A stretch of DNA of 38,200 nt, taken from positions 1 to 38,200 of the forward strand of contig NZ_MDFN01000041.1 of NCBI RefSeq assembly GCF_001730525.1, read 5' to 3'. Both the position numbers and the translations under genes were made by a program. Source of the stretch: Arcticibacter eurypsychrophilus (lineage in GTDB: Bacteria; Bacteroidota; Bacteroidia; Sphingobacteriales; Sphingobacteriaceae). The notes beneath the pieces were generated by a model. The model was not told the DNA's origin, made no database searches, and saw nothing but the letters and a program-made list of their open reading frames with translations. Each line of letters starts with the position of its first letter. Position 1 is the stretch's first letter. Shown one piece after another: positions 1 through 38,200 of the stretch.

Positions 1-93
1 AAGTGTATAGTTATTTTAGGATCTGACAGTTCACTTATTGATAGTATCAATTTACAAGTTTTCAAGTAACATTTAAAATCAGCAAACAGCCAC

Positions 94-561
94 TTATATC
101 ATGTCAAATCTATGATCCGGATCATAGTTCCCTTTTATTTTTATGATATCATTTACAATCAACTGTGCTTTGTTCAGTTGATTACCTAGTAGAATTGCTA
201 AGTGAGTTTGAGGTTCACAAATACAAAATGCCTCTTCGTAAAGCTTAATTGTATTGGACTCCAAACTAATTACAGAGTTTAAAACCAGCTGATTATTTTG
301 TAATGTGAGCGCATTTGTTATTTCATGCCATGACATCTCAGGAACATGTAATTTGACTTCTCTTTTTTTTATTTTATCAGTTAAATGCTTGATGGCAAAC
401 CTAATGGTCATTAACTGATTCATCTCTTCATAAGACAATTTAGCAAACAAAGATTTAAGTCTTCCCGAGTAAATACTTTCTGCTATAAGATCATACAAAT
501 AAACTTTAACCAGGCACATAGATGCCAGTTCGTATAATTTAAATTTCAATTCTTTTTTCAT
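94..561 (-). CDS. hypothetical small helical protein
   Basis: 155-aa protein of a family I do not recognise. It has no signal peptide and no membrane segment. The sequence looks almost wholly alpha-helical, with heptad-like leucine/isoleucine spacing and scattered Glu/His/Tyr (for example ESNTIKLYEEA near the middle), which would fit a four-helix bundle such as a ferritin-like fold; that is only an impression. It lies downstream of the porin gene on the same strand but beyond a strong hairpin terminator, so it probably has its own transcript. In many Bacteroidota a KdpD-type sensor gene follows the kdp genes; here this protein is the only gene between the porin and the window edge. Function unknown. 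Confidence 0.6.
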   Translation of the reverse strand: MKKELKFKLYELASMCLVKVYLYDLIAESIYSGRLKSLFAKLSYEEMNQLMTIRFAIKHLTDKIKKREVKLHVPEMSWHEITNALTLQNNQLVLNSVISLESNTIKLYEEAFCICEPQTHLAILLGNQLNKAQLIVNDIIKIKGNYDPDHRFDMI

Positions 562-582
562 ATTGATATATACTTTCTTAAA

Positions 583-616
583 ACTCCTGCCTGAGGTTAA
601 CCGGACAGGCAGGAGT
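583..616 (-). terminator. intrinsic terminator after the porin gene
   Basis: Perfect 11-bp inverted repeat ACTCCTGCCTG / CAGGCAGGAGT with a 12-base loop, just downstream of the porin stop codon. On the minus strand the stem is followed by a short T run (AGTTTTAAG). It should end the kdp-porin transcript. Confidence 0.75.
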
Positions 617-624
617 ATTATGGA

Positions 625-1695
625 TTAGAATGCTACTGCTATACTTGCAGTCAGCGCGGCATTGTGGTGAACAGGCGTGTTATCTCTTAGAAATACAGCG
701 TCTTTACTATCGTATACTTTTCCTTCTAATCGGATCAAGGCGTTAGCAATTGGGGCGTAGTCTACATTTAAAGAATAACCGGTCGTGTTAAACCCCTTTG
801 GAGTACCAGTAGCAATGAAGACACCATTTTCATCTTTGTAATATTCAACTCTCCCGGCTATAGCCCATTTTTCCGCAAGCTGATAACGTGCTATGGCAAC
901 TGGAGAAATGATCTCGTTATCATCAGAGCCGCCTTTTTCCTTCTGCTGCACACCATGATCAAAACCTACTGTTAGGCCTAGTTTATCTGTTGCCTGAAAA
1001 ATTCCATAGAAGTTGTTGTAGAACCTGCGGACACGGATTGAGTCTGCTCCCTCGGTACCAAGATAGTTGCTGTAATTTAGCGTGATCTTGTCTATTGGTT
1101 TCCATGTAAGCTGAATACCTCCGGCGGGCTGACTATTAAGATCTTGCCGTTGCATCCGTTGCCAGCCGTTTAGGTATAAAGCAGTAACGCCCAGTTTACC
1201 ATCATTGGTGGTATAACTAATTTTAGCACCTGACTCATAAAAAGGTGTATTTTCTGCTGAGATACTACGTGTTAATACCCAGCAGTCTTTGGATATAGCA
1301 GATTCAAAGCCAATGTGCGAAGAAAAGATCCCGGCATCTAGCCATAGATTAGCTTTGGATGATAGTTTTATTCCGGCATTTGCTTCATAGATGTTTTTTA
1401 AAACTCCCGGTTCAGCCGCAAGGTTAGCATTACTGTAGGTACCTGCCATTACAGCCAGGTTACCCCTGAGGCTGCCATTATCATATGCTAATTTTAAAAA
1501 ACCCAGATTTAAGTTCACTTCATTGTGCCTGTTATGCGAGTAAATAAAAGATGGACGTGTATTATTTACCGGTTTGTTGAAATCAAACCCGTAGTACGTT
1601 TCAATGTAACCAGAGACTTTTAAAGGCGATGTCTCTTGTGCGGAAACTGTTAAAGCAGCCAATAAAGAGGCCGAAAGAATAAGAACTTTTTTCAT
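625..1695 (-). CDS. outer-membrane beta-barrel porin (OmpL/BBP2-like)
   Basis: 356-aa secreted protein. A clean signal peptide (MKKVLILSASLLAALTVSAQ) is followed by 'SGYIETYYGFDFNKP', the opening typical of the putative beta-barrel porin-2 family, then alternating amphipathic strands and a hydrophobic C-terminal strand ending in F, as expected for a barrel inserted by the BAM machinery. It probably lets small solutes or ions across the outer membrane. It follows kdpC on the same strand with about 85 bp between them (containing a hairpin) and is followed by a terminator, so it is probably the last gene of the potassium-uptake operon. A porin beside kdp is a recurring arrangement in Bacteroidota (recalled, not searched); a potassium-specific role is inference. 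Confidence 0.8.
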   Translation of the reverse strand: MKKVLILSASLLAALTVSAQETSPLKVSGYIETYYGFDFNKPVNNTRPSFIYSHNRHNEVNLNLGFLKLAYDNGSLRGNLAVMAGTYSNANLAAEPGVLKNIYEANAGIKLSSKANLWLDAGIFSSHIGFESAISKDCWVLTRSISAENTPFYESGAKISYTTNDGKLGVTALYLNGWQRMQRQDLNSQPAGGIQLTWKPIDKITLNYSNYLGTEGADSIRVRRFYNNFYGIFQATDKLGLTVGFDHGVQQKEKGGSDDNEIISPVAIARYQLAEKWAIAGRVEYYKDENGVFIATGTPKGFNTTGYSLNVDYAPIANALIRLEGKVYDSKDAVFLRDNTPVHHNAALTASIAVAF

Positions 1696-1726
1696 TTTTA
1701 TGTAATAATAAAGGACAAAGAATCCC

Positions 1727-1757
1727 CTGTAAGCTTCCTTTTATCGAAAGCTTACAG
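1727..1757 (-). other. intercistronic hairpin between kdpC and porin gene
   Basis: Perfect 10-bp inverted repeat CTGTAAGCTT / AAGCTTACAG with an 11-base loop. No T run follows on the minus strand, so a full intrinsic terminator is unlikely. It may be an RNA-processing or stability element that lets kdp and porin levels differ. Confidence 0.4.
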
Positions 1758-1780
1758 AAGTTTGATATAGAATTTATTGT

Positions 1781-2347
1781 TTATTTCGCTAGACGATCCA
1801 ATGCCATGTTCAATTGAAGAACGTTCACTTTTTCAGGTCCTAAAAGACCTAATAAAGGAGGTGTGGTCGCATTTTTTACTACTTGTTGTACCTGCTCGAT
1901 GCCAAGCTTGCGATTTGATGCAACCCGTGCGATCTGAATAGTAGCTGCCTGAACCGAAATGTCGGGATCAAGTCCGCTACCTGAAGAAGTTACTAAATCT
2001 GCAGGAATTTCAGAACGCTTTAATCCTGGATGGTACTTCAGCAGAGTGTCGATCCGGCTCTCCACATCCTTTAGATAATCCGGGTTAGAAGGGCCTTTAT
2101 TAGAGCCTGCAGAACCCGCTGCATTGTAACTAACAGCAGATGGACGGCCCCAGAAATACTGCGGGTCTGTAAAGGTTTGACCAATATTGGCATAACCTAC
2201 TTTTTTGCCATTCAGCAGGACGGCTTCGCCGTTGCCTTCACCCTTGGCAAACCGGCCTGCGAAGGCAATTATTGAGGGATAGATCACACATAATAAAACG
2301 AGTAGTACCAATGTGAGACGGATAGATTGAAAGATATATTTTTTCAT
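1781..2347 (-). CDS. kdpC: potassium-transporting ATPase subunit C
   Basis: 188-aa KdpC, the single-span accessory subunit that stabilises the KdpFABC complex and helps nucleotide binding by KdpB. It has one N-terminal membrane helix (about residues 8-30) and then the periplasmic domain with the family motifs GQTFTDPQYFWGRPSA, SGSGLDPDIS and the Ala/Ile-rich 'QAATIQIARVA' helix. The reading frame is open nine codons further upstream, but the ATG at 2347 (MKKYIFQ) gives a normal KdpC N-terminus and lies ten bases after the kdpB stop, so I prefer it. Length and motifs are complete. Confidence 0.95.
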   Translation of the reverse strand: MKKYIFQSIRLTLVLLVLLCVIYPSIIAFAGRFAKGEGNGEAVLLNGKKVGYANIGQTFTDPQYFWGRPSAVSYNAAGSAGSNKGPSNPDYLKDVESRIDTLLKYHPGLKRSEIPADLVTSSGSGLDPDISVQAATIQIARVASNRKLGIEQVQQVVKNATTPPLLGLLGPEKVNVLQLNMALDRLAK

Positions 2348-2357
2348 CAGTGTAGGA

Positions 2358-4397
2358 TTATATAAAGACAGCAATTAAAAGATCGATTGCTTTTATGCCG
2401 ATAAACGGAACGATAACACCACCCAAACCATAGATCAATAGATTTCTGCGAAGCAAAGCACTGGCTCCAAGTGGTTTATACGCCACACCTTTTAAAGCCA
2501 GAGGGATCAGAAATGGAATGATGAGGGCATTGAAAATTACGGCGGAGAGTATTGCGCTTTCCGGACTATGCAGATTCATGATATTTAAACCCTGTAAAGC
2601 AGGTATGGAGGCGATAAACAGTGCAGGAACGATAGCAAAGTATTTCGCAACGTCATTGGCTATTGAAAATGTGGTTAAAGTACCACGGGTAATCAGCAAT
2701 TGTTTACCAATTTCAATAATCTCAATCAGTTTGGTTGGATCATTATCCAGATCGACCATATTACCAGCCTCTTTAGCTGCCTGTGTTCCACTATTCATGG
2801 CCACTCCCACATCCGCTTGTGCGAGAGCCGGAGCATCATTTGTTCCGTCACCCATCATCGCGACTAGTTTACCAAGCGATTGCTCATGCTTGATATAATT
2901 CATCTTGTCTTCAGGTTTAGCCTCTGCAATAAAGTCGTCTACACCTGCTTTTTCGGCAATATATTTAGCTGTTAATGGGTTATCTCCTGTTACCATAACC
3001 GTTTTCACGCCCATTTTACGCAGTCGTTCAAATCGCTCCTGAATCCCTGGTTTGATGATATCCTGCAGTTCGATCACACCAAGTATTTTAGAATTTTCGG
3101 ATACAACCAGAGGTGTTCCACCATTCGTAGATATATGGGTAACGTCATTGCCAACTTCCACAGGGTAATCATTACCTGCGGTTATAGCGATGTTGCGGAT
3201 GGAGTCTGCCGCTCCTTTTCTGATTTGCGTTCCATCTTCCAGATCCACACCGCTGGAACGGGTTTCAGCAGTGAATTTCACAAAAGTCAATTTTGACTTA
3301 TCTGGAAGATTCAATGCATCCTGATTTAAGGTCAGATTCGCCAGTTCAACGATTGATTTTCCTTCCGGAGTTTCATCTGAAATAGAGGCAAGCAAACTAA
3401 TCCTCATAAAATATTCTTCAGCAACACCTGGCGCTGGATAAAAATGAGTAGCTTTTCTGTTTCCGATCGTGATTGTACCAGTTTTATCCAGCAATAAAGT
3501 GTCTATATCTCCGGCGGTTTCCACTGCCTTACCTGATTTGGTAATTACATTAGCACGCAAAGCACGGTCCATCCCTGCTATACCGATTGCAGAAAGAAGG
3601 CCACCTATCGTTGTAGGAATAAGACATACAAAGAGCGATATCAAGGCCGCCACAGTAATAGGCGTATTTGCATAATCGGCAAATGGCTTCAGCGAGATAC
3701 ATACGATTATAAATACCAATGTAAAGCTGGCTAGAAGAATGGTTAAAGCAATCTCATTCGGCGTCTTTTGACGGGAGGCTCCTTCTACCAGTGCGATCAT
3801 CTTATCCAGAAAACTTTCGCCGGGTTGTGTGGTGACCTTTACTTTAATTTGGTCAGACAAAACTTTGGTTCCCCCTGTTACGGAAGATTTATCACCTCCT
3901 GATTCCCTGATTACGGGTGCGGATTCTCCGGTAATTGCTGATTCATCAATGGTAGCGATACCTTCTATTATTTCGCCATCAGTAGGGATCATATCCCCTT
4001 CTTCGCATATAAAGATATCTCCTTTAACGAGCTGATTGGATGAGCGAATTTCTACCTTCCCGTCTTTAGTCAGGAATTTTGCAGGTGTATCTTCCCTGGT
4101 TTTGCGCAAACTGTCTGCCTGTGCTTTTCCTCTTGCTTCAGCTAGTGCTTCGGCAAAGTTGGCAAACAACACGGTGAGCAACAGGAGAATAAAAATGGCC
4201 AAATTGTAGCCGAAAGATCCCTGATCTGTTGCTGTGAGGGAATAAATGGAAACAGCCAGCATAACTGCTGTTCCTATCTCTACTGTAAACATGACCGGAT
4301 TTTTGATCATGTAACGGGGGTTCAGTTTTATGAAAGATTGTTTCAACGCGGCACTTACCAGTGCCGGTTGAAATAATTGATTGGATTGCGTTCTCAT
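2358..4397 (-). CDS. kdpB: potassium-transporting ATPase ATP-binding subunit
   Basis: 679-aa P-type ATPase catalytic subunit of the Kdp potassium pump in the inner membrane. Visible landmarks: actuator-domain TGES at residues 156-159, membrane motif PTTIGG near 261, the phosphorylation motif DKTGT with Asp304, and the hinge motif [20 protein letters not shown]. Its Ser159 corresponds to the serine of the TGES loop whose phosphorylation inhibits E. coli KdpB (established for E. coli; not shown here). It starts 14 bp after the kdpA stop. Nothing appears damaged. Confidence 0.98.
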
Positions 4398-4411
4398 CTT
4401 GTTACAAGAGA

Positions 4412-6130
4412 TTATTTAAGCATAGTAAAGTATTCTGCCAATGGTCCGAGGGCCAAAGCAGGAAAATAAGAAAGAGCATTTAACACTACGATAACGGCTA
4501 AGGTCATGATACCAAAGGTGAGGGTATCCGCACGTAGCGTACCAGCCGACTCAGGAATAAATTTCTTTTGTGCAAGCAGTCCTGCAATGGCTATTGGACC
4601 AATAATCGGAAGAAAACGCGCCAGGATTAATACTATACCGGTTAACACATTCCAGAAAATATTATTGTCGCCCAAACCTTCAAACCCAGATCCGTTGTTA
4701 GCATTCGAAGAGGTTACTTCATATAACATTTCGGAGAAACCATGAAAGCCCGGGTTATTAAGCCAGTTGGCAGGTTTGACCGCCCAATCAGCATCTCCAT
4801 AGGTACCAAAAACATAACTTGCAATAGCAGTTCCTGCAAGGATCAGGAAAGGGCTTAGCAAAGTAATCAGTGCGGCGATTTTCACTTCCCTGGCTTCTAC
4901 TTTATGTCCGAGGAACTCAGGCGTACGCCCTACCATTAATCCTGATATGAATACCGCTATAATTAAGTAGATGAAGTAATTCAGTATTCCTACTCCACAA
5001 CCACCATAAAAGGAGTTGACCATCATGCCTAATAATTGCCATGCTCCTGTTAAAGGCATGGAACTGTCATGCATGTTATTTACCGACCCAGTCGATATAA
5101 TGGTCGTAACTGTAGTCCAGTAAGCGGAAATAGCAGGACCAAAACGAACTTCTTTGCCTTCCATTGCTCCGGTATGCTGACTTACACCCATTTGGGAGAT
5201 AGCAGGACTTCCGCCAAGTTCAGAGCTGATGGTAGGAATTAAAAGGAGCAACATCCCGAATGTCATGACTCCAAAGATGACCCATCCCAATTTTTTACGC
5301 CTGATAAAATAGCCAAAAGCAATGACCATCGCTATAGGAATGATCATCTGCGCTATTAATTCCACCATATTGGTTAAATAAGTAGGATTTTCAAGCGGAT
5401 GTGCAGAGTTTGCGCCAAACCATCCACCCCCATTTGTACCGAGGTGTTTAATAGCAATCATACCTGCTGCAGGCCCTCTGGAGACACCTACGGTATCTCC
5501 CTGTACCGAAATATACTGATCTTTACCTTCATAAGAACTTGGAGTTCCATTAAATGTAAGGATTAGAGCAATTACAATAGAAATAGGTAAAAGTAACCTT
5601 GTGATTGATTTTACAAAAAATTCCCAAAAGTTACCAAGCTGAGAGGTTGTTTTATCTCTGAAAGCTTTAAAGAATACAACAGCTGAAGCAATGCCGGTTG
5701 CCGCGCTTACAAACTGAAGAAACATCACAACGAAATGCTGTGTTAGATAGGTGACCCCGCTTTCTCCGGAATAATGCTGAAGGTTGCAGTTCACAACAAA
5801 ACTTATGATCGTATTAAAAGCCAGATCTGGTGTTTGTCCAGGGTTTCCATCCGGGTTTAGGGGAAGTTTATCCTGATACATCAGCACGAAGAATCCATAG
5901 ATAAGCCACACCAAATTGATGGTCAGCATCGCTTTCATATGCTGCTTCCAATTCATCTGTTGGGAATGATTGATGCCAGACAATCGGTAAATTCCCTTTT
6001 CAATGGGTGTTAGAAAGTCAGTCCAGACTTTCTCTCCGGCAAATACTTTAGCCAGATATTTTCCAAGTGGAATAGCTATCAGTAAAGTGATCAGATAGGT
6101 AACAAATATTCCAAGTATTTCTGTGTTCAT
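4412..6130 (-). CDS. kdpA: potassium-transporting ATPase potassium-binding subunit
   Basis: 572-aa KdpA, the channel-like subunit that selects and binds K+ in the Kdp complex. About ten hydrophobic spans are visible, with family segments such as '[18 protein letters not shown]', '[11 protein letters not shown]', '[21 protein letters not shown]' and '[11 protein letters not shown]', which are the selectivity-loop regions of the superfamily-of-K-transporters fold. Complete length. It starts eight bases after the kdpF stop, so the genes are co-transcribed and probably translationally linked. Confidence 0.98.
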
Positions 6131-6138
6131 GATAGGTC

Positions 6139-6216
6139 TTAGAATTTTTCGGGTTTAAGCAGCACATACACCATGTATATAAAAACTGCCAATGCGATGA
6201 TGAATAATAAAGTCAT
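6139..6216 (-). CDS. kdpF: potassium-transporting ATPase subunit F
   Basis: 25-aa single-span membrane peptide beginning MTLLFIIALAVFIYMVYVLL and ending KPEKF. The length, one hydrophobic helix, and the ending of one Leu-Leu, Lys-Pro-Glu-Lys-Phe match KdpF, the lipid-like stabilising subunit of KdpFABC. It sits immediately upstream of kdpA (eight-base gap), the usual place for kdpF. Short genes of this kind are often missed by gene callers. Confidence 0.9.
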   Translation of the reverse strand: MTLLFIIALAVFIYMVYVLLKPEKF

Positions 6217-6221
6217 AAGTC

Positions 6222-6305
6222 TTAAATTTTTTCAAACCAATCAATTGAATAATAAATGAGGCAGATGCATAACAGCAAGGCCAGAAGCAATAAGAAACTG
6301 AGCAT
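6222..6305 (-). CDS. 27-aa membrane micro-protein at the head of the kdp operon
   Basis: Short open frame starting with ATG and beginning MLSFLLLLALLLCICLIYY, ending SIDWFEKI. It consists of one strongly hydrophobic helix followed by a short polar tail with an aromatic anchor. Its stop codon lies five bases before the kdpF start, so it would be the first gene of the kdp transcript. It has no residue-level match to KdpF beyond being a single-span peptide. It could be a second KdpF-like accessory peptide or an unrelated regulatory peptide. Reality as a coding gene is inferred from the tight packing and its transmembrane-like composition. Confidence 0.55.
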   Translation of the reverse strand: MLSFLLLLALLLCICLIYYSIDWFEKI

Positions 6306-6326
6306 ATTTATATTTTTTTACTGGTG

Positions 6327-6342
6327 TTCAATACATAGACCA
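6327..6342 (-). promoter_or_regulatory. weak sigma-54 -24/-12-like element upstream of kdp
   Basis: Minus-strand TGGTCTATGTATTGAA has GG and TTG at the spacing of a -24/-12 element (consensus TGGCAC-N5-TTGC), but the final GC is GA. No good TAnnTTTG element is seen in the same gap. The neighbouring sigma-54 activator gene makes the match worth recording; by sequence alone it is poor. Confidence 0.2.
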
Positions 6343-6382
6343 CTATTTCAAACAAGAGATCAACTACCTGAAAGTCAACCAT

Positions 6383-6398
6383 AAGTAATAATTTACTT
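6383..6398. promoter_or_regulatory. palindrome upstream of kdp (possible activator site)
   Basis: Inverted repeat AAGTAA-TAAT-TTACTT, about 80 bp upstream of the first kdp-operon start codon and about 50 bp upstream of the weak sigma-54-like element. This is the position expected for an enhancer site of a sigma-54 activator. It is AT-rich, so chance is possible. Confidence 0.3.
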
Positions 6399-6408
6399 TT
6401 ATTTGAAA

Positions 6409-6437
6409 CAAAAAAAGCCTTCCAAAATGGAAGGCTT
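6409..6437 (-). terminator. intrinsic terminator after the response-regulator gene
   Basis: Nine-bp perfect stem AAGCCTTCC / GGAAGGCTT with a five-base loop, followed on the minus strand by a T run. It lies about 35 bp past the response-regulator stop and separates that operon from kdp. Confidence 0.85.
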
Positions 6438-6471
6438 AAAGATTCATTATGATAGGGTTTGTAATTATTTT

Positions 6472-7803
6472 TTATAATTTATACTCTTCGATTTTACGGT
6501 AAAGAGTAGTTAGACCAATGGCCAATAGTCTTGCAGTTTCCATCTTATTTCCACCGGTATGATAAAGCACTTTCCGGATATGATTTTTTTCGACCGTACT
6601 TAAATCAAAACCCTGACCTTCGGCTGTTGATGAATAAAACTCATAAGGAAGTAAACTAGTTGAAATAACAGGATGATCTGCTAAAATAGTGGCACGTTCT
6701 ATTAAATTCTTTAACTCCCTGACATTTCCTTTCCATGAATGGTTCTTCAAAGCTTCAAGGAAATGCGGATCCATGGAAAACCCGAACTTGTTTACCTTAG
6801 CAGCATACTGATTTAAATAATAGGTTGCTAAAACTTCAATATCACCCTTTCGTTCAGAGAGAGATGGCAGAGAAATCGTAAAAACAGATAAACGGTAAAA
6901 TAGATCCGCTCTAAAACTGCCATCATCAGACTCCTTCTGTAGATTTCGATTAGTAGCAGCAATAACCCGTACATTCACCGTTCTGGTTTTGGTATCACCT
7001 ATTTTTATAAAAGTTTGATTTTCAAGAACCCGCAACAGTTTGGCCTGAAGGGCCTGGCTCATTTCTCCTATCTCATCAAGGAATATGGTGCCGCCGTCGG
7101 CCTCATCAAACAAACCTTTTTTATCTTTTACCGCTCCGGTAAAAGCCCCTTCTTTATAGCCAAAAAGTTCACTCTCTAAGAGTTCCTTGTTAAATCCACT
7201 GCAATTGACGGCAACGAAAGGACCTGCACAACGCTGACTTTCATAATGGATAGCTTGCGCAAACACCTCTTTCCCGGATCCTGTTTCGCCAAGAAGAAGA
7301 ACGGTAGTATCTGTTGGAGCCACTTTTCGGGCAAACGCTATTGCTTGTTTGATGGCGTCGGACTCTCCTATTACATCGTTGAGACCTACCCTTTTGGGAA
7401 GTCGGCTTTCCAGTTCCTTTACTTTTCGCTGAAGTCTGGATTTCTCCAGCGCCTTGCAAACTAAAGGAATGATCTTTTCATTATCATCCCCTTTAACAAT
7501 ATAATCAAAAGCCCCGTTTTTAATAGCCAGCACACCATCCTGAATACTCCCGTATGCAGTAAGGTTGATTACTTCAACGAGCGGATTATCTTTTTTAATG
7601 AGTTTTACCAATTCAACGCCATTAAGATCCGGGAGCTTCACATCACTGATCACTACATCCACATCATTTTGAGCAAGCACCTTAAGTCCTTCTTTTGCAG
7701 AGAATGATTGTAATACATGGTATCCCTCAAGACCTATAATTCTTGATAACAGGTTACACAAATTCTTCTCATCATCAATGACCAGCACGGTTCCCTTGAT
7801 CAT
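6472..7803 (-). CDS. sigma-54-dependent (NtrC-family) response regulator
   Basis: 443-aa transcriptional activator. The receiver domain (about 1-120) has the acidic pair D10/D11, phospho-acceptor Asp54 (VVISDVKLPD), Thr82 and Lys104. The AAA+ domain (about 143-375) has Walker A GETGSGKE (172-179), the sigma-54-contact motif GAFTGA (219-224) and Walker B (GGTIFLDEIGE). A Fis-type helix-turn-helix ends the protein. The ATG at 7803 overlaps the stop of the acetyltransferase gene (ATGA), which fixes the start; an open frame nine codons longer exists but overlaps that gene more. No partner histidine kinase is adjacent. The position next to kdp suggests it controls potassium uptake in place of KdpE, but its targets are not shown by the sequence. 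Confidence 0.93.
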   Translation of the reverse strand: MIKGTVLVIDDEKNLCNLLSRIIGLEGYHVLQSFSAKEGLKVLAQNDVDVVISDVKLPDLNGVELVKLIKKDNPLVEVINLTAYGSIQDGVLAIKNGAFDYIVKGDDNEKIIPLVCKALEKSRLQRKVKELESRLPKRVGLNDVIGESDAIKQAIAFARKVAPTDTTVLLLGETGSGKEVFAQAIHYESQRCAGPFVAVNCSGFNKELLESELFGYKEGAFTGAVKDKKGLFDEADGGTIFLDEIGEMSQALQAKLLRVLENQTFIKIGDTKTRTVNVRVIAATNRNLQKESDDGSFRADLFYRLSVFTISLPSLSERKGDIEVLATYYLNQYAAKVNKFGFSMDPHFLEALKNHSWKGNVRELKNLIERATILADHPVISTSLLPYEFYSSTAEGQGFDLSTVEKNHIRKVLYHTGGNKMETARLLAIGLTTLYRKIEEYKL

Positions 7804-8375
7804 AAGGAGGAAGGATGAGTTGATAAACAATAGGCATGAACATCAACCTTTTCATGTATCATATCAAGGCTCCCAATAAAAGAAATGTAACCGAGTAAGT
7901 TGAAATTCACACAGCTTTTACACCCTCCCCAAAATTTTTCATCTTGTGTTATCTGTTGAAAGGTTACAGGTTCAAAGTCAAGTAGCGTATTCATTTTCAT
8001 CACTGCAATGCCTGATGTAATACTGAAGATCTTAGCAGTTGGATACTTTTCTCGTGAAAGTTTAAATATGCGTTCTTTAATTGCTTTGGCTACTCCTGTG
8101 TGACGAAAGTCGGGAGATACGATTAACCCGGAATTGGAGACAAACTTTCCACTCTCCCAAACTTCAAAGTAGGAGAAGCCTACCCATTCCCCTTTATCAG
8201 TTACTGCGATGATTGATTTTCCATCTCTCATTTTGGCTACAATAGACTCTGGCGTCCGATTGGAAATTCCTATTCCCCTTTGTAAGGCAGATTGATGAGT
8301 CTCTTGTATGATTTGATTAACGTGTTTTATATCCTTTAACGTTGCTACGCGAACAACTATCGAATGTTCTTCCAT
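7800..8375 (-). CDS. GNAT-family N-acetyltransferase coupled to the response regulator
   Basis: 191-aa acetyltransferase of the GNAT fold: 'VRVATLKDIKHVNQII' beta1-alpha1 start, central strand with 'GLIVSPDFRHTGVAKAIKE' as the acetyl-CoA-binding R/Q-x-x-G-x-A region, and a Cys-containing segment FWGGCKSCVNFN near the C-terminus. That segment recalls the N-acetylglutamate-synthase-like GNATs found in Bacteroidota arginine operons (recalled, not searched), but no arginine genes are here. Its TGA stop overlaps the ATG of the sigma-54 regulator, so the two proteins are made together, which suggests a linked role such as modifying the regulator or responding to a metabolite. Substrate unknown. Confidence 0.8.
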   Translation of the reverse strand: MEEHSIVVRVATLKDIKHVNQIIQETHQSALQRGIGISNRTPESIVAKMRDGKSIIAVTDKGEWVGFSYFEVWESGKFVSNSGLIVSPDFRHTGVAKAIKERIFKLSREKYPTAKIFSITSGIAVMKMNTLLDFEPVTFQQITQDEKFWGGCKSCVNFNLLGYISFIGSLDMIHEKVDVHAYCLSTHPSSL

Positions 8376-8501
8376 TGAAAGATTATTTTTTTCAATGAGT
8401 TAACAAAAGGGATGCCGATTAAATATTTATATGGGAATAGTGCGTTTAAAGGATTCTGAGGCTTTTTTATGCCTTAAAACAAAATTTAGGTCTATATTAA
8501 T

Positions 8502-8537
8502 TTTTCATATTGGTAGGCTTTTATTCCAATATGAAAA
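8502..8537. promoter_or_regulatory. 12-bp perfect inverted repeat upstream of the GNAT-regulator operon
   Basis: TTTTCATATTGG (8502-8513) and CCAATATGAAAA (8526-8537) with a 12-base spacer, in the gap between the BrkB-like gene and the acetyltransferase gene. Neither side is followed by a T run, so an operator is more likely than an intrinsic terminator, though it could also end the BrkB transcript. Confidence 0.45.
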
Positions 8538-8562
8538 CGGAAACCATTTATCTTCCCTCCCT

Positions 8563-9516
8563 TTACTCTTCATGGATTTCGGACCATCTGTAACGGACAG
8601 CCCCTGTTTTAGGCTTAATAGGCGTTTCATGGTGATCTGCCCAGGCTTTTGTAAATGCTGCACCAAAATACAATATTAATGAGGAATAAAATACAAAAAG
8701 CAATAACAATACAATGGATGCAGAGGCACCATAAAAGTTATTCAGGTTGCTTTGGTTTAATAAGATCCGTAATACAATTTTTCCGATATTGAAAAAGATG
8801 CTGGTAAAAAAGGCACCGGCAATAGCAACGGTCCATAGAGGACGTCCATCTGGAAGATATCTAAAAAGAATGACAAACCATGCGGTTACGAACACAACAG
8901 AAAATCCATAGTTAAATATGCTTTTCAAATAATTTGCAAGTCCGGGCATCAAACTCACCAACTCATCACTCAGGTAAGTTTGCATTCCTTCGGCCAGGAT
9001 GGCTATACAGAAAAGCGTACCTGTTAACATAATGATAATTAAAGCCTGCCACCTTCCTCTCATCGTTTTCCAAAAGTTTTGTTTGGCAATCATCCTGATT
9101 TTCCATATTTGATTGATAGAATCCTTGATGATCTTGAACAGATTGGTGGCGACAAATATGAGAATAACGAATCCAATGATAGTTACATACCAGTTACTGG
9201 CCATTTCCCTGAAAGCTTGAAGGGTATCAATAATCTGGTGTGTGCTGTTTCGGCCAATAGTACTGGAGAGTCTGGAGAATACCCCTCTGCTTAAGTTTCT
9301 TTCAAACACAAGTCCCAATACCTGGATAATAATAATGAGTATGGGTGGCAAAGCAAACGTAGTAAAGAAAGCAGTAGCAGCAGCCATGCGTAACGGATCA
9401 TTGGCTGAAAAAGTTTTGAAGGCTTGTTTGAGAAGGCGCAAAAAAAGGAGCACTGCACCAGTTACTCCTTTTTTTGCACTTTCAGAGTGCAGACGTATAG
9501 AAAATTTAGAATTCAT
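8563..9516 (-). CDS. YihY/BrkB-family membrane protein
   Basis: 317-aa inner-membrane protein of the YihY (BrkB, virulence factor BrkB, older name RNase BN-like) family. Six hydrophobic spans are visible, with family-typical segments: 'AAATAFFTTFALPPILIIII' in the first helix, 'FKIIKDSINQIWKIR', 'YLPDGRPLWTVAIAGAFFTSI' and 'NFYGASASIVLLLLFVFYSSLILYFGAAFTKAW' near the end. Biochemical role in the family is not settled. The coding sequence contains a long perfect inverted repeat with an A/T run near its 5' end, listed separately. The preceding M3 peptidase gene is on the same strand 47 bp away. Confidence 0.92.
   Translation of the reverse strand: MNSKFSIRLHSESAKKGVTGAVLLFLRLLKQAFKTFSANDPLRMAAATAFFTTFALPPILIIIIQVLGLVFERNLSRGVFSRLSSTIGRNSTHQIIDTLQAFREMASNWYVTIIGFVILIFVATNLFKIIKDSINQIWKIRMIAKQNFWKTMRGRWQALIIIMLTGTLFCIAILAEGMQTYLSDELVSLMPGLANYLKSIFNYGFSVVFVTAWFVILFRYLPDGRPLWTVAIAGAFFTSIFFNIGKIVLRILLNQSNLNNFYGASASIVLLLLFVFYSSLILYFGAAFTKAWADHHETPIKPKTGAVRYRWSEIHEE
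9438..9477 (-). terminator. terminator-like hairpin inside the BrkB-like coding sequence
   Basis: Perfect 13-bp inverted repeat GCAAAAAAAGGAG / CTCCTTTTTTTGC with a 14-base loop, spanning roughly codons 14-26 of the BrkB-like gene. Read on the coding strand it gives a GGAG...CUCC stem followed by seven U, with a further ACTG/CAGT pairing in the loop. This has the shape of an intrinsic terminator but lies within an intact reading frame. Confidence 0.6.
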
Positions 9517-9563
9517 GCCCTGCCCTCTTCGATTAATATATTGCGGTAAACTGATTATTTACA

Positions 9564-11705
9564 TCATTTGCCAATTAAACCCCGGTTGATCAATAAAGGT
9601 TTTATATTAGGTGAGTGTCCGCGAAATTTAGTAAATAAAGTACCCAGATCTTCTGTATTTCCTTTGGATAAGATCATATCACGGAAGCGCTGGCCATTCG
9701 CTGCAGTCAATCCGCCATGTTCATTAAACCAGGAATACGCGTCATCATCCAGCATTTCAGACCATAAGTAAGCGTAATAACCGGCAGCGTAACCATTACC
9801 CCAGATGTGTAGAAAATAAGTGGAACGATAGCGGGGTGGAACCTGTGGCAAATCTAAACCTGCCTGGTGTAAGGCAGCGGTTTCAAATTGATCCGCATTT
9901 TTAATGGAATCTTTCGTAGTGATGGTATGCCATGACATATCCAATTTTGCAGCAGCTAAAAGTTCAGTGAGTGCATACGCCTGATTGAAAACAGATGCCT
10001 TCTTGATCTTTTCTACCAATGCCTGTGGCATTGATTTTTTCGTTTTGTAATGTATTGCATAATTTTTAAACACTTTAGGATCAAGTGACCAGTGTTCGTT
10101 GAACTGAGAAGGAAACTCAACAAAATCCCTGGAAACACTTGTACCGGAGATGCTTGGGTATTGCTGATTGGCAAAGAAACCATGTAATGCATGTCCAAAT
10201 TCATGAAACATGGTAGATACATCGTCAAAGCTTATTAATGCAGGCTGTCCGGCTGCCGGTTTAGTGAAGTTGCATACGTTATAGATAACTGGTTTTGTTC
10301 CAAGTAGCTTAGACTGTCCCACCATATTATCCATCCATGCACCACCAGATTTATTATCGCGTTTAAAATAATCACAGTAGAACAAGCCTATGCTTTGACC
10401 ATTCTTTTCAAACAATTCAAATACTCGTACATCCTTTTGATAGACAGGAAGATCTGTCCTTTCTTTGAAAGTGATTCCGTAAAGTAAATTGGCAGCATAG
10501 AACACACCATTTTGAAGTACGTTATTAAGTTCGAAATAAGGCTTAACATCATTCTCATCCAAGTTAAACTTAGCTTTACGTACTTGCTCGGCATAGTAAT
10601 CCCAGTCCCAAGGCTGCAGATTAAAACCACCGTTCTGCTGATCGATGACCGCCTGAAGTTCTTTGGCATCGCCTTTTACTTTTGCTGCTGATGCAGGCAC
10701 TAGTTTACCCAGAAATGTACTTACAGCTTCGGGAGTTTTAGCCATCTGATCCTGAAGTTTCCATCCGGCATAATTTTTAAACCCAAGAAGAGCTGATTTA
10801 TTTGCACGAATTTTAGCGATACGGATGATTGCCGAACGGGTATCATTGGAATCACTTTTCTCGGCACGGTTCCATGAGGCTTCAAATAGTTTCTGACGGG
10901 TTGCCCTGTTAGAGAGTGACTGAAGGTCGGGTTGTTGGGTTGTGTTTTGTAAAGAAATCAACCATTTTCCATCTAGTTTTTTTGCTTTAGCATCCTGTGC
11001 TGCCGCATCCTGTGTTTCAGCAGATAATCCTGCTAATTCTTCTTTGGTATTTACGGTTACTGATCCTGCTTTTGTTGCAGCTAATAACTGGTTTGTGAAT
11101 TTGGCACTAAGTCCGGCTTCTTCCTCATTCAGCTTTTTAAGTTTTATTTTATCAGCATCGGATAATTTTGCCCCTGCAATTTCGAATTGCTGATAATACC
11201 ATTCCGCTAAACGCTTTGATTCTGCATCCAGGCTAAGATTTTGCCTTTCGTTATAAATGGATTCCACCCGTTTAAATAATTCGGAGTTTAGATAAATAGC
11301 ATCCTGATGCGCTGCCAATTTTGGAGCTATTCCTTCCTGAACCTTTTGAAGCTTGGGATTGGTATTTGCTCCGGTAAGGAGATTAAAAATGCGATATACA
11401 CGTGTGAGAAGCTGTCCGCTCTTTTCCATCGCTTCAATGGTATTCTGAAAATCAGGCTTTTCTTTATTCTCAGAAATCTGCTGGACTTCCTTTAAATGCA
11501 CTTTCATGCCTTCTTCTATAGCCGGCTCAAAATCGCTATCTTTAATTTTATCAAAATCAGGAGCTTGATAGGCCAGTTTACTTACCTCAGCAAAAGGATT
11601 AGACGAAGTAAAGGAGTTTAAATCGTTCGATTGCTTTTCCTTGTTGCCACAGGAAGAAATCGCGAATAAGAGTGCTGCTAAAGAGCAGAAGTACAGTTGT
11701 TTCAT
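9564..11705 (-). CDS. M3-family metallopeptidase lipoprotein (Dcp / oligopeptidase A type)
   Basis: 713-aa zinc peptidase. The N-terminus is a lipoprotein signal (MKQLYFCSLAALLFAISSC), with Cys19 as the lipidated residue, so the enzyme is membrane-anchored in the envelope. The M3 catalytic motif HEFGHALHG has zinc ligands His501 and His505 and catalytic Glu502; a downstream acidic ligand region ('AYALTELLAAAKLDMSWH') follows. Length and motifs match peptidyl-dipeptidase Dcp and the M3 oligopeptidases. An open frame nine codons longer exists, but the ATG at 11705 gives the clean signal peptide. It probably degrades short peptides in the periplasm. It stands apart from its neighbours in function. 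Confidence 0.94.
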   Translation of the reverse strand: MKQLYFCSLAALLFAISSCGNKEKQSNDLNSFTSSNPFAEVSKLAYQAPDFDKIKDSDFEPAIEEGMKVHLKEVQQISENKEKPDFQNTIEAMEKSGQLLTRVYRIFNLLTGANTNPKLQKVQEGIAPKLAAHQDAIYLNSELFKRVESIYNERQNLSLDAESKRLAEWYYQQFEIAGAKLSDADKIKLKKLNEEEAGLSAKFTNQLLAATKAGSVTVNTKEELAGLSAETQDAAAQDAKAKKLDGKWLISLQNTTQQPDLQSLSNRATRQKLFEASWNRAEKSDSNDTRSAIIRIAKIRANKSALLGFKNYAGWKLQDQMAKTPEAVSTFLGKLVPASAAKVKGDAKELQAVIDQQNGGFNLQPWDWDYYAEQVRKAKFNLDENDVKPYFELNNVLQNGVFYAANLLYGITFKERTDLPVYQKDVRVFELFEKNGQSIGLFYCDYFKRDNKSGGAWMDNMVGQSKLLGTKPVIYNVCNFTKPAAGQPALISFDDVSTMFHEFGHALHGFFANQQYPSISGTSVSRDFVEFPSQFNEHWSLDPKVFKNYAIHYKTKKSMPQALVEKIKKASVFNQAYALTELLAAAKLDMSWHTITTKDSIKNADQFETAALHQAGLDLPQVPPRYRSTYFLHIWGNGYAAGYYAYLWSEMLDDDAYSWFNEHGGLTAANGQRFRDMILSKGNTEDLGTLFTKFRGHSPNIKPLLINRGLIGK

Positions 11706-11787
11706 CTTCTGAATAAAAGCACTAATGTACAAAAATCCTTAAACAAGCTTTAATAAATAGAAGTTTTGAATTCAGGTAATCATTGTT

Positions 11788-11937
11788 TTACAAATCGAAC
11801 TCCATACTTGCACTTAGACCTAGTTTGAACACATCGGGATGATCCAGATAGGTCAATCGTTTCACAACATCCAGACTGATAATTCTGAAAATATTACCTG
11901 GCTCTATGTTTAATTTCCGCATATGGGGAATTTCCTA
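11788..11937 (-). pseudogene. C-terminal remnant of an outer-membrane beta-barrel protein (DUF5686-like)
   Basis: An open stretch following an in-frame stop (TAG at 11935-11937) encodes a sequence including MRKLNIEPGNIFRIISLDVV, then KRLTYLDHPDV and ending GLSASMEFDL, stop at 11788. The 'ENIFK-I-R-D-V-RLTY-DHP' pattern and the final amphipathic strand resemble the C-termini of large Bacteroidota DUF5686 TonB-like barrel proteins (recalled, not searched). There is no room for the rest of such a protein, so it is read as the surviving 3' end of a deleted gene. A functional micro-gene starting at ATG 11922 (44 aa) is a less likely alternative. Confidence 0.5.
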
Positions 11938-12050
11938 AAGAATTAGGTATAAGTGGAGGCAATTATTCATTGGATCAAGCGGGAAAGACTGTAAACTGGA
12001 CTATTTTCTCAAATTAACACTTATCCGAAGGAAGTCAGTTCTATGTTTAA
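11922..12050 (+). pseudogene. plus-strand protein fragment with internal stop
   Basis: In one frame the plus strand reads YGEFPKELGISGGNYSLDQA, then GKTVNWTIFSN, a stop codon at 12015-12017, and after it HLSEGSQFYV and another stop. The composition (GNYSLD..GKTVNWTIFSN) looks like the beta-rich C-terminus of a secreted surface protein rather than random translation. No start codon or upstream domain was found. It would be a decayed remnant; chance cannot be excluded. Confidence 0.3.
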
Positions 12051-12164
12051 AACAGTTAAAATAAAAAATTTAAACCGAATGTAAAACGTCAATTACGCTA
12101 CTTCTATCTATTTTTTCTATTTAGATTCAGGGATTCATAAAAAAGGAAATTGATCAATAAAAGA

Positions 12165-12449
12165 TTAGTTTTGAGATACGGGAACTTTGTTTCTCTGCGG
12201 TTTATTCAATTTGTATAATTGCATTTCAAGCCTTGAATATTCAAAATTAAGCGCAATAAATTCTTTGTATTTTAATGCCTGCTCGTAATATAGTTCCAGA
12301 TCACCATACATCTTACATGTTTCTGAGAGGTCTTGTATGTTGGCATTAATAGCTTCCATCTTCTTAAGGATAGGTCGTTGACGCCTTTTTTCTAAAATAG
12401 AGATGTTAATATATGCAATGAATTGCTGAATTAAATTACCTTTTTTCAT
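12165..12449 (-). CDS. small hypothetical protein with coiled-coil character
   Basis: 94-aa protein, MKKGNLIQQFIAYINISILE onwards, rich in Lys/Glu/Leu/Tyr with helical heptad-like patterns ('KKMEAINANIQDLSETCKMYGDLELYYEQALKYKEF' region). No signal peptide, no membrane helix, no recognised domain. The open frame extends nine codons further upstream to an ATG at 12476; the ATG at 12449 is chosen because it begins the compact MKKGN sequence, but the choice is uncertain. Genes on either side are unrelated. Function unknown. Confidence 0.55.
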   Translation of the reverse strand: MKKGNLIQQFIAYINISILEKRRQRPILKKMEAINANIQDLSETCKMYGDLELYYEQALKYKEFIALNFEYSRLEMQLYKLNKPQRNKVPVSQN

Positions 12450-12603
12450 TTTTAATACCTTAACAGAATTAAGCATATCAGTACGATAAGCAACTTACTA
12501 TTATATACGGTTTAAAGCTAAAAATAGTTTCTCATAATATCCTTATTTTATACAAAAATTAAACATTACAATAATATGACTTTTAAATGTGATCTTTTCA
12601 AGC

Positions 12604-12639
12604 AAAAAAGCCCAGATTAAAACTTTCTAATCTGGGCTT
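12604..12639 (-). terminator. intrinsic terminator after the FMN-reductase gene
   Basis: Twelve-bp perfect stem AAGCCCAGATTA / TAATCTGGGCTT with an eight-base loop, followed on the minus strand by a run of six T. It begins about 20 bp after the stop codon. Confidence 0.88.
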
Positions 12640-12660
12640 AATACCTTTTTAAATCATAAC

Positions 12661-13230
12661 CTATTGATCTTCTTTAATTAACTTCAAACCCTTTGTCCAT
12701 CTTACTATAGACTTTAACATAATTTGGCCGGACTTAATAGACATTTCATTTGGAAAAAATTGATTTTGATCATTTATAAAATGTGTAAACATGGGTATAT
12801 TAACCTGATCGGTTAATGGAACCATATTCATGGTAGCCAAATCCCTTTTGAGATCATTGGATGCCCGGGTACCTGCTGAAATCCCAGCATAACTTACAAT
12901 ACCTGCTGCTTTATAAGCCCATTCATGTACCAGATATTCAATTGCATTTCTCAACGGGGAAGGGTATCCATGGTCATACTCTGCAGTTACAAAAACGAAA
13001 GCATCAGCTTCTTCTATCAATGCAGACCATTTTTTAGTATGTTCATGTTCATACTTTTGCAGCATGGGATGCATCGGCTCATTCATTAACGGAAGGTTGA
13101 TTTCGCCAAGATCTAAAACTTCAACATCAAAGTCACCAGTTTCTTTTGCTAGTCCGGCTATCCATTCCGCAACAAGGGGTCCTTTTCTACCCGGCCTTAC
13201 CGTAGAAGAAATAATCTTAAGATTATACAT
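12661..13230 (-). CDS. NADPH-dependent FMN reductase family protein
   Basis: 189-aa flavodoxin-fold oxidoreductase. The N-terminal strand plus phosphate-binding segment 'ISSTVRPGRKGPLVAEWI', the central 'FVFVTAEYDHGYPSPLRNAIEYL' and the following 'GIVSYAGISAGTRASNDLK' are the FMN-binding loops of the FMN_red family (ArsH/ChrR/azobenzene-reductase group). These enzymes use NAD(P)H to reduce quinones, azo dyes or metals through bound FMN, often as antioxidants; the substrate here cannot be told. Own transcript likely: terminator downstream and a 140-bp gap upstream. Confidence 0.9.
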   Translation of the reverse strand: MYNLKIISSTVRPGRKGPLVAEWIAGLAKETGDFDVEVLDLGEINLPLMNEPMHPMLQKYEHEHTKKWSALIEEADAFVFVTAEYDHGYPSPLRNAIEYLVHEWAYKAAGIVSYAGISAGTRASNDLKRDLATMNMVPLTDQVNIPMFTHFINDQNQFFPNEMSIKSGQIMLKSIVRWTKGLKLIKEDQ

Positions 13231-13371
13231 TTTGCTTATTTTTTAATTAACAGGCCTTTTACCTTTGACTTACCTGATTGATTTAAATACAACCATTCCA
13301 ATCAACTGTTCAATTTATAATTAAACGTGACTATTTTAAGACAAAGAACAAAGTAATTCGAGTTACGGATA

Positions 13372-14766
13372 CTAGGTGACGGGCATTTCATAGATCTCTT
13401 TTTCCAGAGGGAGAGTAAACCAAAAAGTAGATCCTTTACCTTCTTCACTAAAAACTCCCATTTTTCCTTTATGATGCTCAATAATCTGATAGGATATATA
13501 TAACCCTAACCCCAAGCCCTGATAAGATTCACGTACGCTGGATACTCTGTAAAACCGATTAAATAAATTTTGAATCTCCTTAGGAGAAATACCTATTCCA
13601 AAATCAGTAACTGAAATCAATAATTTATTAGCCTCAAACCGGGTACTGATATGGATCTTATCTGCGTCAGGGGAATATTTAATACCATTTGAAATCAGAT
13701 TTACAAGCACTTGATTAATGCGTATCCTGTCTGCGTAAATCCTGGTAGTTTTGTCAAGGCTCAGCATGATCTGGTGATTCCTATTCACATTACCTAATGT
13801 CTCTGCAACTTCTAAAATCAATTCATTGATATCAAAGATGTCCTTTTTTAAATAAAGAATGCCCGATTGAAGTTTAGTTACATCAAGAAGATCAAAAATC
13901 ATACTGATAATCCTATTGATCTGTCGATCCATTTTACTCACCAGCAATACCGAATCGGTGTTATTTTCCGCATTCATACGCATCTCCAATATTTGCGTAT
14001 AGGCTTTCAGACTGGTAAGAGGTGTTTTTAATTCATGAGAAGCTATGGCTAAAAAATCTTCCATCTCTTGTTCATGGCTAACTCGTGCACTAACATCGCT
14101 CAGATTAAGCACAATTGACTGAACTGAAGGATCGTTGAGCAAGTTGGTCATCGTATTTTCAACCCAAATTAATTCTCCATTATTTTTTACGATACGGTGT
14201 AATAAGGTAGCAGACTTCTCTTCATGGCTAGCTATTTTATAAAATTGTTCCTTAACAATCCCGTGATCTTCCTCCTTTATTAAATTCCATATCACTAACC
14301 CAGGTGTCTGGTCAATAGTATATCCGGTTATTCTATGAACCGCCAGATTACTATACTTGATCTCTCCTTTCAAATTGACCAGAATAAATGCGTTAGCACT
14401 CTTTTCAACCAATTTATTGAATCGCAATCCTTTTAATAATTCTTCTTTATCAGTTTTTAAATAAACCGGAATCATATAAATAATTAATCCACATTCTGCA
14501 ATAAATAAAAGCAATATGATCCATTCATTAAGAGATATATTAGGAGTACTGGTTAATAAAGACCATAAAATAACGATAATTGCAAGGCCTGTTGTAAATG
14601 TAGCAGGCCCCTTGCCTAGATAGCGGGTTGTGAAAACCACTAAACCTGTTAGAAAAAGATAAGATGAACTTCCGTATGCATCAGACAGCAAAGTTTTAAT
14701 TAAATAGTGGGCAGCTAAAACAAGAAGAAAACTTATAGAATATTTGACAAAATGTTGTTTAACCAT
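13372..14766 (-). CDS. PAS-containing sensor histidine kinase
   Basis: 464-aa membrane sensor kinase. About four hydrophobic spans lie in the first 102 residues, with a KdpD-DUF4118-like look but too short to be sure. A PAS domain follows (about 112-225, 'NAFILVNLKGEIKYSNLAVHRITGYT'), then the HisKA domain with phospho-acceptor His244 (IASHELKTPLTSLKAY) and an HATPase_c domain with N box (NLISNGIKYSPDA), G1 (VTDFGIGIS) and G2 (GLGLGLYIS). No response-regulator gene is adjacent; the nearest is the sigma-54 regulator about 5.5 kb away. It might sense envelope or redox state through the PAS domain. An orphan kinase by position. Confidence 0.92.
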   Translation of the reverse strand: MVKQHFVKYSISFLLVLAAHYLIKTLLSDAYGSSSYLFLTGLVVFTTRYLGKGPATFTTGLAIIVILWSLLTSTPNISLNEWIILLLFIAECGLIIYMIPVYLKTDKEELLKGLRFNKLVEKSANAFILVNLKGEIKYSNLAVHRITGYTIDQTPGLVIWNLIKEEDHGIVKEQFYKIASHEEKSATLLHRIVKNNGELIWVENTMTNLLNDPSVQSIVLNLSDVSARVSHEQEMEDFLAIASHELKTPLTSLKAYTQILEMRMNAENNTDSVLLVSKMDRQINRIISMIFDLLDVTKLQSGILYLKKDIFDINELILEVAETLGNVNRNHQIMLSLDKTTRIYADRIRINQVLVNLISNGIKYSPDADKIHISTRFEANKLLISVTDFGIGISPKEIQNLFNRFYRVSSVRESYQGLGLGLYISYQIIEHHKGKMGVFSEEGKGSTFWFTLPLEKEIYEMPVT

Positions 14767-14831
14767 TGTGATTAGCTTTCGCCTAAATGATTGGCTTACA
14801 ATGCAATTAAATCATAGAGATAAAATTAAGC

Positions 14832-14868
14832 AAAAAAAATGAGATCTATCAGGATTGACAGATCTCAT
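14832..14868 (-). terminator. intrinsic terminator after the ytxH-like gene
   Basis: Stem ATGAGATCT / AGATCTCAT, extended inward by TCA/TGA after one mismatch, followed on the minus strand by eight T. It lies about 30 bp past the stop of the YtxH-like gene. Confidence 0.85.
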
Positions 14869-14894
14869 CTACTACAAAAAATGCATTAGCTTAT

Positions 14895-15146
14895 TTAAAC
14901 TCCTAATGCACTCTCAGCATGATCAATATGATTATCAACTGATGGTTGACCAATCTTTATCGCATTGAGTCCTTTGGCTGCTAAGTCACTGGTTTTTTCT
15001 TTCGAACGTTCATAAACATCTTTAATCCAAGCGGTTATATCACTACGTGTTTCCCCGCCATCTTCTGGTGATAACAAAAGCCCGATTATAGCTCCAGCTG
15101 CAACTCCTGCAAGCATTGCAGCTATTATTTTTGATTGATTCTTCAT
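14895..15146 (-). CDS. YtxH domain protein
   Basis: 83-aa protein with one N-terminal membrane span with small-residue packing ('IIAAMLAGVAAGAIIGLLLSP') followed by a charged, helical tail (EDGGETRSDITAWIKDVYER...). This is the layout of YtxH-like general-stress proteins of unknown biochemistry. The open frame can begin at a GTG two codons upstream, but the ATG at 15146 is the natural start. Own transcript, ended by a strong terminator. Confidence 0.85.
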   Translation of the reverse strand: MKNQSKIIAAMLAGVAAGAIIGLLLSPEDGGETRSDITAWIKDVYERSKEKTSDLAAKGLNAIKIGQPSVDNHIDHAESALGV

Positions 15147-15267
15147 AGACACTACATTAAAATTAATTCAACAGTGTAAGTATAACAAAAAGATTGACGA
15201 AGTGTTGAAGATATTCTTAACAAGCTTAATTAACTGCAAGCTGAATGATCAGATTAGTATGAAGAGT

Positions 15268-15696
15268 TTACTTCAAAAAATAGTTATTGTTTTCAAATGC
15301 CTGCACCATTTCATATACCGATCTTTTACCAAAATCAATGCGTAGCTGATCACGGATTGGCTTCATCTGATAATGCATCGGGCATGGTTTTTCGGCTGAA
15401 CAAGTGGTTAATCCGATTACACAAGCAGTAAAAATCTCATTGCCATCAATTGCACGAACAATATCTACCAGGTACACGGAGGCGGGATTTATAATATAAA
15501 ACCCGCCGTTCGGACCTTTCGATGAAGCCAAAACTTTTTTACGTGTAAGTGTTTGCAGTATTTTACCCGTAAATGCAACTGGAGATCCTATAGCCTCCGC
15601 AATTTCAATGATACTTGCCCTTTCCTCTTTAACAGTCTTAGACGCTATGTATACCACAGCCCTAATGGCATATTCACATGATTTTGATAGTATCAT
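15268..15696 (-). CDS. Rrf2-family transcriptional regulator with cysteine triad
   Basis: 142-aa winged-helix regulator. The N-terminal 'LSKSCEYAIRAVVYIA' and the wing segment 'KGPNGGFYI' are Rrf2 hallmarks. Three cysteines, Cys92, Cys99 and Cys105 (in TACVIGLTTCSAEKPCPMH), sit where IscR/NsrR carry their iron-sulfur cluster ligands, so it probably senses NO, oxygen or Fe-S status. It is the last gene of the cluster with RIC; its own promoter (TAGGTTTG) lies in the RIC-rrf2 gap and is overlapped by a palindrome, suggesting autoregulation. NsrR-like function is inference. Confidence 0.92.
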   Translation of the reverse strand: MILSKSCEYAIRAVVYIASKTVKEERASIIEIAEAIGSPVAFTGKILQTLTRKKVLASSKGPNGGFYIINPASVYLVDIVRAIDGNEIFTACVIGLTTCSAEKPCPMHYQMKPIRDQLRIDFGKRSVYEMVQAFENNNYFLK

Positions 15697-15706
15697 ACTA
15701 TTATAC

Positions 15707-15721
15707 TAGGTTGCAAACCTA
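15707..15721 (-). promoter_or_regulatory. palindromic operator covering the rrf2 -7 element
   Basis: Minus strand TAGGTTTGCAACCTA is a perfect inverted repeat of TAGGTT / AACCTA around three bases, ten bp upstream of the Rrf2 start codon. It contains the complete -7 element TAGGTTTG, so a protein bound here would block the promoter. Autorepression by the Rrf2 protein is the natural guess. Confidence 0.5.
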
Positions 15722-15742
15722 TAAATTTTATTAAATCTTAAA
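15714..15742 (-). promoter_or_regulatory. promoter of the rrf2 gene
   Basis: Perfect Bacteroidota -7 element TAGGTTTG (15714-15721) with TTT 18 bases upstream (15740-15742) as a -33 element, overlapping the end of the RIC gene. Expected transcript start is about 10-15 bases before the ATG. Confidence 0.55.
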
Positions 15743-16691
15743 GCTTCATCGCTTTTTCAAGTTCAATTGCCTTTGGAAAAAGAATATTATTTTCCAAATG
15801 TACATGCTGGTGTAAATCATTTTCAAATTCCTCCAGCGTCCGGTATAAAATACGGTAAGACGTACAAGCATCCTGTGGAACTGTATAATTATTGGTCAGC
15901 TCATTTATCTCACTCAAATCTTCTCCTACATGCTCATGTTCCGCTTCCATCACTTCAATTGGATTTCCAACTTCTCCGAAAGAAGATCCCGGCAATGCTG
16001 CACCCTCTTTTTCAGCAAGTACAAGACTTTTAATATAAGGAAAGAGAATTTTTTCTTCTTTTTGTAAATGAAGACTTAAATCAGATGCAACTGCTGCAAA
16101 TACCTCAGCTATTTGAATTACTTCAGGATGGTTGGCACCGTGTACCCTGGCTACTTTTTGTGATATTTCAGATAGAAAGGGAATGGTATCCTTTACGTAC
16201 TTGTGATGCGTATTGATGATATAATCGCTTAAGAAGTCCAGATCCCACTTCTGATAATCCTGAGAGGGATTGCCTTGCTGTCCATCCAATTTCGCCAATT
16301 CTTCTTTTACATCAGCCTTATCAAGTCCTTTTTTATCACAAACCTGACTCAGTGTTTTCTTTCCACCGCAGCAAAAATCTATTCCTAGTTTCTTAAACAC
16401 TTGAGCTTTGCGATAATCTTTTGCTACAATCTCTCCTATTGTTTCTTCTTTTTGTTCAGAATCATTCAGACTGATTTTTACCTGGTATAATTCAGGACCA
16501 CTCATCAGATACTCCCATGTAAAAATATTGCCCCTTTCAGCCATCAATTGGTAATATAGTGGCTTTGGATCATGGTCAATTTGTATAATGAATGACTCTC
16601 CCAATGCTAAGGCATCAAACTTATCAAAGATTAAGGGATGTCTGAAACGTGGCTCGATTTCAGTAACATTAAGAATTTCAACTATTTCCAT
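15738..16691 (-). CDS. ric: DUF2249-fused RIC/ScdA iron-sulfur repair di-iron protein
   Basis: 317-aa protein of three parts: an N-terminal DUF2249 domain (about 5-75, 'EILNVTEIEPRFRHPLIF'), a ScdA_N/DUF542 domain (about 84-125) with the redox pair in GIDFCCGGKK (Cys107, Cys108), and a hemerythrin-like domain (about 150-315) with His-rich helices (NTHHKYV, LHLQKEEKILFPYI, EAEHEHVG, HQHVHLENNILFP). RIC proteins hold a di-iron centre and help repair Fe-S clusters after nitrosative or oxidative damage. The N-terminal DUF2249 is an addition to the usual about 220-240-aa form. The TTG eight codons upstream is rejected as start because it overlaps the -7 element; the ATG at 16691 is used. An FNR-type box and TAnnTTTG promoter precede it. 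Confidence 0.92.
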   Translation of the reverse strand: MEIVEILNVTEIEPRFRHPLIFDKFDALALGESFIIQIDHDPKPLYYQLMAERGNIFTWEYLMSGPELYQVKISLNDSEQKEETIGEIVAKDYRKAQVFKKLGIDFCCGGKKTLSQVCDKKGLDKADVKEELAKLDGQQGNPSQDYQKWDLDFLSDYIINTHHKYVKDTIPFLSEISQKVARVHGANHPEVIQIAEVFAAVASDLSLHLQKEEKILFPYIKSLVLAEKEGAALPGSSFGEVGNPIEVMEAEHEHVGEDLSEINELTNNYTVPQDACTSYRILYRTLEEFENDLHQHVHLENNILFPKAIELEKAMKL

Positions 16692-16712
16692 ATTGTTAGT
16701 ATTAATAGAAGA

Positions 16713-16720
16713 CAAATATA
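16713..16720 (-). promoter_or_regulatory. -7 promoter element of the RIC gene
   Basis: Minus strand TATATTTG, a perfect TAnnTTTG. The implied transcript start is near 16709, about 18 bases before the ATG. The FNR-type box is centred about 41-42 bp upstream of that start, the standard class II activator position. Confidence 0.6.
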
Positions 16721-16743
16721 TCTTTTATTTTATGACTTAATAA

Positions 16744-16757
16744 ATGATTGATGTCAT
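16744..16757. promoter_or_regulatory. FNR/Dnr-type box upstream of the RIC gene
   Basis: ATGATTGATGTCAT: half sites ATGA and TCAT around six bases, close to the TTGAT-N4-ATCAA consensus with one departure in the inner pair. It starts 53 bp upstream of the RIC ATG, matching the box upstream of the DUF2249 gene. Confidence 0.5.
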
Positions 16758-16781
16758 ATATTAAACCGGTTCATTAAACCT

Positions 16782-17111
16782 CTACCTACCAAGTTGCCTT
16801 CTACCTTCCTCTGTTATATTCTCATAGGTCCAGTTCGGCTCCCAAACTAAATCAACAAGTACCTCATATGCGGGATAAGCTTCCTCTAAACAGTTTTTAA
16901 CAGATTGGAGTATAGCCTCTCCCATTGGGCAATGTGATGAAGAAAGCGTCATCTCGATCCTTATTTTTGAATCTTCTGATAGGTCAATATGATAAATCAA
17001 TCCCATATCGATTACATTGATCTGAAGTTCCGGATCGAGAACAGTCCTTAAGTTTTCTATAATTTCCAGTTCTTTAAATGAGGATTGGTCTGTGATGTCA
17101 AATTTTTTCAT
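16782..17111 (-). CDS. MIP18/DUF59-family iron-sulfur assembly factor
   Basis: 109-aa protein of the DUF59 (SufT/PaaD/MIP18) family. Visible: 'NLRTVLDPELQINVIDMGLIYHI' with the D-P-E/D-x-x-x-(N)-x-(V/I)-x-D-x-G-L core, and the conserved cysteine segment 'TLSSSHCPMGEAIL' that in related proteins is needed for Fe-S cluster handling. Members help load or mature Fe-S proteins. Its start overlaps the end of the upstream membrane-protein gene by 14 bp, so translation is probably coupled. It belongs with the RIC and Rrf2 genes as an Fe-S maintenance set. Confidence 0.92.
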   Translation of the reverse strand: MKKFDITDQSSFKELEIIENLRTVLDPELQINVIDMGLIYHIDLSEDSKIRIEMTLSSSHCPMGEAILQSVKNCLEEAYPAYEVLVDLVWEPNWTYENITEEGRRQLGR

Positions 17112-18396
17112 GGCTTAATGATTTATCTTCGTGTTTAATCAGTATCACTAAATTGAATAGGTAAGATAATGATGAAATTAATAAACATCCAATACCTGTG
17201 GTCATCATAACCTGACTATATAAGAGGTAGCCGCAGAAGAACACAATGCAGAATGCGATATAGCTTATATACTGAAGTTTAAGGAGTTTGGAACTGTATA
17301 GATCAGCTGGCATAGGTATTTTCCTCTTACCACTTAAATGCTCATATTTTCGAACCCAAACTATAAAAGGTAATGTTTTAAAGGCCTGACCCATGATCAA
17401 TGCCGTGATCCATCCCATAAATAATAACATCCCATATAATGTAGAATAATGAACGGCTAAGCCATTTTGCTTTGCTGAGCTATAAATAATGATTGGAATT
17501 AGAATCAGAGCCACACTCAGTAAACTGATGGATATGACCGTTTTCAAAATCGGAATATCCAGTTTCTTCTTTAATCGAGAATCAAAACACTTCTTTACAT
17601 ACACGAAATAGCAGGTTAATCCGGCTAACAGCACTACCGCTATAAAATAAGTATGCACATTAACTCCGTAAAAATAACCATCAATCAGAAAAAGCAGAAG
17701 TGCTGAATTAACTAAATAATAACTCCAGGAAAGTAGATGGCTCAGTTGAATTCTGGACACTAAAAACATGGGAATTAATTTACAACTAACCCCTATTATC
17801 AACATCAGAAACCAACCCGCCAATCCCATGTGTGCATGAAGCCGAAGGTACTGCAGATGATTCTTAGGGAGAAAAGCATATTGAAAATTGAACGCAAGCA
17901 AGGTTCCCACAATGGCAGTTGCAGCAAGCCAAATGCTGGATGTGACGATAAACTCCTTATGAATAGAGGAATTCTTGCTTTTATTTGCAGTTTTAATTAC
18001 CGTAACGCAAAACGTTAATATAGCTAATGTAAGCAATAAACCTCCTGCCTGCATATGTATTCCCGGTTCGAAAACCCAAAAGGAGTATACCAGACAAAAC
18101 AATCCTGGAATAAACAACATAAAGGTAAACCAAGGTAATTTAGAGCTGTACAGGTCAGTTTCCAGTAGTACCGGCAACAATTGATAACATGCCCCAAAAA
18201 TAACCAGTGTGCCCCATCCCAAGGCTGCCAAATGAGTAATAGCCAGCAAGTGTGGATTAAAATAATGTCCCGAGAGATCTTTAATCGAAAACAGAAACAG
18301 CACAGCTAAAAGGAGAAAGCATAATCCGGATATAAAATAGTGAAGCAACACGAGTTTATACATGCCATCAGACTGCTTGGGCAGACTACTGCTCAT
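17098..18396 (-). CDS. polytopic membrane protein, NnrS / heme-copper-oxidase-subunit-I-like
   Basis: 432-aa protein with about 12 hydrophobic spans and little else. Three spans carry a related motif: His followed by Gly-Trp and then a Leu/Ile-Pro end (H55...GW61...LP75; H187/H189...GW195...IP209; H317...GW329...LP343). Such membrane histidines recall heme ligands of NnrS and of heme-copper oxidase/NO-reductase subunit I, but the chain lacks a confident set of six and I cannot assign it to either. ATGA overlap with the DUF2249 gene upstream and 14-bp overlap with the Fe-S factor downstream put it firmly in the nitrosative-stress operon. A role in NO handling or in heme/metal homeostasis is inference. 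Confidence 0.8.
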   Translation of the reverse strand: MSSSLPKQSDGMYKLVLLHYFISGLCFLLLAVLFLFSIKDLSGHYFNPHLLAITHLAALGWGTLVIFGACYQLLPVLLETDLYSSKLPWFTFMLFIPGLFCLVYSFWVFEPGIHMQAGGLLLTLAILTFCVTVIKTANKSKNSSIHKEFIVTSSIWLAATAIVGTLLAFNFQYAFLPKNHLQYLRLHAHMGLAGWFLMLIIGVSCKLIPMFLVSRIQLSHLLSWSYYLVNSALLLFLIDGYFYGVNVHTYFIAVVLLAGLTCYFVYVKKCFDSRLKKKLDIPILKTVISISLLSVALILIPIIIYSSAKQNGLAVHYSTLYGMLLFMGWITALIMGQAFKTLPFIVWVRKYEHLSGKRKIPMPADLYSSKLLKLQYISYIAFCIVFFCGYLLYSQVMMTTGIGCLLISSLSYLFNLVILIKHEDKSLSHEKI

Positions 18397-19214
18397 GACT
18401 TATAAATCAATAAATCCACTTTCCCATCATCTGTACTTTTTGTGAGATACATGAACCCTTTTTCCTCCAGATGAGGCAATAGATAAACTGGAATTTTTTT
18501 ATGGTACACATATAAAGCTTCTCCATCTCCAAGTTGCTGAAGGGTCTCCAGTATAGCAATCATAGGCTTAGGCATTTCGAGATCCCTCACATCAAGGGTT
18601 TTAATTTTTCCCTCAAAGTGTTTAATTTTCAAATTAAAATTGTCCGGATCATCAACAATTGGAAGGTCTGCCTTTTCTACAGCTTTTTGTAAGGTATAAT
18701 CCCTTTTAAAATAAGTAATTACTGACCCATCCTCTTCAAGATGTACTTCATTGGAAAAACCCTTAGCCTGCATTAAATGCAATAAAGGGACAGGTTCAAA
18801 TGGAGCAATAAGCTTTAGGCACTCTGAATCCTGAAGCTCTTTAACCGTACTCATAATTAATTTAAGCGGATCTTCCTGTCTGGATAAGATTGCACGAACA
18901 TCCAGCTCCTTTATATTTGATTTGTCGATCTTTATAGGATCCTTTTGAACTAAATTATTATTTGCAGGATCTTCCTTAATAATAAATCCTATATTTTTCA
19001 AAGCATCAAGAAAATCTGCTACTTCACATTTTCCAACCTTACATGCTGCCTCTATAGTAACGAAACCAGCAAACATATTTCTCAAAACTGGATTCCGAAG
19101 CTTTGCAAAATTCTTATTTAAACATTCCAACGCAACTATAACTCCCTCTTTATCCTCTTTTAATAGCGCACTTATTAACGTTTTCTTATTTATAGATCTG
19201 CCTGAGTGATTCAT
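18393..19214 (-). CDS. DUF1858-DUF2249-DUF2249 protein
   Basis: 273-aa cytoplasmic protein in three parts: an N-terminal helical DUF1858-like domain (about 8-75, 'ALECLNKNFAKLRNPVLRNM'), then two DUF2249 domains (about 103-170, starting IKELDVRAILSRQEDPLKLI; about 205-272, starting KIKTLDVRDLEMPKPMIAIL). DUF2249 is a SirA/TusA-like fold; the motif 'LDVR' opens each copy, where TusA has its Cys-Pro pair, so classical sulfur transfer through that cysteine is not expected. It is the first gene of the cluster; its stop overlaps the membrane-protein start (ATGA). An FNR-type box lies 51 bp upstream. Molecular role unknown; association with RIC proteins suggests NO or Fe-S damage response. Confidence 0.88.
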   Translation of the reverse strand: MNHSGRSINKKTLISALLKEDKEGVIVALECLNKNFAKLRNPVLRNMFAGFVTIEAACKVGKCEVADFLDALKNIGFIIKEDPANNNLVQKDPIKIDKSNIKELDVRAILSRQEDPLKLIMSTVKELQDSECLKLIAPFEPVPLLHLMQAKGFSNEVHLEEDGSVITYFKRDYTLQKAVEKADLPIVDDPDNFNLKIKHFEGKIKTLDVRDLEMPKPMIAILETLQQLGDGEALYVYHKKIPVYLLPHLEEKGFMYLTKSTDDGKVDLLIYKS

Positions 19215-19218
19215 CTAT

Positions 19219-19226
19219 CAAAGATA
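19219..19226 (-). promoter_or_regulatory. TAnnTTTG element adjacent to the DUF2249 start codon
   Basis: Minus strand TATCTTTG, a perfect match, only four bases before the ATG. If used, the messenger would have almost no leader. The FNR-type box would then be centred about 57-58 bp upstream of the start, near the class I position. Confidence 0.35.
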
Positions 19227-19264
19227 TACAATAGAAGACATTAATATCTTTTATTATTCTAAAT

Positions 19265-19278
19265 ATGATAAAGATCAT
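19265..19278. promoter_or_regulatory. FNR/Dnr-type box upstream of the DUF2249 operon
   Basis: ATGATAAAGATCAT is a fully symmetric ATGAT-N4-ATCAT palindrome, one base per side from the FNR/Dnr consensus TTGAT-N4-ATCAA. It sits 51 bp upstream of the first start codon of the cluster. Confidence 0.65.
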
Positions 19279-19294
19279 AATGATAGTAGCCCAT

Positions 19295-19327
19295 AAAAAA
19301 GGTCATCTCGTGAGGAGATAACCTTTT
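19295..19327 (-). terminator. intrinsic terminator after the histone-like gene
   Basis: Stem AAAAGGT-C-ATCTC / GAGAT-A-ACCTTTT with one internal mismatch and a five-base loop, followed on the minus strand by a run of six T. It separates the histone-like gene from the promoter region of the DUF2249 operon. Confidence 0.8.
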
Positions 19328-19350
19328 AAAACATAAATTCCAAGGATGGA

Positions 19351-19530
19351 CTATGCTTCTTTATTTTTAAGTTCAGTAACTTCATTACGCATCTCCTGTG
19401 CCAATGTTTTAATTTCCTGCAAAGCTTTACGAACGCGAGTTCCTGCAGCACCACTAGCCTTGTTGTAAAACTTGTCAGCATCTACTTCCATGGAAGCAAT
19501 TAGCTCTTTTAATTTAGTGAAATTTTCCAT
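19351..19530 (-). CDS. histone-H1-like (Hc1-type) small protein
   Basis: 59-aa protein MENFTKLKELIASMEVDADK..., ending in lysine-rich TELKNKEA. This matches the short Bacteroidota proteins annotated as histone H1/Hc1-like: an N-terminal helix, the 'DADKFYNKASGAAGTRVRKALQEIK' core and a basic end. DNA binding is assumed from the name of the family. The frame extends seven codons upstream, but the ATG at 19530 is the usual start and is placed about 15-20 bases after the start predicted from the TATATTTG promoter. Monocistronic, with a terminator downstream. Confidence 0.85.
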   Translation of the reverse strand: MENFTKLKELIASMEVDADKFYNKASGAAGTRVRKALQEIKTLAQEMRNEVTELKNKEA

Positions 19531-19548
19531 AATAATATTCTTGTGGGG

Positions 19549-19556
19549 CAAATATA
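19549..19556 (-). promoter_or_regulatory. -7 promoter element of the histone-like gene
   Basis: Minus strand TATATTTG, a perfect TAnnTTTG, about 19 bases before the ATG. A TTTTT stretch about 19 bases upstream could be the -33 element. Confidence 0.6.
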
Positions 19557-19603
19557 TATTTTTAAGTGAAAAATCCGCTTGAAAAGGTATTTTAATTAAT
19601 AAT

Positions 19604-21280
19604 CTATTTTATGCCTTTAAATGCCTTTAATCCACTTTCAAGATACTTGGCGTAACTCACTTTATCGTAGTCGGCTCCTATAGGCTCAACTAATAGATTT
19701 TCATCATGCCCTAAAAGAACATAAAAAGGTTGCGAATTAGCATTAAAATGACTGGCCTGAAAGTCGCTCCACTTATTACCTATTGTTTTAATTGACTTTC
19801 CTGACTTGGAGACAAATTGTTCATTTTCAGGAAGATCAGATTTATCGTCCACGTACAACTGAATCAAAACATAGTCATTACTGATGTGATTACGAACCAC
19901 TTGGTCGGGCCATACAGCAGCCTCCATTTTCCGACAATTCACACAGGCATGTCCGGTAAAGTCGATCATCACTGGCTTATTTACCTTTCTAGCATAGGCC
20001 ATTCCTTCTTCATAATCAAAAAATGCTATCAATCCCAGCGGAGCTTTAAACTTATCCACATATTTTGTTGGATGAGCAGATTCAGCTGTTCCCGAAAAAC
20101 CTTTATTCTGACTAAGCGAGGCTGTATATAAATCAAAATCCTGTGTCTGTTGGGGTGGCAAAAATGCTGATATAGATGTTAGTGGGGCACCCCACAAACC
20201 GGGAACCATATACATCGTAAATGATAATACGATGATAGATAGAAATAATCGGGGTACGGATAAAGATTGAATTGGAGAATCGTTTGCAAATGTTAATTTA
20301 CCTAAAAGATAAAGTCCCATTAAAGCAAAAATAACAATCCATAAACTCAGAAATACTTCACGGTCGAACCATTCCCAGTGATAAGCCAAATCTACATTGG
20401 AAAGAAATTTCAATGAAAGAGCAAGCTCTAGAAAACCCAAAACGACCTTGACGCTATTTAGCCAACCTCCCGACTTAGGAAGTCCTTGCATCAGCGAGGG
20501 GAACATAGCAAATAAAGCAAAAGGAATCGCAAGAGCCAGTGCAAAGCCAAACATCCCTATAGCAGGACCCAAAAGAGCACCCATTGTTGCAGCCTCCACT
20601 AAGAGATAACCGATTATTGGACCTGTACATGAAAAGGATACAAGTGCCAGTGTTGCCGCCATGAAAAAGATTCCAGCAAAACCCTTTTTATCTGAGTTTG
20701 AATCTGCTTTATTTACCCATGATGAGGGAAGTGTTAATTCAAATGCACCCAGAAAAGATGCAGCAAAAGCAACAAGCATCAGAAAAAACACAATGTTAAA
20801 AACCCCATTTGTGGACAAATCATTCAAAGCATCTGCGCCAAAAACAATCGTCACTATCAATCCTAGCAGTACATAGATCAGAATAATGGAGATCCCATAA
20901 ACCACAGCTTTGGTTATAGCTCCAGACTTAGTTGAAGCACTTTTAGTGAAATAACTAACCGTAAGCGGCAACATCGGGAAGATACAGGGCATAAAAAGAG
21001 CAGCTAATCCTCCTAAAAAACCAGCAATAAAAATAGTCCACAAAGAACGACTATCAGCTTCTTTTTTGATTACTTTTCCAGTGTTTGAAGCACTAACAGC
21101 AGCCTTATCTTTCGAAATAGAATTGGTAGAGGTTACTTGACTATCCACCTTGACAGGCTCAATATCCGTAAATTCGATATCGTCTGTATTAATTGCACCT
21201 GTACTGTCCTGTGCTTTAACATTTCCGGTAAACAGAAATAGCAATAACAAAAGAAGTACGTTATTTTTGAGTAATTTCAT
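19604..21280 (-). CDS. dsbD: DsbD-type thiol:disulfide interchange protein (beta and gamma domains)
   Basis: 558-aa protein moving electrons from cytoplasmic thioredoxin across the inner membrane. A signal sequence (1-23, ending VKAQ) and a 55-residue low-complexity linker precede an eight-span CcdA/DsbD membrane domain with its paired cysteines Cys99 (FMPCIFPMLP) and Cys218 (SFSCTGPIIG). The C-terminal periplasmic thioredoxin domain has the CVNC motif (Cys446, Cys449). The N-terminal alpha domain of E. coli DsbD is missing here; it is encoded by the separate gene just upstream, 20 bp away. Probably keeps periplasmic thiols reduced or supports cytochrome c maturation. Confidence 0.93.
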   Translation of the reverse strand: MKLLKNNVLLLLLLFLFTGNVKAQDSTGAINTDDIEFTDIEPVKVDSQVTSTNSISKDKAAVSASNTGKVIKKEADSRSLWTIFIAGFLGGLAALFMPCIFPMLPLTVSYFTKSASTKSGAITKAVVYGISIILIYVLLGLIVTIVFGADALNDLSTNGVFNIVFFLMLVAFAASFLGAFELTLPSSWVNKADSNSDKKGFAGIFFMAATLALVSFSCTGPIIGYLLVEAATMGALLGPAIGMFGFALALAIPFALFAMFPSLMQGLPKSGGWLNSVKVVLGFLELALSLKFLSNVDLAYHWEWFDREVFLSLWIVIFALMGLYLLGKLTFANDSPIQSLSVPRLFLSIIVLSFTMYMVPGLWGAPLTSISAFLPPQQTQDFDLYTASLSQNKGFSGTAESAHPTKYVDKFKAPLGLIAFFDYEEGMAYARKVNKPVMIDFTGHACVNCRKMEAAVWPDQVVRNHISNDYVLIQLYVDDKSDLPENEQFVSKSGKSIKTIGNKWSDFQASHFNANSQPFYVLLGHDENLLVEPIGADYDKVSYAKYLESGLKAFKGIK

Positions 21281-21300
21281 TTTAAGATAAGGTACTTTTA

Positions 21301-21747
21301 TTATTTAATCGGAATACTAAAACTTACTTCATCAGGAGGAAGACATTTTTGATCATTACAAACCATAAACTCAAGTTTACCCTTAATTACAGGTTTACCT
21401 GCCCTTATTTTAACTCTTTGTTGAAATATAACCGAATTCTCAAAATAGCTCACATTCATACTAAAAGCCTTTTCAAATTTTGTTACTGGCTTAGGCTCTG
21501 AGGTTTTACCCACAAGTGTATACTCATTTGAAGGATTAAAGGAAATAGAAGTAGGCACAGGCCCTCCGTCAGCTACATGCTGAGAATAGATATGCCATCC
21601 ACTGTTTATGGTGGCTTTGATCAGGATAATGGCTTCTGTCTTACTTAAACTCTTTGAGGCATAAGACCATTTCACCGGAGTAAGTATCTGAGCATGAATA
21701 GCTCCGCTTAGTAATACTGCGATTAAAATTAAGGTGACTTTTTTCAT
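21301..21747 (-). CDS. DsbD alpha-domain protein (stand-alone)
   Basis: 148-aa secreted protein: signal peptide MKKVTLILIAVLLSGAIHAQ, then an immunoglobulin-like domain with the DsbD-alpha active-site signature 'FMVCNDQKCLPPDEVSF' (Cys130, Cys135). In E. coli this domain is the N-terminal part of DsbD and passes electrons to periplasmic partners. Here it is a separate gene co-transcribed with the membrane/thioredoxin part 20 bp downstream. A near-perfect -7 element (GATATTTG on the minus strand at 21783-21790) lies about 35 bp upstream and may be its promoter. Confidence 0.9.
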   Translation of the reverse strand: MKKVTLILIAVLLSGAIHAQILTPVKWSYASKSLSKTEAIILIKATINSGWHIYSQHVADGGPVPTSISFNPSNEYTLVGKTSEPKPVTKFEKAFSMNVSYFENSVIFQQRVKIRAGKPVIKGKLEFMVCNDQKCLPPDEVSFSIPIK

Positions 21748-21929
21748 GTATTTTATCTATCTATTAAAGAATAGTACCAACGCAAATATCCTGCTTTTAT
21801 ATTTGCTATTTATAAAGTTTGTGCCACATAAACGTCCTTTATGACCACAACTGAACATCGTTACACAATAATGACTTTATCTTATAAAATAAACGGTGTA
21901 CAAAAGTGCCTTTATTTAACTGCTAAACC

Positions 21930-21937
21930 TATATTTG
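21930..21937 (+). promoter_or_regulatory. -7 promoter element of the 21964 gene
   Basis: TATATTTG on the plus strand, a perfect TAnnTTTG, 26 bases before the ATG, giving a leader of about 20 bases. TTTA at 21911 is a possible -33 element. Confidence 0.6.
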
Positions 21938-21963
21938 TGGTTTGAAGTGAATTTAGTTTAAAA

Positions 21964-22356
21964 ATGCCAACAGATCTTACCCAACTACGACCTGGAAATA
22001 TTATTGTGGTTTATCCTAGAGAAAACCAGCAAGGCATTCTTTCTATACTTGAAATTCAAAAATCCAGTGTGTTATGTAGAATGCTCGTTCCAAGGGAAGG
22101 ATATCTTTTCAGAATACAGTTTCATGAAATAAATTCCCTGAAACTTGACAAAGAGTGGTTGGAAAAAGCTTCATTTGTTCAGGACCCGCAGGACTCTGGC
22201 AATTGGTTTTACACCAATAAAAGAGATCAATATCAATTCACAATATCATCCGGATCATTTAATCAGGCTTTAAAAAACCGAATCAACTATATGCATGAAT
22301 TACAAAACGTTTATTTTGAACTAACAGGAACAGAGTTAACAATCACAATTAGTTAA
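21964..22356 (+). CDS. hypothetical protein, widespread Bacteroidota family
   Basis: 130-aa protein with no signal peptide or membrane span. Features: a short N-terminal beta-rich segment 'LRPGNIIVVYPRENQQGILSI', a 'LDKEWLEKASFVQ' segment and a C-terminus 'YMHELQNVYFELTGTELTI'. The ending (HELQNLYFALTGEEL-like) is shared by a group of small Bacteroidota proteins that I recall without a known function. Upstream lies a clear promoter; the SelW-like gene follows 39 bp downstream, so they may be co-transcribed. Confidence 0.65.
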   Translation: MPTDLTQLRPGNIIVVYPRENQQGILSILEIQKSSVLCRMLVPREGYLFRIQFHEINSLKLDKEWLEKASFVQDPQDSGNWFYTNKRDQYQFTISSGSFNQALKNRINYMHELQNVYFELTGTELTITIS

Positions 22357-22395
22357 ATATTATTAGAATCAACAAGGCATATATAAAACATTAAT

Positions 22396-22671
22396 ATGAA
22401 GCAAATTATAACTATAGAATACTGTCCTAAATGCGGCTGGCTACTACGATCTGCCTATATGGCTCAAGAATTACTAGGTACTTTTGTAGATGAAATTGAA
22501 GGTGTTTTACTAAAACCATCCGAAACTGGTGGAACCTTTACCATAAAAATAAACAAAGAGCTGATCTTTGACCGTAAAACAGCAGGACGTTTCCCCGAAA
22601 TTAAAGAATTGAAACAATTGGTAAGAGACATAGTCAGCCCCGATAAAAGCTTAGGGCACTCAGACCGTTAA
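22396..22671 (+). CDS. SelT/SelW/SelH (Rdx) family protein
   Basis: 91-aa thioredoxin-like protein. 'IEYCPKCGWLLRSAYMAQELL' carries the CxxC redox motif (Cys10, Cys13, with cysteine where animal SelW has selenocysteine). The middle 'LKPSETGGTFTIKINKELIFDRKTAGRFPEIKELKQLVRD' is the family core. Rdx proteins are small redox proteins thought to bind thiols such as glutathione; the substrate is unknown. It follows the 130-aa gene by 39 bp. Confidence 0.9.
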   Translation: MKQIITIEYCPKCGWLLRSAYMAQELLGTFVDEIEGVLLKPSETGGTFTIKINKELIFDRKTAGRFPEIKELKQLVRDIVSPDKSLGHSDR

Positions 22672-22896
22672 CTTATCTTTACTGACCAGGTATTCGTTAG
22701 CATTCAAAAATTCTGAAATCCTCAATAAAACACTATTCAATTCAGAAAAATTGATTGTCAGCTAATTGTTAAGCATTATACTCCCAAAAAAGTCGGCTTT
22801 ATACATTTACCGATATCAATTTTTAACAATTTCATTTTCTTTAAACAAAAGCCAGCATTCAGGTTTCTATCTTATATAAAAATAATATAATCACCT

Positions 22897-23430
22897 ATGA
22901 CTGAACTTAAAGGAGAAACTCCTCAAGAACAATTAGAAAAAATAGAATTCATCAAAAAAGCGCGTGAGCTGTCTTCTAGAATTTCCGATATTAAAATCGC
23001 CATGTTATCCACCGTAAACCCAAATGGTAGTTTAGATAGCAGACCAATGTATACTTTCCCTATTAAAGATGATAGTTTAATTTGGATGTTTGCCCGAAAA
23101 AGCGCTCAAAAAACAATAGAAATAGCACAAAATCCTCATGTAATCCTTAACTACAGCGATACAGAAAAGGGCCTCTATATCACCGTAAATGGCTTGGCTA
23201 CCATTAGCACAGATATGGTAAAAGTTGAAGAACTTTGGTCAGACCGATACAAAACATGGTTTCCTTATGGAAAAACAGACCCAGATCTTTGCCTGTTAAG
23301 GATTGAGCCGGACAAGGCAGAGTATTGGGATTCACCTGACCTGCTCATAGCACAGATTATTTCGCTTGTAAAAAACACACTTGGTGGTAAAACAAACGAA
23401 GAAGGCGATCACAAAGAGATTAAGTTTTAA
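22897..23430 (+). CDS. pyridoxamine 5'-phosphate oxidase-like stress protein
   Basis: 177-aa protein of the split-barrel flavin-binding fold: 'IKIAMLSTVNPNGSLDSRPMYTFPIKDDSLIWMFARKSAQKTIEIAQNPHVILNYSD' is the characteristic FMN-binding region of the general-stress-protein-26 group. Substrate unknown; it is not a confident PNPOx. Its stop codon shares bases with the mutS2 stop, so the two genes converge with no room for a separate terminator. The 225-bp gap upstream holds no clear promoter or terminator that I could identify. Confidence 0.88.
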   Translation: MTELKGETPQEQLEKIEFIKKARELSSRISDIKIAMLSTVNPNGSLDSRPMYTFPIKDDSLIWMFARKSAQKTIEIAQNPHVILNYSDTEKGLYITVNGLATISTDMVKVEELWSDRYKTWFPYGKTDPDLCLLRIEPDKAEYWDSPDLLIAQIISLVKNTLGGKTNEEGDHKEIKF

Positions 23431-25787
23431 AGATACACATAGGTGATCCCATCGCCACCGCGATCCTGATGTTCATCTTCTATCCGGGATACCTGCGCAT
23501 ATTTACTCAGGTATCCGCGGATTAGTTTTCTCAAAATACCATCCCCTTTTCCATGAATAATTTTAAGCGTTGAGATTCCCATCATCAAGGCTTTATCCAG
23601 ATACTTTTCTATTTCATATACAGCATCTTCCCCTCGCATTCCCCTTACATCAATCTCCGGACTGAATGATGCAAAACTCTCTGCAAGTTGCGAGGAGTAC
23701 GATCTTCGAATCTCTTTAGGAACTTCTTTTTTCGTAATCTTCTCTACCCGCTTACGTTTCACAACAGAGCGTAGTTCACCAATTGCCAGGATCACATTAT
23801 CCTTAGCTACATCAATCACCTGACCAATAGTTTCAGAATCAATCAATTTCACCCAGTCGCCATGTTTAAGTTCCTGATCAATAACAGGTTTTAAAGACGC
23901 AACTTCTTTTACCTGGTGTTTCTTTAACTCCTGCTGTAAATTCTGACGCAACTTAACAGTACTCTCTTTGTCAGCTTTTGTTTCTTTTATTTCCGAAATC
24001 GTATTTTCAATCAGTTTATTGGCGTTCAGGATAATACTTTGTGCCTCTTTCTTCGCATCCTTAAGAATAGAATTACGGTTTTCATCCAAAAAAATCTTCA
24101 ACTCTTCATTCTCCTGCAACAAAAGAGCAACCCGCTTTTGCTGTTTATCTACTGCTATCCGGGTTTCTAGTAATTCTTTTTTATCCCGCTCCAGATCAAC
24201 CAACAGCGTATCCACCTTCTTTTGCTGCGTTCCAATCTTCGCTTTAGCAGCATTTAAAATATGAAAAGGCAGACCAATCTTTTGTGCAATCTCAAAAGCA
24301 TAGGAGCTTCCAGGTTTACCAATCTCCAGAATATACATGGGCTGCATCTCCAGATTATTGAACATCATAGATGCATTTTCAAGCCCCTCAGTAGCATTGG
24401 CGTATAATTTAAGATTGGAGTAATGCGTTGTGACTACCCCTCTGATCCTCTTTTTATTTAACGCTTCTAATACAGCCTCAGCAATTGGCCCCCCGAACAA
24501 AGGATCCGTACCTGTACCAAATTCATCAATCAGCACTAATGTTTTGCCCCCAGAATTCTCCACAAAATACTTCATTTTTGACAAATGAGCACTGTAAGTA
24601 CTTAAGTCACTTTCAATAGACTGATCATCCCCTATATCCGCAAACACCTGTTTAAAGATCCCTACAGAAGAATGCTCATCTACGGGAACAAGAAGACCAG
24701 ATTGCACCATAATTTGTATCAGACCCACCGTTTTCATACAGACCGATTTACCCCCGGCATTAGGTCCCGAGACTACAATTACCCGCTGCTCTTCATCTAT
24801 ATTAATATTCAAAGGCACCACAGTGTGCCCCTCTTTTTTCAAAGCCAATATCAACAATGGATGTCTTGCATTGACCAGCTTTAACTCTGCCTTGTTCATT
24901 AATATAGGCATTTGCGATTCAGTCTTAATGGCAAATAAAGCCTTAGCCCGCACAAAATCAAGCTTGGTCAATAAACCATGGTAAGCCAGAAACAAAGGCA
25001 CATATGGACGGAGCTCATTACTGAGATGAACCAGAATACGTACAATCTCTCGACGTTTATCAAACTCCAGATCCCTCACCCTGTTATTGAGCTGAAACAC
25101 TTCTTCTGGCTCTAAATAAACCGTTTGTCCCGATGCAGATTCATCATGAACAAAACCCTTTACCTTTCTTTTATTTTCAGCCAGCAGAGGAATACATAAA
25201 CGTCCATCACGAATCGTTAATGACCCATCAGCTGTATAACCGCTATTTTGTGCTGCTTTAAAAATATGATCAATCTTTTTGCGGGCTTCCTGCTCTGCTT
25301 TTGCAATGCCAGCTACTATGTTCTGCAATTCAGCAGATGCATTGGATCTTATTTTCCCTTTTTCATCAATGATCAGCTCAATACTCCGGATGATCTTTTT
25401 TTCGATAGGCAGATGTTCAAACAAAGCTTCCAGCGTAGGATACCTTCCCTCTCGCTCATTGAAATAACTAATCACCGAAAAAACCGTCTGTAAGGAAAGC
25501 AGGACTTGTTGCAATTCGCCTTCCAATAGAAAGGCACCTTCCACACGAATCTTTTCAGCCAATGATTTGATATCAAATAAATGACGGATTGGCAATGGTG
25601 AATCATTCTCCAGAATCTCTTTAAACTCTTTCGTCTGACGAAGAAATTTATCAATATTATCGTAGTTGGTCATCATCTGGATCTTATCGACCATCTGACT
25701 GCCCATATCACTCAAACAAAGCGCTTTTATAAGTGCCTTTACCTCTGTAAACCCCAGTTTATCAGCAGCATTATTAGGATAGATCAT
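23427..25787 (-). CDS. mutS2: endonuclease MutS2
   Basis: 786-aa MutS2. MutS-like core and lever region, then the ABC-type ATPase with Walker A GPNAGGKS (341-348), the signature/Walker B run 'SDLSTYSAHLSKM' and 'TLVLIDEFGTGTDP', a long coiled-coil, and the C-terminal Smr domain (about 715-786, DVRGMRGEDAVYEIEKYL and HGKGDGILR), whose His-Gly-x-Gly centre is the nuclease motif. MutS2 processes branched DNA and stalled ribosomes in other bacteria and is not a mismatch repair protein. Its ATG overlaps the DUF4296 gene stop by one base (TAATG), so the pair is coupled. Complete length. Confidence 0.96.
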   Translation of the reverse strand: MIYPNNAADKLGFTEVKALIKALCLSDMGSQMVDKIQMMTNYDNIDKFLRQTKEFKEILENDSPLPIRHLFDIKSLAEKIRVEGAFLLEGELQQVLLSLQTVFSVISYFNEREGRYPTLEALFEHLPIEKKIIRSIELIIDEKGKIRSNASAELQNIVAGIAKAEQEARKKIDHIFKAAQNSGYTADGSLTIRDGRLCIPLLAENKRKVKGFVHDESASGQTVYLEPEEVFQLNNRVRDLEFDKRREIVRILVHLSNELRPYVPLFLAYHGLLTKLDFVRAKALFAIKTESQMPILMNKAELKLVNARHPLLILALKKEGHTVVPLNINIDEEQRVIVVSGPNAGGKSVCMKTVGLIQIMVQSGLLVPVDEHSSVGIFKQVFADIGDDQSIESDLSTYSAHLSKMKYFVENSGGKTLVLIDEFGTGTDPLFGGPIAEAVLEALNKKRIRGVVTTHYSNLKLYANATEGLENASMMFNNLEMQPMYILEIGKPGSSYAFEIAQKIGLPFHILNAAKAKIGTQQKKVDTLLVDLERDKKELLETRIAVDKQQKRVALLLQENEELKIFLDENRNSILKDAKKEAQSIILNANKLIENTISEIKETKADKESTVKLRQNLQQELKKHQVKEVASLKPVIDQELKHGDWVKLIDSETIGQVIDVAKDNVILAIGELRSVVKRKRVEKITKKEVPKEIRRSYSSQLAESFASFSPEIDVRGMRGEDAVYEIEKYLDKALMMGISTLKIIHGKGDGILRKLIRGYLSKYAQVSRIEDEHQDRGGDGITYVYL

Positions 25788-26368
25788 TATTTAATTCTAG
25801 CGTTCTTCAATGAATCCTTCTTCGTAGAATCCAATTTCATCTTTATTTTCTCTCTTTTCCACACATCCTGTAGAAATAACCTCTTCAGCGGGACTACTTT
25901 GAACGTATCAATTTTTATATACTGCTTGTTTAAGGAATCGTTCCGTACCGAATCCAGCTTTAATTTATTTCTGATCTCCAGCAATTTTTGTTCCTTATCA
26001 AATTTATTCTGCTGTATCATTTGTTTAGCAACTTCCAGATCAGTCTCCCTTTTCTCTAAAGCCTTCAATTTAGCGTTAACCGACTCATACATTATTTTTA
26101 GTTCATCTGGATGACGTGAATAATATTCCAGGCTTTTTCTAATACCAACAGAGTCTGTATTATGTTTTTTATATATCGCCATATACAGAGCTGCAATAGT
26201 ATTTCTATTGCTATCTGCGTACATAGTAGAGGCATAACCATCCACAAGATGCACATCTGTTAGCACATCTATCATCTCCTTTTCCCCTATAATTCCCTTA
26301 GGAGATCTGCCGGAATCGCAGGCAATAAAAAAAATCATTATAAAAAACAATAACAATAAACTCTTCAT
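25787..26368 (-). CDS. DUF4296 lipoprotein
   Basis: 193-aa protein. The signal ends in a lipobox (FFIACDSGRSPKG, Cys17), then the DUF4296 core: 'IIGEKEMIDVLTDVHLVDGYASTMYADSNRNT' and 'YKKHNTDSVGIRKSLEYYSRHPDELKIMYESV', followed by a lysine-rich helical C-terminus. Members are Bacteroidota-specific and of unknown function. It lies just upstream of mutS2 with a stop/start overlap of one base, and diverges from yggS across a 40-bp gap. Confidence 0.88.
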   Translation of the reverse strand: MKSLLLLFFIMIFFIACDSGRSPKGIIGEKEMIDVLTDVHLVDGYASTMYADSNRNTIAALYMAIYKKHNTDSVGIRKSLEYYSRHPDELKIMYESVNAKLKALEKRETDLEVAKQMIQQNKFDKEQKLLEIRNKLKLDSVRNDSLNKQYIKIDTFKVVPLKRLFLQDVWKREKIKMKLDSTKKDSLKNARIK

Positions 26369-26408
26369 TTATTAATTTAGCCAAATTTCGGGTTAAAAAT
26401 ACATATAA

Positions 26409-27170
26409 ATGAGCATTGCAGCTAACTTGTCCAAATTAAACAACGAACTAATTCCGCATCAGGTAACACTCGTAGCGGTATCAAAGACTAAGCCGGAAGC
26501 GGACTTAATGGAGGCGTATGAAGCCGGTCAGCGTCTTTTTGGCGAAAACCAGGTACAGGAACTTGTCGAAAAGTACGAACATCTGCCAAAAGACATCCAG
26601 TGGCATCTTTTGGGCCATCTCCAAACCAACAAGGTAAAATATATCGCCCCCTTTATCAGTCTCATCCATTCTGTCGACAGCCTGAAGCTGCTTAAAGAAA
26701 TAGATAAACAGGGAGAGAAAAACAATCGTGTTATTGATTGTCTCCTGCAAATCTATATTGCCGATGAAGAGACGAAATTTGGTTTAGACTTTGATGAGGT
26801 AGTAGAACTCCTTCGTTCTGAAGAGTTTGCTCAAATCAAGTTCGCACGGATTGTTGGCGTAATGAGTATTGCTACCAACACAGAGAATCAAAAACAGATT
26901 AAAGATGAATTTTACGAATTAAAAATTCTTTTCAATGGTCTGAAATCTTCTTTTTTCAGAAAAGAAGATACATTTAAAGAGATCTCCATGGGCATGTCAT
27001 CCGATTATAAAATAGCAATTGAAGAAGGCAGCACCATGGTAAGGATCGGAAGTACCATCTTTGGCAAACGTGTAATCCCGCACTGGAAAAACAAATCAAC
27101 GGATAAACCTGATGCAGAAGAAGCAGACGAACATGATGTTCAAGATCCAGCATCTGCTGATCCCGAATAG
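26409..27170 (+). CDS. yggS: YggS/PROSC-family pyridoxal phosphate homeostasis protein
   Basis: 253-aa PLP-binding protein (PLPBP/COG0325). The PLP-linked lysine is Lys26 in 'TLVAVSKTKPEADLMEAYEAG'; further motifs are 'LFGENQVQELVEKYE', 'IQWHLLGHLQTNKVKYIAP', and 'EISMGMSSDYKIAIEEGSTMVRIGSTIFGKR'. It maintains vitamin B6 balance and has no catalysis of its own. An acidic, low-complexity tail of about 25 residues ends the protein, beyond the usual fold. First gene of a plus-strand run leading to aspartate kinase. Confidence 0.95.
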   Translation: MSIAANLSKLNNELIPHQVTLVAVSKTKPEADLMEAYEAGQRLFGENQVQELVEKYEHLPKDIQWHLLGHLQTNKVKYIAPFISLIHSVDSLKLLKEIDKQGEKNNRVIDCLLQIYIADEETKFGLDFDEVVELLRSEEFAQIKFARIVGVMSIATNTENQKQIKDEFYELKILFNGLKSSFFRKEDTFKEISMGMSSDYKIAIEEGSTMVRIGSTIFGKRVIPHWKNKSTDKPDAEEADEHDVQDPASADPE

Positions 27171-27226
27171 AATAGTGTAAAGCAACCAATGATTGCACCT
27201 TTAAACGATACCTCAGCATCAAAAAG

Positions 27227-27724
27227 ATGAATATGAACATAACGATCCGAAAAGCTCTTAGAGCAGACTGTAGCCGCCTTTTAGAGCTTGTTCATGGTCT
27301 GGCTTTATTTGAAAAAGCACCGGAAGAAGTAACCGTTACGCTGGAAGAATTTGAAGAAGCTGGGTTTGGAGAAAACCCTGTATGGAATTCCTTTGTGGCA
27401 GAGGTCAATGGAAGAGTGGAAGGTTTTGCTTTATACTACACCCGTTTCTCCACCTGGAAAGGATGCCGGATGTATCTGGAAGACTTCTATGTGGATGAAA
27501 CACTCCGAGGTCAGGGAGTGGGCACACTTTTATTCGAGGCTACAATCAAGGAAGCACAAGATAAGAAGTTTAATGGCATCAGCTGGCAGGTACTCGATTG
27601 GAATGAACCCGCTATCTCTTTTTATAAAAAATACAATGCCCGCTTTGAAGGCGAGTGGATCAACGTTTCATTAAGCAAGGAGCAGCTCAGCGCTTCAGGC
27701 TTTTCACAAATAGTACATGACTGA
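27227..27724 (+). CDS. GNAT-family N-acetyltransferase (diamine acetyltransferase-like)
   Basis: 165-aa GNAT: 'IRKALRADCSRLLELVHGLALFEKAPEEVTVTLEEFEEAGFG' and 'YLEDFYVDETLRGQGVGTLLFEATIKEAQ' with the acetyl-CoA motif RGQGVG, then 'WQVLDWNEPAISFYKKYNA'. The whole pattern resembles spermidine/thialysine acetyltransferases (SSAT2-like), so an amine substrate is plausible but unproven. It overlaps the aspartate kinase start by eight bases. A second in-frame ATG two codons downstream is equally possible as start. Confidence 0.9.
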   Translation: MNMNITIRKALRADCSRLLELVHGLALFEKAPEEVTVTLEEFEEAGFGENPVWNSFVAEVNGRVEGFALYYTRFSTWKGCRMYLEDFYVDETLRGQGVGTLLFEATIKEAQDKKFNGISWQVLDWNEPAISFYKKYNARFEGEWINVSLSKEQLSASGFSQIVHD

Positions 27725-28985
27725 AGTATATAAATTTGGCGGTGCATCTGTAAAAGATGCCGAAGGCATAAGAAATCTGGTTAATATCGTATCCTCTATT
27801 CCCAAAGACAAACTCTTGATTGTCGTGTCTGCTATGGGAAAGACCACCAACAGCCTCGAAGCTGTTTTGAATGCCTATTATGATAAAGGCACAAATACGC
27901 AGGAACTATTAAATGCCGTAAAATCTTATCATAATACCCTAATCAAAGAACTCTTTGATGATGAAGCACATCCCGTTTATGATGATATAGCGAATACCTT
28001 TGTGGAGATCGACTGGATCCTGGAGGAAGAACCCTATGACAGTTACGAGTACCTGTATGACCAGATTGTTTCCGTTGGAGAGCTTGTATCTTCTAAAATA
28101 ATCAGCCATTACCTCAACCAATGTGGTATAACCAATCAATGGGTAGACGCCCGAAGTTATATCCTGACTGATAATACGTATACAAGAGGCAAGGTCGACT
28201 GGGATAAAACATCAAAAAAAATAAGCGAACAATTAGTACAGGTACTTGACAGTAAATATATTGTTACACAAGGTTTTATTGCTGGAACATCCGAAAACTT
28301 CACGACTACACTTGGACGCGAAGGATCTGACTATTCCGCTGCCATATTTGCCTCCTGCCTCAAGGCTGAATCCGTTACAATCTGGAAAGATGTACCCGGT
28401 GTGTTAAACGCGGATCCAAAATTATTTTCCAACACCAAAAAATATGATGTACTCTCCTACCGGGAAGCCATAGAAATGACTTACTATGGAGCAACAGTTA
28501 TCCATCCTAAAACGATTAAACCCTTACAGAATAATAACATCCCGCTGTTTGTAAAACCCTTTCATTCACCGGAAGAGAGTGGCACCTGTATCATGGATAC
28601 CGATATCGTGGCAACAGAACCTGCAGTGATCATAAAAAACAGGCAGATTCTAATTTCCATGAGCACTAAAGATTTATCTTTTATTACGGAGAGTCATATC
28701 AGCACGATCTATAAAAACCTCTCTGATAGTGCAATTAAAATGAATATGGTACAGGTAGGCGCAACAAGTTTGTCTGGCTGCATTGATCATGATGAAAGGA
28801 AGTTCCCTGCATTAATATCCCTGCTGGAGCAAAACTTCATGGTTAAATATAACGATGGTCTCCTACTGATTACCATGAGGCATTTTCAGCGGGATCTATT
28901 AAATGAATTGACGAAAGGACAAATTATCATGCTGGAACAAAATAGTAGAAACACCGCTCAGGTCGTTTTAAAACAGAAAGAATGA
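27717..28985 (+). CDS. lysC: aspartate kinase
   Basis: 422-aa monofunctional aspartokinase, phosphorylating aspartate as the first step to lysine, threonine, methionine and diaminopimelate. N-terminal 'VYKFGGASVKDAEGIRNLV' is the nucleotide-binding motif; 'TTLGREGSDYSAAIFASCLKAESVTIWKDVPGVLNADPK' is the catalytic centre; ACT-type regulatory segments follow from about residue 300 ('LISMSTKDLSFITESHISTIYKNLSDSAIKMNMVQVGATSLSGCID'). Complete length. It is packed between the acetyltransferase (8-bp overlap) and the methyltransferase (ATGA overlap). Confidence 0.95.
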   Translation: MTEVYKFGGASVKDAEGIRNLVNIVSSIPKDKLLIVVSAMGKTTNSLEAVLNAYYDKGTNTQELLNAVKSYHNTLIKELFDDEAHPVYDDIANTFVEIDWILEEEPYDSYEYLYDQIVSVGELVSSKIISHYLNQCGITNQWVDARSYILTDNTYTRGKVDWDKTSKKISEQLVQVLDSKYIVTQGFIAGTSENFTTTLGREGSDYSAAIFASCLKAESVTIWKDVPGVLNADPKLFSNTKKYDVLSYREAIEMTYYGATVIHPKTIKPLQNNNIPLFVKPFHSPEESGTCIMDTDIVATEPAVIIKNRQILISMSTKDLSFITESHISTIYKNLSDSAIKMNMVQVGATSLSGCIDHDERKFPALISLLEQNFMVKYNDGLLLITMRHFQRDLLNELTKGQIIMLEQNSRNTAQVVLKQKE

Positions 28986-30172
28986 ACCAGGTAATCCTTC
29001 AGAATGATGTCCAGAACTATATAAAAAGGAACCTGACAGCTGACATAACCAAAATTATGCTGGCTAAAAGTCCCTTTAAGGATGTGAGCTCAAAAGAGCT
29101 GGCTGAACAGATCGATAGTAAACATCGGGCAGAAAAGAAACTACCCACCTGGTTTCATGCTGATCAGATCTATTATCCATCAAAATTAGCAGTAGAGCAG
29201 ACCTCTTCTGAAGCTACTGCCAGCTATAAATCTCAATTAATAAAGGGAAACCACATTCTTGATCTTACCGGAGGATTTGGTGTAGATAGCTATTTTTTCT
29301 CCAAAGTTGCCCAACAGGTCATCTACTGCGAGCAAAACAAAGAACTTGCAGAAATTGCCAAATACAATCTGACCACTTTAGGCCTCATAAATGTAGATTT
29401 TTTCAATGAGGACGGGCTAACTTTCCTTCAAAAAAGCACTAAAATATTTGACACCGTCTATATCGATCCATCCCGGAGAGTGGAAAACAAGAAAGTATTC
29501 ATGCTACAGGATACAGAACCCAATGTAATTGAGAACTTACCACTGCTATTAGAAAAAACGCATCAGTTGGTAATCAAAACATCCCCCATGCTGGATCTCC
29601 AGGCAGGGTTAAAAGAGTTTGGCGCTTATGTGAGGGAAATACATGTAGTCAGTTATAAAAACGACTGTAAGGAGCTTCTATGGGTACTCCAACCTGAAAT
29701 ATGTACTAGGCCTCAAATTCATTGTGCCATGCTATCGACACAAAAAACGCTGCTTTTTAACTTCTATATAGAGTCTGAGAAAAATTCTGAGATACTTAAT
29801 TATTCTGATCCCCTATCCTATCTTTATGAGCCCGATGTAGCCATACTCAAGGCCGGTGCATTTAAATCTACAGCTATAAAATATGGGGTGCAGAAACTAA
29901 ACATCAATACACATCTCTATACCGCTGACAGTGTTGTAAATGATTTTCCTGGCAAAACGTTTAAAGTAATTTCTGCCATACCCTATAAAGACTTTATCAA
30001 GAAAAAGATAAAAGGGAGCTTTAATGTCATCAGTAGAAATTTCCCTTTAACCCCGGAACAACTCAAAAAGAAACATAAACTTAGTGACGGAGGTGAAGTG
30101 TTTTTACTATTTACAACCGGCTGCAGCGGTAACCTGGTTACTATAGAAGCAGAACGGTTAGTTAAATCATAA
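28982..30172 (+). CDS. THUMP-like class I SAM-dependent methyltransferase
   Basis: 396-aa protein. A Rossmann methyltransferase core is marked by motif I 'HILDLTGGFGVDSYFFSK' and motif IV 'VYIDPSRRVENKKVFMLQDTEPN', and the later part fits the THUMP-like/PG_1098 ferredoxin-like domain found in Bacteroidota, which probably methylates RNA. Its ATG overlaps the aspartate kinase stop (ATGA), so the genes are translationally coupled although the functions look unrelated. A bidirectional terminator follows. Confidence 0.88.
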   Translation: MNQVILQNDVQNYIKRNLTADITKIMLAKSPFKDVSSKELAEQIDSKHRAEKKLPTWFHADQIYYPSKLAVEQTSSEATASYKSQLIKGNHILDLTGGFGVDSYFFSKVAQQVIYCEQNKELAEIAKYNLTTLGLINVDFFNEDGLTFLQKSTKIFDTVYIDPSRRVENKKVFMLQDTEPNVIENLPLLLEKTHQLVIKTSPMLDLQAGLKEFGAYVREIHVVSYKNDCKELLWVLQPEICTRPQIHCAMLSTQKTLLFNFYIESEKNSEILNYSDPLSYLYEPDVAILKAGAFKSTAIKYGVQKLNINTHLYTADSVVNDFPGKTFKVISAIPYKDFIKKKIKGSFNVISRNFPLTPEQLKKKHKLSDGGEVFLLFTTGCSGNLVTIEAERLVKS

Positions 30173-30198
30173 AAAAAGCCCCAAATATGGAGCTTTTT
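30173..30198. terminator. bidirectional terminator between convergent genes
   Basis: Stem AAAAAGC-C-CC / GG-A-GCTTTTT around a six-base loop, with A run on the left and T run on the right, between the methyltransferase (plus) and peroxiredoxin (minus) genes. Works for either direction. Confidence 0.8.
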
Positions 30199-30214
30199 AT
30201 AAAACAACCTAAAA

Positions 30215-30850
30215 TTACTTATCAGGTTGAGGAGTAAAACGCAGATATGGTTTTACAATCCGGTATCCCTTAGGAAATTTGGCATCGATATCTTCAGTTT
30301 TAATTGAATTAGCAACAACAACATCTTCGCCTTCTTTCCAATCTGCAGGAGTTGCTACACTATACTTGGCTGTCAGCTGTAAAGAATCAATCACACGTAG
30401 CACTTCTTGAAAGTTCCTTCCTGTAGAAGCAGGATAGGTAATCATCAATTTCACCTTTTTATCAGGGGAGATAATAAATAATGAACGAACCGTTAATGTA
30501 TCTGATGCATTCGGATGAATCATACCATACGCATTCGAAATCTCTTTATTTTCATCCGCTATTAAAGGGAAGTCAATCTCTACACCCTGAGTCTCGTTAA
30601 TATCCTGAATCCAACCCTCATGTTTCACTAATCCATCTACACTTAATGCAAGTACCTTCACATTACGCTTAACAAATTCCTCTTTTAAAGCAGCTGTCGC
30701 TCCTAATTCTGTAGTACATACCGGGGTATAATCAGCGGGATGTGAAAACAATACGACCCAGCTATCACCTGCATAGTCGTAAAAATCAATTACACCCAAG
30801 GAAGTCTGGGCAGTAAAATTTGGTGCTGTATCTCCTAGTCTTAAACTCAT
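30215..30850 (-). CDS. 1-Cys (Prx6-type) peroxiredoxin
   Basis: 211-aa thiol peroxidase. The active-site motif 'FSHPADYTPVCTTELG' holds peroxidatic Cys45; no second cysteine is present in the protein, so it is of the 1-Cys type, reduced by an external thiol. The C-terminal 'YLRFTPQPD' matches the end of the Prx6/AhpC1-like group. It removes hydrogen peroxide and organic peroxides. It stands alone between two terminator regions. Confidence 0.94.
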   Translation of the reverse strand: MSLRLGDTAPNFTAQTSLGVIDFYDYAGDSWVVLFSHPADYTPVCTTELGATAALKEEFVKRNVKVLALSVDGLVKHEGWIQDINETQGVEIDFPLIADENKEISNAYGMIHPNASDTLTVRSLFIISPDKKVKLMITYPASTGRNFQEVLRVIDSLQLTAKYSVATPADWKEGEDVVVANSIKTEDIDAKFPKGYRIVKPYLRFTPQPDK

Positions 30851-30955
30851 AATAGTAAGTATTTAATTTTTAAAGTTAAGTCTACTAATTTAATAGATAT
30901 ATGGAAAGCAATGAAATAATTATGTCTGCTCAACATCATAATTGCTAAGGCATGA

Positions 30956-31876
30956 TCACAAATTTAGCTGACCTGATTTTATCATGATTTTAGGTCCGGC
31001 CAACGTAGTTCCCAATACCTCATTCCACTTCTTTATCGTATAATCTGCAAGAATGGGCGTGTCTTTTTCGTCATGCTGATGCAGGAAAAACCAGGCAGAT
31101 TGCAAACCTAGTTTTTTCCACTCCGCAATGCGGTCAATCCATTCATCCACCCGTTTATAATCCGTGGGGTGCAAACCGTTACCGACAAAACGAATAAAAG
31201 CATGTGGCGTAGGAAGTTCCATGTGGACGCAGTCCCGCCTTCCACTTGCATCTGTAATCACCGCTCCTACCTGATGTGTGGAAAGCATGTCGAAGTAATC
31301 TTTTCGTGCCGAAACATCCTTATACCATCCTTCATGGCGCACTTCCACAAACAGGTCGAAATCTTTAGGCAAGGACTCCAGATAATCAGACAAGACCTGC
31401 AGATTCGCTGGACCAAAATTATCACTTAACTGAAGAAAACTAGGCCCTAGATATTTACCAAACTCCATGATGCTTGAAAGGTACTTTGTAGTCGCTTCTT
31501 CCGCATTCTTCAACCTTTTAATGTGACTGATGGTCTGAGAGATCTTGGGACAAAACTTAAATTCCGCTCCTCTCGCTTCAGCCTTCTCCCGCCAGGTTAT
31601 AATCTGTTCCTTTTCGGGAAGCTTATAAAACACGGCATTGAGCTCTATAGAATTAAAATGCTTCACATATTCGTTCAGGAACAGGATGTCTTTCAGTTTA
31701 TCCGGATAGATTAAACCCTTCCACTCTTTCCTTCCCCATTTGGCGCAGCCAATATACGAAGGCAGATCTTTTAATACTTTAGCCTGCTTTAAAACAGCAG
31801 TGGTTAAAGCACTATCTGCAGGCAACGTAAAATCAATGCCCGCTAATTCATTTTCAGGTACTTTACCGAAATCCAT
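30956..31876 (-). CDS. DUF72 protein
   Basis: 306-aa TIM-barrel-like protein: 'PSYIGCAKWGRKEWKGLIYPDKLKDILFLNEYVKHFNSIELNAVFYKLPEKEQI' and 'FKFCPKISQTISHIKRLKN' near the start, with 'VEVRHEGWY', 'VITDASGRRD', 'FIRFVGNG' and 'WFFLHQHDE' downstream, all DUF72 hallmarks. A distant relation to xylose-isomerase-like barrels is known for the family but no activity is established. It follows the rplT terminator by a few bases and may be independently transcribed; no good promoter was seen. Confidence 0.9.
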   Translation of the reverse strand: MDFGKVPENELAGIDFTLPADSALTTAVLKQAKVLKDLPSYIGCAKWGRKEWKGLIYPDKLKDILFLNEYVKHFNSIELNAVFYKLPEKEQIITWREKAEARGAEFKFCPKISQTISHIKRLKNAEEATTKYLSSIMEFGKYLGPSFLQLSDNFGPANLQVLSDYLESLPKDFDLFVEVRHEGWYKDVSARKDYFDMLSTHQVGAVITDASGRRDCVHMELPTPHAFIRFVGNGLHPTDYKRVDEWIDRIAEWKKLGLQSAWFFLHQHDEKDTPILADYTIKKWNEVLGTTLAGPKIMIKSGQLNL

Positions 31877-31889
31877 AGTTCATAAAACG

Positions 31890-31919
31890 AAAAAAGGGAG
31901 TCATTGTGTGACTCCCTTT
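31890..31919 (-). terminator. intrinsic terminator of the thrS-infC-rpmI-rplT operon
   Basis: Eleven-bp perfect stem AAAGGGAGTCA / TGACTCCCTTT with a five-base loop, followed on the minus strand by a T run. It lies about 30 bp past the rplT stop. Confidence 0.9.
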
Positions 31920-31948
31920 GTAGTAAATTGTATTAAAAATACAACGAT

Positions 31949-32293
31949 TTATTTTACAGCATCAATGATTGCTTTGAAAGCAACTGGCTCATTCATTGCC
32001 AAGTCAGCTAAAACCTTACGGTTTAAACCAATTTCCTTAGCAGCTAATTTACCAATCAACTGAGAATACGAGATTCCGTGTTGACGTGCACCAGCATTAA
32101 TACGTTGAATCCATAATGCTCTGAATTCTCTTTTCTTAGTCTTACGGTCACGGTACGCATACTGTAAACCCTTTTCTAATGTATTCTTTGCAACAGTATA
32201 AACCTTGCTGCGAGATCCGTAATAGCCTTTGGCTAAATTTAAGATCTTTTTTCTTCTTCTTCTTGACGCTACTGCGTTTACCGAACGTGGCAT
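31949..32293 (-). CDS. rplT: 50S ribosomal protein L20
   Basis: 114-aa L20, an early-assembly 23S rRNA-binding protein. The very basic N-terminus ([18 protein letters not shown]) and '[27 protein letters not shown]' are diagnostic. In many bacteria L20 represses its own operon by binding the messenger; no such site could be told from the sequence here. 74 bp separate it from rpmI. Confidence 0.98.
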
Positions 32294-32367
32294 GTTGTTT
32301 GATTTTTGGCAGACGGTGTCGCTTATTAGGCAATCTTAAAACCGGGTACCAGGTGACATTAATTAAT

Positions 32368-32568
32368 TTACTTTCCTATTGCAAGCATTCTCTTCACGTT
32401 TCCTAAGTCAGCATTAGATACTAAGCTGGTCTGACCTAAGTTACGCTTACGTTTGGTTGACATCTTGGTTAAGATGTGGCTCTTAAACGCATTCTTCCTT
32501 GCAATTTTACCGGTTCCAGTAAGCCTAAAACGCTTTTTAGCACTGGAATTGGTCTTCATTTTTGGCAT
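32368..32568 (-). CDS. rpmI: 50S ribosomal protein L35
   Basis: 66-aa L35: [20 protein letters not shown] is the standard N-terminus. It lies between infC (19-bp gap) and rplT, the universal order. Confidence 0.98.
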
Positions 32569-32587
32569 AACTCTATTTATTTATTGT

Positions 32588-33166
32588 TTATTTCTTTGCT
32601 CTCGGGCCAACGATTAAAAACATTCGTTTTCCTTCTAATTTTGGTAATTGTTCCACTTTACCTACATCTTCTAAAGCCTGTGCAAACCGCAACAAAAGAA
32701 TTTCACCTTGTTCTTTGTAAACGATCGCTCTACCCTTAAAATGAACGTAGGCACGAACCTTCTCTCCTGCTTCCAGGAAACCCATTGCATGTTTCAATTT
32801 AAATTGAAAGTCATGCTCATTGGTGTTAGGCCCAAAACGGATTTCTTTAATAACCGTTTGCTTTGCATTTGCCTTTATCTCTTTAAGCTTTTTCTTTTGC
32901 TCATAGATAAACTTGTTATAGTCAATAACTCTACAGACAGGAGGATCAGCATTAGGTGAGATTTCGACTAAATCCAGCTCTTGCTCATCCGCAATTCTTC
33001 TGGCGTCAGCCAAAGCCATAATACCTTGTTGTTCAACATTTTCTCCAACAAGCCGTACTTGCGGAGCCCTGATATACTCGTTAATGTTGTGCTCAGCCTC
33101 TTTTTTCTTAAACGGAGGTCTTGGTCCGCGTGGACCTTTGTTAAACCCTGGTCTTCCTAATGCCAA
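32588..33166 (-). CDS. infC: translation initiation factor IF-3 (TTG start)
   Basis: 192-aa IF-3, which keeps ribosomal subunits apart and checks the start codon. N-terminal domain '[20 protein letters not shown]', linker helix '[17 protein letters not shown]', C-terminal domain '[46 protein letters not shown]'. The start is TTG, two bases after the thrS stop; no ATG or GTG precedes the conserved N-terminus in this frame. IF-3 genes often use rare starts so that IF-3 can limit its own synthesis (established in E. coli, where AUU is used), so the TTG start is probably real. Confidence 0.95.
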
Positions 33167-33168
33167 AT

Positions 33169-35103
33169 TTAATATTTGTTAATTGTTACTTCTGTTAATA
33201 GTTGTTTTTCAAATGCTTCTGACGTCATGCTTCCCAAGTCACCCTCACCATGCTTACGCACTGAAACTAAGCCTTCGCTCATTTCCTTCTCTCCGATGAT
33301 TAACATGTACGGAATTTTCTTCATTTCTGCATCCCTGATTTTCCTTCCAATTTTTTCATCTCGTAAGTCAATCAGGCCGCGAATATCGGAATTATTAAGT
33401 GATTCTAAAACTTTATTTGCATATTCTTCATACTTCTCTGAGATTGGAAGAATAATAAATTGATCAGGAGTTAACCATAATGGAAAGTTTCCTGCACAAT
33501 GCTCAATCAAAACGGCTACGAAGCGTTCCATGGAGCCAAATGGAGCCCTATGAATCATGACCGGACGATGTTTTAAATTATCACTTCCTGTATATTCCAG
33601 TTCAAAACGCTCCGGTAAATTGTAATCCACCTGGATAGTTCCAAGCTGCCACTTTCTTCCCAATGCATCCCGAACCATGAAATCAAGCTTTGGTCCATAA
33701 AAAGCTGCCTCGCCCAAAACAACGACAGTAGATAATTCTTTTTCTGCCGCAGCTTCAATAATGGCCGACTCAGCTAAAGCCCAGTTTTCATCTGTTCCGA
33801 TGTATTTGGTCTTATTAGCAGGATCTCGTAGCGAAATCTGTGCAGTATACTCGTTAAAGCCTAGAGCCTTAAAAACGTATAATACCAGGTCGATTACTTT
33901 CTTAAACTCTTCTTTTACCTGATCGGGACGACAAAATAAATGCGCATCGTCCTGAGTAAATCCTCTTACACGGGTTAAACCATGTAACTCGCCACTTTGT
34001 TCGTACCGGTAAACAGTTCCAAACTCAGCAAAACGAATAGGAAGATCCTTATACGAATGCGGTTTGAATTTATACATTTCGCAGTGATGCGGACAGTTCA
34101 TTGGTTTCAAAAAGAACTCCTCCCCCTCTTGCGGAGTTTTGATCGGCTGAAAAGAGTCAGCACCATATTTTTCATAATGGCCTGAAGTTACATATAGGTT
34201 CTTATTACCGATATGCGGAGTAACTACCTGCTGATAGCCGGACTTTGCTTGTGCCTTTTGCAGAAAGTTAACTAGTTTCTCGCGCAAAGCAGCTCCCTTT
34301 GGAAGCCACATCGGCAAGCCCATTCCTACCTTTTCCGAAAACATAAACAGTTCCAGTTCTTTCCCCAATTTCCGGTGATCCCGCTTTTTGGCTTCTTCAA
34401 TCAGTTTTAAGTAATCAGTCAGCTCACTCTGTTTGGGATAAGTAACCCCATAGATCCGTGTAAGCTGTTTGCGACTCTCATCCCCACGCCAGTAAGCCCC
34501 GGCAACATTCATCAACTTCACGGCCTTAATAAAGCCTGTGTTTGGAATATGCGGACCACGGCAAAGGTCTGTAAAGTTACCTTGCGAATATAAGGTGATC
34601 GAACCATCAGGAAGATCCTTGATCAGGTCCAGTTTATACTCATCACCCTTTTCTGTAAAAAATTCTACAGCATTAGCTTTACTTATGGGAGTACGTATAA
34701 ATTCTGACTTTTTCCTTGCCAACTCTATAATCTTATCTTCGATCTCTTTGAAGTTATCGGAAGAAAATTCTTTGTCGCCAAAGTCTACATCATAGTAAAA
34801 GCCGGTTTCAATGGCCGGACCGATACCAAATTTTGTACCTGGATAAAGCGCTTCTAGCGCCTCAGCCATTAAATGCGCAGAAGAATGCCAAAATGTGGCC
34901 TTTCCAAGATCGTCATTCCAGGTAATCAAACGAACGGTAGCGTCCGCTTCAATTGGCCTTGTTGAGTCCCAAACTACGCCGTTAACCTCGGCTGCTAATA
35001 CGTTTCGTGCTAAACCTTCAGAAATTGATTGTGCAATCTGGAAGGATGTGATTCCGCTTTCATATTCGCGTACGGAACCATCAGGAAGTGTAATATTAAT
35101 CAT
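33169..35103 (-). CDS. thrS: threonine--tRNA ligase
   Basis: 644-aa class II synthetase charging tRNA-Thr. TGS domain at the N-terminus ('[27 protein letters not shown]'), editing domain with '[35 protein letters not shown]', catalytic core with motif 2 '[17 protein letters not shown]' and zinc-binding region '[11 protein letters not shown]', then the anticodon-binding domain. Complete. First gene of the thrS-infC-rpmI-rplT operon, with a TACTTTTG promoter and a 70-base leader containing a small hairpin, listed separately. Confidence 0.98.
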
Positions 35104-35148
35104 CTACAACTATGATTTTAAGTTCATTTATACCTATTTATTCATCAA

Positions 35149-35166
35149 ATCACATACAGAGGTGAT
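35149..35166 (-). other. small hairpin in the thrS leader
   Basis: ATCAC / GTGAT, five-bp stem with an eight-base loop, within the transcribed leader of thrS. It may be a regulatory stem, for example for ThrRS feedback on its own messenger as in E. coli, but it is short and could be chance. Confidence 0.3.
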
Positions 35167-35179
35167 CCAAATTCAATTG

Positions 35180-35210
35180 CAAAAGTAAGGTTTTGAAGCT
35201 AATTATGAAA
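35180..35210 (-). promoter_or_regulatory. promoter of the thrS operon
   Basis: Perfect -7 element TACTTTTG (35180-35187) and a TTTC -33 element exactly 19 bases upstream (35207-35210). The transcript would start near 35175, giving a leader of about 70 bases. Confidence 0.65.
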
Positions 35211-35221
35211 GATTTTACAAA

Positions 35222-35950
35222 TTATACATTTCCCCAGCCATGTGCCAGCACATCAGCAAGATGCATCGATTTGATCGGAAGATGATGTTTATCAATGTAA
35301 CCCTGCATATGCAAAAGGCAGGAAGCATCCGTCGAAATAATGTATTCTGCACCCGCATCCAGCGCATTATCTATCTTCTGTTGAGCCATCGCACTGGAAA
35401 TCCCTTCAAACTTAACAGCGAACGTTCCGCCAAAACCACAGCAGGTATCATTATCCTTCAGGTCAACCAATTCCAGACCATGTACCTTAGCCAGCAAAGC
35501 ACGTGGCTCTGCCTTGATTTTACACTCCCGCAAACCGGCGCATGAATCATGATAAACTGCCCGGCCATCCAGTTCGGCCCCGAAATAATCTTTCTTCAAC
35601 ACATTGATTAGAAAATCGGAGAGCTCATGTATGTTTCCTTGAATATTTCTGCATTTATTATGCACTGCTGTATTGGTAAACAAGTCGCTGTAATAATTTT
35701 TAACCATCCCGGTACAAGAAGCAGAAGGTGATACAATGTAGTTATTTTCCGAAAAGTCGGTTAAAAACTTACCTCCTACTGCCTTGGCCTCATCCCAGAA
35801 TCCTGCATTAAAAGCCGGTTGTCCGCAACAAGTTTGCTCTGAATTATATATTACCTTACATCCTGCACGCTCCAATATTTTAACTGTATTAAAGGCAGTA
35901 TCGGGATAAAGCTGGTCCATGAAACATGGAATGAATAGTTCTACAGTCAT
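35222..35950 (-). CDS. lutA: LutA-type (CCG-domain) iron-sulfur oxidoreductase subunit
   Basis: 242-aa protein with two CCG cysteine-rich domains: 'SEQTCCGQPAFNAGFW' and 'NDTCCGFGGTFAVKF', each with the CCG core used by LutA/GlcF/HdrB-type proteins to bind clusters or interact with quinones. Size and layout fit LutA (YkgE) of the LutABC lactate-oxidation set. No lutB or lutC gene lies within the window beside it, so its partners are elsewhere or it acts alone. It is on the same strand as the MFS gene, 41 bp apart, and could share its transcript. Confidence 0.85.
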   Translation of the reverse strand: MTVELFIPCFMDQLYPDTAFNTVKILERAGCKVIYNSEQTCCGQPAFNAGFWDEAKAVGGKFLTDFSENNYIVSPSASCTGMVKNYYSDLFTNTAVHNKCRNIQGNIHELSDFLINVLKKDYFGAELDGRAVYHDSCAGLRECKIKAEPRALLAKVHGLELVDLKDNDTCCGFGGTFAVKFEGISSAMAQQKIDNALDAGAEYIISTDASCLLHMQGYIDKHHLPIKSMHLADVLAHGWGNV

Positions 35951-35991
35951 TTCAATTGTAAAGGTAAATTGTATTCTGGAAATGCCAAATT

Positions 35992-37311
35992 TTAATTTTC
36001 AGAGATTACTGTTGAAGGACTCTTATCTTTTGTATAAGCTAAAATAATCAGCATGATCAGCCCGATAAAGAAAAACACACTTAGCGAAAGAGCTGAATTA
36101 CGAATATTGGACCGCTCTTCAATGAACGCAAATGCTGCCAATCCAATAACAATCGCAATCTTCTCCGTTACATCGTAAAAGCTAAAAAAAGAAGCGGTAT
36201 TAGGCGTATCCAACGGCAGGAATTTAGAGTAAGTGGACCGTGACAGACTTTGAATGCCACCCATCACAAGCCCTACAAATACGGCAATGATATAAAACTG
36301 TTGCGCTGTGCTGACATAATAGGCAGCCATACATATCCCAATCCAGAGCACCACTACCATAATGAGCACCCGCACATTTCCAATGATCTTACCTAATGAC
36401 GACATCAGGTAAGCACCCGCAATAGCAACAAGCTGGATAATCAAAATAATGATAATAAGTTTATCTGTACCCAGATGCAGTTCCTTCTCGCCAAAACTGG
36501 CGGCAACAAGCATAATGGTCTGTACTCCTACTGAATAAAAGAAAAATGCCAGTAAGAACTGTTTCAACTGTGCTTTTCCATTTAATTGTTTCCATACCTC
36601 TATTAGTTCCTGGTAACCATTGTTTGCTTTCTTTTTTACTTCAGCTAATTGATCCTTATTTTGTTTTGGGAGTCTGCGAAAAGGAATCTGCGCAAATACA
36701 ATCCACCATACTCCTACCAAAAGGAAAGAAAAGCGGGGAGGAAAAGAGAGGTCTGTAATACCAAACCAATCTGGTTTCAACACAAAAACAAAGCAGATAA
36801 TCTGTAAAAGCACACTCCCAATATAACCGTAAGCAAAACCCTGGGCACTTACCCTGTCCTGCTGATCCACTGTAGCAATCTCAGGAAGGTAGGAATTGCT
36901 GAACATAACTCCTCCAATGTATCCCATGGCAGCAATAGCAAAAAGGATGACCCCCAGTTCAAGTGTTTCCAGCTTAAAAAAGTAAAGCCCCATACAAGCA
37001 AAACTGCCAATGTAGGTAAAGATCTTCATGAACAGCTTTTTAGTGCCATTGAAATCGGCCATGGAGGACAAAAAAGGCAACAACAAGGCCATGATGAGAT
37101 AAGCTACCGAAAGCGAATAATTGGACAGCGCAGTATTGACAAAGGTTCTTCCAAAGAATTGAACTTTATCGCCATGCTCCTCTGTGGTTGTGATAATGGT
37201 ATAATAAGCTGGAAAGATGGTTGACGTAATCACCAGGTTATAAGCTGAGTTGGCCCAATCAAACATTGCCCATCCCCTGATCGTCTTTTTATCATTTTTA
37301 ATTAGCTGCAT
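35992..37311 (-). CDS. UMF1/Atg22-like MFS transporter
   Basis: 439-aa transporter with about 12 hydrophobic spans. The opening 'IRGWAMFDWANSAYNLVITSTIFPAYYTI' (W-x-x-(Y/F)-D-W-A-N-S-A-Y) is the UMF1 family signature, related to the yeast vacuolar amino-acid effluxer Atg22. 'FVGLVMGGIQSLSRSTYSKFLP' is the later MFS motif. Substrate unknown; efflux of an organic solute is plausible. Co-directional with the LutA-like gene. Confidence 0.9.
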   Translation of the reverse strand: MQLIKNDKKTIRGWAMFDWANSAYNLVITSTIFPAYYTIITTTEEHGDKVQFFGRTFVNTALSNYSLSVAYLIMALLLPFLSSMADFNGTKKLFMKIFTYIGSFACMGLYFFKLETLELGVILFAIAAMGYIGGVMFSNSYLPEIATVDQQDRVSAQGFAYGYIGSVLLQIICFVFVLKPDWFGITDLSFPPRFSFLLVGVWWIVFAQIPFRRLPKQNKDQLAEVKKKANNGYQELIEVWKQLNGKAQLKQFLLAFFFYSVGVQTIMLVAASFGEKELHLGTDKLIIIILIIQLVAIAGAYLMSSLGKIIGNVRVLIMVVVLWIGICMAAYYVSTAQQFYIIAVFVGLVMGGIQSLSRSTYSKFLPLDTPNTASFFSFYDVTEKIAIVIGLAAFAFIEERSNIRNSALSLSVFFFIGLIMLIILAYTKDKSPSTVISEN

Positions 37312-37349
37312 ATACTTTTATAGTACCGCCAATTTAGGAAAGTATTTAA

Positions 37350-38200
37350 TCATTTACTACCATTGATAGCATTTGTAATAAGTTTAATATTGGTCTTTGT
37401 AATATTATGTTTTTGCGCCAGAGCAGTCCAATGTGCTAAAGAACTTTTCGTTTGGTCAATAATTTCATCTATCAGCTTCCTGGTTAACTTTGATCCCTGT
37501 CCAAGTTTCGCTAAATGGCTAGTTTTAGGATTTCTACCTTCACCCATGACCATTGTGCTTTGTTCTCCACTCGGGCCACTTGAAAAAGTAAGATCATAGC
37601 CGGGAGCTAACTTCCATTCGCCATTTTCATCCATTAGAAAACTGAAATTTTTAGCGTGATCATCTCGGTTATGTGCTAATACATTGAAAACAGCGAGGCG
37701 AAACATTTTTTCGACTTCACGAATATCCTTGGTTAGAGCAGCAGTCAGATTGAGCAAATCTTCATAGTCCAGGGATGGTGCTCTGAAATCGCTATGCAAT
37801 AAGCCACTTGCAGTATGCATATGCAACCGTTTATTACCATCTCTGTCAAATCGTTTTACGCCAAAATAACCAGCACCCTTGTTTGATGAGAATAAGTGTA
37901 CTTCCGGCATGATCACCCCTGCCTCCTTGGCCATTAAAGCATAGACATACTCAACTGCACCGGCATCATAACCGTCCAGTGAATTTGAAAATTTGACCAG
38001 CCACGATTCTAATCCTTCATTAAGTTTCTTTGCGCCATAGGTGATCTGCTTACGGTCATGAGTTACGGCAATAAGACCTGCAGATGATCCGTTCAAGCTA
38101 CCTTGTAAGACTTCTTCTGTCTGTGATGCCAGATTATCAAGATCTACAAATTCCTGGCTATCTGAAGGACTGTTATCGGGTTCATAAACCAATGCCCCCA
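37350..38200 (-). CDS. hipA: HipA-type serine/threonine kinase (cut by window edge)
   Basis: About 283 residues of a HipA-family kinase, running off the right end; the frame stays open past the apparent first codons and the N-terminal HipA_N domain is outside. It begins with '...GALVYEPDNSPS', the usual HipA junction, then 'SLDGYDAGAVEYVYALMAKEAGV', catalytic 'FNVLAHNRDDHAKNFSFLMD' and Mg-binding 'WKLAPGYDLTFS'. HipA phosphorylates a glutamyl-tRNA synthetase-type target in E. coli as the toxin of HipBA; here the HipB antitoxin would be beyond the edge. The segment where most HipA proteins have a GSS-x-G-x-R-P-K-like loop reads GSSAGLIAV, lacking the basic residue. Confidence 0.88.
   Translation of the reverse strand, partial: GALVYEPDNSPSDSQEFVDLDNLASQTEEVLQGSLNGSSAGLIAVTHDRKQITYGAKKLNEGLESWLVKFSNSLDGYDAGAVEYVYALMAKEAGVIMPEVHLFSSNKGAGYFGVKRFDRDGNKRLHMHTASGLLHSDFRAPSLDYEDLLNLTAALTKDIREVEKMFRLAVFNVLAHNRDDHAKNFSFLMDENGEWKLAPGYDLTFSSGPSGEQSTMVMGEGRNPKTSHLAKLGQGSKLTRKLIDEIIDQTKSSLAHWTALAQKHNITKTNIKLITNAINGSK

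Follow-up and report, generated by a model that had tools for sequence, protein, structure and literature searches.

A five-gene locus of Bacteroidota that may form an NO-switched module for the iron-sulfur enzymes of denitrifiers

To our knowledge, few descriptions exist of how Bacteroidota respond to NO stress, and COG4309, a family that recurs below, is presumably the same as DUF2249. One known case in the phylum is the HcpR-regulated dnrN of B. fragilis, and COG4309 was tied in 2005 to NO reductase and to the NsrR and NnrR regulons (both in the accessible part of PMC1274295). A connection between DUF2249 and the haem-copper oxidase superfamily has also been drawn (Pei et al. 2014, as cited in the accessible part of PMC11218638). 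In Thermus thermophilus, both the control by nitrate and the activity of nitrate reductase depend on DrpB, which has the domain order DUF1858-DUF2249-DUF2249, together with DrpA. Deletion of drpAB lowered nitrate reductase activity to about a tenth while NarG protein was not reduced, and the authors of that study took DrpAB for a sensor of nitrate (PMC6282519, accessible part).

Here we describe a locus with a DrpB-like protein in a window of 38,200 nucleotides from Arcticibacter eurypsychrophilus (contig NZ_MDFN01000041.1). Pfam, NCBIfam and the ORF coordinates placed five genes in one minus-strand run (window 19214-15268; Table 1). This agrees with what a sequence-only reading of the same DNA had proposed, as do the overlaps among the first three genes: 4 bp (ATGA) between the DrpB-like and HCOH genes and 14 bp between the HCOH and DUF59 genes. 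HCOH is the label used here for the 12-span membrane protein. No match to the locus was found in a phage collection.

Table 1. Features of the locus, in order along the minus strand.
Feature	Positions	Strand	Basis and remarks
Operator-like 22-bp palindrome TAAAAGATATTAATGTCTTCTA	19232..19253	-	17 bp ahead of the DrpB-like ATG; de novo palindrome search, shuffled control, genome-wide pattern search
DrpB-like protein, DUF1858-DUF2249-DUF2249, 273 aa	18393..19214	-	Pfam; Thermus match; weak Foldseek match
HCOH, 12-span membrane protein with predicted haem-copper-oxidase fold, 432 aa	17098..18396	-	AlphaFold2, Foldseek, profile and cross-phylum alignments
DUF59 / FeS_assembly_P factor (MIP18/SufT-like), 109 aa	16782..17111	-	Pfam; alignment of 49 members
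Second operator-like site TAAAAGATATATTTGTCTTCTA	16706..16727	-	14 bp ahead of the RIC ATG; palindrome searches and shuffled control
RIC/YtfE protein, DUF2249-ScdA_N-hemerythrin, di-iron Fe-S repair protein, 317 aa from ATG	15738..16691	-	Pfam, NCBIfam TIGR03652
Rrf2-family regulator, 142 aa, C92-C99-C105, helix motif AFTGK	15268..15696	-	Pfam; 41 bp downstream of RIC

The conservation of this neighbourhood was followed over 45 Bacteroidota loci with full-length HCOH, a set that includes near-identical relatives and leaves out one positive genome (G128) whose gene is split over two contigs. DrpB lies directly upstream of HCOH in 44 of the 45 loci and DUF59 directly downstream in 41. A RIC with a hemerythrin part is encoded within 6 kb in 37 loci and in no such position in 8; the RIC profile also matches small DUF2249-only proteins, with which the count would be 40. 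RIC is fused to DUF2249 in 33 loci. An Rrf2 gene was found within 6 kb in 27 loci and none within that distance in the other 18. This degree of conservation rules out a chance arrangement. Conserved co-occurrence across Bacteroidota was one of the points on which the sequence-only reading had made its claim of an NO / Fe-S module depend, and the survey did not refute that claim but supported it. In other phyla, we inspected 11 annotated plasmid regions, picked for diversity and two of them reached through a DUF2249 match. All 11 had DUF2249 adjacent to HCOH or at most three genes away, 9 had DUF59 at such a distance (two relatives had none in the region shown), and nirK, nosZ or cytochrome d1 was present in the stretch in 9. 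Judged from gene order, DrpB-like, HCOH and DUF59 genes are a tightly packed triad that several phyla have kept together, in most cases next to genes of denitrification.

The window DrpB-like protein matched a T. thermophilus DUF2249 protein with 31% identity over 90% (E 3e-22), and its domain order and this homology place it with DrpB. DUF2249 had been described in the sequence-only reading as lacking an assigned job, which is not the case, since published studies have already connected it with reductases of NO and nitrate. Foldseek matched the DUF2249 part weakly to SirA/TusA folds (SirA-like 3hz7; TusA of 3lvj); nothing in the PDB scored below E 1e-3 (best 1.6e-3), and the Pfam TusA model gave 17.7 bits against a cut-off of 28.6. 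The catalytic cysteine of TusA sits in a CPxP motif; at the corresponding position of the second repeat, seven DrpB members from several phyla have Met or Pro. A triad that matures or mends Fe-S enzymes would account for the low nitrate reductase activity of the Thermus drpAB deletion with NarG protein kept. It is unlikely, in our view, that the locus serves signalling instead of repair, with HCOH and the DUF2249 proteins sensing nitrate, nitrite or NO and passing the signal on, as proposed for DrpA/DrpB. Loss of drpAB does free nar expression from nitrate, DrpB is repressor-like and binds the membrane (accessible parts of PMC6282519 and, with the same view, PMC7694296), and HCOH, being conserved with DrpB, could be the missing membrane partner. 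However, a sensor alone does not explain why the double mutant keeps only about 10% of its nitrate reductase activity despite NarG protein (PMC6282519, accessible part), an Rrf2 is at hand for sensing in the 27 Bacteroidota loci noted above, and DUF59 and RIC are no signalling parts.

We compared HCOH with genes for N-oxide reductases. Any such enzyme was encoded in 30/32 HCOH-positive but only 50/166 HCOH-negative genomes of the class (p 7.5e-12, with related genomes not being independent observations). The genome of the window carries NosZ and NirK, two enzymes not known to hold an Fe-S cluster, as well as qNorB. NOR was scored in 10 and NIR in 7 of the 32 HCOH-positive genomes, so that most have no scored nitrite or NO reductase, NOR being undercounted. 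HCOH is missing from 44 of 70 NosZ genomes and is therefore dispensable for N2O reduction. By coordinate comparison, NosZ or qNorB over cut-off lies within 10 kb of HCOH in 7 of the 32 class genomes, and some Bacteroidota modules come after or break into NosD-ABC transporter runs. Rhizobia and Paracoccus have the triad next to nirK or nosZ; in Thermus, where HCOH was matched at E 6e-47, it stands behind drpAB. In rhizobia it lies between norD-hemN and nnrS-nirK, elsewhere by nos genes; this placement, like the proposal of Rodionov et al. that COG4309 matters for NO reductase (PMC1274295, accessible part), would suit proteins that assemble NO reductase, nitrite reductase or N2O reductase, or supply them with electrons, as opposed to general Fe-S care. 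We consider such a dedicated role improbable, given that the partner enzyme varies by locus (nirK, nor, nosZ, nar) and that no NOR was detected in most HCOH-positive genomes. Moreover, DUF59 is conserved although neither NirK nor NosZ would need a cluster.

AlphaFold2 predicted 12 long helices for HCOH (pLDDT 91), consistent with the 12 spans first read from the sequence, and Foldseek aligned the model with the cbb3 oxidase chain 8smr_E (TM 0.75, E 3.8e-7, 12% identity); the predicted structure has the 12-TM haem-copper oxidase fold. In Pfam, neither COX1 nor NnrS (PF05940) matched HCOH even at E 0.1. HCOH was thus rejected as a member of NnrS, and its description as a membrane protein without assigned family holds. 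Among 13 diverse members from several phyla, H55 and H187 are the only invariant His, and no His is conserved in the third unit. In 32 Bacteroidota members H44 is invariant and H189 is kept in >90%; both are absent from distant relatives. A profile alignment set the first unit on TM9-12 of CcoN-like proteins, with H55 on the second His of the HxH motif. Catalytic subunits of haem-copper oxidases and NOR have six metal-ligand His, in TM2, TM6, TM7 and TM10, a set that HCOH does not possess. Despite the shared fold and the place of H55, HCOH is very unlikely to be itself a catalytic NO reductase or oxidase, a candidate that we rejected because the TM6-TM7 CuB/FeB set, a conserved His in the third unit and a COX1 match are all missing. 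The two invariant His, the loss of most metal ligands and the oxidase-like fold make a one-haem pseudo-oxidase likely. A contig scan with the single protein as query gave just one locus. The literature searches turned up no experimental work on HCOH or on the module of Bacteroidota.

The Rrf2 protein has three cysteines as in NsrR (C92, C99, C105), candidate cluster ligands from sequence, which are kept in 32/32 relatives. It was rejected as an NsrR ortholog, scoring 36.7 bits against a cut-off of 182. De novo search of 73 upstream regions returned the palindrome with a log-likelihood of 163-170, compared to at most 51.5 in 12 shuffles, and 27 of 41 operator matches above 14 bits in 1.01 Mb lay upstream of RIC, DrpB or Rrf2. 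HT-type Rrf2 proteins went with AAAAG[T/C] half-sites at 16/16 loci and F-type proteins with AAAAGA at 10/10 (p 8e-15 on half-sites, related genomes again not being independent here or in the motif search). In many Bacteroidota, then, the triad is joined by RIC and Rrf2, and the operator covaries with the Rrf2 helix motif; the Rrf2 of the module seems to read the 22-bp palindrome. Neither this operator nor the tie to clusters of denitrification genes had been noticed in the sequence-only reading. With up to three mismatches, the window variant of the operator occurs in the genome only at the two window sites. A sister variant was found ahead of a qNorB gene run, by a second Rrf2 and at two contig ends, so that the window sites are the sole operators of this genome for their own variant only. 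Two other patterns were discarded: the shortened AAAAGYA-N6-TRCTTTT, present in 93/198 genomes, and AAGA[CT]...[AG]TCTT, which few loci fitted.

RIC exceeded the TIGR03652 cut-off (258.5 vs 204.7 bits). Its listed frame starts at TTG 16715, whereas ATG 16691 gives 317 aa, a length shared with the RIC proteins of several relatives. The palindrome at 16706-16727 makes the ATG the more likely start, and by its position ahead of the gene suggests that RIC is probably under its own promoter. The DUF59 factor matched PF01883 (49.9 vs 23.5 bits), and its C61 is present in 49/49 aligned members, with C61-P62 invariant; it fell below the SufT / SUF-associated equivalogs TIGR02945 (86.6 vs 143.4 bits) and TIGR03406 (83.2 vs 202.6 bits). 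RIC, DUF59 and Rrf2 families are generally known from iron-sulfur or oxidative stress operons, but a general operon of that kind with no special N-oxide tie is scarcely credible in view of the N-oxide reductase co-occurrence, the placement by nir, nor and nos genes and the sister operator ahead of the qNorB run.

We therefore favor, with moderate confidence, a reading in which the five genes would form a module, switched by NO, for the protection or repair of a denitrifier's Fe-S enzymes. Rrf2 would hold an Fe-S cluster on C92/C99/C105 and repress from both palindromes until NO destroys the cluster and the repressor lets go, as NsrR does; RIC would then release iron or mend NO-damaged clusters. 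These two steps together are quite probable. The next two are a committed guess that we hold somewhat doubtful. HCOH may bind one b-type haem through H55 (TM2) and H187 and/or H189 (TM6) and may capture or sense NO at the membrane; lacking the CuB/FeB site, it would be unable to reduce either O2 or NO. DrpB, with DUF2249 as TusA-like folds without the catalytic cysteine, could dock HCOH to the cytoplasmic Fe-S supply, and DUF59 could deliver the cluster. In sum, respiratory N-oxide enzymes would keep their Fe-S centres, and perhaps centres of other metals, assembled while NO is made. More speculative still is the idea that DrpB, HCOH and DUF59 are one membrane-anchored machine of several bacterial phyla and partly of archaea, in which one haem, held by an oxidase fold that has lost its activity, senses or traps NO and gates the supply of Fe-S clusters to respiratory N-oxide enzymes. 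What was described in Thermus as the "nitrate sensor" DrpAB would be one aspect of this machine. Its switch in Bacteroidota would be Rrf2 repressors of a new class, whose recognition code can be read from sequence.

On the favored reading, the module provides a Bacteroidota NO-stress circuit with regulator, operator and targets, in a class from which NnrS is nearly absent (over cut-off in 1/198 genomes). It brings three orphan families (DUF2249, DUF1858 and the haem-copper-oxidase-like membrane protein) into one setting and connects the drp genetics of Thermus with the nir-nor region of rhizobia. The function of these proteins, a question of long standing, becomes testable in a few strains.

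Several described systems resemble the locus in part. Pei et al. (2014) reportedly described HCOH families with three repeat units, two conserved His and a denitrification context; the features of the window HCOH would fit, which makes it a candidate member. By the same description, they and NnrS (PF05940) are three-unit, 12-span haem-copper-oxidase homologues with few His among denitrification genes, and in rhizobia NnrS and HCOH lie near each other. The NsrR regulon of Proteobacteria, an Rrf2 NO sensor with dnrN/ytfE, nnrS and hmp, likewise connects a three-cysteine Rrf2 with RIC and with a membrane protein of 12 spans that resembles haem-copper oxidases, but there the membrane protein is NnrS. 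The operators also differ: the palindrome here, AAAAG-N10-CTTTT (TAAAAG-N10-CTTTTA), does not fit gATGyAT-N5-ATrCATc, the NsrR operator given in the accessible part of PMC1274295. Compared to RIC / YtfE / ScdA proteins, the window RIC differs by its fused N-terminal DUF2249. DUF2249 and the TusA sulfur carriers are alike in fold by weak Foldseek matches, none below E 1e-3, but the CPxP cysteine is absent, with Met214 in the second repeat of 29/29 aligned Bacteroidota members. Finally, Thermus strain SNM1-7 has DrpB followed by HCOH and DUF59 genes, like the window triad. Unlike the window, it has genes for a 144-aa single-unit relative and a protoglobin in between and a Crp/Fnr gene nearby; the stretch shown has one hemerythrin-domain gene and none annotated as RIC or Rrf2. 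Thermus drpAB was published as a bicistronic nitrate-sensing operon.

The module in the window comprises a DrpB-like protein (DrpB, named after Thermus DrpB), a 12-span membrane protein of haem-copper-oxidase fold (HCOH), a DUF59 protein, the Fe-S repair protein RIC and an Rrf2 regulator (see the table). The HCOH gene shares 4 bp with the DrpB gene and 14 bp with the DUF59 gene. RIC scored 258.5 bits against the curated Fe-S repair family (cut-off 204.7), and Rrf2 scored 74.7 bits, barely above the Rrf2 superfamily cut-off of 73.3 and far below those of the NsrR and IscR models. For HCOH, Pfam gave nothing at E 0.1 and NCBIfam only a weak hit, to a cbb3 oxidase subunit (3e-5). The closest named relative found, Arcticibacter svalbardensis, has an identical gene order and a membrane protein 91% identical. 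The other window genes scanned were of general types (potassium transport, sensor and sigma-54 regulators, DsbD-type proteins, a tRNA synthetase and so on), with no N-oxide enzyme among them. The upstream neighbours encode a histone H1-like Hc1 protein and a split DsbD-type pair, and hits to these were obtained only in the window and its near relative L008 among the first 32 loci.

Coordinates of the features discussed (window positions unless a contig, C, of the window's genome, G000, or another locus, L, is named)
Feature	Position	Strand	Detail
Five-gene module, DrpB to Rrf2	19214-15268	-	Pfam/NCBIfam domain scans
DrpB (DUF1858-DUF2249-DUF2249), first gene	18393-19214	-	273 aa
HCOH, 12-span, second gene	17098-18396	-	432 aa
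DUF59 protein, third gene	16782-17111	-	109 aa
RIC, DUF2249 at N-terminus, fourth gene	15738-16691	-	317 aa from ATG 16691; 325 aa from upstream TTG
Rrf2 regulator, fifth gene	15268-15696	-	142 aa
Predicted operator	19232-19253		motif model
Predicted operator	16706-16727		motif model
RIC-Rrf2 gap	15697-15737		41 bp
Upstream neighbours (Hc1; DsbD-type pair)	19351-19551; 19604-21747		
NO-reductase region (L181)	G000 C30:5068-16044		two small frames, qNorB, second Rrf2
DUF2249 gene starts, ends of L184/L185	G000 C4:136077-136199; C10:98528-98650		similar, not identical; T-type operator ~200 bp from contig end
Gene between DUF59 and RIC	L038 6756-7949; L100 11463-12650		396-398 aa

Of 198 genomes sampled from the class, 32 contained HCOH, and by profile its full-length form (>330 bits) was found in 19 of 296 genomes of the phylum, 6 of which are also among the 32; partial matches to oxidase subunits and small proteins stayed below 50 bits, well apart from the full-length ones. 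Fifty stretches were taken, 43 with a full-length gene and 7 with a split gene, and the 43 together with the window and L008 gave 45 full-length loci (G128, with its gene split across two contigs, was excluded). DrpB lay directly upstream of HCOH in 44/45 loci and DUF59 directly downstream in 41/45, both being in place in 41/45, although these are not 45 independent events, since some genomes are closely related. The three genes mostly overlap or lie a few bases apart, and the DrpB-HCOH-DUF59 triad is a conserved unit. Within 6 kb of HCOH, Rrf2 was found in 27/45 loci and RIC with its hemerythrin part in 37/45 (DUF2249-fused in 33); a small DUF2249-only gene occurred in 9/45. Two relatives from the window's family carry an additional gene between DUF59 and RIC, and the one scanned (L100) had no Pfam or NCBIfam match. 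In eight loci (L048, L049, L055, L056, L058, L059, L065 and L101) RIC and DrpB are separated by one or two additional genes; both of those scanned (L058 and L065) encode hemerythrin domains, one also with a cupin domain.

The triad was also found outside the phylum. A tblastn search of plasmid records with HCOH matched 85 records, mostly rhizobial, and DrpB matched 156 (best E 3e-22), 15 of them from Thermus. We opened 12 plasmid regions; the 11 annotated ones were picked for diversity, two of them (Thermus and Paracoccus sp. TOH) via a DUF2249 hit. A DUF2249 gene stood beside or at most three genes from the membrane protein gene in all 11 annotated regions; a DUF59 gene ("metal-sulfur cluster assembly factor") was present in 9/11, and nirK, nosZ or a cytochrome d1 gene within the stretch in 9/11, the exceptions being Thermus and Paracoccus alcaliphilus. 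In the twelfth, unannotated region, from Sinorhizobium meliloti 1021, all three triad genes are adjacent by profile. The triad lies between a nor-adjacent hemN and nnrS-nirK in Rhizobium sp. CB3090, R. etli, Shinella and Ensifer, near nosZ in Mesorhizobium and Aminobacter, and next to nirK in Paracoccus sp. TOH. Thermus thermophilus SNM1-7 has the order drpA-drpB, a 144-aa single-unit match, protoglobin, the full membrane protein (E 6e-47 by profile) and DUF59. Haloprofundus and Azospirillum carry the membrane protein (1.8e-35 and 4e-27) with DUF2249 genes, and no DUF59 gene in the stretches viewed.

The link to denitrification was scored in the 198 class genomes with NosZ, NirK and qNorB at curated cut-offs, NirS at ≥380 bits (two genomes) and NorB-like proteins at ≥566 bits, a gap in the score list. 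At least one of these reductases was found in 30/32 genomes with HCOH versus 50/166 without it (Fisher p 7.5e-12, phylogeny ignored), NO reductase counts being too low, as a 443-aa COX1-family gene ~4 kb from the L046 module was left out. NosZ alone gave 26/32 versus 44/166. The two HCOH genomes with none of the scored reductases were G089 (85% complete) and G146. By coordinates, NosZ (G015, G040, G114) or qNorB (G003, G005, G087, G181) lay within 10 kb of the HCOH gene in 7/32 genomes. In L062 NosD and an ABC permease precede the module; in L103 a NosD-ATPase pair flanks it on one side and an ABC permease on the other; in L100 a cytochrome c and a NosZ-type gene come after it. NosZ, NirK, qNorB and a second NorB-like gene are also encoded in the window's genome, none of them on the contig of the window. 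Rrf2 genes are enriched on metagenome scaffolds carrying clade II nosZ (PMC6264515).

A palindrome search of 73 upstream regions of the loci returned TAAAAG-N10-CTTTTA with a log-likelihood of 163-170, against at most 51.5 for 12 dinucleotide-shuffled controls. This gap is somewhat flattered: the controls had fewer starts (25, versus 60) and iterations (10, versus 12 or more), and the real set gains from near-identical upstream regions. At a threshold of 14 bits the model hit 41 sites in 1,014,549 bases of the loci; 27 of these lie in regions preceding RIC, DrpB or Rrf2, on which the model was itself trained. A site of at least 14 bits occurred anywhere within 6 kb in 22/27 loci with Rrf2 versus 5/18 without (p 5e-4). 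Beyond its two sites there, the operator variant of the window has no copy, at up to 3 mismatches, in the 4.69-Mb genome. Moreover, the half-site covaries with a motif of Rrf2 that, after IscR structures, we take to lie in the recognition helix. Among loci with a site of at least 12 bits upstream of a module gene (which dropped L047, L101, L103, L108, L110 and L111), HT[V/L]GK paired with AAAAG[T/C] in 16/16 loci, and the F-x-x-K type of the window (AFTGK) with AAAAGA in 10/10; these ten include three identical sites (L112, L114, L115) and a pair from near relatives (window and L008). By half-site the counts were 0/32 versus 20/20 (p 8e-15), with the second circuit of the window's genome put by hand into the HT class. 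Both types occur in the window's family and in one other (f36), so the covariation does not come down to one split, but related loci remain non-independent observations. This covariation is the strongest point on regulation. In the RIC-Rrf2 gap we noted by eye more inverted repeats, GGTTTGCAACC and TAGTAT...ATACTA, which may form a separate regulatory site.

Contig C30 of the window's genome carries a second Rrf2 gene, whose product is of the HT type. A T-type site of 19.3 bits lies 79 bp before two small frames, themselves with no Pfam match, and qNorB, and a weaker one of 14.3 bits lies 141 bp before the second Rrf2. The region further holds a Cys/Met-metabolism enzyme, a DGC-domain protein, a 629-aa NorB-like COX1 protein and a FixO/cytochrome c fusion. 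T-type sites of 19.9 bits also accompany two more DUF2249 genes, which are truncated at the ends of C4 and C10 and are probably further RIC-type genes. Two putative parallel circuits, each with its matching half-site, are what the recognition code predicts.

The AlphaFold2 model of HCOH showed 12 confident helices (mean pLDDT 91.1, pTM 0.89). Foldseek against the PDB placed cbb3 oxidase chains on top (8smr_E, TM 0.75, E 3.8e-7, 12% identity), with two NO reductases in the top 20. In profile alignments the first unit matched TM9-12 of CcoN-like proteins (probability 96, E 2e-9), which pairs H55 with the second histidine of their HxH motif; H187-A-H189 fell on that motif too, in a weaker alignment (probability 56). 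Across 13 members (Bacteroidota, Thermus, Alphaproteobacteria and Haloprofundus) no histidine other than H55 and H187 is invariant, and Q72, P75 and R274 are likewise invariant; among 32 Bacteroidota members H44 is invariant and H189 is kept in >90%. Since the third unit has no conserved histidine and a copper or non-haem iron site is absent, we infer that HCOH would carry one haem and be non-catalytic. In several genomes of another lineage (L111-L117), units 1 and 2 are matched by separate, neighbouring genes of ~135-160 aa in place of the single gene, an arrangement that fits the single-unit proteins reportedly described by Pei et al. 2014. In L111-L115 this pair occurs with Rrf2, RIC and a 606-645 aa gene, which in L111, the one scanned, had no Pfam or NCBIfam match.

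DrpB was modeled as two small alpha/beta domains (pLDDT 84.9, pTM 0.41). Its best PDB matches were SirA/TusA-like proteins, none below E 1e-3, and its Pfam TusA match was weak and below cut-off (E 0.003). M214, at what we take to be the position of the catalytic cysteine of TusA, is present in 29/29 Bacteroidota members, and Met or Pro stands there in seven members from several phyla. These structural matches and the replaced cysteine make it likely that DUF2249 is a carrier or docking fold of the TusA type and no longer transfers sulfur. All four DUF2249 genes of Haloferax mediterranei rise under denitrification (PMC11218638) and a DUF1858 gene of Bradyrhizobium is strongly NnrR-dependent (PMC6710368). 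The only genetic evidence found on parts of the module is that of the Thermus drpAB double mutant, in which nitrate control of nar expression is gone and nitrate reductase is ~1/10 of wild type (90 versus 900 units) with NarG protein apparently not reduced (PMC6282519). Low activity despite the presence of NarG points to a part in maturing or repairing a multi-Fe-S enzyme, a possibility that the authors raise in their own discussion (PMC6282519).

The better-known relative NnrS was above cut-off in only 1/198 class genomes. In the open-access literature we found no published account of the triad as a unit, of its occurrence behind drpAB or of the TAAAAG-N10-CTTTTA operator and its covariation with Rrf2; Pei et al. 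2014 may contain part of this. Already known are regulons of RIC and NO-sensing Rrf2, DUF2249 near NO reductase genes, DrpAB, and families like the haem-copper oxidases near denitrification genes.
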